64,000 nt of DNA. Origin: Cellulomonas sp. S1-8 (GTDB lineage: Bacteria; Actinomycetota; Actinomycetes; Actinomycetales; Cellulomonadaceae). The translations under genes and the position numbers were made by a program. This document shows, in pieces, positions 1-64,000 of this stretch (positions are counted from its first letter, which is position 1; each line of letters opens with the position of its first letter). The notes under the pieces are model-generated. The model ran no database searches and had not been told where the DNA came from. It worked only from the letters and a program-made list of their open reading frames with translations. Location of the stretch: positions 310,001 through 374,000 of the forward strand of contig NZ_CP110806.1 in NCBI RefSeq assembly GCF_026184235.1, in the 5' to 3' direction.

Positions 1-2
1 TC

Positions 3-464
3 GTCCCCGGTCAGGACCCGCTCGTGGCCCGCACCGCCGCGGCCTGGGGTCGTGCGGTCGGCGCACCGTACCTGCACCTCGCGTACGTCGACCCGGCCCG
101 GTACGTCGTCCAGGAGCGACCCGACGGCTCCGTCGCGCACATGTCGCTGGACCCCGACGGCCTCGACGACGCGTGGCGCGCGACCCGCGAGGAGCTGCGG
201 GGGCAGGCGGCCGAGCAGCTCAGCGGCGAGGGCGTCGTGTGGCGGCTGCACTACCTGGCCGGCCGGCCAGACCGCGCGCTCACGCACCTGGCCCGGGCCG
301 TCGACGCGTCCGCGATCGTCGTCGGCAGCCGGTCCGGGCGCCTGCGGGAGCTGCTGGAGGGCTCGATCGCGCTGCACCTCGCGTACCACCAGCACCGGCC
401 CGTGCTGACGGTGCCGCTGAGCGTCGTCGACTGGAAGGACCCGCGGGCGCCGTGGCAGGGCTGA
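3..464 (+). CDS. Universal stress protein family, 5' end outside window
   Basis: The reading frame is open from the window edge, so the N-terminus is missing and the GTG at 24 is probably internal. The C-terminal part reads VVGSRSGRLRELLEGSIALHLAYHQHRP in two overlapping pieces: the VVGSRSG turn matches the nucleotide-binding loop of UspA domains (usually GxxGHxGxxxxxxGS) and is followed by the usual HxxxPVLTVP strand. These proteins bind ATP or act as cytosolic stress-tolerance factors. The stop overlaps the start of the following fluoride-exporter gene by 13 bases, so the genes are probably co-transcribed. The specific stress is unknown. Confidence 0.8.
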   Translation, partial: VPGQDPLVARTAAAWGRAVGAPYLHLAYVDPARYVVQERPDGSVAHMSLDPDGLDDAWRATREELRGQAAEQLSGEGVVWRLHYLAGRPDRALTHLARAVDASAIVVGSRSGRLRELLEGSIALHLAYHQHRPVLTVPLSVVDWKDPRAPWQG

Positions 465-1048
465 CCCCGCCCGCCGCCCGGCACGTCCCGACCGCCCTGC
501 CCCTGCCCGCCGCGGCGCTGCTGGTCGGCGCGGGCGGCAGCGTCGGCGTGCTGGTGCGGGCGCTCCTCGAGCAGGCGTGGCCGCCCGTGCCCGGTGCGTG
601 GCCGTGGACGACGTTCTGGATCAACGTCACGGGCTCGTTCCTGCTCGGGGCGCTGCTCGGGACGCTGCAGCGGGGCCCCGACGTGGGACGTCGGCGGGCC
701 GTGCGGCTCGGGCTCGGCACCGGGGTGATCGGCGGGTACACGACGTACAGCACGTTCGTGCTGGAGGTCGAGGGGCTGCTCACCGGCGGGCACGTCGTCG
801 CCGGCATCGCGTACGCGCTGGTCAGCGTCGTGCTGGGGGTCGCGGCGGCCGTCGCCGGGACCGTCGTCGCGGGGCGGGTGGCCGAGCGGCTGCGTCCGAC
901 GGCGGACGACGAGCCGGCCGGCGGCGGGGTCCGTGACGGGGCCCGTGACGAGGCCGGCGACGTGACCGGCGGCGTGACCGGCGACGTGACCGGCGGCGCG
1001 GCCGGTGGCGGTGCCGGTGACCCGGACGCCGTCGGGGAGGCGCCGTGA
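452..1048 (+). CDS. crcB: Fluoride exporter FluC/CrcB, first subunit, with repetitive C-terminal tail
   Basis: Small four-helix membrane protein expected to export fluoride as a dual-topology dimer. Family signatures are present: GGSVGVLVRALL near the start, WINVTGSFLLGALLG in helix 2 and the GGYTTYSTFVLE fluoride-pore motif in helix 3. The GTG at 452 is the only start that keeps the first helix complete. At about 198 residues it is longer than usual (about 125) because of a 50-residue hydrophilic tail built on VTGG/DVTGG repeats. It overlaps the next crcB by four bases (GTGA), the arrangement seen where two FluC chains form a heterodimer in actinobacteria. Confidence 0.9.
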   Translation: MAGLTPPAARHVPTALPLPAAALLVGAGGSVGVLVRALLEQAWPPVPGAWPWTTFWINVTGSFLLGALLGTLQRGPDVGRRRAVRLGLGTGVIGGYTTYSTFVLEVEGLLTGGHVVAGIAYALVSVVLGVAAAVAGTVVAGRVAERLRPTADDEPAGGGVRDGARDEAGDVTGGVTGDVTGGAAGGGAGDPDAVGEAP

Positions 1049-1407
1049 TCGTCGTCCTCGCGCTCGCGGGCGGGCTGGGCGCGGCGTCCCGGTTGCTCGT
1101 CGACACGTGGGTCGCACGCCGCTGCCGCGCACCGGTGCCGCTGGGCACGGTCGTCGTCAACGCCACCGCGTGCCTGCTGCTGGGCGCGCTCACCGGGTGG
1201 GCGCTGGCGCACCCCGGCCACGACGGGCTGCGCGCCGTGCTCGGCATCGGGTTCCTGGGTGGCTACTCGACGTTCAGCACCGCGAGCGTCGAGGGGGCGC
1301 GCCTGCTGCTCGGCGGCCGCGGGCCGGCCGCGGTGCTGCACGCCCTGGGGATGCTGCTCGTCTGCGTGGCGGCGGCCGTCCTGGGTCTCGCGCTCACGTC
1401 GCCCTGA
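1045..1407 (+). CDS. crcB: Fluoride exporter FluC/CrcB, second subunit
   Basis: Second FluC chain of 120 residues, normal length for the family. GGLGAASRLLVDTW, VVNATACLLLGALTG and GIGFLGGYSTFSTASVE correspond to the conserved helix 1, 2 and 3 motifs; the GGYSTFST stretch lines the fluoride pathway. It starts on a GTG that shares bases with the stop of the first crcB, so translation is coupled and a heterodimeric exporter is likely. Because the pair follows the stress-protein gene without a gap, no fluoride riboswitch is visible directly upstream. Confidence 0.92.
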   Translation: MIVVLALAGGLGAASRLLVDTWVARRCRAPVPLGTVVVNATACLLLGALTGWALAHPGHDGLRAVLGIGFLGGYSTFSTASVEGARLLLGGRGPAAVLHALGMLLVCVAAAVLGLALTSP

Positions 1408-1458
1408 CGCCTGACGCACTGACGCCCTGACGCCCTGACGCCCTGACGCCCGGACGCC
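1404..1458. repeat. 8-bp tandem repeat at the end of crcB
   Basis: CTGACGCC is repeated four times without error (1419-1450), flanked by degenerate copies on both sides. The array begins on the stop codon of the second crcB and runs to the terminator hairpin. It looks like slippage expansion of the stop region. Confidence 0.85.
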
Positions 1459-1460
1459 GC

Positions 1461-1495
1461 ACGCCGGGCGCGGGGAGGAGTCCCGCGCCCGGCGT
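1461..1495. terminator. Bidirectional hairpin between convergent genes
   Basis: A perfect 14-bp stem (1461-1474 pairing with 1482-1495) encloses the 7-base loop GAGGAGT. No T-tract follows. It lies between the ends of crcB (plus) and the esterase gene (minus), so it can stop transcription from both sides. Confidence 0.85.
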
Positions 1496-1531
1496 GATCC
1501 GGCGGTCGATCAGGTCATGCGGTCGGACGGG

Positions 1532-2875
1532 TCAGGCGGTGCAGGTCGGCGACAGGCTCGTCGGCGGCGCGCCGCTCCCGATGAAGCCGAACGTGGTGGT
1601 CCCGCCGGCCGGCAGGTTGCCGTTCCAGGCGGCGTTGCGGACGACGGCGTTGTCACCCGTCGGTGCGTACACGCCGCTCCACAGCTGGTCGACGCGCGCG
1701 CTGCTCAGCGACCAGGCCACGCTCCAGCCGGTGGTCGGGCTGCCACCGGCACGCACCGTGACCTCACCCTGGTAGCCGCCGGGCCACGCGTTCACCGTCG
1801 TGTACGTCGCGGAGCAGGCGCCCGCCGGCGTCGGGGTGGTGGACGGGGTGGGAGTCGGCGTCGGCGACGGCGTACCGGTCGGGCCGGTCGGCGTGGGGGT
1901 CGGCGTCGGTGTGGGCGTGGGGGTGGGAGTCGGCGTGGGAGTCGGCGTCGGCGTCGGTGTGGGGGTCGGCGTCGGTGTGGGTGTCGGGTTCGTCGACGTC
2001 AGCGCGGAGAAGAACGACCAGATCTCCCCGGGCACGTGGGACTGCTGCTGGTTGCGGTCGCGGGCGTCCCACTGGTGGTCGCTGTCGTTGGCGATCCACA
2101 CGACCGGGAACCCTGCGCGGCAGGTGTAGGTGGTCTTGGTGTGGGTGCCGCTGCCCTGGGCGGGCTCGGGGGCGTTCTGGGCGGTGCAGCCGTTGTTGCG
2201 CAGTGCGCGGTCACGCAGTGCGCGTCCCTGGGAGATGTTCAGGACGGAGTCGGCGATGCCGTGGGACCCGAGGTAGGCGATGGGTGCGGTGCCCCCGGCG
2301 CAGCCGGAGAGCTGGGCGCCGTTCAGGACGGCCACGGCGCGGAACACGTCGGCCCGGGCGCAGGCCAGGGCGTTGCTCATGCCGCCGCCGTAGCTGAACC
2401 CGGTGGCGAAGCGCTGCGTGGTGTCGATGCACAGCGCGGCGTCCAGGGTGCGCAGCAGGTCGTCGATGAACGTCACGTCGCGCCCGTTGGTGTTCGGCCA
2501 GGCGTTGTCGATGCCCTGGGGTGCGACGAAGATCGTGCTGTTGTTCGCCAGCGGCTTCAGGCCGTAGAAGTTCTGGTTCACGACGTCCTGCGACGTGCCG
2601 TGCCACCAGTGCAGGCCCACGACGAGGCGGTACTGCTTGTTGGGGTCGTAGCCCGCGGGCACGTCGAGGCGGTACTGGCGGGACTGCCCGCCGCTCGTCA
2701 GGGTGTGGTTGCCGGTGGTGAGCCGGGGGGACGAGCCGCAGCCGGCGGTGGCCGCGGCGGGCACGGCACCGCCGGGCAGCGCGGACGCGGGTGCGGTGAT
2801 GGTGCCGAGCGCGAGCACCGCGACGGATGCTGCGAGCACCGCCCTCAGGTGTCGTGACGGGTTGCGGAGTCTCAC
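1532..2875 (-). CDS. Secreted CE1-type (acetyl xylan/feruloyl) esterase with CBM2a
   Basis: About 447 residues. A signal peptide (cleavage near SA-LPGG, residue 32) leads into an alpha/beta-hydrolase esterase of the PHB-depolymerase/CE1 type: nucleophile motif GFSYGGG (Ser161), HGIADSV (Asp209) and SDHQW (His267) form the probable triad. A long PT-repeat linker (nucleotides about 1840-1995) connects to a C-terminal CBM2 whose [17 protein letters not shown] and [11 protein letters not shown] motifs are of the cellulose-binding CBM2a kind. It should remove acetyl or feruloyl groups from xylan outside the cell. The GTG at 2875 is chosen because GGAGGAA lies five bases upstream. The core is almost identical to that of the esterase at 7299-8570, which carries a different CBM. 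Substrate is inferred from the neighbours. Confidence 0.85.
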
Positions 2876-2991
2876 GGTGGTTCCTCCCTGCCGGGGCGCC
2901 CCGGCAGCGGTGCCAGGGACGTGGTCCGCCGTGAGCGCGCGCAGCGGCACTCCCGGCTGGGGCGAATGTAGCGATACACCACCCCTGGTCA

Positions 2992-3639
2992 TCAGGTAGC
3001 GAAACGCTTCGCCTGGACCTCGTCCGTGGTGGGCTCGGCGCCCCGCGACCACACCAGGGCGTACCGCCACAGCGGCAGCCGGCGCCACCGGACGCCCGGC
3101 AGCACCTCGCGCGCGGCCGCACGCACCTCGGTGTACGTGTGGGGCCGCTGCCACGACGTCGGGGCGGTGTGCTCCCAGTAGTTCCGGGTGCGGCTCAGCA
3201 CCTGGTGCTGCACGACGCCCGCCACCTCCCAGGGGATGTCCCGCGGCCCGGTCGAGCGCGCCAGCCCGATGACGACGAGCGTGCCGCCGGGAGCGGTGAG
3301 GTCGGCCAGCCGGCGCAGGCCCTCGGCGGTGTCGGGCAGGTGGTGCAGCGTGGCGATCGACGCGACCACGTCGAACGACGCGGGCGCGAACGGCGCTGCC
3401 ATGACGTCACCGCGCACCCATGCGACGTGGGGGTCGTTCTCCTGGGCACGGGTCAGGACGTCCGCGTCGACGTCGATGCCGACGACGTGCGGGACGCGTC
3501 GGCGCAGGTCGGCGGCGAGAAGCCCGTCGCCCGTGCCGACGTCGAGCGCGGTGCGCGCGTGCGACGGGACCGCCGCGAGCACGAGCGGGTGGTAGTGCAG
3601 GTTGTGGTTCCACCGGGGAGCGGTGCCGGGGGCGCTCAT
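2992..3639 (-). CDS. Class I SAM-dependent methyltransferase
   Basis: A 215-residue soluble protein with the SAM-binding motif [12 protein letters not shown], acidic motif II VVGIDVD, and the post-I region [15 protein letters not shown] typical of the UbiE/COQ5-like Methyltransf_11/25 fold. The substrate cannot be read from the sequence. The ATG at 3639 overlaps the stop of the upstream acetyltransferase by four bases (ATGA), so the two are translated as an operon. Its last codons contain the AAACG operator thought to control the following esterase. Housekeeping or resistance function is unknown. Confidence 0.8.
2999..3012. promoter_or_regulatory. LacI-type operator candidate, GCGAAACGCTTCGC
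   Basis: Near-palindrome with arms GCGAA/TTCGC, about 125 bases upstream of the esterase start. It overlaps the last codons of the methyltransferase gene. The same core recurs before the GH5 glucanase and before the calcium-repeat protein. Confidence 0.55.
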
Positions 3640-4100
3640 CGGGCTGCGCCGACGGGCGGGCGGCCCGGTGCGTACGCCATGAACGCGGTCTTGGTCTGCG
3701 AGGTCAGACCGCACTCCCGGTAGAAGGCGTGCACGTCGGCGCCGGTGGCCGACGTCTGGAGCATCACCTTGTAGCAGCCGGCGTCCCACGCGAGCTGCAT
3801 CACCTGGGCCATCAGCCGGCGACCGACGCCGCGCCGCTGCACGGAGGCGTCGACGGCGACGTTCTCGACGACCGCCCAGGGCCGGCCTTCGCGCGTGAGG
3901 TTGGGCACGACGACGAGGCAGGCGGTCGCGACGACGGCACCGTCGTCCTCGAGGACCAGGATGTCCGTGCCGGGCGTGTCGATGGTGCGCTGCAGGATCC
4001 GGCGCCCCTCGTCCACCGGGACGGGGGGTTCGTCCGGGTGCAGGACGCCGTAGAGGCGCTGGACGTCGGGCAGGTCGTCGAGCTCAGCGGCACGCAGCAC
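3636..4100 (-). CDS. GNAT family N-acetyltransferase
   Basis: A 154-residue single-domain acetyltransferase. The acetyl-CoA pyrophosphate-binding motif A reads ENVAVDASVQRRGVGRRLM (RRGVGR), followed by the motif B segment AFYRECGL. Start is GTG at 4100. It is the first gene of a two-gene unit with the methyltransferase, coupled by an ATGA overlap. The acceptor substrate is not recognisable; small amines or antibiotics are possible for this family. Confidence 0.85.
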   Translation of the reverse strand: MLRAAELDDLPDVQRLYGVLHPDEPPVPVDEGRRILQRTIDTPGTDILVLEDDGAVVATACLVVVPNLTREGRPWAVVENVAVDASVQRRGVGRRLMAQVMQLAWDAGCYKVMLQTSATGADVHAFYRECGLTSQTKTAFMAYAPGRPPVGAAR

Positions 4101-4139
4101 CCCCAGAACCTACCGACCCCACCCGCGAGAAGCCCGCGC

Positions 4140-4193
4140 GAACCACGACTTGGGTGGCTCATAGGGGCTCTTGAGCCGCCCAAGTCGTGGTTC
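4140..4193 (-). terminator. Long-stem hairpin downstream of the PaiB-like gene
   Basis: A 21-bp stem with one mismatch (4140-4160 with 4173-4193) and a 12-base loop, with no T-tract. It sits about 30 bases after the stop of the FMN-binding protein and 40 bases before the GNAT start. Confidence 0.75.
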
Positions 4194-4223
4194 GACGGGG
4201 GCTCAGGCGGGGTAGGGGACCGG

Positions 4224-4853
4224 TCAGGCGCGGGGGCCGGTGCGGTGCATCGCGTGGGCGACCGCCGCGGCCTGGGGGTCGCCCTCGGCCGTCAGGCCCG
4301 CGACCACGCCCGCGTGGTCCGGTGCCGAGCGGTTCTGGCTGAGCTTGGCCTTGGCCTCGACGCGCTCGACGAGCACCTCGATGCCGACGACGGCCCGCAG
4401 CTGCTTCTCGACGAACCCCGCGGGTGCGTCGGTGACGTGCCAGCGGTCGGCGCGGCCGGACTCGTGCTGGTCCGTGAGCAGGGTGACCGCCTCGTGCAAC
4501 CACGCGGCGTCGGTGCGCACGCGCGCGCGGCCCGTGAGGTGCACGGCGGAGTAGTTCCACGTCGGCACCATGCGGCCGTGCTCGGCCTTGCTCGGGTACC
4601 AGGACGCCGACACGTACGCCTGCGGCCCGGTCACGACGGCCAGCACCGGCGCGTCGTCGCCGATGGTCCGCCACTGCGGGTTGGCGCGGGCCATGTGCAG
4701 GACGAGGCGGTCCCCGTCCCACACGACGGGGAGCAGGGTCGACGTGGGGTAGCCGTCGGTGCCGACGGTCACCAGCTCGGCTGAGCCGGCGGCCGCGACG
4801 AGCGCGCGGATCTCGGAGTCGTCGTCGAGGGCGTTGAAGACGGGGACGTACAC
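4224..4853 (-). CDS. FMN-binding PaiB-like protein
   Basis: A 209-residue protein starting MYVPVFNALDD, the hallmark N-terminus of the PaiB/FMN-binding negative transcriptional regulator family. The split-barrel flavin-binding core continues with LPVVWDGDRLVLHMARANPQW and WYPSKAEHGRMVPTWNYSAVH. Bacillus PaiB affects sporulation and protease genes; in actinobacteria the role is generally unproven and an FMN-dependent enzymatic role is also possible. Starts with GTG at 4853 and stands alone between two hairpins. Confidence 0.85.
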   Translation of the reverse strand: MYVPVFNALDDDSEIRALVAAAGSAELVTVGTDGYPTSTLLPVVWDGDRLVLHMARANPQWRTIGDDAPVLAVVTGPQAYVSASWYPSKAEHGRMVPTWNYSAVHLTGRARVRTDAAWLHEAVTLLTDQHESGRADRWHVTDAPAGFVEKQLRAVVGIEVLVERVEAKAKLSQNRSAPDHAGVVAGLTAEGDPQAAAVAHAMHRTGPRA

Positions 4854-4903
4854 CCGCCGAGCGTAGCGGGGGCTGCGTCGACCGGGCCGGGCGTCGTGAA
4901 CGG

Positions 4904-4945
4904 CTCGGGGCCGTCCGCCGGAGTGCTCCGGCGGACGGCCCCGAG
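4904..4945 (-). terminator. Perfect 20-bp hairpin after the GH11-CE4 xylanase
   Basis: Bases 4904-4923 pair without error with 4926-4945. It lies 15 bases beyond the stop of the bifunctional xylanase gene, with no T-tract. Confidence 0.9.
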
Positions 4946-4959
4946 GGTCCTGCGGTGGG

Positions 4960-7005
4960 TCAGCGTGCGGTGCAGCTGGCCGACGGGACGGCGCTGTTGC
5001 CGCCGGAGTAGAACGTCACGCCGAAGCTGTTGTTGCCGGCCGACGTCAGGGTGTTGCCGGAGCGGGTGGCGTTCCAGGAGCTCTGGATCGACTGGCCCGA
5101 GCCCGGGTTGACGGTGACCGACCAGCTCGAGGCGCCGGACACGGTGTAGGTGACGTTGAAGCGGTCGCCCCACGACTCGGCCTTGGTGCCGGTGACGGTG
5201 CACGCGCCGGTGCTGCCGCCGCCGGTGTTGCCACCGCCGGTGCTGCCCCCGCCGGTGTTGCCGCCGCCGGTGCTGCTGCCGGTCGGGGCGACCGCGCGGC
5301 CGGTGGACGGCGAGATGTGGCCCGTGCACAGGTTGCGCGACTGCAGGTCCTGCAGGATGCCGGGCAGGGCCTGGATCGTGTTGGTCGGCCAGTCGTGCAT
5401 GAGGATGACCTGGCCGTTCGTCAGACGCTGCGCGGCCGAGCGGATCTGCTGCGCCGAGACGTTGTTGTAGTCCTGCGAGTCGACGTCCCACGTGACCACG
5501 CGCAGGCCGAGACCCGACGCGACCGAGTTCACGGTGTTGTTGACCTCGCCGTACGGCGGACGGAAGATCTGGGGCGTCACGCCGGCAGTGTTCTGGATCG
5601 CCGTCTGGGTGCGCGAGAGCTGCGACTGCACGTCGCTCTGGCTCTGCTGGATCAGGTGCGGGTGGTCCCAGCTGTGGTTGCCGATCTGCAGGCCGGCGTT
5701 CTTGTAGGCCTGCATGAGCGAGGCGTTGTTCTGCGCGTTGGAGCCGGTCGGGAAGACGGTGGCCGTCGCGTTGCCGGCCCGCAGGGCGCTGATGAGCTGG
5801 TTCGTCGTGGCGGCCGTGGGGCCGTCGTCGAACGTCAGGGCCACGTAGCCGCCGGTGCAGCTCTGCGTCGCGCCGCCGCCGGTGTTGCCGCCGCCCGTGT
5901 TGCCGCCGCCGGTGTTCCCGCCGCCCGTGTTGCCGCCGCCCGTGTTGCCTCCGCCGGTGCTGCCGCCCGCGGCCGTGCACGAGGCGGACGGCGTGGCGCT
6001 GTTGCCGCCGGAGTAGTACGTCACGCCGAAGGTCTGGTTGCCGGCCGACGTGAAGGTGTTGCCCGAGCGGGTCGCGTTCCAGGAGTTCTGGATCGACTGG
6101 CCCGATCCCGGGTTGACCGTCACCGACCAGCTGGTGGCGCCGGAGACGGTGTAGCTGACGTTGAAGCGGTCACCCCACGACTCTCCCGCGACGGGTGTCG
6201 CGGTGACGGTGCAGCCGTTCGAGGTCCCGCCACCGGTGTTCCCGCCGCCGGTGTTCCCGCCACCCGTGTTCCCGCCACCGGTGTTCCCGCCGCCGCCGCC
6301 CGCACCCTCGGACACCGTGATGTTCGAGTTGCCGGAGGACTGGTAGCCCTCGGTCGCCATGATCATGTAGTTGTGGTTGCCCAGCTGCATGCCCTTGGAC
6401 GCCCAGGCGGAGAAGTGGTTGCCGGCGGTGATGGTGCCGCCGACGCGCTTGGACTGGCGGACCGACCAGAACTGCTTGAACGTCGAGCTGTTGCCCTCGA
6501 TGGAGGGGGCGTTGACGCGGGTGGTCTCGTAGATGTCGTAGGTGCCGCCGTCGGTGGTGACGGTGCCCTTGTGGGTGCCGGTGGGCCGGTAGGTGCCCCA
6601 GGAGTCGACGATGTAGTACTCGATCAGCGGGCCGTTGGTCCACCCGTACAGGGTGAGGTAGGCGTTGCCCGAGGGGTTGAACTGGCCGGAGTAGTTCACG
6701 ACCTTGCCGCTGTCGCCCTTGGACCAGCCCTTGCCGATGACGAAGTTGCCGGTGTTCGACCAGTTCGTCGTGTAGGCGCCGCCGCCGTTCATGTTGGAGG
6801 AGACGGTGCCCTGGCTGTCGGTCCAGAACGAGTACCACAGGCCGTCGGTGCCGGTCTGGTTGGTCGTGATCGTCGCCGCGACGGCGGGCGCGGCGGCTGC
6901 GACGCCGCCCACGGCCAACGTGGCAGCGGCGACCGTGCCCAGGAGGGCGCGCAGGGTGCGCTGCCCCCGCCTGGCCGGTCGGGCTGTGTCGAGGATGTCG
7001 AGCAT
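4960..7005 (-). CDS. Bifunctional secreted xylanase/acetyl xylan esterase: GH11-CBM2b-CE4-CBM2b
   Basis: 681 residues. Signal peptide to about Ala43; GH11 endo-beta-1,4-xylanase (45-232) with nucleophile Glu129 in [12 protein letters not shown] and acid/base Glu219 in [13 protein letters not shown]2 (264-343); NTGGG linker; CE4 NodB-type deacetylase (383-560) with metal-binding TFDDGP (Asp394), HSWDH (His444, His448), RPPYG and LMHDW; second CBM2 (601-681). Both CBM2s have the [14 protein letters not shown] pattern of xylan-binding CBM2b. This is the domain order of Cellulomonas fimi Xyn11A. ATG at 7005 is preceded by AAAGGAG. It cuts and deacetylates xylan in one molecule. Its catalytic half is nearly identical to the xylanase at 11297-12307. 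Confidence 0.95.
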
Positions 7006-7170
7006 CGCGGAGCTCCTTTGTGCGGCAGATCTGTGGACCGGAGGGGAGCGGGCGGGGCGGGGGCGCTCACCGGCTCGTGCCCGGTGCCGCGGACGCAGGT
7101 GCGCGTCGTGCGGTCCGGGCGTTGCCAGTCTGGCCGGGGCGAATCCGCAGGTGAACGGCCCGAGCGACGT

Positions 7171-7185
7171 GCAAATCGTTTACGC
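7171..7185. promoter_or_regulatory. Operator candidate GCAAATCGTTTACGC
   Basis: Read on the minus strand it contains TAAACGATTTG, a member of the AAACG dyad set found before the secreted enzymes. It is about 170 bases upstream of the bifunctional xylanase start. Confidence 0.45.
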
Positions 7186-7227
7186 AGCGTCGGTGCACCC
7201 GCGGGGGTGGACGTCGGGAGGACGCGG

Positions 7228-7274
7228 CGACGCCCGCCGCCCGTGCCGGGGGTCCGGCCGGGAGGCGGGCGTCG
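7228..7274 (-). terminator. Hairpin after the second esterase
   Basis: An 11-bp perfect stem (7228-7238 with 7264-7274) with a 25-base loop, 25 bases past the stop of the esterase gene at 7299. Confidence 0.7.
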
Positions 7275-7298
7275 TGGACGCATCGCTCGTCGTGGTCG

Positions 7299-8570
7299 TC
7301 AGGAGCAGACGCCCCAGGGGATCCAGTTGATGTTCTGCGAGCCCTTGTAGTACGTCACGCCGAAGCTGTTCGTGCCGCTCTGGCGGAACGTGTTGCCGGT
7401 ACGGGTGGCGCCCCAGGAGTTCTGGATCGACTGTCCCGAGTTCGGGTAGACCGTCACGGTCCAGCTCGACCGGCCGGAGACCGTGTAGGTGACGTTGAAG
7501 CGGTCGCCCCACTCCTGGCCGCGGGCCCAGCTGACGGTGCAACCGCCCGGGTTGGGAGTGGGTGTCGCGGACGGCGTGGGCGTCGGCGTGGCTGTCACGG
7601 ACGGCGTCGGGGTGGGTGTGACCGACGGGGTGGGCGTCGGCGTGGGAGTCACGGACGGCGTGGGCGTCGGGGTGGGCGTCGTCGACGTCAGCGCGGAGAA
7701 GAACGACCAGATCTCCCCGGGCACGTGGGACTGCTGCTGGTTGCGGTCGCGGGCGTCCCACTGGTGGTCGCTGTCGTTGGCGATCCACACGACCGGGAAC
7801 CCTGCGCGGCAGGAGTAGGTGGTCTTGGTGTGGGTGCCGCTGCCCTGTCCGGGCTCGGGGGCGTTCTGGGCGGTGCAGCCGTTGTTGCGCAGTGCGCGGT
7901 CGCGCAGGGCGCGTCCCTGGGAGATGTTCAGGACGGAGTCGGCGATGCCGTGGGACCCGAGGTAGGCGATGGGGGCGGTGCCCCCGGCGCAGCCGGAGAG
8001 CTGGGCGCCGTTCAGGACGGCCACGGCGCGGAACACGTCGGCCCGCGCGCAGGCCAGGGCGTTGCTCATGCCGCCGCCGTAGCTGAACCCGGTGGCGAAG
8101 CGCTGCGTGGTGTCGATGCACAGCGCGGCGTCCAGGGTGCGCAGCAGGTCGTCGATGAACGTCACGTCGCGCCCGTTGGTGTTCGGCCACCCGTTGTCGA
8201 TGCCCTGCGGTGCGACGAAGATCGTGCTGTTGTTCGCCAGCGGCTTCAGGCCGTAGAAGTTCTGGTTGACCACGTCCTGGGACGTGCCGTTCAGCCAGTG
8301 CAGGCCGACCACGAGGCGGTACTGCCGGTTCGGGTCGTAGCCCGCGGGCACGTCGAGCCGGTACTGGCGGGACTGCCCGCCGCTGGTGAGGGTGTGGTTG
8401 CCGGTGCTCAGAGCCGCGGCCCTGCCGCACCCGGCAGTCGGGGCGGCCGCGATCGGGCCGCCGGGCAGCGCGGTCGCGGGCAGGGCGGCGGCGAGGCCGC
8501 TCACGGCGAGCGCAGCGGTCGCAACCAGCGCTCCCCAGCGGCGTCGGGTGGTGGGTCTGAGATGAGGCAC
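7299..8570 (-). CDS. Secreted CE1-type (acetyl xylan/feruloyl) esterase with CBM2b
   Basis: About 423 residues. Signal peptide (cleavage near TA-LPGG), then the same esterase core as the gene at 1532-2875: GFSYGGG (Ser163), HGIADSV (Asp211), SDHQW (His269). The linker mixes PT with SVTPTP repeats. The C-terminal module ([33 protein letters not shown]) is of the CBM2b type, unlike the CBM2a of its paralogue, so the two enzymes probably present one activity on xylan and on cellulose surfaces. Start GTG at 8570 has AAGGAG eight to ten bases upstream. It has its own operator candidate and terminator. Confidence 0.87.
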   Translation of the reverse strand: MPHLRPTTRRRWGALVATAALAVSGLAAALPATALPGGPIAAAPTAGCGRAAALSTGNHTLTSGGQSRQYRLDVPAGYDPNRQYRLVVGLHWLNGTSQDVVNQNFYGLKPLANNSTIFVAPQGIDNGWPNTNGRDVTFIDDLLRTLDAALCIDTTQRFATGFSYGGGMSNALACARADVFRAVAVLNGAQLSGCAGGTAPIAYLGSHGIADSVLNISQGRALRDRALRNNGCTAQNAPEPGQGSGTHTKTTYSCRAGFPVVWIANDSDHQWDARDRNQQQSHVPGEIWSFFSALTSTTPTPTPTPSVTPTPTPTPSVTPTPTPSVTATPTPTPSATPTPNPGGCTVSWARGQEWGDRFNVTYTVSGRSSWTVTVYPNSGQSIQNSWGATRTGNTFRQSGTNSFGVTYYKGSQNINWIPWGVCS

Positions 8571-8618
8571 GATCTCTCCTTGCTGTCGGGCGGACCGGCG
8601 TTCTCGCCGGTCGAGCCG

Positions 8619-8630
8619 GTGAACGTTCAC
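8619..8630. promoter_or_regulatory. Perfect palindrome GTGAACGTTCAC
   Basis: A 12-bp perfect dyad 49 bases upstream of the second esterase, at a position suited to a repressor operator. It shares the central AACGTT with the other dyads of the secreted-enzyme genes. Confidence 0.55.
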
Positions 8631-8678
8631 AAGCGGGTACGGGTCGTCCTTGCCATCAGTGCGGGACGGGGGAACACG

Positions 8679-8720
8679 CGAGGCGTGAGGGGATGTGCGA
8701 GCGCATCCCCTCACGCCTCG
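8679..8720 (-). terminator. 17-bp perfect hairpin after GH11 xylanase
   Basis: Bases 8679-8695 pair with 8704-8720 around an 8-base loop, 14 bases past the stop of the xylanase at 8734. No T-tract. Confidence 0.9.
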
Positions 8721-8733
8721 GCGCGCAGGCCCG

Positions 8734-9768
8734 TCAGGAGCAGATGCCCCAGGGGATGTAGTTGATGTTCTGCGAGCCCTTGTAGTACGTCACACCGAAG
8801 CTGTTCGAGCCGCTCTGGCGGAACGTGTTGCCGCTGCGGGTGGCGCCCCACGAGTTCTGGACGGACTGGCCCGAGTTCGGGTAGACCGTCACGGACCAGT
8901 TCGACCGGCCGGACACGGTGTACGTGACGTTGAAGCGGTCGCTCCACTCCTCGCCCCGGGTCCAGCTGACCGTGCAGCCGTTGGTGGTGTTGCTGCCGCT
9001 GTTGTTGCCGCCGGTCGAGCCGCCGCCGGTGTTGCCGCCACCACCGTTGTTGCCGCCGCCGCCGGTCGAGGGCGAGCCCGTGCCGACGGTGATGTTCGAG
9101 TTGCCGGAGGACTGGTACCCCTCGGTCGCCATGATCTGGTAGTTCTGCGAGCCGAGCTGCATGCCCGCCTGCGACCAGGCGTTGAAGTGGTTCTGGGCGG
9201 TGATGGTGCCGCCGACCCGCTTGGACTGGCGCACGGACCAGTACTGGTTGAAGGTCGCGTTGCCCTGGATGGACGGCGCGTTGTAGCGCGTCGTCTGGTA
9301 GATGTCGTAGGTGCCGCCGTCGGTCGTCACGGTGCCCTTGTGGGTGCCGGTGGGCCGGTAGGTGCCCCAGGAGTCGACGATGTAGTACTCGACGAGCGGG
9401 CCGGTGGTCCACCCGTACAGCGTCAGGTAGGCGTTGCCGGACGGGTTGAACGACCCCGAGTAGGACACCGCGCGGCCGGTGCCGGTCTGCCAGCCCTTGC
9501 CGATGACGAAGTTGCCGGTGTTCGACCACTGCGTCGTGTAGTTGCCGCCGTCGTTCATGCCGGACGAGACCGTGCCAGGGCTGTCGGTCCAGAAGGAGAA
9601 CCAGTAGCCGCCGCTGTTGCCGGTCTGGTTGCTGTTGACGGTCACCGCTGCGGCGGGGGTCGCGAGGGCGACGGTGCCGGCGATCAGGGCGCCGGCGGCG
9701 ACGACGCCGAGAGCGGCGCGGAGCCGGCGGCGGGTCGTGGAACGGGGCAGAGCGAAACTGTCGGACAT
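8734..9768 (-). CDS. Secreted GH11 endo-xylanase with CBM2b
   Basis: 344 residues: signal peptide to about residue 41 ([10 protein letters not shown]), GH11 domain (42-230) with nucleophile Glu127 in [12 protein letters not shown] and acid/base Glu216 in [10 protein letters not shown], a Gly/Asn/Ser linker, and a C-terminal CBM2b ([17 protein letters not shown]). It is the most divergent of the three GH11 catalytic domains here, while its CBM closely resembles that of the esterase downstream. ATG at 9768 follows AAGGGAG. It releases xylo-oligosaccharides outside the cell. Confidence 0.95.
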
Positions 9769-9940
9769 CGGAGCACTCCCTTGTGCACGCGTCGAGCGGA
9801 CAGGTCCTCGATCCGCGGTGCTCGGGGCGGAGTCGCCGGTCGAGGCACCGGACCGTGACGGGTTGCGTGAGATGAGGTCCGGCCGGTGTCCAGACAGTGT
9901 CGCCGCGCGCGCGGCAAAGATGAACAGGAGGCAGGGCTGC

Positions 9941-9952
9941 TTTATCGTTTAA
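9941..9952. promoter_or_regulatory. Operator candidate TTTATCGTTTAA
   Basis: AT-rich island in a GC-rich region, 173 bases upstream of the GH11 start. The minus strand reads TTAAACGATAAA, matching the AAACG dyad set. Confidence 0.4.
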
Positions 9953-10113
9953 CCACTGGACCGGGTCGCGCCGGTCCGACGTGCGCGCGAGCTCCGCACC
10001 GGGTGGCGGGCCGTCGAAGCCGGGCATCCGGCGGGCCGAAAGAACGAGGGCCAGGCGTCGCAACATTCGAGACGCCCGGACGTGAAAGCCGACTCGGTGC
10101 GCGCTCCGCGCCG

Positions 10114-10153
10114 GACGGGCGGGGCCGCGGACCGTGCCGCGACCCCGCCCGTC
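10114..10153 (-). terminator. Hairpin after CE4 deacetylase
   Basis: An 11-bp perfect stem (10114-10124 with 10143-10153) just beyond the stop of the deacetylase gene; a short GCGG/CCGC stem can extend it inside the loop. Confidence 0.7.
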
Positions 10154-10159
10154 GGGCTG

Positions 10160-11179
10160 CTACGCGCAGACGCCGGTGGGCGTCCAGTTCACGTTGTTGC
10201 TGCCCTTGTAGTACGTGACGCCGAAGCTGTTGGAGCCGTTCGGGGTGAAGGTGTTGCCGTTGCGGTTGGCGCCCCAGGCGCTCTGGATCGACTGCCCGTT
10301 GCTCGGGTAGACGGTGACGGACCAGTTCGACTTGCCGGTCACGGTGTAGGTGACGTTGAAGCGGTCGCCCCACTCCTGGCCCTTGGTCGCGGTCGCGGTG
10401 CAGGAGCCGGTGCTCGGGGTGGTGGGGTTCGCGGTGGGGTTCGTGGTCGGGTTGGTCGTGGGGTTCGTGGTGGGCGTGCCGGAGGCGGCGACCGCGCGGC
10501 CGGTGGACGCGGAGATGTGGCCCGTGCACAGGTTGCGCGACTGCAGGTCCTGCAGGATGCCGGGCAGCGCCTGGATCGTGTTCGTCGGCCAGTCGTGCAT
10601 GAGGACGACCTGGCCGTTGGACGCGCGCGACACCGCCGAGCGGATCTGCTGCGAGGACACGTTGTTGTAGTCCTGGGTGTCGATGTCCCAGGTGACCACG
10701 CGCAGCCCGAGGCCGGAGGCCGCCGAGTTCACGGTGCTGTTCGTCTCGCCGTACGGCGGGCGGAAGATCTTCGGGGTCACGCCGGCCGTGTTCTGGATCG
10801 CGGTCTGCGTGCGCGAGAGCTGCGACTGGACGTTGGCGGCGCTCTGCTGGATCAGGTGCGGGTGGTCCCAGCTGTGGTTGCCGATCTGCAGGCCGGCGTT
10901 CTTGTAGGCCTGCATGAGCGAGGCGTTGTTCTGGGCGTTCTGGCCCGTCGGGAAGACGGTGGCCGTCGCGTTGCCGGCCCGCAGCGCGTTGATGAGCTGG
11001 TTCGTCGTGGCGGCCGTGGGGCCGTCGTCGAACGTCAGGGCGACGTAGCCGGACGAGCAGTCCGCGGCGCTGGCCGACGGCGCCAGGGCGAGCCCGCCAG
11101 CGAGGACCGCGCTGGTGGCGGTGAGGCCCGCGAGCATGCGCAGCGAGCGCTGCCGGCGGGGGTGAGGGGTGAGGGTCAC
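10160..11179 (-). CDS. Secreted CE4 polysaccharide deacetylase (acetyl xylan esterase) with CBM2b
   Basis: 339 residues. Signal peptide to about Ala38, NodB/CE4 domain (42-225) with all motifs: TFDDGP (Asp51, Asp52), NHSWDH (His102, His106), RPPYG, WDIDTQDY and LMHDW (His195). A TTNP-repeat linker leads to a CBM2b ([28 protein letters not shown]). The CE4 part is close to that inside the bifunctional xylanase, and the CBM is close to that of the xylanase just upstream. In this setting the likely substrate is acetylated xylan rather than chitin or peptidoglycan. The GTG start has GAGGA about 11 bases upstream. Confidence 0.92.
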   Translation of the reverse strand: MTLTPHPRRQRSLRMLAGLTATSAVLAGGLALAPSASAADCSSGYVALTFDDGPTAATTNQLINALRAGNATATVFPTGQNAQNNASLMQAYKNAGLQIGNHSWDHPHLIQQSAANVQSQLSRTQTAIQNTAGVTPKIFRPPYGETNSTVNSAASGLGLRVVTWDIDTQDYNNVSSQQIRSAVSRASNGQVVLMHDWPTNTIQALPGILQDLQSRNLCTGHISASTGRAVAASGTPTTNPTTNPTTNPTANPTTPSTGSCTATATKGQEWGDRFNVTYTVTGKSNWSVTVYPSNGQSIQSAWGANRNGNTFTPNGSNSFGVTYYKGSNNVNWTPTGVCA

Positions 11180-11250
11180 GGGGATGCACTTCCTCGGGGT
11201 GAGACGGGGAGAAGTCCGTCGGCGGCGTTGTCGACGGGCCGGGACGTGCC

Positions 11251-11288
11251 CAGGGGGTGCCGGGCCTCGAAGGACCCGGCACCCCCTG
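11251..11288 (-). terminator. 14-bp perfect hairpin after GH11 xylanase
   Basis: Bases 11251-11264 pair with 11275-11288 around a 10-base loop, nine bases past the stop of the xylanase at 11297. Confidence 0.88.
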
Positions 11289-11296
11289 TCAGGCCG

Positions 11297-12307
11297 CTAG
11301 GAGCAGACGCCGGTGGGCGTCCAGTTCACGTTGTTGCTGCCCTTGTAGTACGTCACGCCGAAGCTGTTGGAGCCGTTCGGGGTGAAGGTGTTGCCGTTGC
11401 GGTTGGCGCCCCAGGCGCTCTGGACCGACTGGCCGTTGCTCGGGTAGACCGTCACGGACCAGTTCGACTTGCCGGACACGGTGTAGGTGACGTTGAAGCG
11501 GTCGCCCCACTCCTGGCCCTTGGTCGCCGTCGCGGTGCACGACGAGCCGCCGGTGTTGCCGCCGCCGGTGTTGCCACCGCCCGTGTTGCCGCCACCGGTG
11601 TTGCCGCCGCCGGAGGAGGTGCCCGTGCTGACGTTGATGTTCGAGTTGCCGGAGGACTGGTAGCCCTCGGTCGCCATGATCATGTAGTTGTGGTTGCCCA
11701 GCTGCATGCCCTTGGACGCCCAGGCGGAGAAGTGGTTGCCGGCGGTGATGGTGCCGCCGACGCGCTTGGACTGGCGGACCGACCAGAACTGCTTGAACGT
11801 CGAGCTGTTGCCCTCGATGGAGGGGGCGTTGACGCGGGTGGTCTCGTAGATGTCGTAGGTGCCGCCGTCGGTGGTGACGGTGCCCTTGTGGGTGCCGGTG
11901 GGCCGGTAGGTGCCCCAGGAGTCGACGATGTAGTACTCGATCAGCGGGCCGTTGGTCCACCCGTACAGGGTGAGGTAGGCGTTGCCCGAGGGGTTGAACG
12001 ACCCGGAGTAGTTCACGACCTTGCCGCTGTCGCCCTTGGACCAGCCCTTGCCGATGACGAAGTTGCCGGTGTTCGACCAGTTCGTCGTGTAGGCGCCGCC
12101 GCCGTTCATGTTGGAGGAGACGGTGCCCTGGCTGTCGGTCCAGAACGAGTACCACAGACCGTCGGTGCCGGTCTGGTTGGTCGTGATCGTGGCCGCCGCG
12201 GCGGGGGTCGCGAGGGCGACGGTGCCTGCGACCAGGGCGCCGGCGGCGAGCGCGGCGAGGGACGCGCGGAGCGTCCGGCGACGGGTGGAGACGAAAGTTT
12301 CGGTCAT
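11297..12307 (-). CDS. Secreted GH11 endo-xylanase with CBM2b
   Basis: 336 residues: signal peptide ([11 protein letters not shown]), GH11 domain (39-225) with Glu124 ([12 protein letters not shown]) and Glu214 ([10 protein letters not shown]), NTGGG linker and CBM2b. The mature catalytic domain differs from that of the 681-residue bifunctional enzyme by about one residue (Ser instead of Gln in SGSFNP), and the DNA is nearly identical over about 556 bases. The CBM instead matches that of the neighbouring CE4 gene. ATG at 12307 is preceded by AAGGGAG at ten bases. A CGAAAGTTTCG palindrome overlaps codons 2-5. Confidence 0.95.
12292..12302. promoter_or_regulatory. Palindrome CGAAAGTTTCG inside the start of the xylanase gene
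   Basis: Perfect 11-bp dyad covering the codons right after the ATG. It resembles the CGAAA/TTTCG boxes described for xylanase genes in Streptomyces. A second version stands at 12591-12604. Confidence 0.5.
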
Positions 12308-12494
12308 GCTTGGTGCACTCCCTTGAGCTTTGGGGAAGAGGGACGGTGACGGGATAGTCGGCTCGGAGCTCCTCTGGTCGGGCCGACGGTGCGTTCCCCA
12401 CGGCTGTGTCTGACGGCGTTGTCCGACATCGAAACCGATATCCACGCAGCCTGGACCGTGGGAGCGGGCCCAACGTACCCGCCATTCGGGCGAT

Positions 12495-12532
12495 GAAATG
12501 TTTAGGTACTCGCGCTCACGGGAAACGCTTGC
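12495..12532. promoter_or_regulatory. Two AAACG-type dyads
   Basis: GAAATGTTTAG (12495-12505) and GGAAACGCTTGC (12521-12532) lie about 190 and 215 bases upstream of the GH11 start. The second carries the same GAAACGCTT core as sites at 3001, 15264 and 36855. Confidence 0.45.
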
Positions 12533-12590
12533 TGTTCGAGTACACGGACGAGTGACAGGAGTCAACCCTCTTCATTCACCCATCAGGGGA

Positions 12591-12604
12591 CCGAAAAGTT
12601 TCGG
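12591..12604. promoter_or_regulatory. Palindrome CCGAAAAGTTTCGG
   Basis: Arms CCGAAA and TTTCGG separated by AG. It sits between the divergent xylanase and TusA-like genes, 54 bases before the latter. Confidence 0.5.
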
Positions 12605-12657
12605 TGCCGGAGGTGCCGCCGACAGGCGCGCCCGTGCCAGGCGCTAGCGTGACGACC

Positions 12658-12939
12658 ATGGACGCCGTCGTGACCCTCGACGGTGGCGACCTCGGGTGCG
12701 CCCGTCTGCTGCTGCTCCTGCGCGACCGCGTGGCGACGCTGCCGGCGGGCTCGGTCGTGCACCTCGTGACCGTCGATCCCGTCGCGCCCATCGATCTGCC
12801 GGTCTGGTGCCACATGACCGGGCACGCGTACCTCGGGACCGTCGACGGCACAGAACGTCCGACGTACGCGGTCCGGGTCGCGCGGCGGCCGGTCGCGACC
12901 GACGCGAGCAACCCCTGGCGAGCGGGCGGCGGGGGCTGA
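12658..12939 (+). CDS. TusA-like sulfurtransferase-fold protein
   Basis: A 93-residue protein: LDGGDLGCARLLLLLRDRV carries the single conserved cysteine of the TusA/SirA/YedF fold, where it normally starts helix 1 in CPxP, and VHLVTVDPVAPIDLPVWCHMTGHAYL gives the following strand-helix. The CPxP proline is absent, as in many actinobacterial homologues. The role may be sulfur relay or redox sensing. ATG at 12658 chosen; an in-frame GTG nine bases upstream is possible. Confidence 0.65.
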   Translation: MDAVVTLDGGDLGCARLLLLLRDRVATLPAGSVVHLVTVDPVAPIDLPVWCHMTGHAYLGTVDGTERPTYAVRVARRPVATDASNPWRAGGGG

Positions 12940-12945
12940 CGCCCG

Positions 12946-13006
12946 GCTCGGCCGAGCACGACCTAGCCCGGCCGAGCACGACGTAGCTCAGCCGAGCAGC
13001 ACGACG
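12946..13006. repeat. Three degenerate tandem copies of CGGCCGAGCACGAC
   Basis: Copies of about 20 bp (unit CGGCCGAGCACGACSTAGC) run from the end of the TusA-like gene into the 3' end of the convergent DoxX gene, the third copy being degenerate. Confidence 0.7.
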
Positions 13007-13356
13007 AAGCCGAGCACCGCGCTGACGAGGCTCAGCACACCCAGGGCCACCGCGGGTGCGGGTGACTCGGAGCGGCGGACGTGGACGACGACCGCCCCGA
13101 CCATCGTCCCGGCGAGCGCCACCGCCGCCACCGGTGCCAGCACCGGAGCGATGCCGGTGGCCAGCGGCAGCACGAGCCCCAGGGCGCCGAGCACCTCGGC
13201 GACGCCGATGAGCGTGACCTGGCGGGACGTGAAGCCCTCCGTCCAGGTCATGCCCGCGTCGCGCAGCTGCTCGTTGGTGCGGGTCACCTTGAGCAGGCCC
13301 GCACCGAGGAAGGCCAGCGCGAGCAGTCCGTTGACGATCCAGAGCGCGACGAGCAC
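12988..13356 (-). CDS. DoxX family membrane protein
   Basis: A 122-residue protein with four predicted transmembrane helices (ALWIVNGLLALAFLGAGLLK; LIGVAEVLGALGLVLPLATG; VAAVALAGTMVGAVVVHV; LGVLSLVSAVLGFVVLLG). The AFLGAGLLKV helix end and GVAEVLGALGLVLP pattern are typical of DoxX-like proteins, which are linked to redox or thiosulfate functions in some bacteria. GTG at 13356 follows GAGGAG. Function here is unknown. Confidence 0.85.
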   Translation of the reverse strand: MLVALWIVNGLLALAFLGAGLLKVTRTNEQLRDAGMTWTEGFTSRQVTLIGVAEVLGALGLVLPLATGIAPVLAPVAAVALAGTMVGAVVVHVRRSESPAPAVALGVLSLVSAVLGFVVLLG

Positions 13357-13393
13357 GGGACTCTCCTCACCATGTGGGCCGCGCGGTCGCGGC

Positions 13394-13424
13394 GCCGGGC
13401 GCTCAGCATGGCCGAGCGCCCGGC
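13394..13424 (-). terminator. 11-bp hairpin after the GH5 glucanase
   Basis: Bases 13394-13404 pair with 13414-13424 around a 9-base loop, 23 bases past the glucanase stop. Confidence 0.75.
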
Positions 13425-13446
13425 GGTCCGCTCCGGCATCTCGCGG

Positions 13447-15201
13447 TCAGCCGGCCGCGCCCGTCGTCCCGGCCGGTGCTGCCGTCCCGGCCGGTGCTGC
13501 CGCGCCCGTCACCGCGGCGCCGTCGCGCTGGACCGTGTACGTGACCGTGTCGCCGCTCCAGAAGTGGAACGTCAGTGTCACCGGGACGCCGTCGGTGGTC
13601 TCGGCGAAGAACGCCGGGCGCAGGACGATCCGGCCGGCCTCGGTGTCGGGGGCGAACGTCACGTCGAACTCCTTGTACGACGTCCAGGAGTGCGGGCCGG
13701 CGTTCGAGCCGTCGGCGTAGCGGGCCTCCATGGTCGCGAGGCGGTCGCCGTTGAAGGCCGTCGGGACGGCGAAGTCCTCGGTGGTGCCGGTGGCGGACGC
13801 GAGCACCGGGGTGTCGGCTGCGACGACGTCGACGCGCCACGGGACGCCGCGGTCGAACCGCACGTGCAGCTCCGCGTGCTCGCCGTACGCGCCGTCGCCG
13901 ATCAGGCGGGTGAGCAGTGCGGCCGGGAGGGTGAGCGTGTCACCGGTGAGGGTGTAGTCCGTGCCCGACCTGAGCTTCTTCTTCCCCAGGTACAGGCCCG
14001 TGAATCGGCGCCCGTTCGGCTGCAGCGTCACGACCTGGTCGCTCACGGCACCCGGGCGGACGAACACCTGGTCGGTCGACGCGACGCCCGAGCGGCCCTT
14101 CCAGCTGGACGCGACCTGCGCGAACAGCTCCGGGTCCTTCCAGCGGTACGTCGTGCGGTCGAGGTGCTGGCCGTTGTCCCACCACATCGTGGTGACGGCG
14201 GCGGTGCGCGCCTGGTGGCCGAGCTCCTCGAAGAACTTCAGCTTCTCGCCCTGCTCGATGGTCCCGGTGTGCCGGTCGAAGCCCAGCAGCCCGTACTCGC
14301 CGAGGATCACGGGGACGCCCTGGTCGACGAACGTGGTGCGGACGCGGTCGAACGTGCCGGTCATGTCGGCCATCGCCGCCGCGTCGAACCGGGTGCCGCC
14401 CGCGACGTTCACGCTGAACGGCCAGTAGCCGTAGAAGTGGAACGTCGCCGCGAGGTTCGGGTCGTCGAGCGTCGCGAACGTCGCGGCCAGCGCGTCGAGG
14501 CGCGGCTGGTCGGCGTTGGTGTGCAGCGTCGGCAGCACCAGGACGCGGTCCGCGTTGTGTCCGCCGGTGCCGCGCACGACGTCGTGGAACGCGATGTTCA
14601 GCTCGTCGAGCAGCGCGTACGCCTGTGCGTCGTCGACGCCGGCGAACTGCGGCTCGTTGATGCTCTCGAGCAGCAGCGTGCGGGGGTGGTCGCGGAACCG
14701 GTCGGCGATCTGCTGCCACGTCGCGGTGAGCTGCGTGAGCACCTCGTCGTGCCGGGTGCCCATCTCGTGCGTCCACATCCACGAGTCGTGGTGGGCGTCG
14801 AGCAGGACGTACAGACCTTCGGCGAGGGCGAGGTCGACGACCTCCTCGACACGGTCGAGGACGACGGGGTCGATCGTGTGGTCGGGTGCCGGGCCCTGGT
14901 GCTGCCCCCAGGTGACGGGGATGCGCACCGAGTCGAAGCCCTGCTTCTCGAGCCGGTCGAACAGCTCGCGCGTGACGCGCGGGTTGCCCCATGCGGTCTC
15001 GTCGGCGCCGACCGCGTCGAGCGTGTTGCCGAGGTTCCAGCCGGGCTGCATGTCGGCGACGACGGCGGCGGCGTCGGCCGGGGGTCGGCCGTGGCCGGGC
15101 CCGTGGCCCGGTCCGGCGGCGGCGGGCGCGACGGTCGCGGCGGTCACCGCCAGCGCGGTGGCGAGGGTCGCGAGGGTCGTCGTACGTCGTCTCACGGGCA
15201 T
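13447..15201 (-). CDS. Secreted GH5_4-type endoglucanase/xyloglucanase with X2 and CBM46 modules
   Basis: 584 residues. Signal peptide to about Ala29, a short GHGPGHG segment, then a GH5 catalytic domain (50-365) starting [12 protein letters not shown], with acid/base Glu183 in INEP and nucleophile Glu302 in ILGEYG. The ETAWGNP signature suggests subfamily 4. Residues 375-460 match the immunoglobulin-like X2 module ([27 protein letters not shown]). Residues 462-562 match CBM46 ([24 protein letters not shown]), an order known from Bacillus Cel5B that acts on xyloglucan and beta-glucan. The tail is Ala/Gly/Thr-rich. ATG at 15201 or GTG at 15195, the latter better spaced from GAAGGG. An operator candidate lies 62 bases upstream. 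Confidence 0.9.
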
Positions 15202-15262
15202 GCCCTTCGGTCGGGGCCCGCCGGGTGCGGCTCGTCGTCGAGCTCCCGCGGCAGGTGAGCGT

Positions 15263-15274
15263 CGAAACGCTTCG
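15263..15274. promoter_or_regulatory. Operator candidate CGAAACGCTTCG
   Basis: Twelve-base near-palindrome 62 bases upstream of the GH5 glucanase, identical in core to sites at 3001-3010 and 36855-36864. A half-like copy, TGTGAAACGCATAG, lies 40 bases further on. Confidence 0.6.
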
Positions 15275-15346
15275 CTGCACGCTAGGAACCCGACGACGCC
15301 GCTCCCACCCTGTGAAACGCATAGCCGGTGGAACGTGGGACGCGGC

Positions 15347-16111
15347 TCAGGCCCCGGGCCTCCGTGCCTGCACGATCGCCCCGTGCATGCCGTCGGCCAC
15401 CGGGTGCGTGAACGTCACGGTCGCGTCGAGGAAGCCGGCCGCCGCGAGCCCGTCGAGGTATTCGCCGCGCGACAGCGCCCCGGCGATGCACCCGACGTAC
15501 GAGCCGCGCTCCGCCCGCTGCTCCGGGCTCAGGTGGTCCTCGGCGACGACGTCGGAGATGCCGAGGCGCCCGCCGGGGACCAGGACGCGGAACGCCTCGG
15601 CCAGCACGGCCGGCTTGTCCGGGGACAGGTTGACGACGCAGTTGGAGATGACGACGTCGACGCTCGCGTCCGGCAGCGGGAGGTCCTCGATCGTGCCGCG
15701 GTGGAACGCCACGTTGGTCGCGCCGGCCTTCGCGGCGTTGGCGCGCGCGAGCTCGAGCATCTCGTCGGTCATGTCGACGCCGTGGGCGAAGCCCGTGGGG
15801 CCGACGCGGCGGGCGGACAGCAGCACGTCGATGCCGCCGCCGGACCCGAGGTCGAGCACCCGCTCGCCCTCGCGCAGGTCGGCGACGAGCAGCGGGTTGC
15901 CGCACCCGAGGGAGGCGGCGACGGCCTCCACGGGCAGGGCGTCGGTGTCGTGGGCCGCGTAAAGGGCGGCGCCGAAGCGCTCGTCGACCTCGGGGGCGTT
16001 CGGCCCCCCACAGCTCGTGGCGCTGTCGCTGCCGCAGCAGCCGCTCGTCGCGCCGACCTGCGTCGCCGCCCGTGCGTACCGCTCGCGCACCTGGTCCCGG
16101 ATGTCCGCCAT
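15347..16111 (-). CDS. arsM: ArsM-like arsenite S-adenosylmethionine methyltransferase
   Basis: A 254-residue protein. The Rossmann core has [19 protein letters not shown] and [13 protein letters not shown]. Cysteines characteristic of ArsM are in place: [11 protein letters not shown] and [10 protein letters not shown], plus an N-terminal [16 protein letters not shown] stretch. It should methylate As(III) to volatile or less toxic species. Start ATG at 16111 is favoured because GGAGG lies five bases before it; the ATG at 16123 overlaps that ribosome site. It is divergent from ArsR, with a shared control region. Confidence 0.88.
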
Positions 16112-16124
16112 CACTACCTCCATG

Positions 16125-16165
16125 CATCGAAGTTCGTCGATGGCTCAACGATGGACCTATCCATC
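16125..16165. promoter_or_regulatory. ArsR operator candidates between arsM and arsR
   Basis: Two inverted repeats: CATCGA-6-TCGATG (16125-16142) and GATGG-6-CCATC (16150-16165). They lie in the 104-base divergent spacer where an ArsR repressor would control both genes. Confidence 0.5.
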
Positions 16166-16215
16166 GACCCCTGTCAATATCGACATCCGACGATGCGTGG
16201 GCGAGACTGGTCGGC

Positions 16216-16596
16216 ATGACCGTCGACCTCGGACTCGTCGCGACGACCGGCCGCGCCTGCTGCACGCCGGTCACGGGGGAGCCGCTGAGCGCCGAGGCCG
16301 CCGACGACCTGGCCCGGTCCCTCAAGGCGCTGGCCGACCCCACACGGCTGCGACTCCTGTCGATCATCGCGGCGCACGAGGGTGCGGAGGCCTGCGTCTG
16401 CGACCTCACCGAACCGGTCGGCCTCTCGCAGCCGACGGTCTCCCACCACCTCAAGGTCCTCGCCGACGCCGGCCTCGTCACGCGCGACAAGCGCGGCGTG
16501 TGGGCGTACTACGCGCTCGTCCCGGGGGCTGTCACCGGCCTCACGGCGCACCTCGCCGCCCACCTCGAGGCCTCGCTCGGCACTCCCGCCCGCTGA
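16216..16596 (+). CDS. arsR: ArsR/SmtB family As(III)-responsive repressor
   Basis: A 126-residue winged-helix repressor: LKALADPTRLRLLSII, recognition helix LSQPTVSHHLKVLADAGLVTRDKRGVWAYY. Cys15-Cys16 near the N-terminus and Cys60/Cys62 (ACVCDL) match the metalloid-binding layout described for Corynebacterium glutamicum ArsR, where an N-terminal Cys pair works with a later cysteine. It is expected to release DNA on As(III) binding and derepress arsM. ATG at 16216. Confidence 0.92.
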   Translation: MTVDLGLVATTGRACCTPVTGEPLSAEAADDLARSLKALADPTRLRLLSIIAAHEGAEACVCDLTEPVGLSQPTVSHHLKVLADAGLVTRDKRGVWAYYALVPGAVTGLTAHLAAHLEASLGTPAR

Positions 16597-16672
16597 CCAC
16601 GGCGCGCGGCGCACGCCGCACGCCGCGTTATCCCGTTGCGACGACCGGCGCGGCAGTGGTTCGGTGCGGGTC

Positions 16673-17446
16673 GTGACCGCACTCGAAGGCCTGCGGACCG
16701 GGCGCCACCCCCGGTCGTCCACCTACGACGCCGCCTGGCTGGTCGGGCTGGACATGGGCCCGAACCCGTTGTGGCTGCTCGAGGACCTCGCGCAGGACCT
16801 GGGCCTGCGACCCGGCATGCGCGTGCTCGACCTCGGCTCGGGTCGCGGCGCCACCTCGGTCTTCCTGGCCCACGAGTTCGGCGTGCAGGTCGTCGCGGCC
16901 GACCTGTGGGTCTCGCCCGACGACGCCGCCGCGGTGTTCGCCGCGGCCGGGGTCGGCGACCGGGTGCTCGCCGTGCGGGCGGAGGCCCATGCCCTGCCGT
17001 TCGGCGCCCGCAGCTTCGACGCGGTCGTCAGCATCGACGCCTTCGAGTACTTCGGCACCTCCGAGCACTACCTGCCCTCCCTGGCGCGGTTCGTCGTGCC
17101 CGGCGGCGGGATCGGCGTCGCCACCCCGGCGCTCCGGACCGAGGTGGGCGACGTGGAGGCGCTCCCGCCGCACGTCCGCGCGTGCGTCGGATGGGAGGCG
17201 CTGGCCTGGCACACCCCGCGGTGGTGGGAGCAGCGCTGGGCGGCGACCGGGGCGGTCGACGCCGTCCGGGCGCGCTGGCAGGACGACGGCTGGCACGACT
17301 GGCTGGTCTGGCAGCGGGCCGTCGCCGAGGCGTCGGGGACGCAGGAGGACGGCGTCCTGGCGATGCTCGAGGCGGACCAGGGCCGGCACATCGGCTTCAC
17401 GCTCGTCACCGCGCGGGCGGTCGCCGGCCCGTCGTCGACACCATGA
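16673..17446 (+). CDS. Class I SAM-dependent methyltransferase
   Basis: About 257 residues with motif I VLDLGSGRGATSVFLA, VVAADLWVSPDDA, and FDAVVSIDAFEYFG. It resembles small-molecule methyltransferases of the cyclopropane-synthase-like/Methyltransf_11 type, with the extra C-terminal helices rich in tryptophan (HTPRWWEQRWAA). GTG at 16673 or 16664. It follows arsR by about 75 bases on the same strand, but a link to arsenic is not shown by any motif. Confidence 0.75.
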   Translation: MTALEGLRTGRHPRSSTYDAAWLVGLDMGPNPLWLLEDLAQDLGLRPGMRVLDLGSGRGATSVFLAHEFGVQVVAADLWVSPDDAAAVFAAAGVGDRVLAVRAEAHALPFGARSFDAVVSIDAFEYFGTSEHYLPSLARFVVPGGGIGVATPALRTEVGDVEALPPHVRACVGWEALAWHTPRWWEQRWAATGAVDAVRARWQDDGWHDWLVWQRAVAEASGTQEDGVLAMLEADQGRHIGFTLVTARAVAGPSSTP

Positions 17447-17453
17447 CCTGACC

Positions 17454-17513
17454 CTCTGCCGTCCGGCGCTCTGCCGTCAGGCGCTCTGCCGTCCGGCGCT
17501 CTGCCGTCAGGCG
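17454..17513. repeat. Four exact 15-bp tandem copies, alternating by one base
   Basis: CTCTGCCGTCCGGCG and CTCTGCCGTCAGGCG alternate twice, so the array is a perfect duplication of a 30-bp unit. The last copy contains the stop codon of the convergent deazaflavin oxidoreductase gene (17507-17509). Confidence 0.9.
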
Positions 17514-17983
17514 GCGTCGGGGCGGCGGCGGAGCCGGACGACCGGGAGCTCGCGGTCCGTCGCCTCGGCGTACTTGCCGAACTGGGGCCCCGCAGCCGTG
17601 AGGTCGGCCCACGCGCGGGCACGCTCGTCGTCGTGCAGCTGCTCGGCGGTGACGTCGATGCGCTGCCCGTCCAGCTCGATGCGGACGCGGTCCGGGTGCG
17701 CCGCGAGGTTGTGGAACCAGGCGGGGTTGCGGACCTGGCCGGCGGCGGAGGCGACGACGAGCCACGTGCCGTCCCCGCCGGGGAACCACGCGAGGGGCGT
17801 CGAGCGCTCCTCCCCGCTCTTGGCCCCGACGGTGGTGAGCACCAGGACGTCCATGCCGCCCATGAGGGCGCGCCCGCCGGTGGAGCGCACGCGGCGGGCG
17901 GTGAACCGGTTGACCAGGCGGACGACCGGCGCCGGCAGGGGGAACCGGGCGCCGCGCGTGCCGGTGGGGGTGTGGAAGCTCAT
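17507..17983 (-). CDS. Deazaflavin (F420)-dependent nitroreductase family oxidoreductase
   Basis: A 158-residue split-beta-barrel protein of the Ddn family: VLVLTTVGAKSGEERSTPLA binds the deazaflavin phosphate, followed by VVASAAGQVRNPAWFHNLAAHPD. Such enzymes reduce quinones or other electrophiles with F420H2. It is co-transcribed with the MarR regulator upstream: the start ATG overlaps the MarR stop (ATGA), so the regulator likely controls it in response to an electrophile. Confidence 0.88.
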   Translation of the reverse strand: MSFHTPTGTRGARFPLPAPVVRLVNRFTARRVRSTGGRALMGGMDVLVLTTVGAKSGEERSTPLAWFPGGDGTWLVVASAAGQVRNPAWFHNLAAHPDRVRIELDGQRIDVTAEQLHDDERARAWADLTAAGPQFGKYAEATDRELPVVRLRRRPDAA

Positions 17984-18486
17984 GGTGGGGTCCTGTCTGT
18001 CGGAAGGGGTCGGACCGGTGCGGGCGCGGGCTGCGGGTCGGCAGCGGTGACGATCGTGCGGGTGCACGCGTCGTAGCGCGTCCGGTCGGGCGGGGGCAGC
18101 GTCGCCACGACGTCGTCGAGGCACGTCGCCAGCTCGGCGTGGAACGCGTCGCACGCCGACGCGCCGGCGGGGGTGACGACGACCTGGGTCGCGCGGCGGT
18201 CGCCCGGCACGGGCTCCCGCCGGACCAGGTCGCGTGCGGCGGCCCGGTCGACGAGTCCCGTCAGGGCGGGCTTCTCGACGCCGAGGTCCTGCGCGAGGGC
18301 GGTCATGCGGCACGGGCCGTCCGTCAGCAGCGCGAGGAGCCGCGCCTGCATCGGGGTGAGCCCGTGCCGGTCGGCCACGGCCGTCACGCGCGTGTGGACG
18401 AGCAGCGCGAGGCGGGCGAGGGGGTGCGTCAGGTCGGCGCCGCAGGAGCGCTGCGCCGTCCGGGGGTTCGAGGCCGTCTCGCTCAC
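17980..18486 (-). CDS. MarR family transcriptional regulator
   Basis: About 168 residues with the winged-helix core MQARLLALLTDGPCRMTALAQDLGVEKPALTGLVDRAAARDLVRREPVPGDRR split over helices, and the DxR wing (GDRR). First gene of the operon with the deazaflavin oxidoreductase. The GTG at 18486 is taken as start; an ATG at 18501 is in frame and could serve instead. Its start region is covered by a very large palindrome, which implies tight autoregulation. Confidence 0.88.
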   Translation of the reverse strand: MSETASNPRTAQRSCGADLTHPLARLALLVHTRVTAVADRHGLTPMQARLLALLTDGPCRMTALAQDLGVEKPALTGLVDRAAARDLVRREPVPGDRRATQVVVTPAGASACDAFHAELATCLDDVVATLPPPDRTRYDACTRTIVTAADPQPAPAPVRPLPTDRTPP

Positions 18487-18536
18487 CCCGCGAAGGTACA
18501 TGGCACGAACAGTTCGTGTCACGTACTTTCGCGGGG
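18486..18536. promoter_or_regulatory. 51-bp near-perfect palindrome over the marR start
   Basis: Arms of 24 bases (18486-18509 and 18513-18536) differ at three positions around a 3-base centre. The core CACGAAC/TTCGTG is the probable MarR site. The palindrome also covers the stop codon of the WYL gene (18519-18521). Confidence 0.75.
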
Positions 18537-19574
18537 AGCGTCGGGCGCCGATGGCTCGCCCATCGGGCCGGGGCGGCCGGCGCGCGCGTAGCGGGTCGCG
18601 AGACGGTCGAACGCGTCGCGCAGCTCGTCGGGGTCCTCGACCCGCACGTCGGCGTCGAAGCGCCCGAGCTGCGCGGCGAGCGCGGTCCACGACCAGGACC
18701 CCGCCCGCAGGCGGCAGCGCCCGTCCCCGAGGTCCTCGACGACGCCGTCACCCGCGAACGGCAGGACGTCCCGGGCAGGCGCGTCGAGGACGACGGTGCC
18801 CTGGCACGGCCACGTGCCGCCCGACGTCGCCCCGGTGAACCGCGCCGCGAGCAGCTGCCGCACGTCCCCGCCGGGCACGGTGCGCGGCGCGAACCGCGGG
18901 CCGGTCGGGGTGCGCGGCGTCATCCGGTCGACCCGGAACACGCGCCAGTCCGCGCGCTCGAGGTCCCACGCGACGAGGTACCAGCGCCCCAGGGCGGCGA
19001 CCAGGTGGTGCGGCTCGGTGCGCCGCGGGCCGGCGGGCGTGCCGACGGGCGCGGCGACGTCGGAGGCGTCGGGGCCGCGGCCGCCCGCGTAGTCGAACCG
19101 CAGGACCTCCCGCGTCCGGACCGCCGACGACACCGCGACGAGCACGTCGGTCGGGACGGCCGCGGGTGCGCGCGTGCCGTCCGGCGCGGTGTCGAAGGCG
19201 AGCGCCTCGGCCCGCCGCCGCAGCCGCGGCGGCATGACGCGGCGGATCGTCGCCAGCGCGCGCTCGGCGGCCTCGTCGGCGTGGGTGCCCAGCAGCGGGA
19301 CCGCCTGCAGCGCCACTGCGATCGCCGTGACCTGGTCCTCGTCGAGCAGCAGCGGGGGCAGCTCGGCGCCGGCCTCCAGGCGGTACCCGCCGACGGACCC
19401 GCGGTCCGCGTGGACGCGGTAGCCCATCTCCCGCAGCCGGTCCACGTCGCGCCGCACGGTGCGCGGGCTGATGCCGAGGCGCTCGGCCAGCACGGGTCCG
19501 GGCCAGTCGCGCGGGGTCTGCAGCAGCGACAGCAGCCGCAGCAACCGCGTGGTGGTCGTGCCCGATGTCCCCAT
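18519..19574 (-). CDS. WYL-domain DeoR/YafY-type transcriptional regulator
   Basis: 351 residues: N-terminal HTH_11 (RLLRLLSLLQ, LAERLGISPRTVRRDVDRLREMG), a linker, then a WYL domain (VLRFDYAG, PHHLVAALGRWYLVAWDLERADWRVFRVDRM with the RWYLVAWD core) and a C-terminal WCX extension. Divergent from the VOC-protein gene, which is the most likely target. The 3' end runs into the palindrome of the next operon. Confidence 0.9.
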   Translation of the reverse strand: MGTSGTTTTRLLRLLSLLQTPRDWPGPVLAERLGISPRTVRRDVDRLREMGYRVHADRGSVGGYRLEAGAELPPLLLDEDQVTAIAVALQAVPLLGTHADEAAERALATIRRVMPPRLRRRAEALAFDTAPDGTRAPAAVPTDVLVAVSSAVRTREVLRFDYAGGRGPDASDVAAPVGTPAGPRRTEPHHLVAALGRWYLVAWDLERADWRVFRVDRMTPRTPTGPRFAPRTVPGGDVRQLLAARFTGATSGGTWPCQGTVVLDAPARDVLPFAGDGVVEDLGDGRCRLRAGSWSWTALAAQLGRFDADVRVEDPDELRDAFDRLATRYARAGRPGPMGEPSAPDAPREST

Positions 19575-19591
19575 GGGTCGAACCTAGGCGC

Positions 19592-19616
19592 CATCAGGCC
19601 AGGAACTGACCTGATG
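19592..19616. promoter_or_regulatory. Inverted repeat CATCAGG-11-CCTGATG
   Basis: Perfect 7-bp arms in the 100-base spacer between the divergent WYL regulator and VOC genes, next to the WYL start. Candidate WYL operator. Confidence 0.6.
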
Positions 19617-19674
19617 CCAGTGCATCGTCAGGGGTGCCGGGACGTCCCCGGCGCGTCGTGAACGAGGAGCACCC

Positions 19675-20097
19675 ATGACCATCAGCACCACCACCCACCT
19701 CAACTTCCGCGGCGACGCGCGCGCGGCGCTCGAGCTCTACGGGTCCGCGTTCGGCGGCGACGCGACCGTCGTGACGTACGCCCAGGCGGGCGCCGTCACC
19801 GACCCCGCCGAGTCCGACCAGGTCATGTGGGGCCAGGTCGCCTCACCCGCCGGCTTCCGGGTGATGGCGTACGACGTGCCGTCGCACACCGCCTACGAGC
19901 CGGGCGTGAACCCCGTCTTCGTGTCCGTGCGCGGCACCGACGCGGACGAGCTGCGCCGGTACTGGGACGGCCTCGCGGAGGGCGCCACCGTCCGCGTGCC
20001 CCTCGCGCCCGCGGCCTGGTCGCCGCTCTACGGCATGGTCACCGACCGCTTCGGCGTGACGTGGGTGCTCGACGTCGAGGTCGCCTGGGCGGGCTGA
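19675..20097 (+). CDS. VOC family (PhnB-like) protein
   Basis: A 140-residue glyoxalase-fold protein: HLNFRGDARAALELYGSAFGGDATVVTYAQAG at the N-terminus and MVTDRFGVTWVLDVEV at the end are typical of PhnB/3-demethylubiquinone-methyltransferase-like VOC proteins. Metal dependence and substrate are unknown. Preceded by GAGGAG and paired with the divergent WYL regulator, a common arrangement in actinobacteria. Confidence 0.9.
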   Translation: MTISTTTHLNFRGDARAALELYGSAFGGDATVVTYAQAGAVTDPAESDQVMWGQVASPAGFRVMAYDVPSHTAYEPGVNPVFVSVRGTDADELRRYWDGLAEGATVRVPLAPAAWSPLYGMVTDRFGVTWVLDVEVAWAG

Positions 20098-20114
20098 CCG
20101 GCGGGCGGCCCCCG

Positions 20115-21278
20115 CTACCCGGCGACGAGCTCGACGCGCAGGATGCGGTCGTCGCCGGGGCGCGGCGGGGTGCCGCCCCAGGTCGCGCGGTCCGTGTTGG
20201 ACGTGACGAGCCACAGCGCGCCGTCGGGCGCGACCTCGACCGTGCGGATGCGGCCGTGCTCGCCGGTGAACCACTCGACGGGGTCGCCCGCCGGGCGCGG
20301 GCCGTCGACCGGGAGCTGCCAGAGGCGCCGGCCGCCGAGCGCGCCCAGCCAGATCGACCCGCCCGCGTAGGCGACGCCGGACGGCGACGCGTCGTCGGGG
20401 TGGAGCGTGAAGACGGGAGGCTCCCCGTGGTCGCCCGACGTGCCCTCGGACGCAGGCCAGCCGTAGTCGAGCCCGGGCCGCAGGACGTTGAGCTCGTCCC
20501 AGGTGCGGTGCCCGAGCTCGGAGGCGTACGCCGTGCCGTCGGGGCCGAACGCGATGCCCTGGACGTTGCGGTGGCCGGAGGAGTAGATGGGGGAGTCCGC
20601 GGGGTTGTCGTCGGGGATGGTCCCGTCGGTGGCGATCCGCAGGACCTTGCCGTTGAGCGAGTCGCCCGCGGCGGCGTTGGCCGGGTCGAAGGCGTCGCCG
20701 GTGCCGATCCACAGGTGGCCGTCGGGGCCGATCCGGAGCCGCCCGCCGTGGTGCCGGTCGGCGGTCTCGATGCCGTCGAGCAGGACGCGGTCGACCCGCA
20801 GGGACCGCAGGTCGTCGGCGAGGGTGAGCGCGAGGACGCGGTTGGTCGGCGAGGAGGACGCGTAGGCGTAGACGGTCCGGTCCTCGTCGAAGTCCGGGGA
20901 CGCGACGATGCCCAGGAGCCCGCCCTCGGAGGTGACCGCGACCCCGGGGACGAGGCCGACGACGCTCGGCGCCCCGCCGCCCGGGGGCAGGTGCAGGATC
21001 TCGCCGGTCGAGCGGCTCGAGACCAGGGCGGCGCCGTCGGGCAGGAACGTCAGCCCCCACGGCATGACGAGGCCGGTGGCCACCTCCGTCACGTCGCCGG
21101 GGACGAGCCGCGGGCCGGCGGGCGGAGCGGACGAGCCGGACGGCGCCACCGACGGGGCGGGGGCTGAGGGTGCGACCGACGTGGCGGCGGGCGTGGCGCT
21201 GCCCGGCGTGCACGCGGCGAGCAGCAGGGTGGCGGCGGTGACCGCGGCGGCTGCGCGCGGGCGGGGGGAGGGGGGCAT
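20115..21278 (-). CDS. PQQ-type soluble glucose/sorbosone dehydrogenase-like lipoprotein
   Basis: 387 residues. A lipobox LLLAAC (Cys22) marks a lipoprotein; a Pro/Ser/Ala-rich spacer follows. The beta-propeller has [49 protein letters not shown] (with the catalytic-type histidine) and [15 protein letters not shown], all typical of the GSDH/PQQ sugar dehydrogenase family. The likely role is periplasmic or surface oxidation of sugars, fitting a saccharolytic organism. PQQ supply is not visible here. Divergent from a TetR regulator. Confidence 0.88.
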
Positions 21279-21299
21279 CGTCGGCTCCTGTCGCGGCGG

Positions 21300-21395
21300 G
21301 TTATCGGTGATAACTACGACGCTAACATATCGCCGTTAACTGTCCACAGGTTGCGGCGGTAGTAGCGAGGTCGCCCGGAACTGTTAGCGTCGCTA
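21300..21395. promoter_or_regulatory. Three dyads between sugar dehydrogenase and TetR genes
   Basis: GTTATCGGTGATAAC (21300-21314) is a perfect 15-base palindrome; a TAAC-8-GTTA repeat follows about nine bases later; TAGCGTCGCTA (21385-21395) ends two bases before the TetR start. GTTA/TAAC half-sites recur, so one TetR-type repressor may bind several times. Confidence 0.6.
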
Positions 21396-21396
21396 C

Positions 21397-22113
21397 GTGA
21401 GTGAGACCGTGCGGGCCCGGATCATCGACGCAGCACTGCGCCTGCTGGACGACGGCGGGCCGGAGGCGATGTCGACGCGCGCCGTCAGCGCCGCGGCCGG
21501 GGTCCAGGCCCCGACCCTCTACCGCCTCTTCCGCGACAAGCAGGGGCTGCTCGACGCGGTCACGGAGCACCGGTTCGACGAGTACCTCGCCGACAAGACG
21601 GACCGCCCCCGCGCCGAGAACCCGGTGGAGGACCTGCGCCGCGGCTTCGACCTGCACGTCGGCTTCGGGCTCGCGAACCCCGCGGTGTACGTCGCCGTCT
21701 ACGGCGGAGCCCCCCGCCCGGACGGCCCCGCCCCCGCCGTGCTGCGCGCGGAGCAGGTCCTGCTGGCGATGATGCGGCGGGTCGCCGCCGCGGGACGCCT
21801 CCGCGTCGACGAGACCACCGCGGCCCACGTCCTGCACGCCGCGGGCCGCGGGACGACGCTGCTCCTCATCTCGACGCCCCCGGACGAGCGCGACCTGCGG
21901 CTGCCCGAGATCGCGCGCGAGGCGGTCATCGCCGCCATCACCACCGCTGCGCCCGCCGCGTCCGGCGGGTCGGCTGCGCCCGGCGAGCCCGCCGCGGAGC
22001 CGCTCGCGGTCGCGGCCCGCACGATCCGCGCGGCCCTCCCCGACGTCGGTGCCCTCAGCCCCGCGGAGAAGGACCTCCTCGCGGAGTGGCTCGACCGCCT
22101 CACCCCACCCTGA
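21397..22113 (+). CDS. TetR/AcrR family regulator
   Basis: 238 residues; N-terminal HTH RARIIDAALRLLDDGGPEAMSTRAVSAAAGVQAPTLYRLFRDKQGLLDAV in consecutive segments. The ligand-binding part is C-terminal and family-unspecific. GTG at 21397, directly after the TAGCGTCGCTA palindrome. Divergent from the sugar dehydrogenase, its probable target. Confidence 0.9.
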   Translation: MSETVRARIIDAALRLLDDGGPEAMSTRAVSAAAGVQAPTLYRLFRDKQGLLDAVTEHRFDEYLADKTDRPRAENPVEDLRRGFDLHVGFGLANPAVYVAVYGGAPRPDGPAPAVLRAEQVLLAMMRRVAAAGRLRVDETTAAHVLHAAGRGTTLLLISTPPDERDLRLPEIAREAVIAAITTAAPAASGGSAAPGEPAAEPLAVAARTIRAALPDVGALSPAEKDLLAEWLDRLTPP

Positions 22114-22138
22114 CCCCCCGCCCCCCGCCCCCCGCGAA

Positions 22139-22183
22139 AGTGTGAAGCCTTGATGCCGGATCCCGGCAACAAGGCTTCACACT
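22139..22183 (+). terminator. 21-bp hairpin after TetR
   Basis: Bases 22139-22159 pair with 22163-22183 with one mismatch and a 3-base loop, 25 bases after the TetR stop. No T-tract. Confidence 0.85.
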
Positions 22184-22206
22184 CTGCGACTCCGCCCGAT
22201 CGCGCA

Positions 22207-22217
22207 GCCAAACGTTT
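22207..22217. promoter_or_regulatory. Operator candidate CAAACGTTTCG
   Basis: Contains the perfect octamer palindrome AAACGTTT. It is 78 bases upstream of the Cip1-like gene, in line with the AAACG set of the xylanolytic genes. Confidence 0.5.
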
Positions 22218-22294
22218 CGCTCGGGGACCCACCCGTGAGCGGCTGCCTAGCATCCGAGGGGTCCCCCACCCTTCGACGAACGGTTGGTGCGCGC

Positions 22295-23122
22295 ATGAGG
22301 ACGATCCGAACCCTGGTCACCGTGGCGGCGCTCGCCGTCGCCACGCTGGTGGTGGCACCGGCCGCGACGGCGGGCAGCGAGCTCGACGGGGGCCGCGGCC
22401 CCGGGCACGGACCCGGCGACCGCGGTCCGTGCGCCCGCACGGACGCGCTGTTCTGCGAGGACTTCGAGTCCGAGCCCGTCGGCGGTGCAGCGAGCCTCGA
22501 CTGGGGCGTCGACACCCGGCACGGCACGCTGAAGGTCGAGCGCGCCGGACGGGCCGGCAAGGTGCTGCGCGTGCACACCGAGGGCAACGGGTACGCGTTC
22601 CTCAAGGTGGTGGACTTCGCGGCCGCCGAGAACACGTTCTACGGGCGCCTGCGGATCAAGGTCGACGACTTCCCGACGGCGCCGGACTGGGCGCACTTCA
22701 CGCTCGTCGAGATCACCGGGTCCGGCAGCGACGAGGTCGTCCGCCCGCTCGGCGGGCAGTTCGCCCCGACCGTCGGCCCCGACGCGACGTTCTGGGGCAT
22801 CGGCGCCGACGGGGGTCCGACGGGCGACTGGACGAGCTGGCGCGAGTCCGCGCCCACCGTCGAGGACCGGTGGCAGTGCGTCGAGTTCGAGTGGTACGCC
22901 CCGGAGAACCGCGTGTCGGTGTGGTTCGACGGCGTCCCGCAGCCGGACCTGACGGTGTCCACCTCCGAGCACGGCGGCGCGGACACGGACTTCGTCCTGC
23001 CGACGGCCGACACCGTGAAGATCGGCTGGCAGCTCTACCAGGGCGGTCCGACGCCGGACCACTTCGACGTCTGGGTCGACGACATCACGCTCGCGGCCGA
23101 CCGCGTCGGCTGCGCGCGCTGA
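22295..23122 (+). CDS. Secreted Cip1-like jelly-roll protein (possible polysaccharide lyase)
   Basis: 275 residues with a signal peptide (VVAPAATA-GSEL) and a GHGPGDRG-type segment. The rest parallels the core of fungal Cip1 from Trichoderma reesei: CEDFES at the start, WQCVEFEWYAPENRVSVWFDG matching FQCFEYHLGTDGTIETWLNG in layout, a GW-LYQG/GW-AYSG segment, and the ending VWVDDITLAADRVGC against VWFDDISIASTRVGC. Cip1 is a cellulase-co-induced protein with a concanavalin-like fold related to PL20 glucuronan lyases. Lyase activity here is unproven. ATG at 22295 lacks a strong ribosome site; a GTG-containing longer frame starts at 22235. Confidence 0.75.
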   Translation: MRTIRTLVTVAALAVATLVVAPAATAGSELDGGRGPGHGPGDRGPCARTDALFCEDFESEPVGGAASLDWGVDTRHGTLKVERAGRAGKVLRVHTEGNGYAFLKVVDFAAAENTFYGRLRIKVDDFPTAPDWAHFTLVEITGSGSDEVVRPLGGQFAPTVGPDATFWGIGADGGPTGDWTSWRESAPTVEDRWQCVEFEWYAPENRVSVWFDGVPQPDLTVSTSEHGGADTDFVLPTADTVKIGWQLYQGGPTPDHFDVWVDDITLAADRVGCAR

Positions 23123-23140
23123 CCCAAGCCCCACCCCTCA

Positions 23141-23192
23141 CCGCGAGAGGTCGATCCAGCCTCGCCTGCCGGGCCGGATCGACCTCTCGCGG
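23141..23192 (+). terminator. 17-bp perfect hairpin after Cip1-like gene
   Basis: Bases 23141-23157 pair with 23176-23192 around an 18-base loop. Confidence 0.85.
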
Positions 23193-23220
23193 GCTGGGTG
23201 TGGGGGAGAATGTCGTCGGA

Positions 23221-23267
23221 CGCGGGCTCCTGTCCCGACCATCGCTGAGAGGCGGCAGGAGCCCGCG
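23221..23267 (-). terminator. 12-bp hairpin at the 3' end of the ABC operon
   Basis: Bases 23221-23232 pair with 23256-23267. It serves the convergent permease gene that ends at 23334. Confidence 0.75.
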
Positions 23268-23278
23268 TTCGTCGTCCG

Positions 23279-23314
23279 CGTCTCGCCGTGCGTCTCGCCG
23301 TGCGTCTCGCCGTG
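23279..23314. repeat. Three exact 12-bp tandem copies of CGTCTCGCCGTG
   Basis: Located between the terminator and the stop of the ABC permease gene. Confidence 0.9.
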
Positions 23315-23333
23315 CCCGTCGTCGCCGACGGGC

Positions 23334-24935
23334 TCAGCGGGCCAGGTCGCGGTGGCGGAAGCCGGCGAAGCCGACGGCCACCAGGCCCGCCGTCACGAGC
23401 GTGATCCAGCCCAGCCCCGACCAGTCAGGGGCGACGACGGTGATGACGGGGACGTGCCAGAACGGGCTGATGCCGAGCACCCAGTCGTCGAGGCCGAACG
23501 TCGGGCCCAGCAGCGTCAGGACGAACGACGCGAGCACGCCCGCCCAGGCCGCGAGGCTCGCGGCGGGCCGGGCGCCGACGACCGCGACCGACAGCGCGAC
23601 GACCGTCCAGACGGCGGGCACCGTGGCGACGGCCTGGACCAGCACCTCGGCGAAGGACACCCCGATGTCCGCGCGGGACGCGAGGACGGCCACCAGCGTG
23701 CCCGCGACCAGCACGTTCACGGTCGACACGGCCAGGGCGAGGGCGACGTGGCTCGCGTAGCAGCGGGCACGCGTGACGGCACCGGCGAGCAGCGGCTCGA
23801 CGCGGTCGTCCAGCTCCTCCGCGCGCAGCCGGAGCAGGATCTGCACGCCGGGGACGGTCGCGACGATCCCGACGAGGCCGAGGACGGTGCGCACGAACAC
23901 GCCGGTCAGCTCGTCGGGCGTGGTGGCGCCGGACGCCAGGATCTGCTGCACGCCGGCGTTGCCGGTCACCACGTCGCTGATCGACGTCGTGAAGTAGCCG
24001 AAGACCACGCCCAGGGCGACGAACGCGATCGCCCACGTGACGACCGGCGCGCGGTTCACGCGCACGGCGAGGCGCCACGTGCTGCGCGCGGTGCCCCGCG
24101 CAGGGCCGGGGCGGGGCGCGATCGACCCCTGGCCGAAGTCGCGGCGCGCCTGCAGGACGAACGCCACAGCGACCAGGGTCCCCGTGAACGCCACCGCGAG
24201 CAGCAGCGGCGCCCAGTGGTCGCCGCTCGCCGGGCGGGTCTCGAGCGTCCAGCCCAGCGGGTTCGCCCAGATCGTCCACGCGGGGGCGTCGAGCGCCGCG
24301 CAGAACCCGCGCAACCCGAACAGCACGCCCAGCGTCCCGATGGCGAGCGAGCCGGCCGTCCGGGCGTCGGACCCGAGCTGCGCGGTGACGGCCGCGAGGC
24401 CGGCGAACATCCAGCCGCTCGCGGTGAACGTCGCGCCCAGCAGCAGCGACGACTCCCAGCCCCCGCCGCACAGCGCCGCGACGACGCCCGCGACGACGCC
24501 GGCGGCCAGCGACCCGACGAGCGCGAGCGCCACGCCCGCCACGAGCCGCGCCGAGCGCCCCATGACGCCCGACGCGAGCAGCTCGGCCTGTCCCGAGTCC
24601 TCCTGCGCGCGCGTCGCCCGGGTGACGGCGATGATCGCACCGAGCGCGACGAGGAAGCCGCCCAGGGCCAGGGTGCGCCACGCGTTGAACCCGTCGACGG
24701 TCGTCAGGTCGTGCGCGGGCCCGAAGATGAGGCTGAGCGCGGGGTTCGCGTCGATCGCCGCGGCCAGCAGCCGGCGCGCGGCGAGGTCGGGGAAAACCCA
24801 GGGGTAGACGACGACCGACGACGCGGTGAGCAGCGTCGCGATCGCGACCCAGGGCGCGAAGTGCCGGCCGTCGTGCCGGACGGTCGCGTGCAGCAGGGGC
24901 CGGGTCCCCGTCAGGGCGGTGCCGACGGCGCTCAT
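23334..24935 (-). CDS. ABC exporter permease (ABC-2 type, two-half 12-helix)
   Basis: 533 residues with about twelve hydrophobic helices in two halves, for example [39 protein letters not shown] and [19 protein letters not shown]. The [14 protein letters not shown] motif between helices is typical of the TetR-regulated actinobacterial ABC-2 exporters of polyketide/drug type. ATG overlaps the stop of the ATPase by four bases, so the two form one transporter. Substrate unknown. Confidence 0.87.
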
Positions 24936-25828
24936 CGCGTGCTCCCGTCGTCGCCGTAGAGGCGCAGGAACAGGCTCTCGAGCGACGGCGGCGCGACGGT
25001 GAGCGTCGTGATGCCGTAGGGCGTCAGGGTGGCCATCGCGTCGCCGACGTGGGCGGAGTCGACGGTCGCGACCAGGCGGTCCCCGTCGAGGTGGGTGCTG
25101 CCCAGGGTGCCGAGCGCGGCGGCGTCGGGCGCGCGCGTCAAGGTCGCGTGGATGGTGGTGCGGGTCTGGCCGCGCAGGTCGGTGAGCGTGCCGGACTGCA
25201 CGATGCGCCCGTCGCGGATGATGCTGATCCGGTCGGCCAGGCTCTCGATCTCGGCGAGGATGTGGCTCGAGAGCAGCACGGTCGTGCCGCGCTGCTTCGC
25301 CTCCCCGATCACCTCCTGGAACACGTTCTCCATGAGGGGGTCCAGGCCGCTGGTCGGCTCGTCGAGCACCAGCAGCTCGACGTCGGACGCGAGCGCCGCG
25401 ACGATCGCGACCTTCTGCCGGTTGCCCTTGGAGTACTGCCGGCCGCGCTTGGTGGGGTCGAGCTCGAAGCGGTCGAGGAGGTCCGCGCGGCGCTGCTCGT
25501 CCAGGCCGCCGCGCAACGCGCCCAGCAGGTCGATCGCCTCGCCGCCGGTCATGCTCGGCCACAGCGAGACGTCGCCGGGGACGTACGCGAGGCGCCGGTG
25601 CAGCTCGACGACGTCCCGCCACGGGTCGCCGCCGAGCAGCCGGACCGTTCCCGCGTCGGCCCGCAGCAGGCCCAGCAGCACGCGGATGGTCGTGGACTTG
25701 CCCGCGCCGTTCGGGCCCAGGAAGCCGTGGACCTGTCCCCGCTCGACGTGCAGGTCGAGGCCGTCGAGGGCGCGGAACCGGCCGAACGACTTGGTCAGGC
25801 CCTGGATGTCGATCACTGCGTCGCTCAT
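24932..25828 (-). CDS. ABC exporter ATP-binding protein
   Basis: 298 residues: Walker [11 protein letters not shown], signature-like [11 protein letters not shown], Walker [15 protein letters not shown]-loop SSHI. The C-terminal extra domain ([11 protein letters not shown]) is that of DrrA-type exporters. It energises the permease encoded next to it by an ATGA overlap. Divergent from a TetR gene that probably represses the pair. Confidence 0.93.
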
Positions 25829-25835
25829 GGAACCA

Positions 25836-25879
25836 GTGAACTCCACAGGCGGGGAATTCCACAAGAGGGGAACTCCACA
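25836..25879. promoter_or_regulatory. Three direct repeats of GKGAAYTCCACA
   Basis: GTGAACTCCACA (25836), GGGGAATTCCACA (25851) and GGGGAACTCCACA (25867) lie at 15-16-base spacing between the ABC operon and the TetR gene; probable TetR operators. Half-sites GGAATTCC are themselves palindromic. Confidence 0.6.
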
Positions 25880-25901
25880 CGAGAGGACTTAGGATCGGCT
25901 C

Positions 25902-26489
25902 ATGGCCGGCGAACGCGCGCGACCCACCGGCCGTCGCCCGGGGGACTCGGGCACCCGCGACGCGATCCGCGACGCCGCCCTCCGGCTGTTCGCGGAGCAC
26001 GGCTACGACGGCGCGTCCGTCCGTGCCATCGCCGCCGCTGCGGACGTCGACCCCGCGCTCGTCCGGCACTTCTACGGCGACAAGGAAAGCCTCTTCGCCA
26101 CGGTCGTCGCCGACCAGACCGGCATCGCGCCCGTGCTCGCGCAGGCCGCCGCCGCCGACGGGGCCACCGCGGGGCGCGAGTTCGCCGACGCCTACCTGGG
26201 TCTGTGGGAGCGCCCGCTCGTCCGCCCGATCCTGCTCGCCCTCGTCCGCTCGGCCACGACATCGCCGCGAGCCGCGCACATGCTGCGCGAGATGCTCGGA
26301 GCGCGCGTACGCGAGGCGTCGGGCGGCGACCCCGAACGGGCGCGGCGGCTCACGCTCGCCGGGGCGAGCCTCCTGGGCATCGCGGTCGCACGGCACGTGG
26401 TCGGCGTCGGCCCGATCGCCGACCTGGCGTACGACGACCTCGTCGACCAGGTCGCACCCGCGGTCCAGCAGTACCTGACGGGGGACTGA
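25902..26489 (+). CDS. TetR family regulator
   Basis: 195 residues: TRDAIRDAALRLFAEHGYDGASVRAIAAAADVDPALVRHFYGDKESLFATVV in successive helices gives the HTH. The C-terminal domain (TetR_C-like, MLREMLGARVREASGG) resembles regulators of drug exporters. Divergent from and probably repressing the adjacent ABC exporter; weak AGGA ribosome site. Confidence 0.9.
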   Translation: MAGERARPTGRRPGDSGTRDAIRDAALRLFAEHGYDGASVRAIAAAADVDPALVRHFYGDKESLFATVVADQTGIAPVLAQAAAADGATAGREFADAYLGLWERPLVRPILLALVRSATTSPRAAHMLREMLGARVREASGGDPERARRLTLAGASLLGIAVARHVVGVGPIADLAYDDLVDQVAPAVQQYLTGD

Positions 26490-26506
26490 ACCGGTCCGTC
26501 GGCGCC

Positions 26507-27061
26507 TCAGCGCACCGCGTAGCGCAGCATGACGACGCCGCCGTCGAAGCGACGCTCCGCCAACAGCTCCAGGTCCAGGCGCACGTCGTCCGGGTACACG
26601 CGGGTGCCGCCGCCCAGGATCGCGGGCCCGACGTAGAGCTGGATCTCGTCGACGAGGCCGGCGCGCAGCGCGTGGGCGGCGATCGTCGGGCCCTCGATGA
26701 TGAGGTCCCCCGCGGACCGCTCCTTGATCTCGCGGACGCGGTCGACGTCGAACGTCCGCTCGATCCGGGTGCGTGCCGTGGGCACGGACGTCAGCGTCGT
26801 CGAGAACACGACCTTCTCGCCCCGCTGCCACCACGCGGCGAACGCCTTGCCCTCCGCGGACTCGGCGAGGGTCGGGTCGGTCTCCCAGACCTGCATCTCC
26901 TCGTACATGCGTCGCCCGTAGAGGTGCGTCGTGACGTCGGCCATCGCGTCGGTGATGAAGGCGTGGAAGCCCTCGCTGACCGGCATGAAGTCGTAACGAC
27001 CCTGCGCGTCGTTGACGTACCCGTCGAGCGACCCGGAGAGGGCGTAGAGGAGTCGGCCCAT
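26507..27061 (-). CDS. Dihydrofolate reductase-like (RibD C-terminal) protein
   Basis: 184 residues: GRLLYALSGSLDGYVND at the start, YGRRMYEEMQVWE, and DLIIEGPTIAAHALRAGLVDEIQLYVGPAILGGGTR in pieces are the RibD_C/DHFR-family signatures for NADPH binding. Such actinobacterial proteins are of unknown substrate. ATG at 27061 with GGTGGGG upstream. Confidence 0.88.
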   Translation of the reverse strand: MGRLLYALSGSLDGYVNDAQGRYDFMPVSEGFHAFITDAMADVTTHLYGRRMYEEMQVWETDPTLAESAEGKAFAAWWQRGEKVVFSTTLTSVPTARTRIERTFDVDRVREIKERSAGDLIIEGPTIAAHALRAGLVDEIQLYVGPAILGGGTRVYPDDVRLDLELLAERRFDGGVVMLRYAVR

Positions 27062-27081
27062 GGTCCCCACCGTAGCGAGGG

Positions 27082-27549
27082 TCACCGGACCGCCGCGAGC
27101 ACCTGCGGGTCGGCGCAGCCGCGCGCGAACCCGGCGATCCGCCGGTCGACGTCCCGCTGCAGCACGACGCGCCCGACCCGCTCCGCCACGGGCGCCAGCC
27201 ACCGCGGCCGGCACGTGAAGCTGTACCGCCACGCCGCGCGCGTGCCGCCGTCCGGCAGCGCCGTGAAGCGCCACCCGCCGGCCATGACCGCGAAGAACCA
27301 CGGCCCCTCGACCATCCTCATGCCGACGTTCGTCGGAGGGTTGTAGGAGACGTACTCGCTGACCATCCGCAGCCCCGTGCGGTGCAGCGTGAGCGTCCGG
27401 ACGCCCTTGGCCGGGGTCGTCGCGCCGTCGAGGAACGCCTGCCGACGGATGAACGGGTCCCAGCGCAACCGGACTGCACCCGTCGTCTGGGACACCGCGA
27501 AGGCGACGTCGGGGGTGACGGGGACCTCGACGGTGGACTCGACGATCAT
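27082..27549 (-). CDS. SRPBCC (START-like) family protein
   Basis: 155 residues with the helix-grip pattern: MIVESTVEVPVTPDVAFAVSQ, VRLRWDPFIRR, GGTRAAWRYSFTCRPRWLAPVAERVGR. Likely a lipid- or aromatic-binding cavity protein of the polyketide cyclase/dehydrase group. It starts 20 bases from the end of the DHFR-like gene upstream in orientation terms and lies on the same strand. Confidence 0.8.
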   Translation of the reverse strand: MIVESTVEVPVTPDVAFAVSQTTGAVRLRWDPFIRRQAFLDGATTPAKGVRTLTLHRTGLRMVSEYVSYNPPTNVGMRMVEGPWFFAVMAGGWRFTALPDGGTRAAWRYSFTCRPRWLAPVAERVGRVVLQRDVDRRIAGFARGCADPQVLAAVR

Positions 27550-27601
27550 CCCGCCGACAGTAGGCGTCACGGGCGTCCGCGCCTCCCGAGGCGGGCCCTC
27601 G

Positions 27602-27853
27602 TCAGCCGGATGCCACCAGCTCGACCTCGAACCCGTCCGGGCCCTCGAGGTACGCGGCATAGTGGTCGGGGCCGCCCGCATGGGGGTGCCGGTCGGGGAA
27701 GAGGAGCGTCCAACCGTGCTCCTGCGCGGTGACGGTCAGGGCATCGACGTCCTGCGACGCCCCGGCGTGGAACGCGACGTGGTTGAGTCCCGGACGACGG
27801 CGCTCGTGCGGCGTGCCGACGACGCCGCGCGTCGACATGCGCTGATCCTGCAC
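27602..27853 (-). pseudogene. Remnant of a VOC (glyoxalase-fold) protein, C-terminal half
   Basis: Only the second half of a VOC fold can be read: HERRRPGLNHVAFHAG, DVDALTVTAQEHGWTLLFPDRH, YAAYLEGPDGFEVELVASG. VOC proteins normally have about 120 residues; here 83 at most. The N-terminal half is not found in any frame in 27854-28070, though scraps with coding-like third-position GC occur. Either a truncated gene or one with unusual start. Confidence 0.5.
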
Positions 27854-28074
27854 CAGGCGACGCGGGTGCCGGACCTGGTGAGTCGGGCGGTGACCTCACG
27901 ACGGAGTGCAGCGTTCGGGACCTCATGTGTCCCCAACGCTGAACAGGACAGACTGCGCGACGCAGGCGGCGACCGACACCCGGTGATCGCCGACGGCGGC
28001 GAGTTCGAGCCCGGACCCGCCCTGCTGGTCGACGCCCTCGAGGCGACTGCCGGTCGTCACTGACGTCGGCCGCC

Positions 28075-28590
28075 TCAGTCCTCCTCGACGAGCGCCGTCC
28101 ACCGCAGGTGCACGTCGAGCGGCAGGCCGTCCTCGGTGTGCTCGTCGTCGACGTGGGCGCCGGGCACCGCGCGGCGCATCGCCTGCGGGACCGGCCGCGC
28201 GACGGGTGCGCCGTAGTCGTCCGTCCAGTCGATCTCGTCGTCGTCCGTCGGGTCGAACGCGATGCCGTGGTCGGCCCAGAAACCGGCGTCGTACCGCTCC
28301 TCGATGGTCCGCAGCAGCTCCCACGTCGGACGCTCGTAGTCCGCCGTGTCCTCGGCCGACGCGTACCGGGAGTAGTAGCAGGCGCCGAGGATCCAGTACG
28401 CGGCCAGCGCGGTGGCGCGGTCCGTCGTCGGGTCGTCGAGCACGAACCGGATCGTCGCGTCCCCGCTGTCGTAGCTCGTGCGTCGGACGAACGTGTGCCG
28501 CTGCTGCGCCGTCGCGGAGCGCAGGAAGTCGCGAAGGAACAGCTCGGGCTCGTCGAGCGGTGCCTCGGGCTGCGGCGTCGGGGTGCTCAC
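28075..28590 (-). CDS. DUF4274-like protein
   Basis: 171 residues, acidic and soluble. The block ATIRFVLDDPTTDRATALAAYWILGACYYSRY resembles the DUF4274 repeat in which a residue-position count of remaining items is followed by TALxxYW. No catalytic motif. GTG at 28590, no clear ribosome site. Confidence 0.5.
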   Translation of the reverse strand: MSTPTPQPEAPLDEPELFLRDFLRSATAQQRHTFVRRTSYDSGDATIRFVLDDPTTDRATALAAYWILGACYYSRYASAEDTADYERPTWELLRTIEERYDAGFWADHGIAFDPTDDDEIDWTDDYGAPVARPVPQAMRRAVPGAHVDDEHTEDGLPLDVHLRWTALVEED

Positions 28591-28679
28591 GTCGGGAGCG
28601 TAACCCTCGCGTCGGGCGCCGGCTCGACGGGGTGGGTGGCGCCCGTCGCGTGGAGCCTGCGCCGGCGACGACACCCGAC

Positions 28680-28692
28680 CCTTACGTCAAGG
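28680..28692. promoter_or_regulatory. Dyad CCTTACGTCAAGG upstream of SulP
   Basis: CCTT/AAGG arms around ACGTC, 96 bases before the SulP start, resembling MerR-type operators. A MerR gene lies 3.8 kb downstream. Confidence 0.35.
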
Positions 28693-28787
28693 TAGGGTGC
28701 CGGGGGCGCGTCGTCGCGCCCCCCACCCAGACCTCGCCGCACCCGCGGCCCGGGCGTGCGCGCCCACGTGATGAACGGATCGACCGC

Positions 28788-30302
28788 GTGACGACTGCCG
28801 TGCCCACCACCCCGCACGTCCCCGAGGCCGCCGAGGTCCACTCGGTGCGTGCCGCCCTGCGCTCGCCGCGCCGCCTGCGCACCGAGGTCCTCGCCGGGCT
28901 CGTCGTCGCGCTCGCGCTGATCCCCGAGGCGATCTCCTTCTCGATCATCGCCGGCGTCGACCCCCGGGTCGGCCTGTTCGCCTCGTTCACGATGGCCGTC
29001 TCGATCGCGTTCCTCGGCGGACGACCCGCGATGATCTCCGCCGCGACCGGCGCGATCGCGCTCGTCGTCGCACCGATCGTCCGGGAGCACGGCCTGGACT
29101 ACCTGCTGGCCACCGTGATCCTCGGCGGCGTCATCCAGGTGGTGCTCGGGCTGACGGGCGTCGCGCGGCTCATGCGGTTCGTCCCGCGCTCGGTGATGAT
29201 CGGGTTCGTCAACGCGCTGGCCATCCTCATCTTCCTGGCCCAGCTGCCGCACCTGACCGACGTGCCGTGGGCCGTGTACGTGCTGGTCGCCGTCGCGCTC
29301 GCCCTCATGGTCCTGCTGCCGCGGTGGACCAGCGTCGTCCCGGCGCCGCTCGTCGCGATCGTCGTGCTGACGGCGTTCACCATGGTGACCGCGCTGGCCG
29401 TGCCGACGGTCGGCGACGAGGGCGAGCTGCCCCGCTCGCTGCGGTCCCTGCTGATCCCCGACGTCCCGTTCACGCTCGAGACGCTGCGGATCATCGCGCC
29501 CTACGCGGTGACCGTGGCGATCGTCGGGCTGCTCGAGTCGCTGCTGACGGCCAAGCTCGTCGACGACGTCACCGACACGCACTCGGACAAGACCCGCGAG
29601 AGCTGGGGCCAGGGCGCGTCCCAGATCATCACCGGCTTCTTCGGTGGCATGGGCGGCTGCGCGATGATCGGCCAGACGATGATCAACGTGAAGGCGTCGG
29701 GTGCGCGGACCCGGATCTCGACGTTCCTCGCCGGGGTGTTCCTGCTCGCGCTGGTCGTCGGCGCGGGCGACCTCGTCGCGCAGATCCCGATGGCGGCCCT
29801 CGTCGCCGTCATGGTCGTCGTCGCGGTCTCGACGTTCGACTGGCACTCGCTGCGCACGCTGCGGCGCATGCCGCGCAGCGAGTCCGTCGTCATGCTGACG
29901 ACCGTCGCGATCACCGTCGCCACCCACAACCTGGCGTACGGCGTCGTCGCGGGCGTGCTCGTCGCGATGGTGGCCTTCGCGCGACGCGTCGCGCACCTCA
30001 CCGAGGTCGTCCGGCTGGACGACAGCGACGACGACGGCGAGGCCGTCTACGCCGTGACCGGTGAGCTGTTCTTCGCGTCGTCCAACGACCTCGTCTACCA
30101 GTTCGACTACGCGGGCGACCCGCAGCGCGTCGTCATCGACATGGCCGACGCGCACATCTGGGACGCGTCGACCGTGGCGACCCTCGACGCGATCCGCACC
30201 CGGTACGCGCGCAAGGGCAAGGAGGTCGAGATCATCAACCTCGACACCGACAGCGCCCGCCGGCACGAGCGCCTCGCGGGGCGGCTCGGCCAGGGGCACT
30301 GA
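28788..30302 (+). CDS. SulP family anion transporter with STAS domain
   Basis: 504 residues. The transport domain starts [24 protein letters not shown] and contains the [20 protein letters not shown] and [22 protein letters not shown] signatures of SulP/SLC26 carriers. A C-terminal STAS domain follows ([20 protein letters not shown]). It could carry sulfate, bicarbonate or another small anion. GTG start at 28788 is the only in-frame choice; convergent with rnj, separated by a hairpin. Confidence 0.9.
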
Positions 30303-30314
30303 CCCGGGGGACCT

Positions 30315-30342
30315 GACCCCCGGGGCACCGCCCCGGGGGGTC
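30315..30342. terminator. Bidirectional hairpin between SulP and rnj
   Basis: GACCCCCGGGG (30315-30325) pairs with the CCCCGGGGGGTC run at 30331-30342 around a 5-base loop, with one bulged base. Confidence 0.8.
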
Positions 30343-30345
30343 GCG

Positions 30346-32025
30346 TCAGGAGTCGAGCGTCACGGCCACCACGACGGGCTGCGGGCCGCCGCGCCGACGC
30401 AGCACCCGCTCGGCCGCGCGTCGCACCAGCTGGTCCAGCGCGTCGGTGTCGGTGAGCGCACCCTTGGGCGCGTTCTGCAGGGCCGTGCGGATCGCCTTGT
30501 CGACCGCGGCCTGCGCGTCCTCGGCGTGCGCGACACCGGTCGAGATGAGCTCGACCGGCTCGGCGAGGTTCGCGGCGTCGGCGTCGACGACCGCGACGAC
30601 CGTCACCACGCCGCCGTCACGCAGCTCCCGGCGCTGTGCGAGCAGCCGCTCGTCGGTGCGTCCGACGACACCGTCCTCGACGTACACCTCGGCCGCGGGC
30701 ACGCTGCCGACGACCTTGGCGCGCCCGTCGATCAGGTCGATGACGTCACCGTCGCGGACCACCAGGACGTTCTCGGGTGCCATGCCCGTGCGCAGCGCGA
30801 GGTCCGCGTTGGCGCGCAGGTGCTTGGCCTCGCCGTGGATCGGCATGACGATGCGCGGGCGCAGCACGTTGTACAGGTAGACCAGCTCGCCTGCGCTGGC
30901 GTGCCCGGAGACGTGGACGCGGGCGTTGCCCTTGTGCACGACGCGCGCCCCGCGGTCGGTCAGCCGGTTGATGACCCGGTAGATCGCGGTCTCGTTGCCC
31001 GGGATCAGCGACGACGCCAGCAGGACCGTGTCGCCCTCGCCGACCTCGATCTGGTGCTCGCCGCGCGCCATCCGCGACAGCGCCGCGAGGGGCTCGCCCT
31101 GGGAGCCCGTGCAGATGTACGCGACCTTGTGGTCGGGCATGCGCTCGAGCTGCTTGGGGTCCACGACGACGCCGTCGGGGATCGTCAGGTAGCCCAGGTC
31201 CTGCGCGATCTTCATGTTGCGGACCATCGACCGGCCGACGAACCCGACCTTGCGGTTGTGCTGGACGGCCGCGTCGACGACCTGCTGGATCCGGTGCACG
31301 TGGCTGGCGAAGCTGGAGACGACCACGCGGCGCTTCGTCGAGGCGAACACCTCGCCGATCGCGGGCGTCAGGTCACGCTCGGAGATCGTGAACCCGGGCA
31401 CCTCGGCGTTGGTGGAGTCGACGAGGAACATGTCGATGCCCTCGTCGGAGAGGCGGGCCAGGTGCCGCACGTCGGTGAGGCGCCCGTCGAGGGGGAACTG
31501 GTCCATCTTGAAGTCGCCGGTGTTGACGAGCATGCCCGCGGCGGTGCGGACCGCGACGGCCAGGCCGTCGGGGATGGAGTGGTTGACCGCGACGAACTCC
31601 AGGTCGAACGCACCGATCGTCGTCCGGTCACCCGCCTTGACCTCGGTGGTCACCGGGCGGATGCGGTGCTCCTCGAGCTTCGCCGTGATGAACGCGAGCG
31701 TCAGCCGCGAGCCGACGACGGGGATGTCGGGGCGCTCGCGCAGCAGGTACGGCACGCCGCCGATGTGGTCCTCGTGGCCGTGCGTCAGGACGATCGCGTC
31801 GATGTCCTGCCAGCGCCCGGCCAGCGACGTGAAGTCGGGCAGGATGACGTCGACGCCGGGGTGGTCCTCCTCGGGGAAGAGCACGCCGCAGTCGATGACG
31901 AGCAGGCGTCCGGCGTGCTCGAGCACCGTCATGTTCCGCCCGATCTCACCCAGCCCGCCCAGGGGTGTGATGCGCAGCCCCCGCGCCGGCAGTGCGGGAA
32001 GACGGTTCTGACGTGCGCGGGTCAT
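30346..32025 (-). CDS. rnj: Ribonuclease J
   Basis: 559 residues: metallo-beta-lactamase motif LTHGHEDHIGG, then the beta-CASP features (VVVSSFASHVHRIQQ, SGHASAGELVYLYNVLRPRIVMPIHGE) and the C-terminal RNase J domain. It processes and degrades RNA by 5'-exo and endo cleavage. ATG at 32025 has GAGGAG four to five bases before it. In many actinobacteria rnj follows dapA; here the upstream neighbour is a MerR gene on the same strand. Confidence 0.96.
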   Translation of the reverse strand: MTRARQNRLPALPARGLRITPLGGLGEIGRNMTVLEHAGRLLVIDCGVLFPEEDHPGVDVILPDFTSLAGRWQDIDAIVLTHGHEDHIGGVPYLLRERPDIPVVGSRLTLAFITAKLEEHRIRPVTTEVKAGDRTTIGAFDLEFVAVNHSIPDGLAVAVRTAAGMLVNTGDFKMDQFPLDGRLTDVRHLARLSDEGIDMFLVDSTNAEVPGFTISERDLTPAIGEVFASTKRRVVVSSFASHVHRIQQVVDAAVQHNRKVGFVGRSMVRNMKIAQDLGYLTIPDGVVVDPKQLERMPDHKVAYICTGSQGEPLAALSRMARGEHQIEVGEGDTVLLASSLIPGNETAIYRVINRLTDRGARVVHKGNARVHVSGHASAGELVYLYNVLRPRIVMPIHGEAKHLRANADLALRTGMAPENVLVVRDGDVIDLIDGRAKVVGSVPAAEVYVEDGVVGRTDERLLAQRRELRDGGVVTVVAVVDADAANLAEPVELISTGVAHAEDAQAAVDKAIRTALQNAPKGALTDTDALDQLVRRAAERVLRRRGGPQPVVVAVTLDS

Positions 32026-32066
32026 GGAGCTCCTCGGGTCGGGTGCGGTACGGCGGTGGTGGATGG

Positions 32067-32525
32067 TCATGGGTGACCACCCGGGTCGACGTCACCGCGC
32101 GGGTGCAGCGCGCGCAGCTCGTCGGCGAAGGTCTCGGCGTTGGACAGCTGTTGGCGGAGGCTGGCGCACCGCTCCTCGACGGCGAGCCGGAACGCCTCGA
32201 GGCGTTCCGCGACCTGCCCGCGCTCGGCGTCGGCCGTCGCGGGGTCGTCGAGCGCGTCGATCGTCTCGAGCAGCTCACGCATCTCCTCGAGGGAGAAGTC
32301 GAGCGGCTTCATCCGACGCACCAGCTGGAGCCGGGCGATGTCCGTCTCCGCGTACAGGCGGAAGCCGCCCTGCGAGCGTGCCGACGGCACGACCAGGCCG
32401 ACCTCTTCGTAGTAGCGGATCGTGCGGAGCGACAGGCGGGTGCGTTCCGCGACCTCACCGATCTGCTTGTGGTCGACGCCTGTGCGCCCGCCTCCTGCCG
32501 TCACAGGGGTCAAATCTACCGGCAC
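32067..32525 (-). CDS. MerR family transcriptional regulator
   Basis: 152 residues: IGEVAERTRLSLRTIRYYEEVGLVVPSARSQGGFRLYAE in two blocks gives the winged HTH, and a long helix (LLETIDALDDPATADAERGQVAERLEAF) the dimerisation coil. No metal cysteines. Start uncertain (GTG 32525 or 32504), since TTGACC reading like a -35 box overlaps the first codons. Same strand as rnj, 41 bases apart; divergent from the desaturase gene, a possible target. Confidence 0.85.
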   Translation of the reverse strand: MPVDLTPVTAGGGRTGVDHKQIGEVAERTRLSLRTIRYYEEVGLVVPSARSQGGFRLYAETDIARLQLVRRMKPLDFSLEEMRELLETIDALDDPATADAERGQVAERLEAFRLAVEERCASLRQQLSNAETFADELRALHPRGDVDPGGHP

Positions 32526-32698
32526 GGGAGAGTGACCGGCGACGCGGACGCCCGCGCCAGGTCCGTTCGACCCGCCGAGGGGGGAACTTCCAGCGTACGC
32601 TCGGCGTCGTCACCGCCCGGGCCGTTATCTTCGTCCTGCCCGTCACCGGCGTCGGGCACCACGCGCCGTTCGGCCCCTGCGGAAAGGTCCGGAGATCC

Positions 32699-33757
32699 AT
32701 GACGACGACAGGCACTGCCCGCGAGCAGTACGTCAGCGACTTCACCGAGCTGAATCGCACCGTGCAGGCGTCCGGGCTGATGCGCCGCCGGCACGCCTAC
32801 TACTGGACGCGGTTCGTGACGTTGACGGTGCTGCTCGCACTGACCGTCGTGGCCTTCGTCCAGATCGGTGCGTCGTGGTGGCAGATGGTCACCGCCGCGG
32901 TCCTCGCGTTCCTGCTCGGTCAGGTGATGTTCCTGGGCCATGACGCCGCGCACCGCCAGATCTTCCAGTCCAACCGGTGGAACGACTGGGCCAGCCTCGT
33001 CATCGCCAACCTGTACGCCGGCATGAGCTACGGCTGGTGGCAGAACAAGCACTCCAAGCACCACGCGAAGCCCAACCAGATCGGCGCGGACCCCGACATC
33101 GGCACGGGCGCCCTGGTCTTCCACACCGAGGACCTCAAGGCGCCCCGCACCGGCCTGGTCGGCTGGTACACGCAGCGCCAGGGGTGGCTGTTCTTCCCGC
33201 TGCTGCTCCTCGAGGGCCTCAACCTGCACATCTCCGGGGTGAAGACGATCTTCGGGCGCGGGCCCGTCAAGCGCCGCCCCGTCGAGATCGCGTTCGTGAC
33301 CCTGCGGCTCGGCAGCTACCTCGCGCTGGTCTTCTGGTTCCTGCCCGTCGGCATGGCCTTCGCGTTCCTCGGGGTCCAGCTCGGCCTGTTCGGCCTGTAC
33401 ATGGGCGCGGTGTTCGCCCCCAACCACAAGGGCATGCCGCTGGTTCCCCGCGACGCCCGCATCGACTTCCTGCGCCGTCAGGTGCTGATGAGCCGCAACG
33501 TCCGCGGCGGTCGCGCCACCGACATGATGATGGGCGGTCTGAACTACCAGATCGAGCACCACCTGTTCCCGAGCATGCCGCGGCCCCACCTGCGCAAGCT
33601 GCAGCCGATGGTCCGGGAGTTCTGCGCGGAGCGCGACGTGCCGTACAGCGAGGTGGGCCTGCTCGAGTCGTACGGGATCGTCATCCGCCACCTCAACGAG
33701 GTCGGCCTGAAGGCACGCGACCCGTTCCTCTGCCCCCTGGCCCAGGACCTGCGCTGA
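32699..33757 (+). CDS. Membrane fatty-acid/acyl-lipid desaturase
   Basis: 352 residues with the three histidine boxes of the membrane diiron desaturases: HDAAHRQ, HSKHH and QIEHHLFP. Several hydrophobic helices flank them. The QIEHH box, with Gln in the first place, is typical of front-end or DesA3-like desaturases; it introduces a double bond in acyl chains and so adjusts membrane fluidity. ATG at 32699 follows GGAAAGG/GGAG. The last 70 residues are soluble. Confidence 0.93.
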   Translation: MTTTGTAREQYVSDFTELNRTVQASGLMRRRHAYYWTRFVTLTVLLALTVVAFVQIGASWWQMVTAAVLAFLLGQVMFLGHDAAHRQIFQSNRWNDWASLVIANLYAGMSYGWWQNKHSKHHAKPNQIGADPDIGTGALVFHTEDLKAPRTGLVGWYTQRQGWLFFPLLLLEGLNLHISGVKTIFGRGPVKRRPVEIAFVTLRLGSYLALVFWFLPVGMAFAFLGVQLGLFGLYMGAVFAPNHKGMPLVPRDARIDFLRRQVLMSRNVRGGRATDMMMGGLNYQIEHHLFPSMPRPHLRKLQPMVREFCAERDVPYSEVGLLESYGIVIRHLNEVGLKARDPFLCPLAQDLR

Positions 33758-33764
33758 GTCCCCA

Positions 33765-33840
33765 CGTCGAGTGCGGGGGACACCGCACGAGTGCGGGGGT
33801 CGTTTCCCCCGCACTCGACGCGTTTCCCCCGCACTCGACG
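33765..33840. terminator. Hairpin with duplicated arm between desaturase and MerR
   Basis: A 16-bp stem (33765-33780 with 33805-33820). The right arm is duplicated: the 20-base unit at 33801-33820 is repeated exactly at 33821-33840, and a partial left arm is also present at 33789-33802. Alternative pairings are possible. Confidence 0.8.
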
Positions 33841-33844
33841 GCGG

Positions 33845-34636
33845 TCACTCCCGCGCGGGGCGGACCTGCGCCTGGAGGGTGACGGTGCCGTCGGGGGCTG
33901 TGGCCTGGCGGTACACGCCGGTGGTGCGCAGGCCGCGTCGCGCCAGCTCGGCGTCGAGGGTGATCCACGCGTCGGCGACGTCGGCGGGGCGCTCGTCGAA
34001 CGTCACCGACACCCCCTCGTCCACCGCGTCCACGTCGACGACGTCCAGCCCGGCCGCGCTCACGGCGGGCGACGTGGTGCCGACCGTGACGACGATCTCG
34101 TCGTCGGCGGTCCCGTCGTAGGTGTGGACGATCTCGACCTCGCTCACGTCCTGCGCCGCGACGTGGTCGCGGACGCGTGCCAGGAGCGCGGCGACGGCGT
34201 GCGGGATCTCGGTCTCGTCCCGCACCGACGAGCGGACGGCGACCAGCCGCAGCGCGGGCAGGGGGGTCAGGTGCAGCGTGCTCATGGCGGTACGGCTCCC
34301 GTGCTCGAGGGACGCGAGGCGCGAGCGCACCTCGGCGAGACGTGCCGATGCCTCGTCGACCTGGACCACCAGCTCGCGCTCGCGGGCCCGCAGCAGCTCG
34401 ACCAGGCGCTGCTCGGTGAGCGTCGCGTCGAGCAGGGCGCCGATCGCGTCCAGCCCGAACCCCAGGGAACGCAGGGACGCCACCACCCGCACCCGCCCGA
34501 CCTGGCTGTCCTCGTACCGGCGGTAGCCGGTGGACGGGTCGACGGCTGCCGGCTGCAGCAGCCCGAGCTGTTCCCAGTGGCGCAGCATGCGCCGGGACAC
34601 CCCGGTGGTCTGCGCGACCTCTCCGATGCTCAACAT
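33845..34636 (-). CDS. MerR regulator with GyrI-like effector-binding domain
   Basis: 263 residues. MLSIGEVAQTTGVSRRMLRHWEQLGLLQP is the MerR HTH with a Q-L-G turn, followed by a coiled helix and then a GyrI/Bacterial transcription activator effector-binding fold (ALRLVAVRSSVRDETEIPHAV, DVSEVEIVHTYDG). It resembles the BltR type that senses drugs. Its promoter has a 19-bp spacer, typical of MerR autoregulation. Confidence 0.9.
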   Translation of the reverse strand: MLSIGEVAQTTGVSRRMLRHWEQLGLLQPAAVDPSTGYRRYEDSQVGRVRVVASLRSLGFGLDAIGALLDATLTEQRLVELLRARERELVVQVDEASARLAEVRSRLASLEHGSRTAMSTLHLTPLPALRLVAVRSSVRDETEIPHAVAALLARVRDHVAAQDVSEVEIVHTYDGTADDEIVVTVGTTSPAVSAAGLDVVDVDAVDEGVSVTFDERPADVADAWITLDAELARRGLRTTGVYRQATAPDGTVTLQAQVRPARE

Positions 34637-34645
34637 GTCCCGACC

Positions 34646-34676
34646 ATCGGACCCCGTCCCACGGTGTGAAGGTCAA
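34646..34676 (-). promoter_or_regulatory. MerR-type promoter with 19-bp spacer
   Basis: On the minus strand TTGACC (34676-34671) is followed after 19 bases by TCCGAT (34651-34646), ten bases before the ATG at 34636. Extended spacing is the hallmark of promoters twisted by MerR proteins. The transcript would have a very short leader. Confidence 0.6.
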
Positions 34677-34767
34677 GCGCGGAGTGTCGCCAGTGCCCAG
34701 AGTGGTCAGTCGTGGGGCGGTGTGAGCGCGCACATGCCTCATCTGTGACCACTTTCGGCGTGGCGCG

Positions 34768-35172
34768 TCAGACGAGCCGCAGCAGGCCGGCCTCGGTGGG
34801 GCGCAGGCCGCAGGCGTCCTCGTAGAAGTCGACCAGGTGGGGCTCGTAGTCGGCGTGCAGCCAGTGGGCGCCCGCGCGACGTGCCTCGTCGGCCGCCGCC
34901 CGGACCAGCGCGCTCCCGACGCCCTGCCGTCCGACGTCGGCGGCCACGCACGTGTCCAGCACGATCGCGTGCACGCCGCCGTCGCCGATGACGTTGACGA
35001 AACCCACGAGCCGACCGTCGAGGCGCGCGGTGACCCACGTCAGGCTGTGGTCCGCCAGGCGCTGCCGCCAGGGTGTCGGGGTCGGCGGGTGGTCGAACGC
35101 GGCCGCGTGCAGGGCGTCGAGCTCCGCGTCGGTCAGGTCACCGCGGGGCTGCAGGTCGATCGCCGGGTCCAC
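34768..35172 (-). CDS. GNAT family N-acetyltransferase
   Basis: 134 residues: LDGRLVGFVNVIGDGGVHAIVLDTCVAADVGRQGVGSALVRAAADEAR holds motif A (GRQGVGS), with the ADYEPHLVDFYEDACGL motif B. Starts with GTG at 35172, 14 bases after the stop of the secreted calcium-repeat protein, possibly co-transcribed with it. Substrate unknown. Confidence 0.85.
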   Translation of the reverse strand: MDPAIDLQPRGDLTDAELDALHAAAFDHPPTPTPWRQRLADHSLTWVTARLDGRLVGFVNVIGDGGVHAIVLDTCVAADVGRQGVGSALVRAAADEARRAGAHWLHADYEPHLVDFYEDACGLRPTEAGLLRLV

Positions 35173-35186
35173 GAGGACATCGTGCC

Positions 35187-36779
35187 TCAGTCGGTCCGGC
35201 TCCCGTCGTGGACCTCGAGGAACGGGTCGGCGACCTGCCCGTCGCCCGTCGGGGCACCCGTGGGAGTGGGGAGCATCGGCCCCCGCGACCCGGTGGGCGT
35301 CGGCGTGGGCGGCATCGGCGGGGTGGTCGGTGACGGCGACGTCGGCGGTGTCGGCCCGCGGGAACCCGTCGGCGTCGGCATGGGCGGCGTCGGCGAGCCC
35401 GTCGGCGACGGGGTGGGCCCGCGTGTCCCCGTCGGCGTCGGTGTCGGCGGAGGCGGCGGCATGGTGAACGTGGGGGTGGGGTCCGGCTCGTTGCACGACA
35501 CCAGCTCGTCCGACGGGTCCGCCGTGCACGCGTCGGCGGCGGCGCCACCGTCGAGGCGGTCGTTGCCCTCGACGCCGTCGGCGCCTCGCAGCGCGTCGCT
35601 GCCGTCCAGGCCCTGCAGCAGGTCGGCACCCGGCCCGCCCACGAGGGTGTCCTCCCACCGCGAGCCCGTCAGGACGTCGTCCCCGTGGCCGCCGCGCACC
35701 TCCTCGATGTCGTGCCAGGACGCCCACGGCGCCGGGGCGCCCACGGAGTCGCCCTCGCCGGGCGCGCCGTCGCCGCCGAGCGCGTCGAGCGTCACCGTCA
35801 CCGGTGCGGTGCGCGCGCTGTAGTCGGCGACGTCGTGCCCGGGCCCGCCGACGAGCTGGTGGGCGCCGTCGGGTGCGGCGCCCGTGACGAAGCGGTCGTC
35901 GCCCTGGCCACCCTCGGCCCGACCGCTGTCCCTGCCGTTGTCCAGCACGTCGTCGCCCCAGCCGCCCTGCAGCAGGTCGTGGCCGTCACCGCCCAGCAGG
36001 GTGTCGTCACCCTCGCCGCCGATGAGCACGTCGTCGCCCCCGAGCCCGCGGACGCGGTCGTCGCCGTCGCCCGCGCAGATGACGTCGGCGCGGCGCGTGC
36101 CGACCAGGTCGTCCGGGCCGTCGGTGCCGCGGATCGTGCACGGGCGCCCCGGTGCGGTGTCGTAGCGGACGTAGTCCCACGTCGACGTGCCCTGGTACGT
36201 CTCGAAGCCCAGCGCGACGGTGCCGCCGCCCGTGCCCGCGAACGTCTTGTCGATGACGGTGCGCCCGTCGACGGTGAGCCGGACCTGCTGCCCGCGCGCC
36301 TCCAGGTGGTACCTGTGCATGCGGGAGGTGTCGAGCGGGACGACCTCGCGGTCCGCGTACGGGTACAGGATGCACAGCCCGTCGACCCCGAACCCGAGGT
36401 GCATGAGGTCGGTCGTGTCGCCCACCCACAGCAGCGTCGCCGGCGTGCCGGTCTGCTCGTCGAGGCAGCCCTTCGTCGTGTCGCTGCCCAGACGCATGCG
36501 GAAGTCGACGTCCCAGCCCGTCAGGCGGTTTGCCGAGCCCGTCCAGTCGGCCGGTGTCTCGTACTCCAGCAGCATGACGAGCGTCTCCTCGCCGATGGTG
36601 ATCGCACCGCCGCGCGTCGAGGCGACCGGTTCACCGCTGAATCCCCGCACCTGCCACGGGTCCGACGGCGCCCAGCGGAACTCCTGGCGCTGCACGTCAC
36701 CCGCCCAGGCCGGAGCGGGCAGGAGCAGGGTGGCGGCCAGGACCGTGGCGACGGTCAGGCCGAGCCGGGTACGCCTCAT
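35187..36779 (-). CDS. Secreted lectin-like protein with calcium-binding (RTX-type) repeats and PT-rich tail
   Basis: 530 residues. Signal peptide (LLPAPAWA-GDVQ), an N-terminal jelly-roll domain resembling LamG/DUF1080 (about 30-215; GFSGEPVAST, WDVDFRMRLG, VDGRTVIDKTF, ALGFETYQGTSTWDYVRYD), then hemolysin-type nonapeptide repeats such as GGDDVLIGGEGDDTLLGGDGHDLLQGG in segments (220-390), and a Pro/Thr-rich C-terminus with PTPTGSRGP repeats. Probably binds Ca2+ and polysaccharide. No catalytic residues were recognised. An operator identical in core to those of the GH5 and esterase genes lies 75 bases upstream. ATG at 36779 follows GGGGGAG. Confidence 0.75.
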   Translation of the reverse strand: MRRTRLGLTVATVLAATLLLPAPAWAGDVQRQEFRWAPSDPWQVRGFSGEPVASTRGGAITIGEETLVMLLEYETPADWTGSANRLTGWDVDFRMRLGSDTTKGCLDEQTGTPATLLWVGDTTDLMHLGFGVDGLCILYPYADREVVPLDTSRMHRYHLEARGQQVRLTVDGRTVIDKTFAGTGGGTVALGFETYQGTSTWDYVRYDTAPGRPCTIRGTDGPDDLVGTRRADVICAGDGDDRVRGLGGDDVLIGGEGDDTLLGGDGHDLLQGGWGDDVLDNGRDSGRAEGGQGDDRFVTGAAPDGAHQLVGGPGHDVADYSARTAPVTVTLDALGGDGAPGEGDSVGAPAPWASWHDIEEVRGGHGDDVLTGSRWEDTLVGGPGADLLQGLDGSDALRGADGVEGNDRLDGGAAADACTADPSDELVSCNEPDPTPTFTMPPPPPTPTPTGTRGPTPSPTGSPTPPMPTPTGSRGPTPPTSPSPTTPPMPPTPTPTGSRGPMLPTPTGAPTGDGQVADPFLEVHDGSRTD

Positions 36780-36852
36780 CGTCGAGCTCCCCCTGTGGCA
36801 GGTGCTTCGCACGATAGGGACGCACGGGCCCGCGCGGGGCCGCGGCCAGGAC

Positions 36853-36866
36853 GCGAAACGCTTCGT
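36853..36866. promoter_or_regulatory. Operator candidate GCGAAACGCTTCGT
   Basis: Same 10-base core (36855-36864) as the sites before the esterase and the GH5 glucanase, 74 bases upstream of the calcium-repeat protein. Confidence 0.55.
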
Positions 36867-36896
36867 TCTGGCCGCACTGCCCGTCGGGGCAGGCCG

Positions 36897-37721
36897 TCAG
36901 CGGCGACGGGCCGCGACGGTCGTGACGATCGGGGCGAGCAGCGCGACGCCGGCGGCGACGAACGCGGCGGTCGCGACCGTCTCGTCGAGCACCGGGCCGT
37001 TCGTGCGGCCGATCCCGATCCACATCAGGCCCCAGGCCATCGCCAGGCCGATCGGGACGACGACGCTCGGCCGGACCCGGCCGAACGCCGCGTACGTCAC
37101 GGCGAGCGCGGCGGCGGCCGTGATCACGACGACGGACCAGGTGGTCGCACCGAGGCCGAGCTCGCCGACGTCGGCGACGGACAGGAAGGCCGCGGTGTTC
37201 GCGAGCGTCGCGACGCTCACCCAGCCCAGGTACAGCCCGATCGTCACGTCGGTGACCAGGGACGTCGCGGTCCCGGTGTGCGGGAGGCGGACGAGCTTGA
37301 CGTAGATCGTCGCCAGGACGGCGAGCAGCGAGACGATCACGAGCACGCTGCCGCCGACCGAGCCGGCCTGGACGACGCCGATCCACACGGCGTTGAGCAG
37401 CATCGACGCCAGCACCCACCACGAGACGGCGCGCAGGCGGGGGTCGGCGCCCTGGCGCGGCAGGGCCTGGACGACCGCGAAGACCGCCAGACCGGTGTAG
37501 ATGAGCGACCAGATCGAGAACGCCGGGGTGTCCGGTGCGAGCGGGGTCGCGGTCGCGGACAGGGCGCCGCCCGCAGCCTCGGCGATCGGCTGGCCGCCGA
37601 ACGCGCCCGAGCCGATCGTCGCGCCGACGATGGCGACGACCGCCCCGACGAGGACCGTGACCTGCCGGACCCGGTCACGGGAGGTGGTGGGAGTGTCGAG
37701 TGCCCTCTGCTTGGTCTCCAT
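36897..37721 (-). CDS. TspO/MBR-like tryptophan-rich membrane protein
   Basis: 274 residues and about eight helices. FSIWSLIYTGLAVFAVVQAL and LNAVWIGVV resemble the PPxWVFxxxWxxLY and N-x-x-W motifs of TspO/tryptophan-rich sensory proteins as found in the longer actinobacterial variants. TspO proteins bind porphyrins and affect redox stress. ATG at 37721 without a strong ribosome site. Confidence 0.7.
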   Translation of the reverse strand: METKQRALDTPTTSRDRVRQVTVLVGAVVAIVGATIGSGAFGGQPIAEAAGGALSATATPLAPDTPAFSIWSLIYTGLAVFAVVQALPRQGADPRLRAVSWWVLASMLLNAVWIGVVQAGSVGGSVLVIVSLLAVLATIYVKLVRLPHTGTATSLVTDVTIGLYLGWVSVATLANTAAFLSVADVGELGLGATTWSVVVITAAAALAVTYAAFGRVRPSVVVPIGLAMAWGLMWIGIGRTNGPVLDETVATAAFVAAGVALLAPIVTTVAARRR

Positions 37722-37813
37722 GGGACCAGGATGGCAACAGTCAGCCTGCTGAGCATCTTGAGAGATGTCCGGTTCGGCGCGCCGGACGAGGGGCCCGCAC
37801 CTACGGTGAGGCG

Positions 37814-38104
37814 ATGTCGCTCCCCGCTGCCGCAGTCGACCGTCTCATCGGGATCTACCAGCGCCGGCTCTCGCCCCGCAAGGGCTGGGGCTGCGCGCAC
37901 CGCGTGGCGCACGGGGGTGCGTCCTGCTCGGCGGCGGTGCGTCAGCTGGTCGCGCAGCGGGGCGTCGGACGGGCGCTGCTCCCGACCGTGGCGCGGTTCG
38001 TCGCGTGCGCCCAGGCGGCCTCGCTCCTGGCGCAGACGGACGTCAGCGGCGTGTGCTGCTGCGGCGGCATCCCGATCCCGTTCCGCTTCCCCGGCCGCGG
38101 CTGA
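37814..38104 (+). CDS. YidD-like membrane insertion factor paralogue
   Basis: 96 residues: LIGIYQRRLSPRKGWGCAHRVAHGGASCSAAVRQLVAQRGVGRAL parallels the YidD layout (LIxxYQRxiSP...CxxxPTCSxYxxxAL), but the PTCSxY stretch is replaced by GGASCSAA and it carries extra cysteines in a CCCGG ending. It stands away from rnpA/yidC, so it may be a divergent paralogue with a different job. Start ATG at 37814. Confidence 0.7.
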   Translation: MSLPAAAVDRLIGIYQRRLSPRKGWGCAHRVAHGGASCSAAVRQLVAQRGVGRALLPTVARFVACAQAASLLAQTDVSGVCCCGGIPIPFRFPGRG

Positions 38105-38137
38105 CCCGCCCGTGGACCGCCCCCTCGCCGGGGGTGG

Positions 38138-38737
38138 TCAGCGCAGGAGGAGGGCGAAGGCGTCGGCGACCAGGGTCGCGTCGTCGTCGTCGAGCCCGAG
38201 CTTGGCGAATCCGCGCTGGCGCGAGAGCACGGCCAGGCCGTGCAGCATCGCCCAGATGCTCCGGGACAGGACGCGCGGGTCGGTGCCGGCCGGCAGGGCG
38301 CCCGCGTCCTGCGCCGCGACGACGGCCCGGACGAGCGGCACGAACGTCGGTGCGCCGGCCTCGATCACCTCGTCCCCGCGCTCGGTGAACATGATGGCGA
38401 AGACGGCCGGGTGCTCGCGGGCGAACGTCAGGTAGGCCACCCCGAGGGCGTGGAGCAGCTCGCGGGGGTCGGTCGCCGTGCGTGCGCCGCGCTCGAGAGC
38501 GGCCCCGAACAGGCCGTACCCCTCGACGCAGAGGGCGTCGAGCAGGGCGTCGCGGTCGGCGAAGTGCCGGTAGGGGGCGGCGGTGCTGACGCCGAGGCGC
38601 CGGGCCAGCGCGCTGAGGCTGAAGCCGTCCAGGCCGCGGTCGGCCAGCATCTCGCGCGCGCCGTCGAGCAGCGCCTCCCGCAGGGCCCCGTGGTGGTACG
38701 TGGTGCGCTCAGGCGGGGTTCGAGGGGCGGACGGCAT
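38138..38737 (-). CDS. TetR family regulator
   Basis: 199 residues: ALREALLDGAREMLADRGLDGFSLSALARRLGVSTAAPYRHFADRDALLDAL in parts gives the HTH with the STAAPYRHF recognition helix; a TetR_C_33/WHG-like C-terminal domain (LGVAYLTFAREHPAVFAIMF) follows. Divergent from the DUF2306 gene, which it probably represses. Confidence 0.9.
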   Translation of the reverse strand: MPSAPRTPPERTTYHHGALREALLDGAREMLADRGLDGFSLSALARRLGVSTAAPYRHFADRDALLDALCVEGYGLFGAALERGARTATDPRELLHALGVAYLTFAREHPAVFAIMFTERGDEVIEAGAPTFVPLVRAVVAAQDAGALPAGTDPRVLSRSIWAMLHGLAVLSRQRGFAKLGLDDDDATLVADAFALLLR

Positions 38738-38749
38738 GTTGACGACTCT

Positions 38750-38786
38750 AACATTCGGCCCTATGTTGCAACCGCTCACAATGTGA
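38750..38786. promoter_or_regulatory. Two dyads between TetR and DUF2306 genes
   Basis: AACAT-8-ATGTT (38750-38767) and TCACAATGTGA (38776-38786). Both AT-rich against the background; candidate TetR operators. Confidence 0.6.
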
Positions 38787-38811
38787 ACGGCTCTCGCATC
38801 GGAGGATCGCC

Positions 38812-39540
38812 ATGTCCACCACCACCGCTCGTCGCGCAGAGCCACGCACCCGTGGGCGGGTCAGGCGGGGGGCCGGCCTCGCCGTCGTCGGCGTCCTCGC
38901 GCTGACCATCGCCGTGATCTCCCTCGTGACCTACGGGACGGCGAGCCTCGACCAGCTCGCAGCGCAGGGCGGCGGCCTCGGTGGTGCGTACGCGCAGGCC
39001 GCGCCGTTCTTCCAGGTCGCCCTCTACGTGCACATCGCCACCGCATCGGTCGCGCTCCTGCTCGGACCGCTGCAGCTCTCGAGCACGCTCCGACGACGAC
39101 GCCCCCGGCTGCACCGCGTCACCGGCCGCGTCTACCTCGTGGCGGTCGGCGTCGGGAGCGTGACGGGCCTGGCGATCCTGCCGGTCAACAGCGCGGGCCT
39201 CGTCGGGGTGTTCGGCTTCGGCACGCTCGCCGTGCTGTGGGCCGTCACCGCGACGCGCGCCCTGCGGGCCATCCGCGGCGGGGACGTCGCCGGGCACCAG
39301 GCCTGGATGCTGCGCAACTACGCCCTGACGTTCGCCGCGGTGACGCTGCGGCTCTGGACCGCCCTCCTGATGGGCGCGCACATGGCGGTCGCCGGCCCCG
39401 GCGCCGACGAGGGAGCCGCGTTCGCGAACGCCTACGCCGCCGTGCCCTTCCTGTGCTGGCTGCCCAACCTGGTGGTCGCCGAGTGGCTGGTGCGCCGCCG
39501 GGGACTGCCGTCGTACGCGCTGCCGACGACCCCGGTCTGA
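38812..39540 (+). CDS. DUF2306 membrane protein
   Basis: 242 residues and about six helices. Conserved DUF2306 elements: HIATASVALLLGPLQLSSTLR, PRLHRVTGRVYLVAV, and HQAWMLRNYALTFAAVTLRLW. The histidines may bind metal or heme but the function is unknown. ATG preceded by GGAGGA. Controlled, by position, by the divergent TetR. Confidence 0.88.
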   Translation: MSTTTARRAEPRTRGRVRRGAGLAVVGVLALTIAVISLVTYGTASLDQLAAQGGGLGGAYAQAAPFFQVALYVHIATASVALLLGPLQLSSTLRRRRPRLHRVTGRVYLVAVGVGSVTGLAILPVNSAGLVGVFGFGTLAVLWAVTATRALRAIRGGDVAGHQAWMLRNYALTFAAVTLRLWTALLMGAHMAVAGPGADEGAAFANAYAAVPFLCWLPNLVVAEWLVRRRGLPSYALPTTPV

Positions 39541-39597
39541 ACAGTGGGGTGCGCCACTGGCGGGTGCGCGCGGACGGACGACCCGGCGGGGCCCGGG

Positions 39598-40299
39598 TCA
39601 CCCAGGTGAACCCGCCCGCCACCCCCGCAGGAGCGCGACGAACTCGGCGGGCCGGGTCGGGTGCACGTCGTGCCCGGCGTCGATCGTCGCCATCGTCCCG
39701 GCGGGGAACCGGGCCGCGAGCCGCGCCAGGCGGCCCTGGTCGACGAAGCTCGTCGGTCCGCCGCCGATCACCAGCGTCGGCACCGCGACCTGCCCTGCCC
39801 GCCGCCACCACGCGGGCCGTCGCCGGTCGAGCTCGCGCAGCACGGTCGGTCGGACCTCGTGGTCGTACGGCACCGGGCCGCCGGGACGGTCCGGCGGCAC
39901 CACGCGGACCGGCGGGGACCAGACCGGCGGGGGTGGAGGCGAGTCCTCGACGACGAGCGCCGCGACGAGGTCCGGCCGCGCCTGGGCGAGCACGATCGCC
40001 ACGACACCGCCCATCGAGTGCCCGACGACGGTCGCCGCCCGCACCCCCAGCAGGTCCATCAGCCGCGCGACGTCGTCGGCCATCTCGGCGAGCGCATAGC
40101 TGCCCGGGCGGCCGCTCGCTCCGTGCCCGCGCAGGTCGGGGACCACGAGCCGGTGGTCGGCGACGAGCCGCGGGACCACCGCCTTCCACGAGGACCCGTC
40201 GCTGGCCGCGCCCATGCCGTGCAGGAGGACGACGGCGGGAGCGTCCTCGGGACCGTGCAGCTCGTACGCGAGGACGACCCCGGGCAGCTCGACGCGCAT
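39598..40299 (-). CDS. Alpha/beta hydrolase
   Basis: 233 residues: oxyanion region LLHGMGAASDG, DLRGHGAS, nucleophile motif VGHSMGG, and the end DAGHDVHPTRPAEF with the catalytic histidine. It resembles small esterases/lactonases of the proline-iminopeptidase group. ATG at 40299. Substrate unknown. Confidence 0.88.
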   Translation of the reverse strand: MRVELPGVVLAYELHGPEDAPAVVLLHGMGAASDGSSWKAVVPRLVADHRLVVPDLRGHGASGRPGSYALAEMADDVARLMDLLGVRAATVVGHSMGGVVAIVLAQARPDLVAALVVEDSPPPPPVWSPPVRVVPPDRPGGPVPYDHEVRPTVLRELDRRRPAWWRRAGQVAVPTLVIGGGPTSFVDQGRLARLAARFPAGTMATIDAGHDVHPTRPAEFVALLRGWRAGSPG

Positions 40300-40422
40300 G
40301 CGGACATGGTGGCAGCCGCGTCGGCAGTGCGTGACGCGACGACGCCGCCCCTCCGCAGGCGGGATCGGCCCGCCCGCTGCAGGATCGACCTCGACACCAT
40401 CCCCGACGAGGTGAGGTACCCC

Positions 40423-40815
40423 GTGGAGCACTGGACGATCGCGACCGCCGCGCAGGAGAGCCCGGACTTCCGGCGCGTGCTGTGGACCGGCGAGCACACG
40501 CAGCTCGTCATCATGACGATCCCGCCGGGCGGTGAGATCGGCGAGGAGGTCCACGAGGACACCGACCAGATCCTCACGTTCGTGTCCGGGACGGGCAAGG
40601 CCATCGTCTCGGGTCAGCAGCGCAACGTCGCGCAGGGCGACCTCGTCGTCGTCCCCGCCGGCCGCACGCACAACTTCCTCAACACGGGCGAGAACCCGCT
40701 GATCCTCTACACGGTCTACGGCCCGCCCGACCACGCCGAGGGCGCCGTCCACCACACCAAGGAGGAGGCCGACGCCCTGGAGGAGGCGGGCAAGGACGAG
40801 CCGCCCACCGAGTGA
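40423..40815 (+). CDS. Cupin domain protein
   Basis: 130 residues starting VEHWTIATAAQES. Cupin motif 1 reads PPGGEIGEEVHEDTDQILTF, where the usual HxH is HxD, and motif 2 GDLVVVPAGRTHNFLNTG is complete. It probably binds a metal; many relatives are isomerases or storage proteins of unknown role. GTG at 40423 fits the AGGTGAGG six bases before; GTG at 40411 is also in frame. Confidence 0.85.
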   Translation: MEHWTIATAAQESPDFRRVLWTGEHTQLVIMTIPPGGEIGEEVHEDTDQILTFVSGTGKAIVSGQQRNVAQGDLVVVPAGRTHNFLNTGENPLILYTVYGPPDHAEGAVHHTKEEADALEEAGKDEPPTE

Positions 40816-40820
40816 CGGGC

Positions 40821-40849
40821 GCGGCGCCGGGCCCCTGGCCCGGCGCCGC
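40821..40849 (+). terminator. 13-bp hairpin after cupin gene
   Basis: Bases 40821-40833 pair perfectly with 40837-40849 around the loop CCT, directly after the cupin stop. Confidence 0.85.
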
Positions 40850-40980
40850 CGGCCGTCCACCGGACGCTCCTCCTCGACGCGGCCCGCCCACGGACGGTCG
40901 CGCGCTCACCCGTAGCGGCTGATCCGCCACCCGGGCGGCGCGCGGGACCCTGGGACCCGGAGCAGAGGACGGGGTCCCAC

Positions 40981-42267
40981 ATGTTCTTCCGCCGTGCCGC
41001 ACGACCGCCCCGAGGTGCCGCCGTCACGCCGGCGCCCGTGGTGCCGATCCCTGCCCTCCCCCCGGCCGCCGCGTCGTCGCGCGCGCGCTGGATCGTCCCG
41101 CTCCTGGTCGGGGCGGTGATCGCCGCGTGGGCGGGCATCCTGCTGTGGCGTGCCGCGTCGGCGATGGGCACGGTGTTCACGATCGTCGCCATCTCATGGT
41201 TCCTGTCCCTGGTGCTCGAACCCCCCGTCGGGTGGTTCGTGCGCCGGGGAGCCCGCCGGAGCACGGCCACCGGCGTGGTCGGGCTGGTGTCCCTGATCGG
41301 GGTCGTCGCTGTCGCGTGGGTCTTCGGCGATCTCTTCGTCGAGCAGCTCGTCGCGCTCGTCGAGGGCATCCCGGGGGTGCTCGCGGGACTCCGCGAGGCC
41401 GCCCAGGACGGTCTCGGCGTGGTCCTGCCCGAGTCCGACGTGCTGGTCTCCGGCGTGGTGCAGCGGTGGGGGGACGAGGTCGCCCTCGCGGTCGTGAGCA
41501 TCGGCGACTCGATCATCGGGGCGTTGGTGATGGCGAGCTCGGTGCTGCTCGTCACCTACTACATGACGGCTGCCGGCCCGCGGATGCGCGTGGCGATCTG
41601 CCGGACGCTGACGCCGCGGCGCCAGGCCCAGGTCCTCCAGCTGTGGGGCATCGCCCAGACCAAGGTCTCGAACTTCATCAGCTCGCGCATCGCCCTGGCG
41701 GCGCTGTGCACCGTGTTCACCGGGGTCTTCCTGACGCTCGTCGGCGTCCCGTACGCGCTGCCGCTGGCGCTGTTCACCGGCGTGGTGTCGCAGTTCGTCC
41801 CGACCATCGGCACCTACATCGGCGGGGCGGTCCCCATCGCGGTCGCGCTCGTCGAGAGCGTCGGCATGGGCGTCGCGGTGCTGGTCTTCGTCGTCTGCTA
41901 CCAGCAGGTCGAGAACCTGGTCTTCTCGCCCCGGATCGCCAGGTCCACGATGGAGCTCGACCCCGCCGTGTCCTTCCTCGCGGTCATCTCGTTCGGTGCG
42001 GTGTTCGGTGCCCTCGGGGCGTTCCTGGCGCTCCCGGTCGCGGCGACGATCCAGGCGGTCGCGACGACGTACGGGCGACGCCACGACCTCATCGACTCGG
42101 CGATGCTCACGGAGACGCCGGTCCGACGTGACGCGGACGCACCGCCCGGGCAGGCGAGCCCGTCGGACGGGCCGCCGGCTCCGACGGGCCGCTCGTGGCG
42201 ACGGCTGATCCCCCGCCGCCGGGCCCGGTCCGCCGCTGCGCCCGCGCCCTCACCCGAGACGTCCTAG
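40981..42267 (+). CDS. AI-2E family transporter
   Basis: 428 residues. Family features: ISWFLSLVLEPPVGWFVRRG, a long amphipathic middle helix (LVEGIPGVLAGLREAAQDGLG), LLVTYYMTAAGPRMRVAICRTLTP, VGVPYALPLALFTGVVSQFVPTIGTYIGGAVP and VCYQQVENLVFSPRIARSTMELDPAVSFLAV, all typical of the AI-2E/PerM group. Function may be export of small molecules or sodium-coupled transport. The C-terminal 60 residues are hydrophilic and proline-rich. Its stop shares the CTAG tetramer with the stop of the convergent hydrolase. Confidence 0.93.
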   Translation: MFFRRAARPPRGAAVTPAPVVPIPALPPAAASSRARWIVPLLVGAVIAAWAGILLWRAASAMGTVFTIVAISWFLSLVLEPPVGWFVRRGARRSTATGVVGLVSLIGVVAVAWVFGDLFVEQLVALVEGIPGVLAGLREAAQDGLGVVLPESDVLVSGVVQRWGDEVALAVVSIGDSIIGALVMASSVLLVTYYMTAAGPRMRVAICRTLTPRRQAQVLQLWGIAQTKVSNFISSRIALAALCTVFTGVFLTLVGVPYALPLALFTGVVSQFVPTIGTYIGGAVPIAVALVESVGMGVAVLVFVVCYQQVENLVFSPRIARSTMELDPAVSFLAVISFGAVFGALGAFLALPVAATIQAVATTYGRRHDLIDSAMLTETPVRRDADAPPGQASPSDGPPAPTGRSWRRLIPRRRARSAAAPAPSPETS

Positions 42268-43214
42268 CTCGCGGTCCCGGTGGCGGGGTCCGCCGGCCCC
42301 GGCGGGTCGTCCCCGCTCGACCGGCGCGGGGTCAGGGGGCGGGCGGTGCCCGGCTCCGCGGGATCGTCGACGATCTCCTGGTCGGTCAACCACGCCCGGA
42401 TGACGTTCGCGAGCTGCCCGGGGTGGCTGAAGTTGATGGCGTGCGCCGCGCCCTGGATCAGCACGACGGCGATGTGGTCGTGCGCCAGCACCTGGACCTC
42501 GCGGACCCGGCGCGGCCCGGGCATGAGCGGGTCACGGTCCCCGAGCACGGCGATCGTCGGGACCGGCACGGTCACGAGGCGTTCGAGCGCGGGGAAGCGC
42601 GTGAGCTCCTGGAAGGTCCGCAGGGCGTTGACGGCTCCGAAGTCGACGTAGTCCGGTACCGCGACGCGGGCCATGTGCCTGCTCTCGCGTCCGACGTCCG
42701 CCGCCAGCTGCCGCAGCGCGCGGGGCAGCGGCTGGTTCTGCAGGCCGCCGGCCGGCGACACGAGGACGAGGCGGTGCACGCGCCCCGGGTCGGCGTGCGC
42801 GACCTCGAGCGAGACCGCGCAGCCCATCGAGTTGCCCACCAGGACGACCTTGTCCATGCCGAGCCCGTCGAGGATCCCCTGGAGGTTCCGCGCGAGCTCG
42901 GGGATCCCCAGCGGGCGCGGCGTCCGTCCGCTGCGTCCGTACCCCGGCAGGTCCGGGACGACGTTCGTGCCCAGGTCGACGAGCCGGCGAGCCGTCGGCA
43001 TGAGGTAGGAGCCCGAGATCGCGAACCCGTGCACGTGCACGATCGGCACGCCGTCGGACGTCGGGCCCTGCCGGTAGAACACGCGTACGCCGTCGACGTC
43101 CAGCCACCCCTCGTGCCAGCCCTCGTCGTCGGCCGTCGTCCGGGACCGTGCGGGGCCCGCAGGCCGCCGGCGCACGACACGGGGGAGGGGGGACCGCCAC
43201 GACGGCACCGGCAT
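42264..43214 (-). CDS. Alpha/beta hydrolase
   Basis: 316 residues: HVHGFAISGSYLMP, DLPGYGRSGRT, nucleophile motif VGNSMGCAVSLE, GDRDPLMPGP, and GAAHAINFSHPGQLA with the catalytic histidine. Similar to hydrolases of the MhpC/epoxide-hydrolase-like group. Basic N-terminal 25 residues precede the fold. ATG at 43214 has GGAGGGGAG upstream. Substrate unknown. Confidence 0.9.
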   Translation of the reverse strand: MPVPSWRSPLPRVVRRRPAGPARSRTTADDEGWHEGWLDVDGVRVFYRQGPTSDGVPIVHVHGFAISGSYLMPTARRLVDLGTNVVPDLPGYGRSGRTPRPLGIPELARNLQGILDGLGMDKVVLVGNSMGCAVSLEVAHADPGRVHRLVLVSPAGGLQNQPLPRALRQLAADVGRESRHMARVAVPDYVDFGAVNALRTFQELTRFPALERLVTVPVPTIAVLGDRDPLMPGPRRVREVQVLAHDHIAVVLIQGAAHAINFSHPGQLANVIRAWLTDQEIVDDPAEPGTARPLTPRRSSGDDPPGPADPATGTAS

Positions 43215-43442
43215 GAGGCTCCCCTCCCGTGCACGGTCCACGCGCACCCGCGGACCGTCCCTCGACGCTCGCACGGTGCGCGGCCCGTCGCCTCACGCGG
43301 TGCGGGTGAGTGGCTGCGGCGGGGTGACGCCGCACGGCGCCGAGTCATCCGTCGGGGGTGACGCCCGCGGCGGCACCGCCGCACGAGGCTGACGAGGGAC
43401 CCGCCCGATCTCCGGGTGCCGACGGACACGGAGGTGGCGGAC

Positions 43443-44858
43443 ATGACGACGAACCCGGGGGCACGATCTGCGGAGGCGACGTCGCTGGACGGGCGCACGT
43501 TCACCTTCGAGACCGACCGTGCGGTCCCGTTCCGCGCGGGGGACATGGTGCTGCTGCGCGCGGCCGGGGCCGCCGCGCTCGGGCAGGTGAGGCGGACCAC
43601 GGCAGGTACCCACGGCGGGACGTCGCACGGCGAGGGGGCGGTCCTCATGGCGCTCGACGCCGACGGTGCGCCGGTCCGTGGTGAGGTGCCACCGTTCCTC
43701 GACGCGACGATCGACGGCGCGCCGGCCTCGCTGCTCGCGGCCTTCCAGCATGCGGCCGGTGCGACGCTCCCGGTCGGCTCGTGGCGTGGCAGCACGGTCG
43801 ACGCGGTCGCGCTGCTGCGCGCCGGAGGCTTCAACCGGCACACGTTCCTGTGCGGTCAGAGCGGTTCCGGCAAGACCTACGCGCTCGGGGTCCTGCTCGA
43901 GCAGCTGCTGCTGGCGACGGATCTGCGCCTGGTCGTCCTCGACCCGAACGCCGACTTCGTGCGGCTCGGCGAGGTGCGCCCCGACGCACCCGGGCCGGCG
44001 TCCGACCGTCTGGGTGGCGGCGCCGTCCGTGTGCTGCGGGCCGACGGCTCCGGCGGTGAGCCGCTGCGCATGCGCTTCGCGACGATGCCGGCGCGGGCCC
44101 AGGCGGCGCTGCTGCAGCTCGACCCCGTCGCCGACCGGGGCGAGTACAGCCAGTTCCTGCGCACGGTCGCGTCACTGAAGGACGGGAGCGTCCCGCACCT
44201 CGTGGCCCACCTGCTCGACGGGTCCGCCGACGAGCGTGCGCTCGGGCAGCGCATCGAGAACCTCGGGATGCAGGACTGGGAGGTCTGGGCCCGCGACCTG
44301 CCGTCGGCGGCCGAGGTCATCCGCGAGGGGCCGCGTGCGACGGTCCTGGACCTCGGCGGCTTCCACCACCCGCTGGAGCCGCTCGCCGTGAGCCTCGACG
44401 TCCTGGAGGACCTCTGGGCGCGGCGCGCGGAGCGGGTCCCGACGCTCGTCGTCATCGACGAGGCGCACAACCTGTGCTCCGCCGAGCCGGGGGTCGCCGT
44501 CCAGGAGCGCGTGACCGAGCGGATCGCGCAGATCGCCGCCGAGGGGCGCAAGTACGGGCTCTGGCTGCTGCTGTCGACCCAACGACCCTCGAAGATCCAC
44601 CCGCAGGTGCTCTCGCAGTGCGACAACCTGGCGCTCATGCGGATGAACTCGACCGCCGACCTCGACGAGCTCGCGGCGGTGTTCGGGTTCGTCCCCCCGG
44701 CGATGCTGCAGGCGTCCCCGCACTTCCTCCAGGGCGAGATGCTCCTCGCCGGTGCGTTCGTCCCGGTCCCCACGCTGGCGCGGGTGGGTGCGCGCCTGAC
44801 CTTCGAGGGCGGGTCCGACGTCCCCGTGCCGCTGAGTGGTCTCACCCGCCACGGGTGA
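43443..44858 (+). CDS. HerA-like (DUF87) ATPase
   Basis: 471 residues. N-terminal beta-barrel (HAS-barrel-like, FTFETDRAVPFRAGDMVLLRAAG), then a RecA-type core with Walker A GQSGSGKTYAL, Walker B LVVIDEAHN and the sensor LLLSTQRPSKIHPQVLSQCDN. This is the VirB4/FtsK/HerA group of hexameric DNA or protein-translocating ATPases. In bacteria such stand-alone genes are often linked to DNA repair or defence, but no NurA-like nuclease is next to it. ATG at 43443 has GGAGG upstream. Confidence 0.85.
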   Translation: MTTNPGARSAEATSLDGRTFTFETDRAVPFRAGDMVLLRAAGAAALGQVRRTTAGTHGGTSHGEGAVLMALDADGAPVRGEVPPFLDATIDGAPASLLAAFQHAAGATLPVGSWRGSTVDAVALLRAGGFNRHTFLCGQSGSGKTYALGVLLEQLLLATDLRLVVLDPNADFVRLGEVRPDAPGPASDRLGGGAVRVLRADGSGGEPLRMRFATMPARAQAALLQLDPVADRGEYSQFLRTVASLKDGSVPHLVAHLLDGSADERALGQRIENLGMQDWEVWARDLPSAAEVIREGPRATVLDLGGFHHPLEPLAVSLDVLEDLWARRAERVPTLVVIDEAHNLCSAEPGVAVQERVTERIAQIAAEGRKYGLWLLLSTQRPSKIHPQVLSQCDNLALMRMNSTADLDELAAVFGFVPPAMLQASPHFLQGEMLLAGAFVPVPTLARVGARLTFEGGSDVPVPLSGLTRHG

Positions 44859-44923
44859 GACCGGGCCCGGACCCACGCCGACGGGCCGGCCGACGACGCC
44901 CGGCCCCGGGCGGCCGACGACGC

Positions 44924-47554
44924 TCAGCCGACGCGGGACGGTGCGTGGCTCGGCTCGTGCGGGACCCGGGCGTCGGCGTCGCCGGCCAGCAGGATGCCGA
45001 GCTCCCAGGCCCGTCGCACGGCCTCGTTGCGGCGCGAGGCCCCGAGCTTGCGCAGGATGCTGCGGACGTGCGTGCGCACCGTGTTCACGGAGACGTACAT
45101 CGTCGCGGCGATCTCCTCGGTGTTCAGCAGGCCGGCCAGGAGGCCGAGGACCTCCGTCTCCTTGAGGGTCAGCGGCTCACGGAGCGGGCGCACCGCCACC
45201 GGGTCGCCCTGCGGACGGTGCGGGGCCGCGGCGCGCGGGAGCGCCTGCTGCTGTGCGCCCGGGGGCGCCGTGGGCTGCAGCCACGGGTGGCGGACGGCCA
45301 CGCAGTCCAGCTCGAGCAGCAGCCGCCGCACCACCGGTGAGGACTCGTCGAAGGGCGCCCGCAGCCGCGTGGGTGCCGCGAGGCGGAGCGCCCGCTCGAG
45401 CACGGCGGTGGCCGTCGCCAGGTCTCCCGACTCGGCGGCTCGCGCGGCCTCGGCGAGCCAGGTCGTCACCTTCTGGCCGAGAGCCGACGTCGTGACCGCG
45501 TCGGGTGCGCGACCCGTGTCGCCCGCCCCGGCCGGTGCCCGGCGCACGGGGACGAGGCTGTGGCGGCGGAGGGGTTCGGCGGCTGCCGCGGCGGGCGCCG
45601 CGCCCTGCCGAGCCGGCGGTACCGCGGGGACGTCGTCCGCGGGGGGCACGGTCGCGGCCTCGAGCCACAGCTCGAGCCAGCTCGGCAGGTGGTCCGTGGG
45701 TGCGGCGCCCGGGCCCGCTCGATCTGCCCGGTCCGGCGGGACGAGCAGCCGCGCGTGCACGAGCGTCAGGACCGCCGCCGTGACCTCGTCCCGCTCCTCG
45801 TGGGCCGCGGCGGCACCGCGCTCGAGCCGGCGTGCGGCCTCGGCCTCGAGCGCACCCATCCCGGACCAGGCCCCGGTCACGGCCGCGGCGGTCGACGACG
45901 GCGCGAGCCCGTCGCGCACCGCGCGCACCGTCGCGTCGGCGCGCAGCAGCAGGTCCGCCCCGGTCCGGAGCCGTCCGGCCGCGGCGTCGATCACGGCGAC
46001 GGCCCGCAGCGACGTCGCCAGCAGCTCCTCGCAGCCGGGCGACTCCGCGGCCTGCGTCGCGAGCACGAGCTGCTCGCGCGCGGCGGGGGTGTCACCCCGG
46101 AGCAGCAGCAGACGGCCGCGGCACAGTGCCAGGAGCGCCGGGATCTCGGGGTGCGCGGCGAGCGTGTGCGGGTCGAGCCGACCGCACAGCCGGTCCGCGT
46201 GCGCGAGCGCGGTCAACCCCCCGTCCGGGTCGGACCCGAGGTAGGCGCGGTGGGCATCGAGGATGACGACCGCGAGGCGTCGCGAGACCTGCACCCCGTC
46301 CGCGCGCCCGTGGTGGTCGAGGATCGCGGGCTCCGTGGCGACGGCCTGCACGGCGCCGTCGGGCACGACCGCAGCAGCGGGCGGGTACCGTCGCCCGGCG
46401 TCGGCCAGGTCCGCGGCCGCCGCGTGGCGCCGGGCCTCGTGCGGCCGGTCGTGCCGTGCGTACCAGTCGGCGGCGCGCCGGTGCAGGTGAGGCACCAGGG
46501 CCGGGCGCTCGTAGGCGAGCTGAGCACGCAGGAACTCCCGGAAGAGCGACTGGTAGCGGAAGCCGTCCGGGGAGCCGGGCACCGGTTCGATGAACGCGTT
46601 GCCGTGCGACATGAACTCGAGCACGCGGTCACGGGCGGGGACACCGGCGAGCGCCTCCACGAGCCCGGGGTGCAGGTCGTCGACGATGCTCGTCCGCAGC
46701 AGCACCTCGCGCACGTCGGCCGGCCGGGCCTCGAGCACCTCCCGCACGAAGTAGGCCGCCAGGCCGCCGCGCAGCTCCCGGACCGCCTGCTCGGTGTCGT
46801 ACCGTCCCGCGAGCGCCATCGCCGCGCAGCGCAACCCGACCGCCCAGCCGCCGGTGAGCGCGAGCAGGGTGGCAGCGCCCTCGTCGCTCAGGTGCAGGCC
46901 GTAGGCCCGCAGGAGATCCGCCTGCTCGCCCGCGTCGAACGCCAGGTCGGACTCGCGGACCTCGGTGACGACGCCGTCCCGCCGGTACCGGTGCAGCGGG
47001 AGCAGCGGGTCCGTGCGGGTGAGCACCACGAGCCGCAGCCGGCCGCCGGTGCGGCGCAGGAGCTCGCCGACCGCGGTGGCGGGACCGCGCTGGTCGAGCG
47101 GGTCGGCCTCGTCCAGCACGAGGACGAGAGGCTGGGCCCGGTGTGCTATGCCGCTTGCCAGCAGCTCGGGCATCCCGTCACGGAGCTCTGCGGCGCCCGC
47201 GCGCGGTCCGCGCGGGCCCAGGTCGAGGCCGGCGTCGACGAGGCTCTCGGTGACCGCCGCCCAGAAGTCCCTCGGCCGATGGTCCGTCTCGTCCATCGTG
47301 ATCCAGGCGACGGGGCCCGGGGCATCGCCTCGAGCGGCCCAGGACGACACGAGCGTCGTCTTGCCCGTCCCGGCGGACGCGCTCACGAGCGTCAGCGGAC
47401 CGCGCACGCCACGTGCCACGAGCTCGACGAGGCGTTCCCGCGGCACGAGGTCGGGCGGCACGGCCGGCACCGCGTACCGGATCGACCGCGCGTGGGCTCG
47501 CGCCGCCGCCGTCACCGCTGCCGGCGGCTCGGTGGACGTCTGGTCCTGGGTCAT
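44924..47554 (-). CDS. Large MalT/LuxR-type (LAL) regulator
   Basis: 876 residues. STAND-type NTPase with Walker A SASAGTGKTTLV (about 58-69) and Walker B LVLVLDEAD, GGWAVGLR sensor-like stretch, a TPR-like helical middle, and a C-terminal LuxR HTH (LTLKETEVLGLLAGLLNTEEIAATMYVSVNTVRTHVRSILRKLG in parts). MalT-type proteins sense an inducer and activate catabolic genes. ATG at 47554 with GGAGGAG. It is next to the K+ channel operon and convergent with the HerA-like gene; its targets are not evident. Confidence 0.93.
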   Translation of the reverse strand: MTQDQTSTEPPAAVTAAARAHARSIRYAVPAVPPDLVPRERLVELVARGVRGPLTLVSASAGTGKTTLVSSWAARGDAPGPVAWITMDETDHRPRDFWAAVTESLVDAGLDLGPRGPRAGAAELRDGMPELLASGIAHRAQPLVLVLDEADPLDQRGPATAVGELLRRTGGRLRLVVLTRTDPLLPLHRYRRDGVVTEVRESDLAFDAGEQADLLRAYGLHLSDEGAATLLALTGGWAVGLRCAAMALAGRYDTEQAVRELRGGLAAYFVREVLEARPADVREVLLRTSIVDDLHPGLVEALAGVPARDRVLEFMSHGNAFIEPVPGSPDGFRYQSLFREFLRAQLAYERPALVPHLHRRAADWYARHDRPHEARRHAAAADLADAGRRYPPAAAVVPDGAVQAVATEPAILDHHGRADGVQVSRRLAVVILDAHRAYLGSDPDGGLTALAHADRLCGRLDPHTLAAHPEIPALLALCRGRLLLLRGDTPAAREQLVLATQAAESPGCEELLATSLRAVAVIDAAAGRLRTGADLLLRADATVRAVRDGLAPSSTAAAVTGAWSGMGALEAEAARRLERGAAAAHEERDEVTAAVLTLVHARLLVPPDRADRAGPGAAPTDHLPSWLELWLEAATVPPADDVPAVPPARQGAAPAAAAAEPLRRHSLVPVRRAPAGAGDTGRAPDAVTTSALGQKVTTWLAEAARAAESGDLATATAVLERALRLAAPTRLRAPFDESSPVVRRLLLELDCVAVRHPWLQPTAPPGAQQQALPRAAAPHRPQGDPVAVRPLREPLTLKETEVLGLLAGLLNTEEIAATMYVSVNTVRTHVRSILRKLGASRRNEAVRRAWELGILLAGDADARVPHEPSHAPSRVG

Positions 47555-47685
47555 GTCCGCTCCTCCGTCGTCGACGACCCACGACCACCGTCCGGCACGG
47601 GTGCGGCGGCGAGCGTCGGCATGCCCCTCCACGGCGGCGCGTCCACCCCCTTCCCCGACGCGCCGCCGACTGCGTCGCCCCACGA

Positions 47686-48297
47686 TCAGTCAGGCACGAC
47701 GAGCCGGGCCTCCCCCGTCGCGGGTGAGTTCTGCGGTCGACCTGCCGGGGCGGGCGCGTCCTCGACGTCCGTGCCGTGGCTCGTGCCGAGGCTCGTGAGA
47801 ACCCGCAGGGCCGTGCCGACGTAGACGAGGTTCACGAGCATCTGCGCCGTGACCACCAGCCGTGCGAACGTCCCCACCGCGGTGATGTCACCGAACCCCA
47901 CGGTCGCGATGACCGTCACGGTGAAGTAGAGCGCGTCCGTCTGGGTCTCGATGCCGTCGAACTGCTCGGGCGCCTGGAGCGCGATCACGTTGTACGTGAC
48001 GGCGAAGAGCAGGACCAGGACGTAGAGCACGGTGAGCACGGCCTCGGCGCGCGCCGCGACCGTGCGGTCGGCCTGTGCCGCCCGCAGGCTGCGCCGCACC
48101 AGGAGCACGAACCCGACGAGCGCGACCGCCGAGCCCGCCCAGCGCGCCCCGGTGGCGACGTCGTGGAACGGCCCGTGAGCCGGCAGCGCGTAGTAGCAGA
48201 GGGTGAGCAGCACGAGCGTGAGGCTCGTCCGTCCCAGGAACCTCAGGACGAGGTGCGCGGTGCCGCGCCGCGCCGCGACCGGCGGGGCGGCGGTCAT
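47686..48297 (-). CDS. Two-pore-domain-like potassium channel (Ion_trans_2)
   Basis: 203 residues with four hydrophobic helices and one pore loop: TDALYFTVTVIATVGFGDITAVGTFARL holds the K+ selectivity filter TVGFGD. No RCK domain. Last gene of a three-gene unit in which each stop overlaps the next start by four bases. Likely passes K+ down its gradient. Confidence 0.92.
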   Translation of the reverse strand: MTAAPPVAARRGTAHLVLRFLGRTSLTLVLLTLCYYALPAHGPFHDVATGARWAGSAVALVGFVLLVRRSLRAAQADRTVAARAEAVLTVLYVLVLLFAVTYNVIALQAPEQFDGIETQTDALYFTVTVIATVGFGDITAVGTFARLVVTAQMLVNLVYVGTALRVLTSLGTSHGTDVEDAPAPAGRPQNSPATGEARLVVPD

Positions 48298-48542
48298 CGC
48301 GGGCCCGGGTCGGCAGGCGAGGGGACCCACCGTGCTCGGACGAGCGACAGTCCCCGTGCCGCGACCATCGACGCGATGTCGTCGGGCCCCTGTCCCGGGG
48401 GGAGGTGCACCGAGAAGACCGTGACGAGGGGGACCGACGCGCATGCCGAGCTGCCGAGCCAGCAGCAGCCCGCCGGGCCGGGGTCCCCGATCACCCGCAG
48501 CTCGTAGCCCGGACCGGACGGCTGCCGGCGGGACCCGCTCAC
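48294..48542 (-). CDS. Small conserved-context protein of unknown function
   Basis: 82 residues: PGYELRVIGDPGPAGCCWLGSSACASVPLVTVFSVHLPPGQGPDDIASMVAARGLSLVRARWVP can be read in pieces. It contains three cysteines and no known motif. Position in the operon and GTGA/ATGA overlaps on both sides make it a real gene. It could be an accessory or sensor for the channel, but that is inference. Confidence 0.65.
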   Translation of the reverse strand: MSGSRRQPSGPGYELRVIGDPGPAGCCWLGSSACASVPLVTVFSVHLPPGQGPDDIASMVAARGLSLVRARWVPSPADPGPR

Positions 48543-48805
48543 GACGAGGGCCCTGCCGCGTCGTCCCGCACGGCGGTCGCGCGGTCCTCCAGCGGCCGCA
48601 GGTCGGGAACCCGGCGGACCTCGAGGAGCTCGAGCCCGAGCGCCCGCACCCGCGCGAGGAGCCCGAACAGCGCGGCCTCGTCGGGGAGGTCGCCGTACAG
48701 GACGACGCTGGCCCGCTCGGTCGCGACCGACACCGCCCCGAGGTGGCGCAGGTCGTCGAGGGACACCACTCCGGCCACCGACACCTCGTACGTCCCCCCG
48801 GTCAT
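48539..48805 (-). CDS. Small protein of unknown function, first gene of the channel operon
   Basis: 88 residues, alternating strand/helix pattern: TYEVSVAGVVSLDDLRHLG, ATERASVVLYGDLPDEAALFGLLARVRALGLELLEVRRV. The beta-alpha-beta outline with a YGDLPDEAALFGLLARV helix suggests a small ferredoxin-like fold. No family recognised. ATG at 48805 with GGGGG upstream; overlaps the next gene by GTGA. Confidence 0.65.
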   Translation of the reverse strand: MTGGTYEVSVAGVVSLDDLRHLGAVSVATERASVVLYGDLPDEAALFGLLARVRALGLELLEVRRVPDLRPLEDRATAVRDDAAGPSS

Positions 48806-48969
48806 CCCCCGACAGTGCGCCCCGCCGGGCCGCGGGGCGTCATCCGGCCAGGGTGAGGAGACGCACGGGGCCCGACACGCGAGAGGCGCCGCGCACCCGG
48901 GGTGCGCGACGAGGGCACCTTCCCCCAGGCCTTCACCCACCTGGCACTGATCGACGCGGTCGCGCCAGG

Positions 48970-49404
48970 TCAGTAGTCCAGCGGGGCGGACCTGCGTCCG
49001 CGCGCGGTGAGCGCCCAGATGATGAAGACGTCGAGCGCGATGATGGTGAGCGCCCAGAACGGGTAGTACGGGATGAACGCGAAGTTGGCCAGCGCGCTGG
49101 TCGCGGCGAGGATCACGCCGACCACGCGGGCCCAGGTCTTGTCGGCGAGCAGGGCGAACCCCGCGCACAGGACCAGCAGCCCGAGCACGAGGTGGATCCA
49201 CCCCCACGTCGTGAGGTCGAACTGCGCGACGTACCGCGGCGTCACGACGTAGAAGTCGTCCTGGAAGAGCGCGACCGAGCCCTGGATCGCGTGGAACGCC
49301 CCGATCATGATCATCAGCACGGCTGCGAACGCGGTCCCTCCGACGGCCGCGTCGCTCGCCGGTGCCTCGACCTGCTGGTCGCGCGTTCTCGTCTGCTCGC
49401 TCAT
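48970..49404 (-). CDS. DUF7144-like four-helix membrane protein
   Basis: 144 residues: FAAVLMIMIGAFHAIQGSVALFQDDFYVVTPRY, WGWIHLVLGLLVLCAGFALL, RVVGVILAATSALANFAFIPYYPFWALTIIALDVFIIWAL in consecutive helices. The IMIGAFHAIQGSVAL...WGWIHLVLG pattern is widespread in actinobacterial membrane proteins of unknown function. ATG at 49404 with GAGAGGAA upstream. Confidence 0.85.
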   Translation of the reverse strand: MSEQTRTRDQQVEAPASDAAVGGTAFAAVLMIMIGAFHAIQGSVALFQDDFYVVTPRYVAQFDLTTWGWIHLVLGLLVLCAGFALLADKTWARVVGVILAATSALANFAFIPYYPFWALTIIALDVFIIWALTARGRRSAPLDY

Positions 49405-49634
49405 GACCGAGTTCCTCTCGTCCGTCGTGCGCCCTGTCCTGCTCCCGTGGATCGTCGCGATCCCGGGCGGTCGCTGTCGTCGTGCGCGCTGGATGAGATC
49501 GCGCGGCAGGTGGCGAGCCGGCGGGGCCGGGCTGCACGGGGACGCCGTTCTCATCCGCCTCGGATGATGTCCCGGGGTACCGGGCGCCCGACGCTGGAGC
49601 TCCAGTACCGGACGAGTGCATCGAGGTGGTCGGC

Positions 49635-50078
49635 GTGACGATCGAGGACCTGGGGGACGTGGGGCCGATCGACTACATGGTGGTCGAGTTCCCCGAGAAC
49701 CGGATGACAGGTGAGGGACTGCCTCTGCTCGTCGACCTCGTGGACCGTCAGATCATCCGGGTCCTCGACCTGGTCTTCGTGCGCAAGGACCTCGACGGCA
49801 CCGTGAGCGGGATCGTCCTGGCCGACCTGGACGCCGACGGCGACCTCGACCTGACCGTCTTCGAGGGAGTGTCGTCGGGGCTGCTGGGCCAGGACGAGGT
49901 CGACGAGGCCGGTGCGGTGCTCGAGCCCGGGAGCGCCGGCGGCATCCTCGTCTACGAGAACCGGTGGGCCGCGCCGTTCGCCGCCGCCCTGCGCCGCGGG
50001 GGCGCGCAGCTCGTGGCCCACGGCCGCATCCCCGTGCAGGCGCTGCTCGCCGCCGAGGAAGCCAAGGAGCCGGTCTGA
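49635..50078 (+). CDS. DUF6325 family protein
   Basis: 147 residues: PIDYMVVEFPENRMTGEGLPLLVDLVDRQIIRVLDLVFVRKDLDG, ADLDADGDLDLTVFEGVSSGLLG, GGILVYENRWAAPFAAALRRGGAQLVAHGRIPV in parts. This matches the conserved DUF6325 pattern found next to SHOCT proteins in actinobacteria. Soluble, acidic; no catalytic motif. GTG at 49635 with GAGGTGG six bases before; first of a four-gene set. Confidence 0.88.
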   Translation: MTIEDLGDVGPIDYMVVEFPENRMTGEGLPLLVDLVDRQIIRVLDLVFVRKDLDGTVSGIVLADLDADGDLDLTVFEGVSSGLLGQDEVDEAGAVLEPGSAGGILVYENRWAAPFAAALRRGGAQLVAHGRIPVQALLAAEEAKEPV

Positions 50079-50134
50079 GCCTCGGGCGCAGACGTCGTCA
50101 CCCCCTCACCCAGCCAAGGAAGGGAGCGCCCACC

Positions 50135-50458
50135 ATGGGGCTGCTTCGAGGAGTCGCACGTACCGCGGTGGTCGCGGGGACCGCCACCGCCGTGTCCAAC
50201 CGGGTGTCCCGTCGTCAGGCAGGTCGCTGGGCCGCGCAGGACGCGGGCCAGGCGCAGGAGGCCCCGCCTGCCGGCGCGCAGCAGCCGGTCTACGCCCAGC
50301 CCGTCGACGTCCAGCAGGCTCCCGCGCCCGCAGCCGCGGAACCGGTCGACATGAGCACCAAGCTCGCGCAGCTCAAGGACCTGGGGCAGCTGAAGGAGCA
50401 GGGCGTCCTCAGCGACGCCGAGTTCGAGGCCGAGAAGAGCCGCATCCTCGCGCAGTGA
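50135..50458 (+). CDS. SHOCT-domain protein
   Basis: 107 residues: a short hydrophobic N-terminus (VARTAVVAGTATAVSNRVSRRQAG), a Gln/Ala/Pro-rich linker and the C-terminal SHOCT motif LAQLKDLGQLKEQGVLSDAEFEAEKSRILAQ in pieces. SHOCT mediates oligomerisation. ATG preceded by AAGGAAGGGAG. Pairs with DUF6325 and the PLDc_N/SHOCT protein. Confidence 0.9.
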   Translation: MGLLRGVARTAVVAGTATAVSNRVSRRQAGRWAAQDAGQAQEAPPAGAQQPVYAQPVDVQQAPAPAAAEPVDMSTKLAQLKDLGQLKEQGVLSDAEFEAEKSRILAQ

Positions 50459-50498
50459 CCGTCCGGCCACCCACCTGAGCACAGCGAAAGGGATCATC

Positions 50499-50951
50499 AT
50501 GTCGACGTTCTGGGATGTCCTGTGGTTCATCTGCATCACGTACCTGTTCGTGGCCTACCTGATGGCGTTGTTCCACGTCCTGGGCGACCTGTTCCGGAAC
50601 GAGAAGATGGGCGGGTTCGCGAAGGCGCTGTGGACCATCGGCCTGATCTTCGTCCCGATCCTCTCCCTGCTGCTCTACTTCGTCGTCCACGGCAGGGCCA
50701 TGGCGGAGCGCGCGACGGAGTACATGATCGCGGCCAAGGCGAGCCAGGACGCCTACATCCGCGAGGTCGCCCAGGCGGCACCTGCCGGGGGCGGCGCGAG
50801 CCCGGTGGAGCAGGTGGCGCAGGCCAAGGCCCTCCTCGACGCGGGCGCGATCTCCCCCGAGGAGTTCCAGGCGATCAAGGCGTCGGCGCTGAGCGGCGCG
50901 ATCGCACCGGCCGCCTCGCGGTCCTCGCGGTCGTCCGTGAACGCAGGGTGA
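50499..50951 (+). CDS. PLDc_N membrane protein with SHOCT domain
   Basis: 150 residues: two transmembrane helices (VLWFICITYLFVAYLMALFHVL; ALWTIGLIFVPILSLLLYFVVHG) with the charged DLFRNEKMGGFAKALW between them, typical of PLDc_N, then a C-terminal SHOCT (QAKALLDAGAISPEEFQAIKASAL). Probable envelope stress or scaffold protein. ATG after AAAGG. Confidence 0.9.
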   Translation: MSTFWDVLWFICITYLFVAYLMALFHVLGDLFRNEKMGGFAKALWTIGLIFVPILSLLLYFVVHGRAMAERATEYMIAAKASQDAYIREVAQAAPAGGGASPVEQVAQAKALLDAGAISPEEFQAIKASALSGAIAPAASRSSRSSVNAG

Positions 50952-51062
50952 CCGCGGACCCCTCGTCCTAGCCCGCCGCGCGGTCGACGCCGTCGGCCCC
51001 TCCCGCCCTGCGCTCGCGGCGGGAGCGGCCGACGGCGACGCGCGTCGCAGGAGGTGTCGCAC

Positions 51063-53222
51063 ATGCACGAGCCCCCGGATCGACGACGACGAGGGCTGCG
51101 CGGGGCGGACGTCGCGTCGGCGGTGGGGTCGCTGGCCTCGACCGCGGTCGCGCTGCTCGCGGTGGCGGCACTGTCGGACAGCCTCCGGCTGGGCGTCGTC
51201 GAGGCCGTCGGGGTCGCCGTCCTCGTCGCGGTCCTCGACCTGGTCGCCCGGCCGGTCCTGCGGCTGCTCGCGCACCGGGGCGGGGCGGGCGTCGCCCTCC
51301 TCCTCGGACTCACGGTGCAGCTGGGGGCCGTGCTGCTCGCGCTGCGCGTGGTGACGCGCGACTCGGCCGTCCCGGTGCGCACGGCGGCCGTGACGCTGCT
51401 CGTGGTCGGTCTGACGGGGGCGGTCGTGCGGTGGTGCCTCGCCTCGGGCGACCACGAGTACGTCGTCGCCGACCTGGTCGCGCGGGCGCGACGGCACGAC
51501 CCGTCGCGGGGTCGGTCCGGCGCGGCGGGACGGCCGGGCGTCGTCATCGTGCAGATCGACGGGCTGCCGTACCCCCTGCTCGACCAGGGCGTCGTCTCGG
51601 GCAACCTCCCGACGCTGGCGCGGTGGGTGCGGTCGGGGCGGTACACGGCGCAGCCGTGGTGGGTGCGGGTGCCCTCCACGACCCCGGCCAGCCAGGCCGG
51701 GCTGCTGCACGGGTGCAACGACGGGATCCCCGCGTTCCGGTGGTACGACCCCGAGCTGGGCCGGCTCGTCGTCGCCAACCGGCCCGCCGACGCCGCCCTC
51801 ATCGAGCAGCGGCTGTCCGACGGCGCAGGGCTGCTCGCCGAGGGCGGCGTGAGCATCGGGAACCTCTTCTCGGGCGACGCGCCCACGAACCTCCTGGTGA
51901 TGAGCCGCGCGGGCCGACGGGGAGGTCTCGGCCCGGGCGGGGCCTACCTCCGGTTCTTCGCCAGCCCGTTCGTCCTCGCGCGGGCGACGCTCTCGACCGT
52001 GGGGGAGATGGTCAAGGAGCTGTTCCAGGCGCGGCAGCAGCGTGCCCGCGGCATCGAGCCCCGCACGCACCGGGGGTGGGACTACGTCGTGCTCCGGGGA
52101 CTGACGAACGCGCTGATGCGTCACCTGACCGTCGGGCTGGTCGCCGACCAGATGGTGCGAGGTGCGCCCGTGATCTACGTGAACTTCGTCGACTACGACG
52201 AGATCGCCCACCACGCGGGCCCGGCGCGCCGGGAGTCGCTCGACGCGCTCGCGGGGATCGACCGGGTCCTGCGGACCCTCGAGGAGATCCTGCCCGCAGC
52301 GGGCCGCGACTACCGGTTCGTCGTCCTGTCCGACCACGGCCAGTCGCAGGGGCCGACGTTCCGCCAGCTCACCGGCCGGTCGCTCGAGGACGTCGTCCGC
52401 GGGCTGACGACCGTCGACCCGGACGGCGCCGTCGCGGCGACCGGCGACGCGGAGAGCTGGGGCCAGCTCAACACCCTGCTGGCCGACGTCCTCTCGGCGT
52501 CGCCCGTCACCTCCCCCCTGGCCGAGCGGCACGCGCGCAGGGCGTCGCGCGGCGGCACCGGGGCCGGGACCGACGCCCGGGGACGGCGCGGCCAGGGTCC
52601 GCCCGCGGTGTGCGACCTCGTCGTGGCCGCCTCCGGGTGCCTGGGCCTCGTGTGGTTCCCCGCCGCCGCGGGCCGCGACCTCGAGGACCTGCGCTCGCGT
52701 CATCCGGCGCTGGTCCCGGGCCTGCTCGCGGAGCCGGCCGTCGGGTTCGTCGTCGTGCGCAGCTCCCAGGGTCCGCTCGCGCTGTCGACGACGGGCGTGC
52801 ACGTGCTGCGCACCGGGACGGTGACCGGCGAGGACCCGCTCGCGGACTACGGGCCCGACGCCTGCCGCGACCTGCTGCGCGTGGCCTCGATGGTCGAGGC
52901 CCCCGACGTCCTGGTGCACTCGACGGTCGACCCCTCGACCGGGGAGGTCCACGCGTTCGAGGAGCTCGTGGGGTCGCACGGGGGGCTGGGCGGGGACCAG
53001 AACCACGCCGTCCTGCTGCACCCGGCGGAGTGGCCGCTGGCGCAGGACGGCTCGGATCCCGACGGCCGGCACGTGCTGCGCGGCGCCGACGCCGTCCACC
53101 GGCAGCTGGTCCGCTGGCTCGAGGACGCCGGGCTGCGGACGGTGGGCGTCGACGGCCGGCGCGACGACGTCCCGTCCACCGTGCCGAGGACGTCGACCTC
53201 GACGGTCGATCCCGCCTCGTGA
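51063..53222 (+). CDS. Membrane phosphodiesterase of the alkaline-phosphatase superfamily
   Basis: 719 residues. N-terminal four-helix membrane module like phage holin 4 (VGSLASTAVALLAVAALSD, VEAVGVAVLVAVLDLVARPVLRLLA), then a type I phosphodiesterase domain: VVIVQIDGLPYPLL (metal-binding Asp), PSTTPASQAGLLHG with the nucleophile Thr, YVNFVDYDEIAHHAGP (Asp, His) and VVLSDHGQSQGPTF (Asp, His). It likely hydrolyses phosphodiester or phosphoglycerol groups at the cell surface. ATG at 51063 with GGAGG eight bases before. Ends before a 17-bp hairpin. Confidence 0.9.
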   Translation: MHEPPDRRRRGLRGADVASAVGSLASTAVALLAVAALSDSLRLGVVEAVGVAVLVAVLDLVARPVLRLLAHRGGAGVALLLGLTVQLGAVLLALRVVTRDSAVPVRTAAVTLLVVGLTGAVVRWCLASGDHEYVVADLVARARRHDPSRGRSGAAGRPGVVIVQIDGLPYPLLDQGVVSGNLPTLARWVRSGRYTAQPWWVRVPSTTPASQAGLLHGCNDGIPAFRWYDPELGRLVVANRPADAALIEQRLSDGAGLLAEGGVSIGNLFSGDAPTNLLVMSRAGRRGGLGPGGAYLRFFASPFVLARATLSTVGEMVKELFQARQQRARGIEPRTHRGWDYVVLRGLTNALMRHLTVGLVADQMVRGAPVIYVNFVDYDEIAHHAGPARRESLDALAGIDRVLRTLEEILPAAGRDYRFVVLSDHGQSQGPTFRQLTGRSLEDVVRGLTTVDPDGAVAATGDAESWGQLNTLLADVLSASPVTSPLAERHARRASRGGTGAGTDARGRRGQGPPAVCDLVVAASGCLGLVWFPAAAGRDLEDLRSRHPALVPGLLAEPAVGFVVVRSSQGPLALSTTGVHVLRTGTVTGEDPLADYGPDACRDLLRVASMVEAPDVLVHSTVDPSTGEVHAFEELVGSHGGLGGDQNHAVLLHPAEWPLAQDGSDPDGRHVLRGADAVHRQLVRWLEDAGLRTVGVDGRRDDVPSTVPRTSTSTVDPAS

Positions 53223-53235
53223 GACGAGGCCGTCG

Positions 53236-53291
53236 CGAGACCGGGCTGAGTCAGCGATGAGCTCCTGGTACGACGACTCAGCCCGGTCTCG
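53236..53291 (+). terminator. 17-bp perfect hairpin after phosphodiesterase
   Basis: Bases 53236-53252 pair with 53275-53291 around a 22-base loop. Confidence 0.85.
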
Positions 53292-53373
53292 TCGAGGCGC
53301 CGTCCCAGGACGTGGTCCTCGGCCGGCCGTTCCTCACGCGGCGCGTCGTGGCCGACCGGCGCTCACCTGAGAC

Positions 53374-54075
53374 ATGCGTACGGTGGCCGCCATGGCCACC
53401 CGACCCGCGGACGACGTCACCTCGCGCGCCGACGTCGCGACTGACCCCCTGGCGCCCCTGCGCGACGCGGACCGCCGCGCCCGCCGGATCGCCACGGCCA
53501 CCGTCGGCGGCACCCTCGTCGGGATGGCCGCGGCCGCGACCATCCCGCTGTGGTCCGCGCAGGAGCGCCTGCGGCCGGTCCTGTCGGCCGGCGACGTCCG
53601 GCAGGCGGTGCTCTGGGAGTGGGACCTCGGCCTGCACGACGGGTGGTGGGCGTTCGGGCTGGTCCTCCTCGTGCCGTGCCTCATGGTCGCGGCGGGTGCG
53701 GTCGTCGCGCGGCGCCGGCTCACGCGGGCGTCAGGCGCGGACGCCTTCCGCTCGGCGACGACACCTGCCGCCGGACCCGGCCAGGGTGGGGTCACGGCCG
53801 CTCAGCGTGAGGCGCGGGAGCGGGGCCGGCGCGGGAGGATCCGCACGCAGCAGGGCCACGTCGTCGCGCGCGAGCGCCGGGCCCTGAGCGTCTGGACGAC
53901 CCTCGGTGGGACGTTCGCGCTGGTCCTGGGGACGTGGTTCGGCACGGCGCTCGCGGTCTCCGCGTCCGGCCTGCGGGCCACGACGGCGGGGGTCTGGCTC
54001 ACGGCGGCGTCGTGGTGGGTCGTCCTGGTCCCGCTGGCCCTGTGGGGCGTGCTCACCACGGCCCGTCGGCGCTGA
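53374..54075 (+). CDS. Membrane protein of unknown function
   Basis: 233 residues with four probable helices: TATVGGTLVGMAAAATIPLW, WWAFGLVLLVPCLMVAAGAVVA, TTLGGTFALVLGTWFGTALAVSA and TAASWWVVLVPLALWGVL. A charged loop (TAAQREARERGRRGRIRTQQGH) lies in the middle. No family was recognised. ATG at 53374 or 53392; no strong ribosome site. Confidence 0.6.
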   Translation: MRTVAAMATRPADDVTSRADVATDPLAPLRDADRRARRIATATVGGTLVGMAAAATIPLWSAQERLRPVLSAGDVRQAVLWEWDLGLHDGWWAFGLVLLVPCLMVAAGAVVARRRLTRASGADAFRSATTPAAGPGQGGVTAAQREARERGRRGRIRTQQGHVVARERRALSVWTTLGGTFALVLGTWFGTALAVSASGLRATTAGVWLTAASWWVVLVPLALWGVLTTARRR

Positions 54076-54117
54076 CCTCCCGGCGCCGCAGGACGCACGC
54101 GGGCGGCCGCCCCCGCG

Positions 54118-55680
54118 TCACCACTGCGAGCGGGCGTAGTCCTTCAAGAAGCAGCCGTACAGGTCCTCGCCGGCCTCGCCGCGGACGATCGGGTCGTACA
54201 CCCGCGCGGCGCCGTCGACCAGGTCGAGGGGGGCGTGGAATCCCTCCTCGGCGAGCCGGACCTTGGTGTAGTGGGGGCGCTCGTCGGTGATCCAGCCGGT
54301 GTCGACGGCGGTCATGAGGATGCCGTCGTCCAGCATCTCGGCCGCGCTGGTGCGCGTGAGCATGTTGAGCGCTGCCTTGCTCATGTTGGTGTGCGGGTGG
54401 CCGGGGCCCTTGTAGCCGCGGGAGAACACGCCCTCCATCGCGGAGACGTTGACGATGTACGTGCGGCGGGCGGGCGATGCCGCGAGGGCGGGTCGCAGGC
54501 GGCTGATGAGGATGAACGGCGCGGTCTGGTTGCAGAGCTGGACCTCGAGCAGCTCCATGGGGTCGACCTGCTCGACGGTCGCGACCCAGCTGTTGGTCTC
54601 GGCGACGTCGGGGATCAGGCCGCCCGCGTCGATCGACGTGCCGGCGACGAGCCGCTCGAGGGACGCGGCCTGCGCCGTCAGGGACTGGGCGACGAGCTCG
54701 TCGGCGTCGCGGGCCGCGCGCTCGATCGCCAGCGCCGGGCTGGACAGCTCGCTGACGGACCCGGCCAGCGCTCGCGGGTGCGCGTCGCTGGTGTGCCCGA
54801 ACGTCGTGATCATGCGCGCGGCCTCGGCCGGCAGCGGCGCCGACTCGGCGTCGGCGATCCGCGAGTACGCGCCCGGGAGCCGCCGCACGGTCTGCGCGGC
54901 GTTGTTGATGAGGACGTCCAACGGGCCCTGCGCGGCGACGTGGTCCGCGAGCGAGACGACCTGCGCCGGGTCGCGCAGGTCGATCCCGACGACGTGCAGC
55001 CGGTCCAGCCAGTCGGCCGCGTCGTCCATAGCGCTGAACCGCCGGACGGCGTCGCGCGGGAACCGGGTCGTGATCGTCAGGTCGGCGCCGTCGCGCAGCA
55101 GGCGCAGCGCGATGTACATGCCGATCTTGGCGCGGCCCCCGGTGAGCAGCGCGCGGCGGCCCGTCAGGTCCGTGCGGGCGTCCCGCTTGGCGTGGTGCAG
55201 GGCCGCGCACGGCGGGCAGAGCTGGTGGTAGAACGCGTCGACGACCGTGTAGTCCTGCTTGCAGACGTAGCAGGCGCGCGCCCGCAGCAGGGTGCCGGCG
55301 GTCGCGGCCGTCGTCGCGGACGTCAGGCCCAGGCCGTTGGTCTCGTCGTCGATGCGCCCCGGGCTCCCGGTGGCGGTCGCCGCGACGACGGCGGCGTCGG
55401 CCTCGGCGATCAGCCGCCGCTTCTCACCCCGCCGGTGCTTCTTGGCGGCCTTGAACAGCGACGACGACGCGCGCCGGGCCGCCGCGTGCTGCGGGTGCTC
55501 CTGCGGCAGGACGGCGACCTGGTCCATGACCCGCAGGAACGTCGCGAAGTCGCCCGGGGTGACGCCGGGCTGCTCGGGCTGCGTGGCCTGCTCGGGCTCA
55601 GTGGCCTCGGAGGTGGCACCGGGGGTGCCGTCCGGGGCGTCGTCGGCGTGCTGCGCCGGCGTGCTCGTCTGCGCGCTCAT
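54118..55680 (-). CDS. SDR-fold protein with zinc-ribbon insertion and missing catalytic Tyr
   Basis: 520 residues. An acidic, disordered N-terminus (1-40), a helical region, a CYVCKQDY...LCPPC cysteine pair set (about 135-160) that should bind zinc, and then a short-chain dehydrogenase fold: TGGRAKIGMYIAL nucleotide loop, DVLINNAAQTVRR, VNVSAMEGVFSRG with the Ser. At the YxxxK position the protein reads TNMSKAALN, so the catalytic Tyr is Thr. Either a non-enzymatic NAD(P)-sensor or an altered enzyme. ATG at 55680. Encoded alone. Confidence 0.8.
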   Translation of the reverse strand: MSAQTSTPAQHADDAPDGTPGATSEATEPEQATQPEQPGVTPGDFATFLRVMDQVAVLPQEHPQHAAARRASSSLFKAAKKHRRGEKRRLIAEADAAVVAATATGSPGRIDDETNGLGLTSATTAATAGTLLRARACYVCKQDYTVVDAFYHQLCPPCAALHHAKRDARTDLTGRRALLTGGRAKIGMYIALRLLRDGADLTITTRFPRDAVRRFSAMDDAADWLDRLHVVGIDLRDPAQVVSLADHVAAQGPLDVLINNAAQTVRRLPGAYSRIADAESAPLPAEAARMITTFGHTSDAHPRALAGSVSELSSPALAIERAARDADELVAQSLTAQAASLERLVAGTSIDAGGLIPDVAETNSWVATVEQVDPMELLEVQLCNQTAPFILISRLRPALAASPARRTYIVNVSAMEGVFSRGYKGPGHPHTNMSKAALNMLTRTSAAEMLDDGILMTAVDTGWITDERPHYTKVRLAEEGFHAPLDLVDGAARVYDPIVRGEAGEDLYGCFLKDYARSQW

Positions 55681-55847
55681 GCGCCGTCCGTCCTGCGTGG
55701 GGTGGGCCCGCGCGGGGTCGCAGGCCCGGAGAATTCTACGCGGCCCCGCGTCGGGACGGGTCCTGCCGGCCCGCGTTCACCCCGTGACCGTGACCATGAC
55801 CGTGACGGCGCGGCACGGCGCGCCGGGGGCATCCGCGCAGGGGCCCG

Positions 55848-57134
55848 TCAGCCGGGGTCCGGGGAGCGGTCCGGCCGCCCGCAGCCGGCGGCGCGTTCCA
55901 GCAGCAGGGCCCGCTCGCGCGCGTTGCGGGTCAGCGACGCGGCCCGCTCGAGCTCGAGCCGCGCCTCGGCGTGCCGCCCCAGCCGGGTCAGGAGGTCACC
56001 GCGCACGCTGGGCAGCAGGTGGTAGCCCTGCATCGACGGGACGGCCACGAGCTGGTCCACCAGCGCGAGCCCGGCCTGCGGCCCGAACGCCATGGACAGC
56101 GCGACCGCACGGTTCAGCTCGACCACCGGGGACGGGGTCGCGGCCGCCAGCTGCTCGTAGAGCGCGGCGATGCGCACCCAGTCGGTGTCCTCGAAGCGAC
56201 GTGCCCGGGCGTGGCAGGCGGCGATCGCGGCCTGCAGCACGTACGGGCCGGGCGTGCCGTCGAGCAGCGCCTCGGCCCGTGCCAGTGCGGCCGCGCCGCG
56301 GCGGAGCAGCAGCCGGTCCCAGCGGGCCCGGTTCTGGTCGGCCAGCAGGACCGGCCGACCGTCGGGGCCCGTGCGGGCGGCCGTGCGGGAGGCCTGCAGC
56401 TCCATGAGCGCGACCAGGCCGTGCACCTCGGGCTCGCGCGGTGCCAGCCGGGCCAGGACCCGGCCCAGGCGCAGGGCGTCCTCGCAGAGCGCCGGCCGCA
56501 TCCAGTCGTCGCCGGTGGTGGCCGAGTACCCCTCGTTGAAGATGAGGTAGACAACCTCGAGGACCGAGGAGAGCCGGGCGGCGAGGTCGTCGCCCTGCGG
56601 CACCTCGAACGGCACCCGGGCCTTGGCCAGGCTCGCCTTGGCGCGCACGATCCGTTGCGCCACGGTCGGTTCGGGTATCAGGAAGGCCCGGGCGATCTCC
56701 CCGGTGGTCAGGCCTCCCAGCAGGCGCAGGGTCAGTGCGACGCGGGCCCGGGTGGGGAGCACCGGGTGGCAGGCGACGAACATGAGCCGCAGCAGGTCGT
56801 CACCGATGCCGTCGTCCTCGGCGACCGTCGCGCCGACGTCCGGGGTGGACTCCTCGAGCTCCCGTCCGACCTCCTCGACCTTGCGCCGCAAGGTCGCCTC
56901 GCGCCGGATCCGGTCGATCGCGCGACGCCTCGCGACGGTCATCAGCCACGCACCGGGGTTGCGCGGCACGCCCTGGTCGGGCCACTGCTCGAGCGCCGCG
57001 ACCAGGGCGTCCTGCGCCAGCTCCTCGGCCACGCCGACGTCACGGACGAGCCGGGTCAGCCCGGCGACGAGCCGGGGCGCCTCGATCCGCCAGACGGCCT
57101 CGACGGCACGGTGGGCGTCGGTGGACACCGTCAC
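55848..57134 (-). CDS. ECF42-type sigma factor with TPR-like C-terminal extension
   Basis: 428 residues. Sigma-70 region 2 (VWRIEAPRLVAGLTRLVRDVGVAEELAQDALVAALEQWP) and region 4 (LTLRLLGGLTTGEIARAFLIPEPTVAQRIVRAK) are followed by a long DUF6596/TPR-like extension (VYLIFNEGYSATTGDDW, ELNRAVALSMAFGPQAGLALVDQL). This layout with a DGPF partner defines ECF42. The extension is thought to be needed for activity. Same strand as the DGPF gene 90 bases upstream, and a fitting promoter lies before that gene. GTG at 57134. Confidence 0.93.
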   Translation of the reverse strand: MTVSTDAHRAVEAVWRIEAPRLVAGLTRLVRDVGVAEELAQDALVAALEQWPDQGVPRNPGAWLMTVARRRAIDRIRREATLRRKVEEVGRELEESTPDVGATVAEDDGIGDDLLRLMFVACHPVLPTRARVALTLRLLGGLTTGEIARAFLIPEPTVAQRIVRAKASLAKARVPFEVPQGDDLAARLSSVLEVVYLIFNEGYSATTGDDWMRPALCEDALRLGRVLARLAPREPEVHGLVALMELQASRTAARTGPDGRPVLLADQNRARWDRLLLRRGAAALARAEALLDGTPGPYVLQAAIAACHARARRFEDTDWVRIAALYEQLAAATPSPVVELNRAVALSMAFGPQAGLALVDQLVAVPSMQGYHLLPSVRGDLLTRLGRHAEARLELERAASLTRNARERALLLERAAGCGRPDRSPDPG

Positions 57135-57223
57135 CGTCTACCCCACCGCGCCATCGGGCGCAACGGTGCCCCTGCCGGGCGGGCTCGCGCGGGGCGTCAC
57201 GCGAGGCGCCACGGCGGTCCTGG

Positions 57224-57652
57224 TCAGGTCCCGGCGACGGTCGCGCGCCGCCTCTCCACGGCCTCCTGCTGCTCGGGGGTGAAGCTCTCACCGAAGTCGT
57301 CGGCGTGGAAGACCCGCCGGATCTCGATGTTGGTCGGCCCGTCGCCCGACCGCTCGACGGGGCAGCGCTCGAACCACGCGACGCACTCCTCGAGCGACTT
57401 CATCTCGACCAGGAAGTAGCCGGCGACGAGCTCCTTGGTCTCGGTGAACGGCCCGTCGACGACGGTCCGCTCGTCGCCGTCGAAGTAGATCCGGGCGCCC
57501 TGGGCGCTGGACGCGAGGCCGCCGGCGTCCAGCAGGACGCCCGCGTCGACCATCTCCTGGACGAACCCGCCCATCGTGTCGAAGTCCTCGGTGGCGGGCA
57601 GCACACCGGCCTCGCTGTCCGCCGTGGCCTTGACGATCACCATGAACCGCAT
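57224..57652 (-). CDS. DGPF (YCII-like) protein, ECF42 partner
   Basis: 142 residues: MRFMVIVKATADSEAG, GARIYFDGDERTVVDGPFTETKELVAGYFLVEM in two blocks with the DGPF motif (VVDGPF), and VEMKSLEECVAWFERCP. Such proteins of the YCII/DGPF family are encoded with ECF42 sigma factors; biochemical function is unknown. ATG at 57652 with GGAGGAG eight bases before. Confidence 0.93.
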   Translation of the reverse strand: MRFMVIVKATADSEAGVLPATEDFDTMGGFVQEMVDAGVLLDAGGLASSAQGARIYFDGDERTVVDGPFTETKELVAGYFLVEMKSLEECVAWFERCPVERSGDGPTNIEIRRVFHADDFGESFTPEQQEAVERRRATVAGT

Positions 57653-57690
57653 CGCTGTCTCCTCCGGGTCGGTCGTCGTGTCACCTGTGC

Positions 57691-57717
57691 GTCGAACGGG
57701 GACCGGCCCGGTCGACA
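57691..57717 (-). promoter_or_regulatory. ECF42-type autoregulated promoter
   Basis: On the minus strand TGTCGA (57717-57712) is followed after 17 bases by CGAC (57694-57691), about 40 bases before the DGPF start. As recalled from work on the Streptomyces venezuelae ECF42 system, its targets carry TGTCGA at -35 and CGA[C/T] at -10. Confidence 0.7.
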
Positions 57718-57830
57718 CCCGGGGGCAACCGGGCGACCGGGGTGCGATCCGGCCCCGATCCGGGCCCCGGTGCCCTAGCCTCTGACCGTCCCTCCCCGCG
57801 TCACCGACGACGCCCGCCACAGAGGTCCTC

Positions 57831-59042
57831 ATGCACCGGTCCCTCGTGTCCTGTCTCGCGGCAGCCGCCCTCGCCGCGGGCTTCCTGACGGCCCTGCCGA
57901 CCGCCGCGTCGGCTGCGCCGGGGCCGGGTGAGCCGGTCCTCGACATCGCGCACTCGCTGCCGACCGGCGGGATGAACCTGTGGCGGCTGCCCATCGCCGC
58001 GGAGAACCCGACGCTGGGCCAGCCGATGCTGCAGGCGACCCTCGAGGCGGGCGGCTTCCGCTACGACCGGTCGCGCACGGCCACCGGCGACTTCGGCAAC
58101 GTGACCGGGGTCGACGACGGCAGCCCCGACCAGCTGATCTCCCACGGCCAGCCGAACGGCGGCGTGCTGCTGTGGGTCGTCGGCGGCGGTCCCGACGCGA
58201 CACCGCGGCTCTGGGCGGACCTGCGCGGCGGCGGCTGGAGCTGGGAGAGCTCCCGCCAGCTCGTCGGCGACGCCGACGGCGACGGGTACGACGACGTCAT
58301 CTCCGTCCACCGCACCGACGCCCCCACCGGTCCGGCCGCCAACGTGTGGGTGCACCGCGGCACGGGCGCCGGCTTCCAGGACCCGGCGCTGTGGGCGGTC
58401 GTCCCGCGCACCGTCGGCCCGTCCATGCCGTCGGACTTCCTGCCCGGTGAGCCGTTCGTGGACGTCCGCTACACCGTCGCCGACCTGAACGGCGACGGGT
58501 TCGACGACCTCGTCGCGACGCACCGCGGGAGCCGCCGACCGCTCGCCGGGATCGCGATGTACTACGCCCCCTGGATCAACACCGGAGCGGGCTTCGTCGC
58601 GCGCGCCGGCGCGGGGCCGGCACCCGCGTCCCAGGGCTGGTCCTACGACGCGAGCCGGGACGTGGCCGCCGACACCAACGGTGACGGGACCGACGAGCTC
58701 TTCACGATCCACCAGCAGCCGGGCGACGGCATCCTCGTCTGGGAGCGCTGGGGCGAGGCGCTCAACGTCCACGACCTGCGCTCCGACCTGCGCACCGGCG
58801 GGTGGAGCTACAGCGGCTCGCGTCAGGTCGCCGCCGACGTCAGCGGTGACGGCATCGACGAGCTCGTGAGCATCCACGACCAGGTCGGTGGCGGCCTGCT
58901 CGTCTGGGCGCACGGCTTCCAGCGACGCGGGAACCTGGGTGCGCTGCCCTCGGACCTCAGCGTCATCGCCGACCTGCGCGGCGGCGGCTGGGACTTCCGG
59001 GCGAGCCGCGAGAGCGTCGGCGTCGCGAACGGCACCCGCTAG
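57831..59042 (+). CDS. Secreted VCBS/FG-GAP repeat protein
   Basis: 403 residues: signal peptide (TAASA-APGPGE), then beta-propeller-like repeats each with a calcium loop: DADGDGYDDVISVH, DLNGDGFDDLVATH, DTNGDGTDELFTIH, DVSGDGIDELVSIH. Each is followed by a GGWSW/GWSY strand. Probably a surface or matrix Ca2+-binding, possibly glycan-binding, protein. ATG at 57831 with AGAGGT close to it. No partner is evident. Confidence 0.85.
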   Translation: MHRSLVSCLAAAALAAGFLTALPTAASAAPGPGEPVLDIAHSLPTGGMNLWRLPIAAENPTLGQPMLQATLEAGGFRYDRSRTATGDFGNVTGVDDGSPDQLISHGQPNGGVLLWVVGGGPDATPRLWADLRGGGWSWESSRQLVGDADGDGYDDVISVHRTDAPTGPAANVWVHRGTGAGFQDPALWAVVPRTVGPSMPSDFLPGEPFVDVRYTVADLNGDGFDDLVATHRGSRRPLAGIAMYYAPWINTGAGFVARAGAGPAPASQGWSYDASRDVAADTNGDGTDELFTIHQQPGDGILVWERWGEALNVHDLRSDLRTGGWSYSGSRQVAADVSGDGIDELVSIHDQVGGGLLVWAHGFQRRGNLGALPSDLSVIADLRGGGWDFRASRESVGVANGTR

Positions 59043-59077
59043 GCGCACCGGCCCGGCGTGCCGGACCCCGGGGCCCG

Positions 59078-60031
59078 TCACGCCACCCCGGCGGCCGTCG
59101 CGAACGACACCCCCGCCAACGCCTCGGACACCGTCCAGACCTTGGCCGCCTCCTCCGGGTCGCGCAGCGGCCGGTAGAGCGCGTGCTCGGCCGGGCCGCC
59201 CCCGAGGTTGCCGAACCCGTCGGGCCCGTAGATCCGCCCGCCGACGGCCTGCGGCGACGTCGCGGCGTACAGCGCGGGCAGCGCGGCGCTGTCCGGCGTC
59301 CCGAGCAGGATCCCCGCACGCGACAGCCGGCGGATCGTGGCGATCTGCGGGGTGTCGCGCTCGCGGCCCAGCTCCGGCCGGGCGCCGAGCAGGCTCGTCG
59401 GGGCGACGCCAGGGTGCGACAGGTTGCTGGTGATGCCCCAGCCGGCGGCGCGGCTGCGCCGCTCGAGCTCCTGCCCGAACAGCCCGAACGCGATCTTCGA
59501 CTGGCCGTAGGCACGTCGGCCGTCGTAGAAGGTCTCCCAGCTGAGGTCGTCCCAGTGCATCGCCCCGCTCCGGGCGGCGACGCTGACCTGGGACGTGATC
59601 CGGGCACGGCCCGCGACCAGCAGCGGCAGCAGGTGCGCGACGAGCGCCACGTGCCCCAGGTGGTTGGTGCCGAGCTGCAGCTCGAAGCCGTCGACGGTGG
59701 TCTGCCGCTCCGGTGGGGTCATCACCCCGGCGTTGTTGATCAGCAGGTGGATCGGCTGCCCGTCGGCGCGCAGCTCCTGGCCGAGGGCCGCGACCGACCC
59801 CAGGGACGCCAGGTCGAGGTCGCGCAGCGACACGCGGGCGCCGGGGTGCTCGTGCCGGATCCGGGCGACGGCGGCCTCGCCCTTGGACCGGTTGCGGACG
59901 GGCAGGATCACCTCCGCGCCGGCGCCGGCGAGGCGCTGGGCGATCTTCAGGCCGATCCCGTCGCTGGCTCCGGTGACGAGGGCGCGGCGGCCGGACAGGG
60001 CGGGCAGGGTCAGGTGGGGGGTGCGAGGCAT
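59078..60031 (-). CDS. Short-chain dehydrogenase/reductase
   Basis: 317 residues with complete motifs: [13 protein letters not shown] nucleotide loop, [19 protein letters not shown] (Ser) and YGQSK (Tyr-Lys). Similar to retinol-dehydrogenase-like SDRs of actinobacteria. It is 25 bases downstream of the DUF3159 gene, probably in the same transcript, and the divergent XRE regulator may control it. Confidence 0.92.
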
Positions 60032-60056
60032 GGCGGTGCTCCAGGTGTCGGGGGTG

Positions 60057-60812
60057 TCAGCGGGTGGTGGTGCGCGGAGCCGTGGCGGCGGCCGGTGACG
60101 TGGCGAGCGACGTCGCGACGCGGCGGGCGACGACGAACGTGAGGGCGAAGTGCACGGCGAACGACGGTGTGGCGACCACCTGGATCACGCCCAGCACCGC
60201 CGGCTCGTCGGCCAGGTAGAACACGACCCGCAGGACGAGGTTCGCCGCGGCCATGGCCAGGCCGATCAGCGAGCTGACCGTGTAGACGCTCCGCAGGGCG
60301 GGGCGCCGGGGCCAGTCGCGGGGGCCGTTGACCAGGCGGTTGACCATGAGGCCGGTCAGGGGGCGGCCGGCCAGCAGCGAGACGACGTACGCGAGGACGA
60401 ACACGACCGGCAGCACCATCGTCGGCAGGAAGAACGCGCGTGCCTCGCCGGCCAGGGCGGCGACGGTCGCGCAGACCCCGGCGACCACGAGCCCGGCGAT
60501 CGCGGCACCCGGCGACTCCCGGCGGGCGAGCCGGACCCCGCACGCGACCAGGGCGGTGACACCGAGGGCGACGAACGCGACGCCCAGCCCTCCGGCGGCG
60601 TCACCTGCGACGAAGGCGATCGTCGGGGCGACGCCGACAGCCATGCCGACGGGCCCGCCGACGCGCTCCAGCGCCCGCCGGGCGGCGGCGCGTGCCTCGG
60701 ACGTCGGGACCGGGTCCGGCAGGCCGAGCACCCGACGGGCGGTCGCGCTGGCTCCGGTCGGTGCGACGGCGGACACCGGGGGCAGGGTGGCGGGCGCTGG
60801 TGGACGACTCAT
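60057..60812 (-). CDS. DUF3159 membrane protein
   Basis: 251 residues, about six helices. [77 protein letters not shown] in successive parts match DUF3159 (with the RPLTGLxxNRLVxG core). Function unknown. ATG at 60812 with GAGGAGGAA upstream. Confidence 0.85.
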
Positions 60813-61002
60813 GGGTTCCTCCTCGGTCGGGCTGTGCTGCCAGCGTCACGCCGTGCCGGCGGCCCCACCAGGGCCTGCCGATCCGCCCCAGCCGACGGCC
60901 GGGGCAAGCGGGCGTCGACGCGAAGGGGGGATCGACGGGCCGTGGCACGCCTGCCGGTCCCGGGGTAGGAACGACGTACCGAGCGCGAGGAGAGTGGACC
61001 GG

Positions 61003-61842
61003 GTGATCGACCGAGCAGGACTCGCGGAGTTCCTTCGCAGCCGACGGCACGCCCTGCAGCCGCAGGACGTCGGACTGCCCCGGGGCGTCCGACGTCGGAC
61101 CGCGGGGCTGCGGCGCGAGGAGGTCGCCGCGCTGTGCCACATGTCGATCGACTACTACGCGCGCCTCGAGCGCGAGCGCGGCCCCCGACCGTCCGCGCAG
61201 ATGATCGCCTCGATCGCGCAGGGCCTGCACCTCGGCCTCGACGAGCGCGACCACCTGTTCCGCCTCGCGGGGCACCAGCCGCCACCGCGTGGTGCGCTGA
61301 GCGAGCACGTCAGCCCGGGCCTGCTGCGCATCCTGGACCGCCTGACCGACACCCCGGCCGAGGTCGTCACCGAGCTGGGCGAGACCCTGCGGCAGACCCC
61401 GCTGGGCGTGGCCCTGCTGGGCGACACCACCGGGTACACCGGTCCGGCGCGCAGCCTGGGCTACCGGTGGTTCACCGACCCCGGCACCCGGTCGCTGTAC
61501 CGGGCCGAGGACCACGCGTTCCTGTCCCGGCTGTACGCCTCGCACCTGCGGGCGGTCGTCACGCTGCGCGGCCCCCAGTCACCCGCGGCGCACCTGGCCG
61601 ACCTCGCCCTGGCGCGCAGCGAGGAGCTGCGACGCCTGTGGGAGACGCACGAGGTGGGCCTGCGCCCGCACGAGGTCAAGCACCTCGTCCACCCCGAGGT
61701 CGGTGCGCTCGAGCTGCACTGCCAGACGCTCCTGGACCCGCAGCAGTCGCACCTGCTGCTCGTCTACACCGCGGTGCCGGGCACCGAGAGCTACGAGAAG
61801 CTGCAGCTGTTGTCGGTGATCGGCGCGCCCGCGCTCGTCTGA
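61003..61842 (+). CDS. XRE/MmyB-type transcriptional regulator
   Basis: 279 residues: LAEFLRSRRHALQPQDVGLP, RRTAGLRREEVAALCHMSIDYYARLERERGPRPSAQMIASIAQGL in parts is the HTH, followed by the MmyB-like ligand domain (TPLGVALLGDTTGYTGPARSLGYRWFTDPGTR). MmyB-type regulators often lie divergent from SDR genes, which fits here. GTG at 61003 with AGGAGA upstream. Confidence 0.92.
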   Translation: MIDRAGLAEFLRSRRHALQPQDVGLPRGVRRRTAGLRREEVAALCHMSIDYYARLERERGPRPSAQMIASIAQGLHLGLDERDHLFRLAGHQPPPRGALSEHVSPGLLRILDRLTDTPAEVVTELGETLRQTPLGVALLGDTTGYTGPARSLGYRWFTDPGTRSLYRAEDHAFLSRLYASHLRAVVTLRGPQSPAAHLADLALARSEELRRLWETHEVGLRPHEVKHLVHPEVGALELHCQTLLDPQQSHLLLVYTAVPGTESYEKLQLLSVIGAPALV

Positions 61843-61884
61843 CGCGGCCCGGGACCGGCACCGGCACCGCCACCGGCGGGACGC

Positions 61885-62865
61885 TCAGTCGTCGAGCCCT
61901 CGCACCGAGCGCCCGTGCGGGTCGGCGTACGCGCGCGGCACCCCGTCGACCGAGACCACGAAAGCGCGATCGACCCGGTCCGACGCGAGCGCCGTCGTCA
62001 CGGGCAGGACGCGCGCGCCCTCGTTGCTGATCCAGTGACCGGGCAGGCCGGTCACCATCGCGACGAACCTGGCCCTCGCCGCGGCGTCGAGGTAGGCCAG
62101 GACGGCGCTGTGGACGACGACGAGCGTGGCGTCCGGCGGTGCCTGCGCCGCGAGCGCCGGCAGCGCGTCGAGCAGGTCACCGGCCACGACCCGCGGCGGG
62201 TCGCGGCGTGCCACGCCCAGCGCGGCCCGCAGCCGGGTGCGACGGTCGTCGTGCTCCGGCCAGACGAGCGTCTCGAGCCAGGCGCACGCGTCGTCGTCGA
62301 CGACGTCCACGGGGGCCAGGTCGATGCCCGCCCGCCACACGACGTCGGGCAGGCGCGCCGGCGCGTCGACGCCGGGACCGAGCGCACAGGGCAGGACCAC
62401 GTCCGCGGGGCCGTCGGCGGGGTCGATCGCCGTGCCGTCGTCGTAGCGGTAGGAGTACCGGTCGGCCAGGAGGCACAGGCCGGCGGCCGCGCCCACCTCG
62501 AGGAGCGCGAGCGGCTGGGGGAGCGCAGCGAGGAACGGCAGCAGGACGGCGCAGCGACCGGCCTCGTTGGTCTGCGTCGCGCGCGCGAGGATCGTCGCCC
62601 GCACGGCCGGCCACTGCGCGAGGAGCGTCGCGCGCAGGTCGTCGTACGCGCCGTGCGCGCCGTGCCACCGGGCCGCGGCGAGGACCAGGTTCGGCTGCCG
62701 CTTGCCGGGCGGCAGCGTCGCCAGCAGGTCCGCGACGACGGCGTCCTCGCCGACCCCCAGCGCCCACGCCTCGTACACCGGCGAGACGCCCCGCGCCTCG
62801 CGCTCACCGAACGCGCGGTAGGTCGTCGCGACGTCCGCCGCGCCCAGGTGGATGGCCGGGTCCAT
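61885..62865 (-). CDS. DUF2332 family protein
   Basis: About 326 residues: YRAFGEREARGVSPVYEAWALGVGEDAVVADLLATLPPGKRQPNLVLAAARWHG in parts, LLEVGAAAGLCLLADRYSYRYD, and VVVHSAVLAYLD near the end. The LEVGAxAGLCL segment looks like a SAM-binding Rossmann motif; the function of DUF2332 is unknown. ATG at 62865; a GTG two codons upstream is possible. Confidence 0.85.
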   Translation of the reverse strand: MDPAIHLGAADVATTYRAFGEREARGVSPVYEAWALGVGEDAVVADLLATLPPGKRQPNLVLAAARWHGAHGAYDDLRATLLAQWPAVRATILARATQTNEAGRCAVLLPFLAALPQPLALLEVGAAAGLCLLADRYSYRYDDGTAIDPADGPADVVLPCALGPGVDAPARLPDVVWRAGIDLAPVDVVDDDACAWLETLVWPEHDDRRTRLRAALGVARRDPPRVVAGDLLDALPALAAQAPPDATLVVVHSAVLAYLDAAARARFVAMVTGLPGHWISNEGARVLPVTTALASDRVDRAFVVSVDGVPRAYADPHGRSVRGLDD

Positions 62866-62985
62866 CGCCACAGGATGCCGTGCCGGGGCGACTTCCCGGC
62901 GCGCCCCGGCCGTCGGTGGCTGGTCGGTGCCGGGCGTGCAGCGTCCCGCTCCGAGGCGACGCGTGTGCGGAGGGTCGCAGCGCGC

Positions 62986-63360
62986 TCAGGGCCGCGTCAG
63001 GTACCCGTCGCGCAGGTGCTGCGCGTACGCCTCGGTGACCTGCGGCGTCGCCCCGCGCTGCCCGCCGGTGCGTTCCCGCATCGGGATCACCGGCACGCGG
63101 ACGCCCCCGCGGGTCCGCACGACGGCATGCCCACCGTCGAGGCCGACACCGGCTCGCAGTCCCTCGCGGACGCCCCCGGGCAGCTCCCACACGCGGCGCC
63201 ACCGGTTGAGCCCGACGAGGACGGTCGCGTCGGGGCGGCGGACGACGACGAGCGCGAGCGGGCACGGTGCGCCCGCGTCGTCCACCGTCTCCTCGTCCAC
63301 GGCGTGGAGCCCGGTCAGCAGGCTGCCGTCGGCGTCGGTGATCGGCAGGTCGAGAGGCAC
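62986..63360 (-). pseudogene. Nudix hydrolase fragment with broken Nudix box
   Basis: 124 residues. PCPLALVVVRRPDATVLVGLNRWRRVWELPGGVREGLRAGVGL starts as a normal Nudix domain (RRVWELPGG), but the Nudix box GxxxExxxxxxREUxEExGU is not completed: after GGVRE the frame reads GLRAGVGLDGGHAV, without REL or EE. Then follows a segment unrelated to Nudix, ending TEAYAQHLRDGYLTRP. A deletion or frameshift that fused two frames is likely. Starts 9 bases from the ceramidase-like gene upstream. Confidence 0.6.
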
Positions 63361-63369
63361 GCGCGGAGC

Positions 63370-64000
63370 CTAGCGTCGTCGTCCCGGGGGACGGCCGGTC
63401 GGGGTGACGAGCGGGGCGAGCACCACCAGCGCGGCCGCCGCGACGACGTGCCACACGGCGTGGCCCTGCAGGACCGACGCGGGGTCGCACAGCGGTCCGC
63501 CCGTCCGGGACAGCGCGCCGACGCTTCCGCCGACGGTCAGGAGCCCGACCGCGACGGCGACCCGAGGCCGCACGTCGGCTCGGCGACGGGCGCGCTCGAG
63601 CAGCAGGAGCGCGGCGACCGCGGCCACCCCCACCTGCGCCAGGTCACCGGCCCGAGGCCATGCCAGGACGACCACCAGGAGCGCGCCCGTCGGGACGGCC
63701 CACCACCACCAGCGGCGTGGCCGGCCGCTCAGCGCGGCGACCGCGTCCGCCGCGAGGAAGCAGAGCACCCCGGCGAGCGGCAGGTCGTGGGCCGCGTCGG
63801 ACCAGCGGGGGTCGGGCCCGTGCTGCACGAAGGAACCGACGCCGACGCCCGCGACGAGCACCGCGTACGCCCAGGGCACGGGCTGCCCCGCCCGCCTGCG
63901 CAGGACGACCAGGACGACGGCGGCGGCGACGAACACCCACGAGGTGATCGCGGAGACCGGCTCGACGAGCGGCCCCGCGGCCGACCACTCGCACCCGGGC
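63370..64000 (-). CDS. Ceramidase-like membrane protein, 5' end outside window
   Basis: About 209 residues visible; frame open at the window edge starting PGCEWSAAGPLVEPVSAITSWVFVAAA. Seven-helix type: HGPDPRWSDAAHDLPLAGVL with the His/Asp pair and LQGHAVWHVVAAAALVVLAPL with the H-x-x-WH motif match the alkaline-ceramidase/CREST family in actinobacteria. The CE of the visible N-terminus corresponds to the usual CExx motif. Substrate may be a lipid amide; not shown. Confidence 0.8.
   Translation of the reverse strand, partial: PGCEWSAAGPLVEPVSAITSWVFVAAAVVLVVLRRRAGQPVPWAYAVLVAGVGVGSFVQHGPDPRWSDAAHDLPLAGVLCFLAADAVAALSGRPRRWWWWAVPTGALLVVVLAWPRAGDLAQVGVAAVAALLLLERARRRADVRPRVAVAVGLLTVGGSVGALSRTGGPLCDPASVLQGHAVWHVVAAAALVVLAPLVTPTGRPPGRRR

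Follow-up and report, generated by a model that had tools for sequence, protein, structure and literature searches.

The six secreted xylanolytic genes of this array from a soil Cellulomonas are sequence mosaics in which near-identical catalytic modules are shared between genes whose signal peptides and binding modules have separate histories. Duplication combined with recurrent gene conversion between the paralogues is in our judgement the best explanation, with a probability of roughly 0.8. The mosaic structure, the edges of the shared tracts, the conflict between module trees and the recurrence of the pattern in other genomes are all directly observed. The genes lie in a window of 64,000 nucleotides (the whole stretch of DNA analysed) and are referred to here as E1, X1D, E2, X2, D2 and X3, with XD denoting the X1D-type genes of relatives and G000 the genome of the window itself. 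All six are on the minus strand and are built from GH11, CE4, CE1 and CBM2 modules (Table 1), and the three unrelated genes that interrupt the array all fall between E1 and X1D. No RNA family reached its gathering score in the window (4227 families searched).

Table 1. Genes of the array and its neighbour, and the tracts shared between genes.
Feature	Positions	Strand	Remarks
E1	1532-2878	-	CE1-CBM2a esterase; putative start codon, ORF open to 3154; CBM_2 E 3.4e-19
E1 side of near-identical CE1 tract	2012-2491	-	Coordinates computed from codon windows
Methyltransferase	2992-3789	-	Unrelated interrupting gene; same place in some relatives only
GNAT acetyltransferase	3636-4100	-	Unrelated interrupting gene
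FMN-binding (PNPOx-like) protein	4224-4853	-	Unrelated interrupting gene; in 8/8 backbone relatives
X1D	4960-7005	-	GH11-CBM2b-CE4-CBM2b; predicted bifunctional xylanase/deacetylase, C. fimi xylanase D type
GH11 conversion tract, X1D	6319-6876	-	Coordinates computed; 4 differences in 556 aligned nt vs X3
E2	7299-8570	-	CE1-CBM2b secreted esterase
E2 side of near-identical CE1 tract	7701-8180	-	Coordinates computed from codon windows
X2	8734-9768	-	GH11-CBM2b xylanase; backbone gene
D2	10160-11179	-	CE4-CBM2b deacetylase (acetyl-xylan esterase-like)
CBM2b of D2	10160-10405	-	95.9% to X3 CBM2b (246-bp BLAST piece)
X3	11297-12307	-	GH11-CBM2b xylanase; mosaic
GH11 conversion tract, X3	11633-12190	-	Coordinates computed; permutation support
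GH5 cellulase with CBM_X2 and CBM46	13447-15201	-	Adjoins array

X1D, X2 and X3 each match the Pfam family Glyco_hydro_11 over its full length (248.6-256.1 bits, cut-off 27) and contain the motifs EYYIVDSWG and ATEGYQSSG, which we take to carry the two catalytic glutamates of the family. On this basis they are GH11 xylanases, and predicted endo-xylanases. The deacetylase modules of D2 and X1D score 118 bits against Polysacc_deac_1 (cut-off 23.1), and both display CE4 motifs 1-3 (TFDDGP, HSWDHP and RPPYG), which are described in part in PMC5855634. The solved chain nearest to D2 is the acetyl-xylan esterase 2cc0 (E 2e-63) and, together with the CBM2b modules, this relative suggests that the CE4 substrate is acetyl-xylan as opposed to chitin or peptidoglycan. 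The CE1 modules of E1 and E2 had no Pfam match above cut-off, and both contain a GxSxG motif. They are assigned to CE1 because E2 matches the feruloyl esterase 8jh8 in the PDB (E 8.6e-83) and E1 is 94% identical to E2, and as judged from sequence they are alpha/beta-hydrolases related to feruloyl or acetyl-xylan esterases. Assignment of E1 and E2 as PHB depolymerases was rejected, with scores of 93.7 and 91.1 bits for NF050058 (cut-off 150) and 35.9 and 37.9 bits for TIGR01840 (cut-off 107.85). The catalytic motifs looked for, which for GH11 and CE1 are those characteristic of the families, are intact in the enzymes of the array.

Among solved structures, the xylanase D modules 1heh and 1xbd, presumably from C. 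fimi, lie closest to the CBM2b modules of X3, E2 and D2 (E 1e-19 for X3 against 1heh). Pfam CBM_2 was not listed for the CBM2b copies at E 0.001. All six copies in the six genes contain W-x-D-R-FNV, in which we take the arginine to be the CBM2b specificity residue. This residue, and homology to CBM2b of C. fimi, identify the copies as predicted xylan-binding modules.

An earlier note on this DNA had described the gene content and orientation correctly and had pointed to likenesses between modules of different genes, every one of which is real at the DNA level. The GH11 modules of X1D and X3 are 98.7% identical, whereas either is 84.8-85.3% identical to that of X2, and the closest GH11 to that of X1D after X3 stands at 93.0%. 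The CE4 modules of X1D and D2 share 89.6% identity, as do the CBMs of E2 and X2 (91.1% over 247 bp), while the CBMs of X3 and D2 share 94.0%. To these we add a tract common to the CE1 modules of E1 and E2, absent from that account, which contains 7 differences in 480 nt (E1 codons 222-381) within modules that are 94.0% identical overall. X3 is itself composed of an X2-type signal peptide, an X1D-type GH11 and a CBM of the D2/distal type, and the synonymous divergence (dS) between the CBMs of X1D and X3 is 0.29-0.42, against 0.028 for their GH11 modules.

The X1D/X3 tract comprises the GH11 module only, with 4 differences in 556 nt between flanks that differ at 52 of 126 and 70 of 287 positions (24-41%). 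Not one of 2000 permutations gave a stretch of concordant polymorphic third positions as long as the longest between X1D and X3 (global p 0.0005). In G046, the XD and X genes show a tract with the same edges but a different partner gene (3 differences in 563 nt, flanks 51/123 and 65/301), and comparable tracts join XD to a distal gene in G044 (3 differences in 432 nt) and to X in G079 (6 in 415 nt). High-identity tracts within more divergent homologous flanks, as expected of gene conversion, were significant for 5 of the 21 within-genome pairs (permutation, global p < 0.01), in 5 of 9 genomes tested; the other 16 pairs, including XD and the distal gene of G016 (0.99), gave no tract by global p. 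The partner with which XD of G044 shares a significant tract is about 2 Mb away at another chromosomal site, and exchange is thus not confined to the locus. The proposal in the earlier note of module exchange within a single locus therefore stands as regards exchange but not as regards its confinement, since other species also use other partners.

Module trees were compared with positional descent using the approximately unbiased (AU) test. For GH11, monophyly of the XD genes was rejected (p 0.00096), as was a group of X3 and the distal genes (p 0.01, but 0.19 and so not rejected under the SH test, which is more conservative). All four alternatives for CE1 (p 5.7e-4 or less) and those for CE4 (p 1.3e-4 and 4.9e-9) were rejected, such that simple vertical descent, in which module trees would agree with orthologues in other species, does not describe the three catalytic families. 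For CBM2b (46 of 78 sequences), two of four alternatives were rejected, namely the D2 CBM with stand-alone CE4 genes (p 1.4e-9) and the X3 CBM with X1D CBM1 (p 5e-5). The test did not reject a group of X3 and the distal genes that leaves out D2 (p 0.23), nor one of E2 and the G052 esterase CBM (p 0.45), so the D2/X3 and E2/X2 links between CBMs need not be recent. These links are probably older. The species reference was a single gene (part of rpoB; 41% support near G052) covering 21 of 24 genomes, with G016, G077 and G050 giving no match.

Eight relatives share a backbone of E1, some unrelated genes, XD and X2, to which E2, D2, X3 and the GH5 cellulase are additional in G000; the last had no match in the fetched loci of these eight. 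A four-module XD reading frame occurs in 18 genomes, G000 and one recorded as C. fimi HM71 among them, out of the 28 from which modules were extracted. E2 sits directly upstream of X1D, in the slot of X2 in relatives. The match of its 3' flank to that of X2-position genes was set aside as anything more than positional evidence, as it could reflect the X1D promoter alone. In the four nearest relatives (G044, G016, G003 and G019), XD resembles X1D in its signal peptide (83-86%) and 3' flank (82-88%) and has the CBM1 closest to that of X1D, whereas the GH11 of X1D is instead closest to X3. The best match to X3 in the same four genomes (87-88%) is at a separate, distal site, which adjoins ppc in G044. 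No distal-type gene was found near ppc in G000, where that region was compared with the distal loci of two of the four (G044 and G003). Relocation of X3 from the distal site is not favoured, since its signal peptide is only 69% identical to that of the G044 distal gene and its promoter has no distal-gene match among the best six listed. A plasmid origin was considered and rejected: X1D has partial protein matches in 387 plasmid records, none of them extending over 80% of its length.

These comparisons bear on whether X3/X1D and E1/E2 are simply young tandem duplicates of whole genes, the other ends of which were later changed by fusion. Near-identical catalytic modules within one genome would be expected under such a history, as would the 80% likeness of the X2 and X3 signal peptides. 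However, the signal peptide, CBMs and 3' flank of X1D group with XD of other species and the CBM of X3 groups with the distal/G080 type, so both flanks of the X1D/X3 tract already contradict it. With both ends of X1D and X3 older than the GH11 that they share, the fusion model would need replacement at both ends, and we regard it as improbable.

Acquisition of modules from other species by horizontal transfer and homologous recombination, in place of exchange inside the genome, is improbable to the same degree. Some GH11 modules are close between species (X2 of G000 and X of G003 are 92.4% identical, with 100% support), and in G072, G039 and G077 a CE4-CBM2b gene adjoins a GH11-CBM2b gene at a locus of another kind. 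Yet among the sequences compared the closest match to the GH11 of X1D/X3, and to the CE1 and CE4 modules, is within the same genome. Moreover, in label shuffling over 9 genomes, with kinship of genomes ignored, the GH11 modules of XD and X2 average 89.2% identity within a genome and 85.9% between genomes (p about 5e-5), an excess not seen for XD CBM1 against the X2 CBM (71.8 against 71.4, p 0.13), in a comparison where GH11 is the more conserved module. Weighing against recurrent conversion, XD CBM2 shows a small excess against the X2 CBM (72.9 against 72.1, p 0.0013) and X2 shows none against X3/distal genes (p 0.075 at all sites, 0.32 at third positions). In G000 itself, too, the GH11 modules of X1D and X2 are not unusually alike (84.8%).

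Merging or copying of near-identical repeats by the assembler is less probable again. Elsewhere in the assembly about 89 kb is repeated head to tail (99.8-99.9% identical in sampled stretches, with rpoB present twice), which may itself be an artefact, and in G052 there are assembly breaks on either side of this block. The two copies here are nevertheless non-identical, with open frames and distinct flanks, and the same pattern appears in G046 and G044, each a single-contig genome from a separate assembly. Purifying selection with codon bias, as the sole force keeping GH11 and CE1 copies alike, can be set aside almost entirely: XD and X2 GH11 copies do average 85.9% between genomes, but for the same module dS from X1D/X3 to XD of G044 and G016 and to the four distal genes (0.16-0.26) is about 6-9 times the 0.028 between X1D and X3, and the tract edges are sharp.

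Under duplication with gene conversion, the array would have expanded as genes were duplicated and inserted into a conserved backbone, and its catalytic modules would have been overwritten intermittently via homologous recombination between paralogues, probably by conversion rather than repeated crossover and presumably in a RecA-dependent manner. Conversion would require similar DNA. Copies of GH11, CE1 and CE4 in different genes generally share about 80-90% identity, a level that signal peptides, and CBMs belonging to different gene types, do not usually reach, and this fall in similarity may be why the tracts stop near module edges. The outcome would be near-identical catalytic modules linked to different binding modules, as for E1 with a predicted cellulose-type CBM2a and E2 with a predicted xylan-type CBM2b, or for X3 with one CBM and X1D with two CBMs and CE4; such combinations may be of benefit. 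Transfer from XD to X3 is the favoured direction because the X1D/X3 pair groups with XD of G044 and G016. The earlier note spoke of shuffling, and the topological conflict it anticipated is present, but the recent events resemble one module being replaced by another of the same kind through homologous recombination, and do not resemble free shuffling. Unlike modules (CE1 or CE4 with an X-type CBM) were joined earlier than this.

A more general reading, which we hold to be evenly balanced, is that Cellulomonas xylan loci evolve with the catalytic module, rather than the whole gene, as their unit. The GH11 pool would be homogenised within genomes by conversion ending at module edges; this would have happened repeatedly, in several species independently and with a variety of partners (one of them about 2 Mb away), while each gene kept a history of its own in signal peptide and binding modules. 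Improvements in catalysis would then be shared, and targeting would diversify separately. The usual account of modular plant-cell-wall enzymes is a loosely described shuffling of domains; in this array the steps can be ordered and delimited, with older CBM capture, recent catalytic overwriting, edges at module borders and repetition in sister species. The array offers a natural series with which to ask if selection acts on enzymes as catalytic cores or as combinations for targeting, and a warning that trees of modular CAZyme genes built from the catalytic domain can mislead on gene identity.

The enzyme families and the xylanase D architecture are already known. Gene conversion of Cellulomonas xylanases was not found in the open PMC literature (subscription papers being outside the scope), and none of the papers there that mention gene conversion together with xylanase and bacteria has a title on bacterial xylanases. 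X1D has the same module order as C. fimi xylanase D (Xyn11A), which we take to be GH11-CBM2b-NodB/CE4-CBM2b, but its neighbours in the present array include stand-alone GH11, CE4 and CE1 genes that share its modules. C. flavigena CFXyl3, a GH11-CBM2 protein with the architecture of X2 and X3, is shown to be an active xylanase and reported as the sole GH11 found in that genome (PMC5209306). As the only GH11, it would have no exchange partner. The Caldicellulosiruptor glucan degradation locus involves other enzyme families and another phylum than the Cellulomonas array. It likewise comprises modular CAZymes with repeated regions, and its expansion via gene recombination after duplication is proposed in PMC7142884. 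In Cellulomonas, in contrast, module-limited tracts were measured and compared across species. Gene conversion of MgPa diversifies a surface protein. For this adhesion operon of Mycoplasma genitalium, exchange between related sequences of one genome is described in PMC2169797. In contrast to MgPa, conversion in Cellulomonas would homogenise the catalytic modules.

Gene calls and a Pfam search of the window recovered the six xylanolytic genes that an earlier note had read as a record of module exchange within one locus, all of them on one strand. E1 and X1D are separated by genes for a methyltransferase, a GNAT acetyltransferase and an FMN-binding protein (Pfam search). The module similarities claimed in that note hold at the DNA level in pairwise comparison, and the CE1 modules of E1 and E2 are 94.0% identical. 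By its sequence, X3 is a mosaic of an X2-like signal peptide, an X1D-like GH11 and a D2-like CBM; its signal peptide is nearest to that of X2 (80%), yet the X2-slot gene (X) of the related genome G046 reaches 79%.

The xylanolytic array and the adjoining cellulase gene
Gene	Position	Strand	Modules	Remark
E1	1532-2878	minus	CE1-CBM2a	
X1D	4960-7005	minus	GH11-CBM2b-CE4-CBM2b	
E2	7299-8570	minus	CE1-CBM2b	
X2	8734-9768	minus	GH11-CBM2b	
D2	10160-11179	minus	CE4-CBM2b	
X3	11297-12307	minus	GH11-CBM2b	
Cellulase	13447-15201	same as X3	GH5-CBM_X2-CBM46	adjoins X3 on its upstream side

The motifs searched for in the six genes are all intact. All six CBM2b copies contain the xylan-type Arg motif, and the CBM2 of E1, which is unlike them and passes the Pfam CBM_2 cut-off, is read as cellulose-type. 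On the basis of family membership, the array is predicted to cleave the xylan backbone and to remove acetyl and possibly feruloyl groups, with differing targeting.

The regions of near identity have sharp edges in codon windows. The X1D/X3 pair has 3 mismatches in 480 nt across X1D codons 61–220 and 42 in the 35 aligned codons ahead of codon 41, and the two CBMs are also strongly divergent. In the E1/E2 pair, 7 mismatches fall in the 480 nt of E1 codons 222–381 and 25 in the 120 nt of codons 122–161. Among 14 gene pairs, the best segment of X1D/X3 holds 4 differences in 556 nt (flanks 52/126 and 70/287) and that of the X1D-type gene (XD) and X in G046 holds 3 in 563 nt (flanks 51/123 and 65/301), both tracts beginning and ending no more than a few codons from the borders of the GH11 module. 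The G044 tract, between XD and an X3-like gene at a separate chromosomal site (distal; 3 differences in 432 nt), and the G079 XD/X tract (6 in 415 nt) start inside the module. Segments of the remaining pairs are more diverged (e.g. G016 XD/distal, 16 in 432; G019 XD/X, 31 in 425). Synonymous divergence (dS) is 0.028 in GH11 vs 0.29–0.42 in CBM2b for X1D/X3, and 0.031 vs 0.43–0.45 for G046 XD/X.

A Sawyer-type permutation test (215 polymorphic third positions, 24 genes, 9 genomes, G060 left out) gave a global p < 0.01 in 5 of 21 within-genome pairs: X1D/X3 in the own genome (G000), G044 XD/distal and G046 XD/X (0.0005 each), G079 XD/X (0.002) and, with a short run, G003 distal/X (0.0095). The remaining 16 pairs did not reach significance on the global p. 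Paralogue pairs within and between genomes were also compared by label shuffling, with shared ancestry uncorrected in these controls. Within-genome identity was raised for XD-X2 GH11 (89.2% vs 85.9%, p about 5e-5, kinship uncorrected; G046 at 99.3 and G079 at 93.7 leading, G000 not raised at 84.8), for XD-X3/distal GH11 (91.5 vs 87.3, p 0.016, five genomes; G003 and G019 not raised), for the two CBM2b copies of XD itself (88.9 vs 84.6, p about 5e-5) and slightly for XD CBM2-X2 CBM (p 0.0013, kinship uncorrected). By the same test, no significant excess was seen for XD CBM1-X2 CBM (71.8 vs 71.4, p 0.13) or X2-X3/distal GH11 (p 0.075).

Per-module trees conflict with gene position for GH11 (46 sequences), CE1 (15), CE4 (27) and CBM2b (78). 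For GH11, AU tests rejected monophyly of the eight XD genes and the grouping of X1D with XD of G044, G016, G003 and G019 (p 0.00096 each), as well as monophyly of the X2 position (p 2e-5); X3 with distal genes was rejected by AU (p 0.01) but not by the SH test (0.19). Also rejected were E1 and E2 with their CE1 counterparts (p 5.7e-4 or less), the CE4 of X1D with its XD orthologues (p 1.3e-4) and that of D2 with stand-alone CE4 genes (p 4.9e-9). In a 46-sequence CBM2b subset, D2 with stand-alone CE4 genes (p 1.4e-9) and X3 with X1D CBM1 (p 5e-5) were rejected, and X3 with distal genes (p 0.23) and E2 with G052 (0.45) were not. The GH11 pair of X1D and X3 clusters with XD of G044 and G016 (100% support). 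In an rpoB reference tree (21 of 24 genomes), G000 falls with G052, G044, G019 and G003, support near G052 being 41%. Outside the window, rpoB occurs twice in G000, in a head-to-tail repeat of about 89 kb (G000:C1:3194609-3283630 and 3283629-3372662; fetched loci L230, L231, L234-L242) whose copies are 99.8–99.9% identical in longer sampled stretches, and which stems either from misassembly or from a large and recent tandem duplication.

Counting the own genome, 28 of 60 genomes of the genus carry GH11 and 39 of 81 give an X3-like match. The neighbourhood is shared by eight relatives (G046, G044, G003, G016, G019, G080, G079, G067): each has CrcB, E1, XD (twice in G067) and an X2-type gene there, along with all three of the unrelated genes or only part of them, and the own genome adds E2, D2, X3 and the GH5 gene. 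In G003, G016 and G019 the counterpart of the gene after GH5 (15347 here) lies at most about 1.6 kb from the GH11 module of X2. The best X3 match sits at a separate site in G044, G003, G016 and G019. An X3-like gene is absent from the G000 counterpart of this site, compared for G044 and G003 (L151, L152), which carry an X3-like GH11 xylanase there, beside ppc in G044; the empty site is at C1 about 2694832-2694858 (L228 6832-6858). A CE4-CBM2b gene adjoins a GH11-CBM2b gene in G072, G039 and G077, the CE4-CBM2b gene of G077 being split over two frames. G052 has two CE1 genes side by side, one with CBM2b, and a CBM match but no GH11 match; this absence is uninformative because its assembly (L171, L232) is broken on either side of the expected XD-X3 block, one contig ending shortly past the FMN gene and another beginning shortly ahead of GH5, a pattern that loss of near-identical repeats during assembly would produce.

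In G067 (L150, L189) X2 is accompanied by a tandem pair of XD genes; one of the two XD frames spans 1529 aa, and its terminal CBM2b is 94% identical to one elsewhere on the chromosome (about 2,789 kb). The CBM2b of the X2-slot gene in G080 (L148) is of X3 type (93.6% to X3) instead of X2 type. Two neighbouring GH11 genes in G060 (L178) are 99.8% identical over the module; close by, a CE4 gene bearing two CBM2b has a CBM in common (94.8%).

The best-supported reading is that duplication and insertion would have built the xylanase array, after which gene conversion between catalytic modules would have overwritten some copies. XD is favoured as the putative donor of the X1D/X3 tract, since that pair clusters with XD of G044 and G016. 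Tracts would end at module borders probably because signal peptides and CBMs differ too much between unlike gene types to recombine; alternatively, these edges may reflect selection for intact modules. The Gly-rich linkers at the X1D and X3 module junctions are encoded by 15-bp tandem repeats (window 5872-5967, 6225-6295, 11546-11613), DNA-level homology that could aid recombination.

The module order of X1D is that of C. fimi xylanase D, and in a structure–sequence comparison chains of xylanase D are matched by the CBMs of X3, E2 and D2. A Cellulomonas GH11-CBM2 enzyme has already been characterised (PMC5209306), and recombination following duplication has been proposed for the glucan degradation locus of Caldicellulosiruptor (PMC7142884). 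No publication on gene conversion among Cellulomonas xylanases was found in the open PMC literature; what appears to be new is an exchange that is measured, module-bounded and recurring across species.
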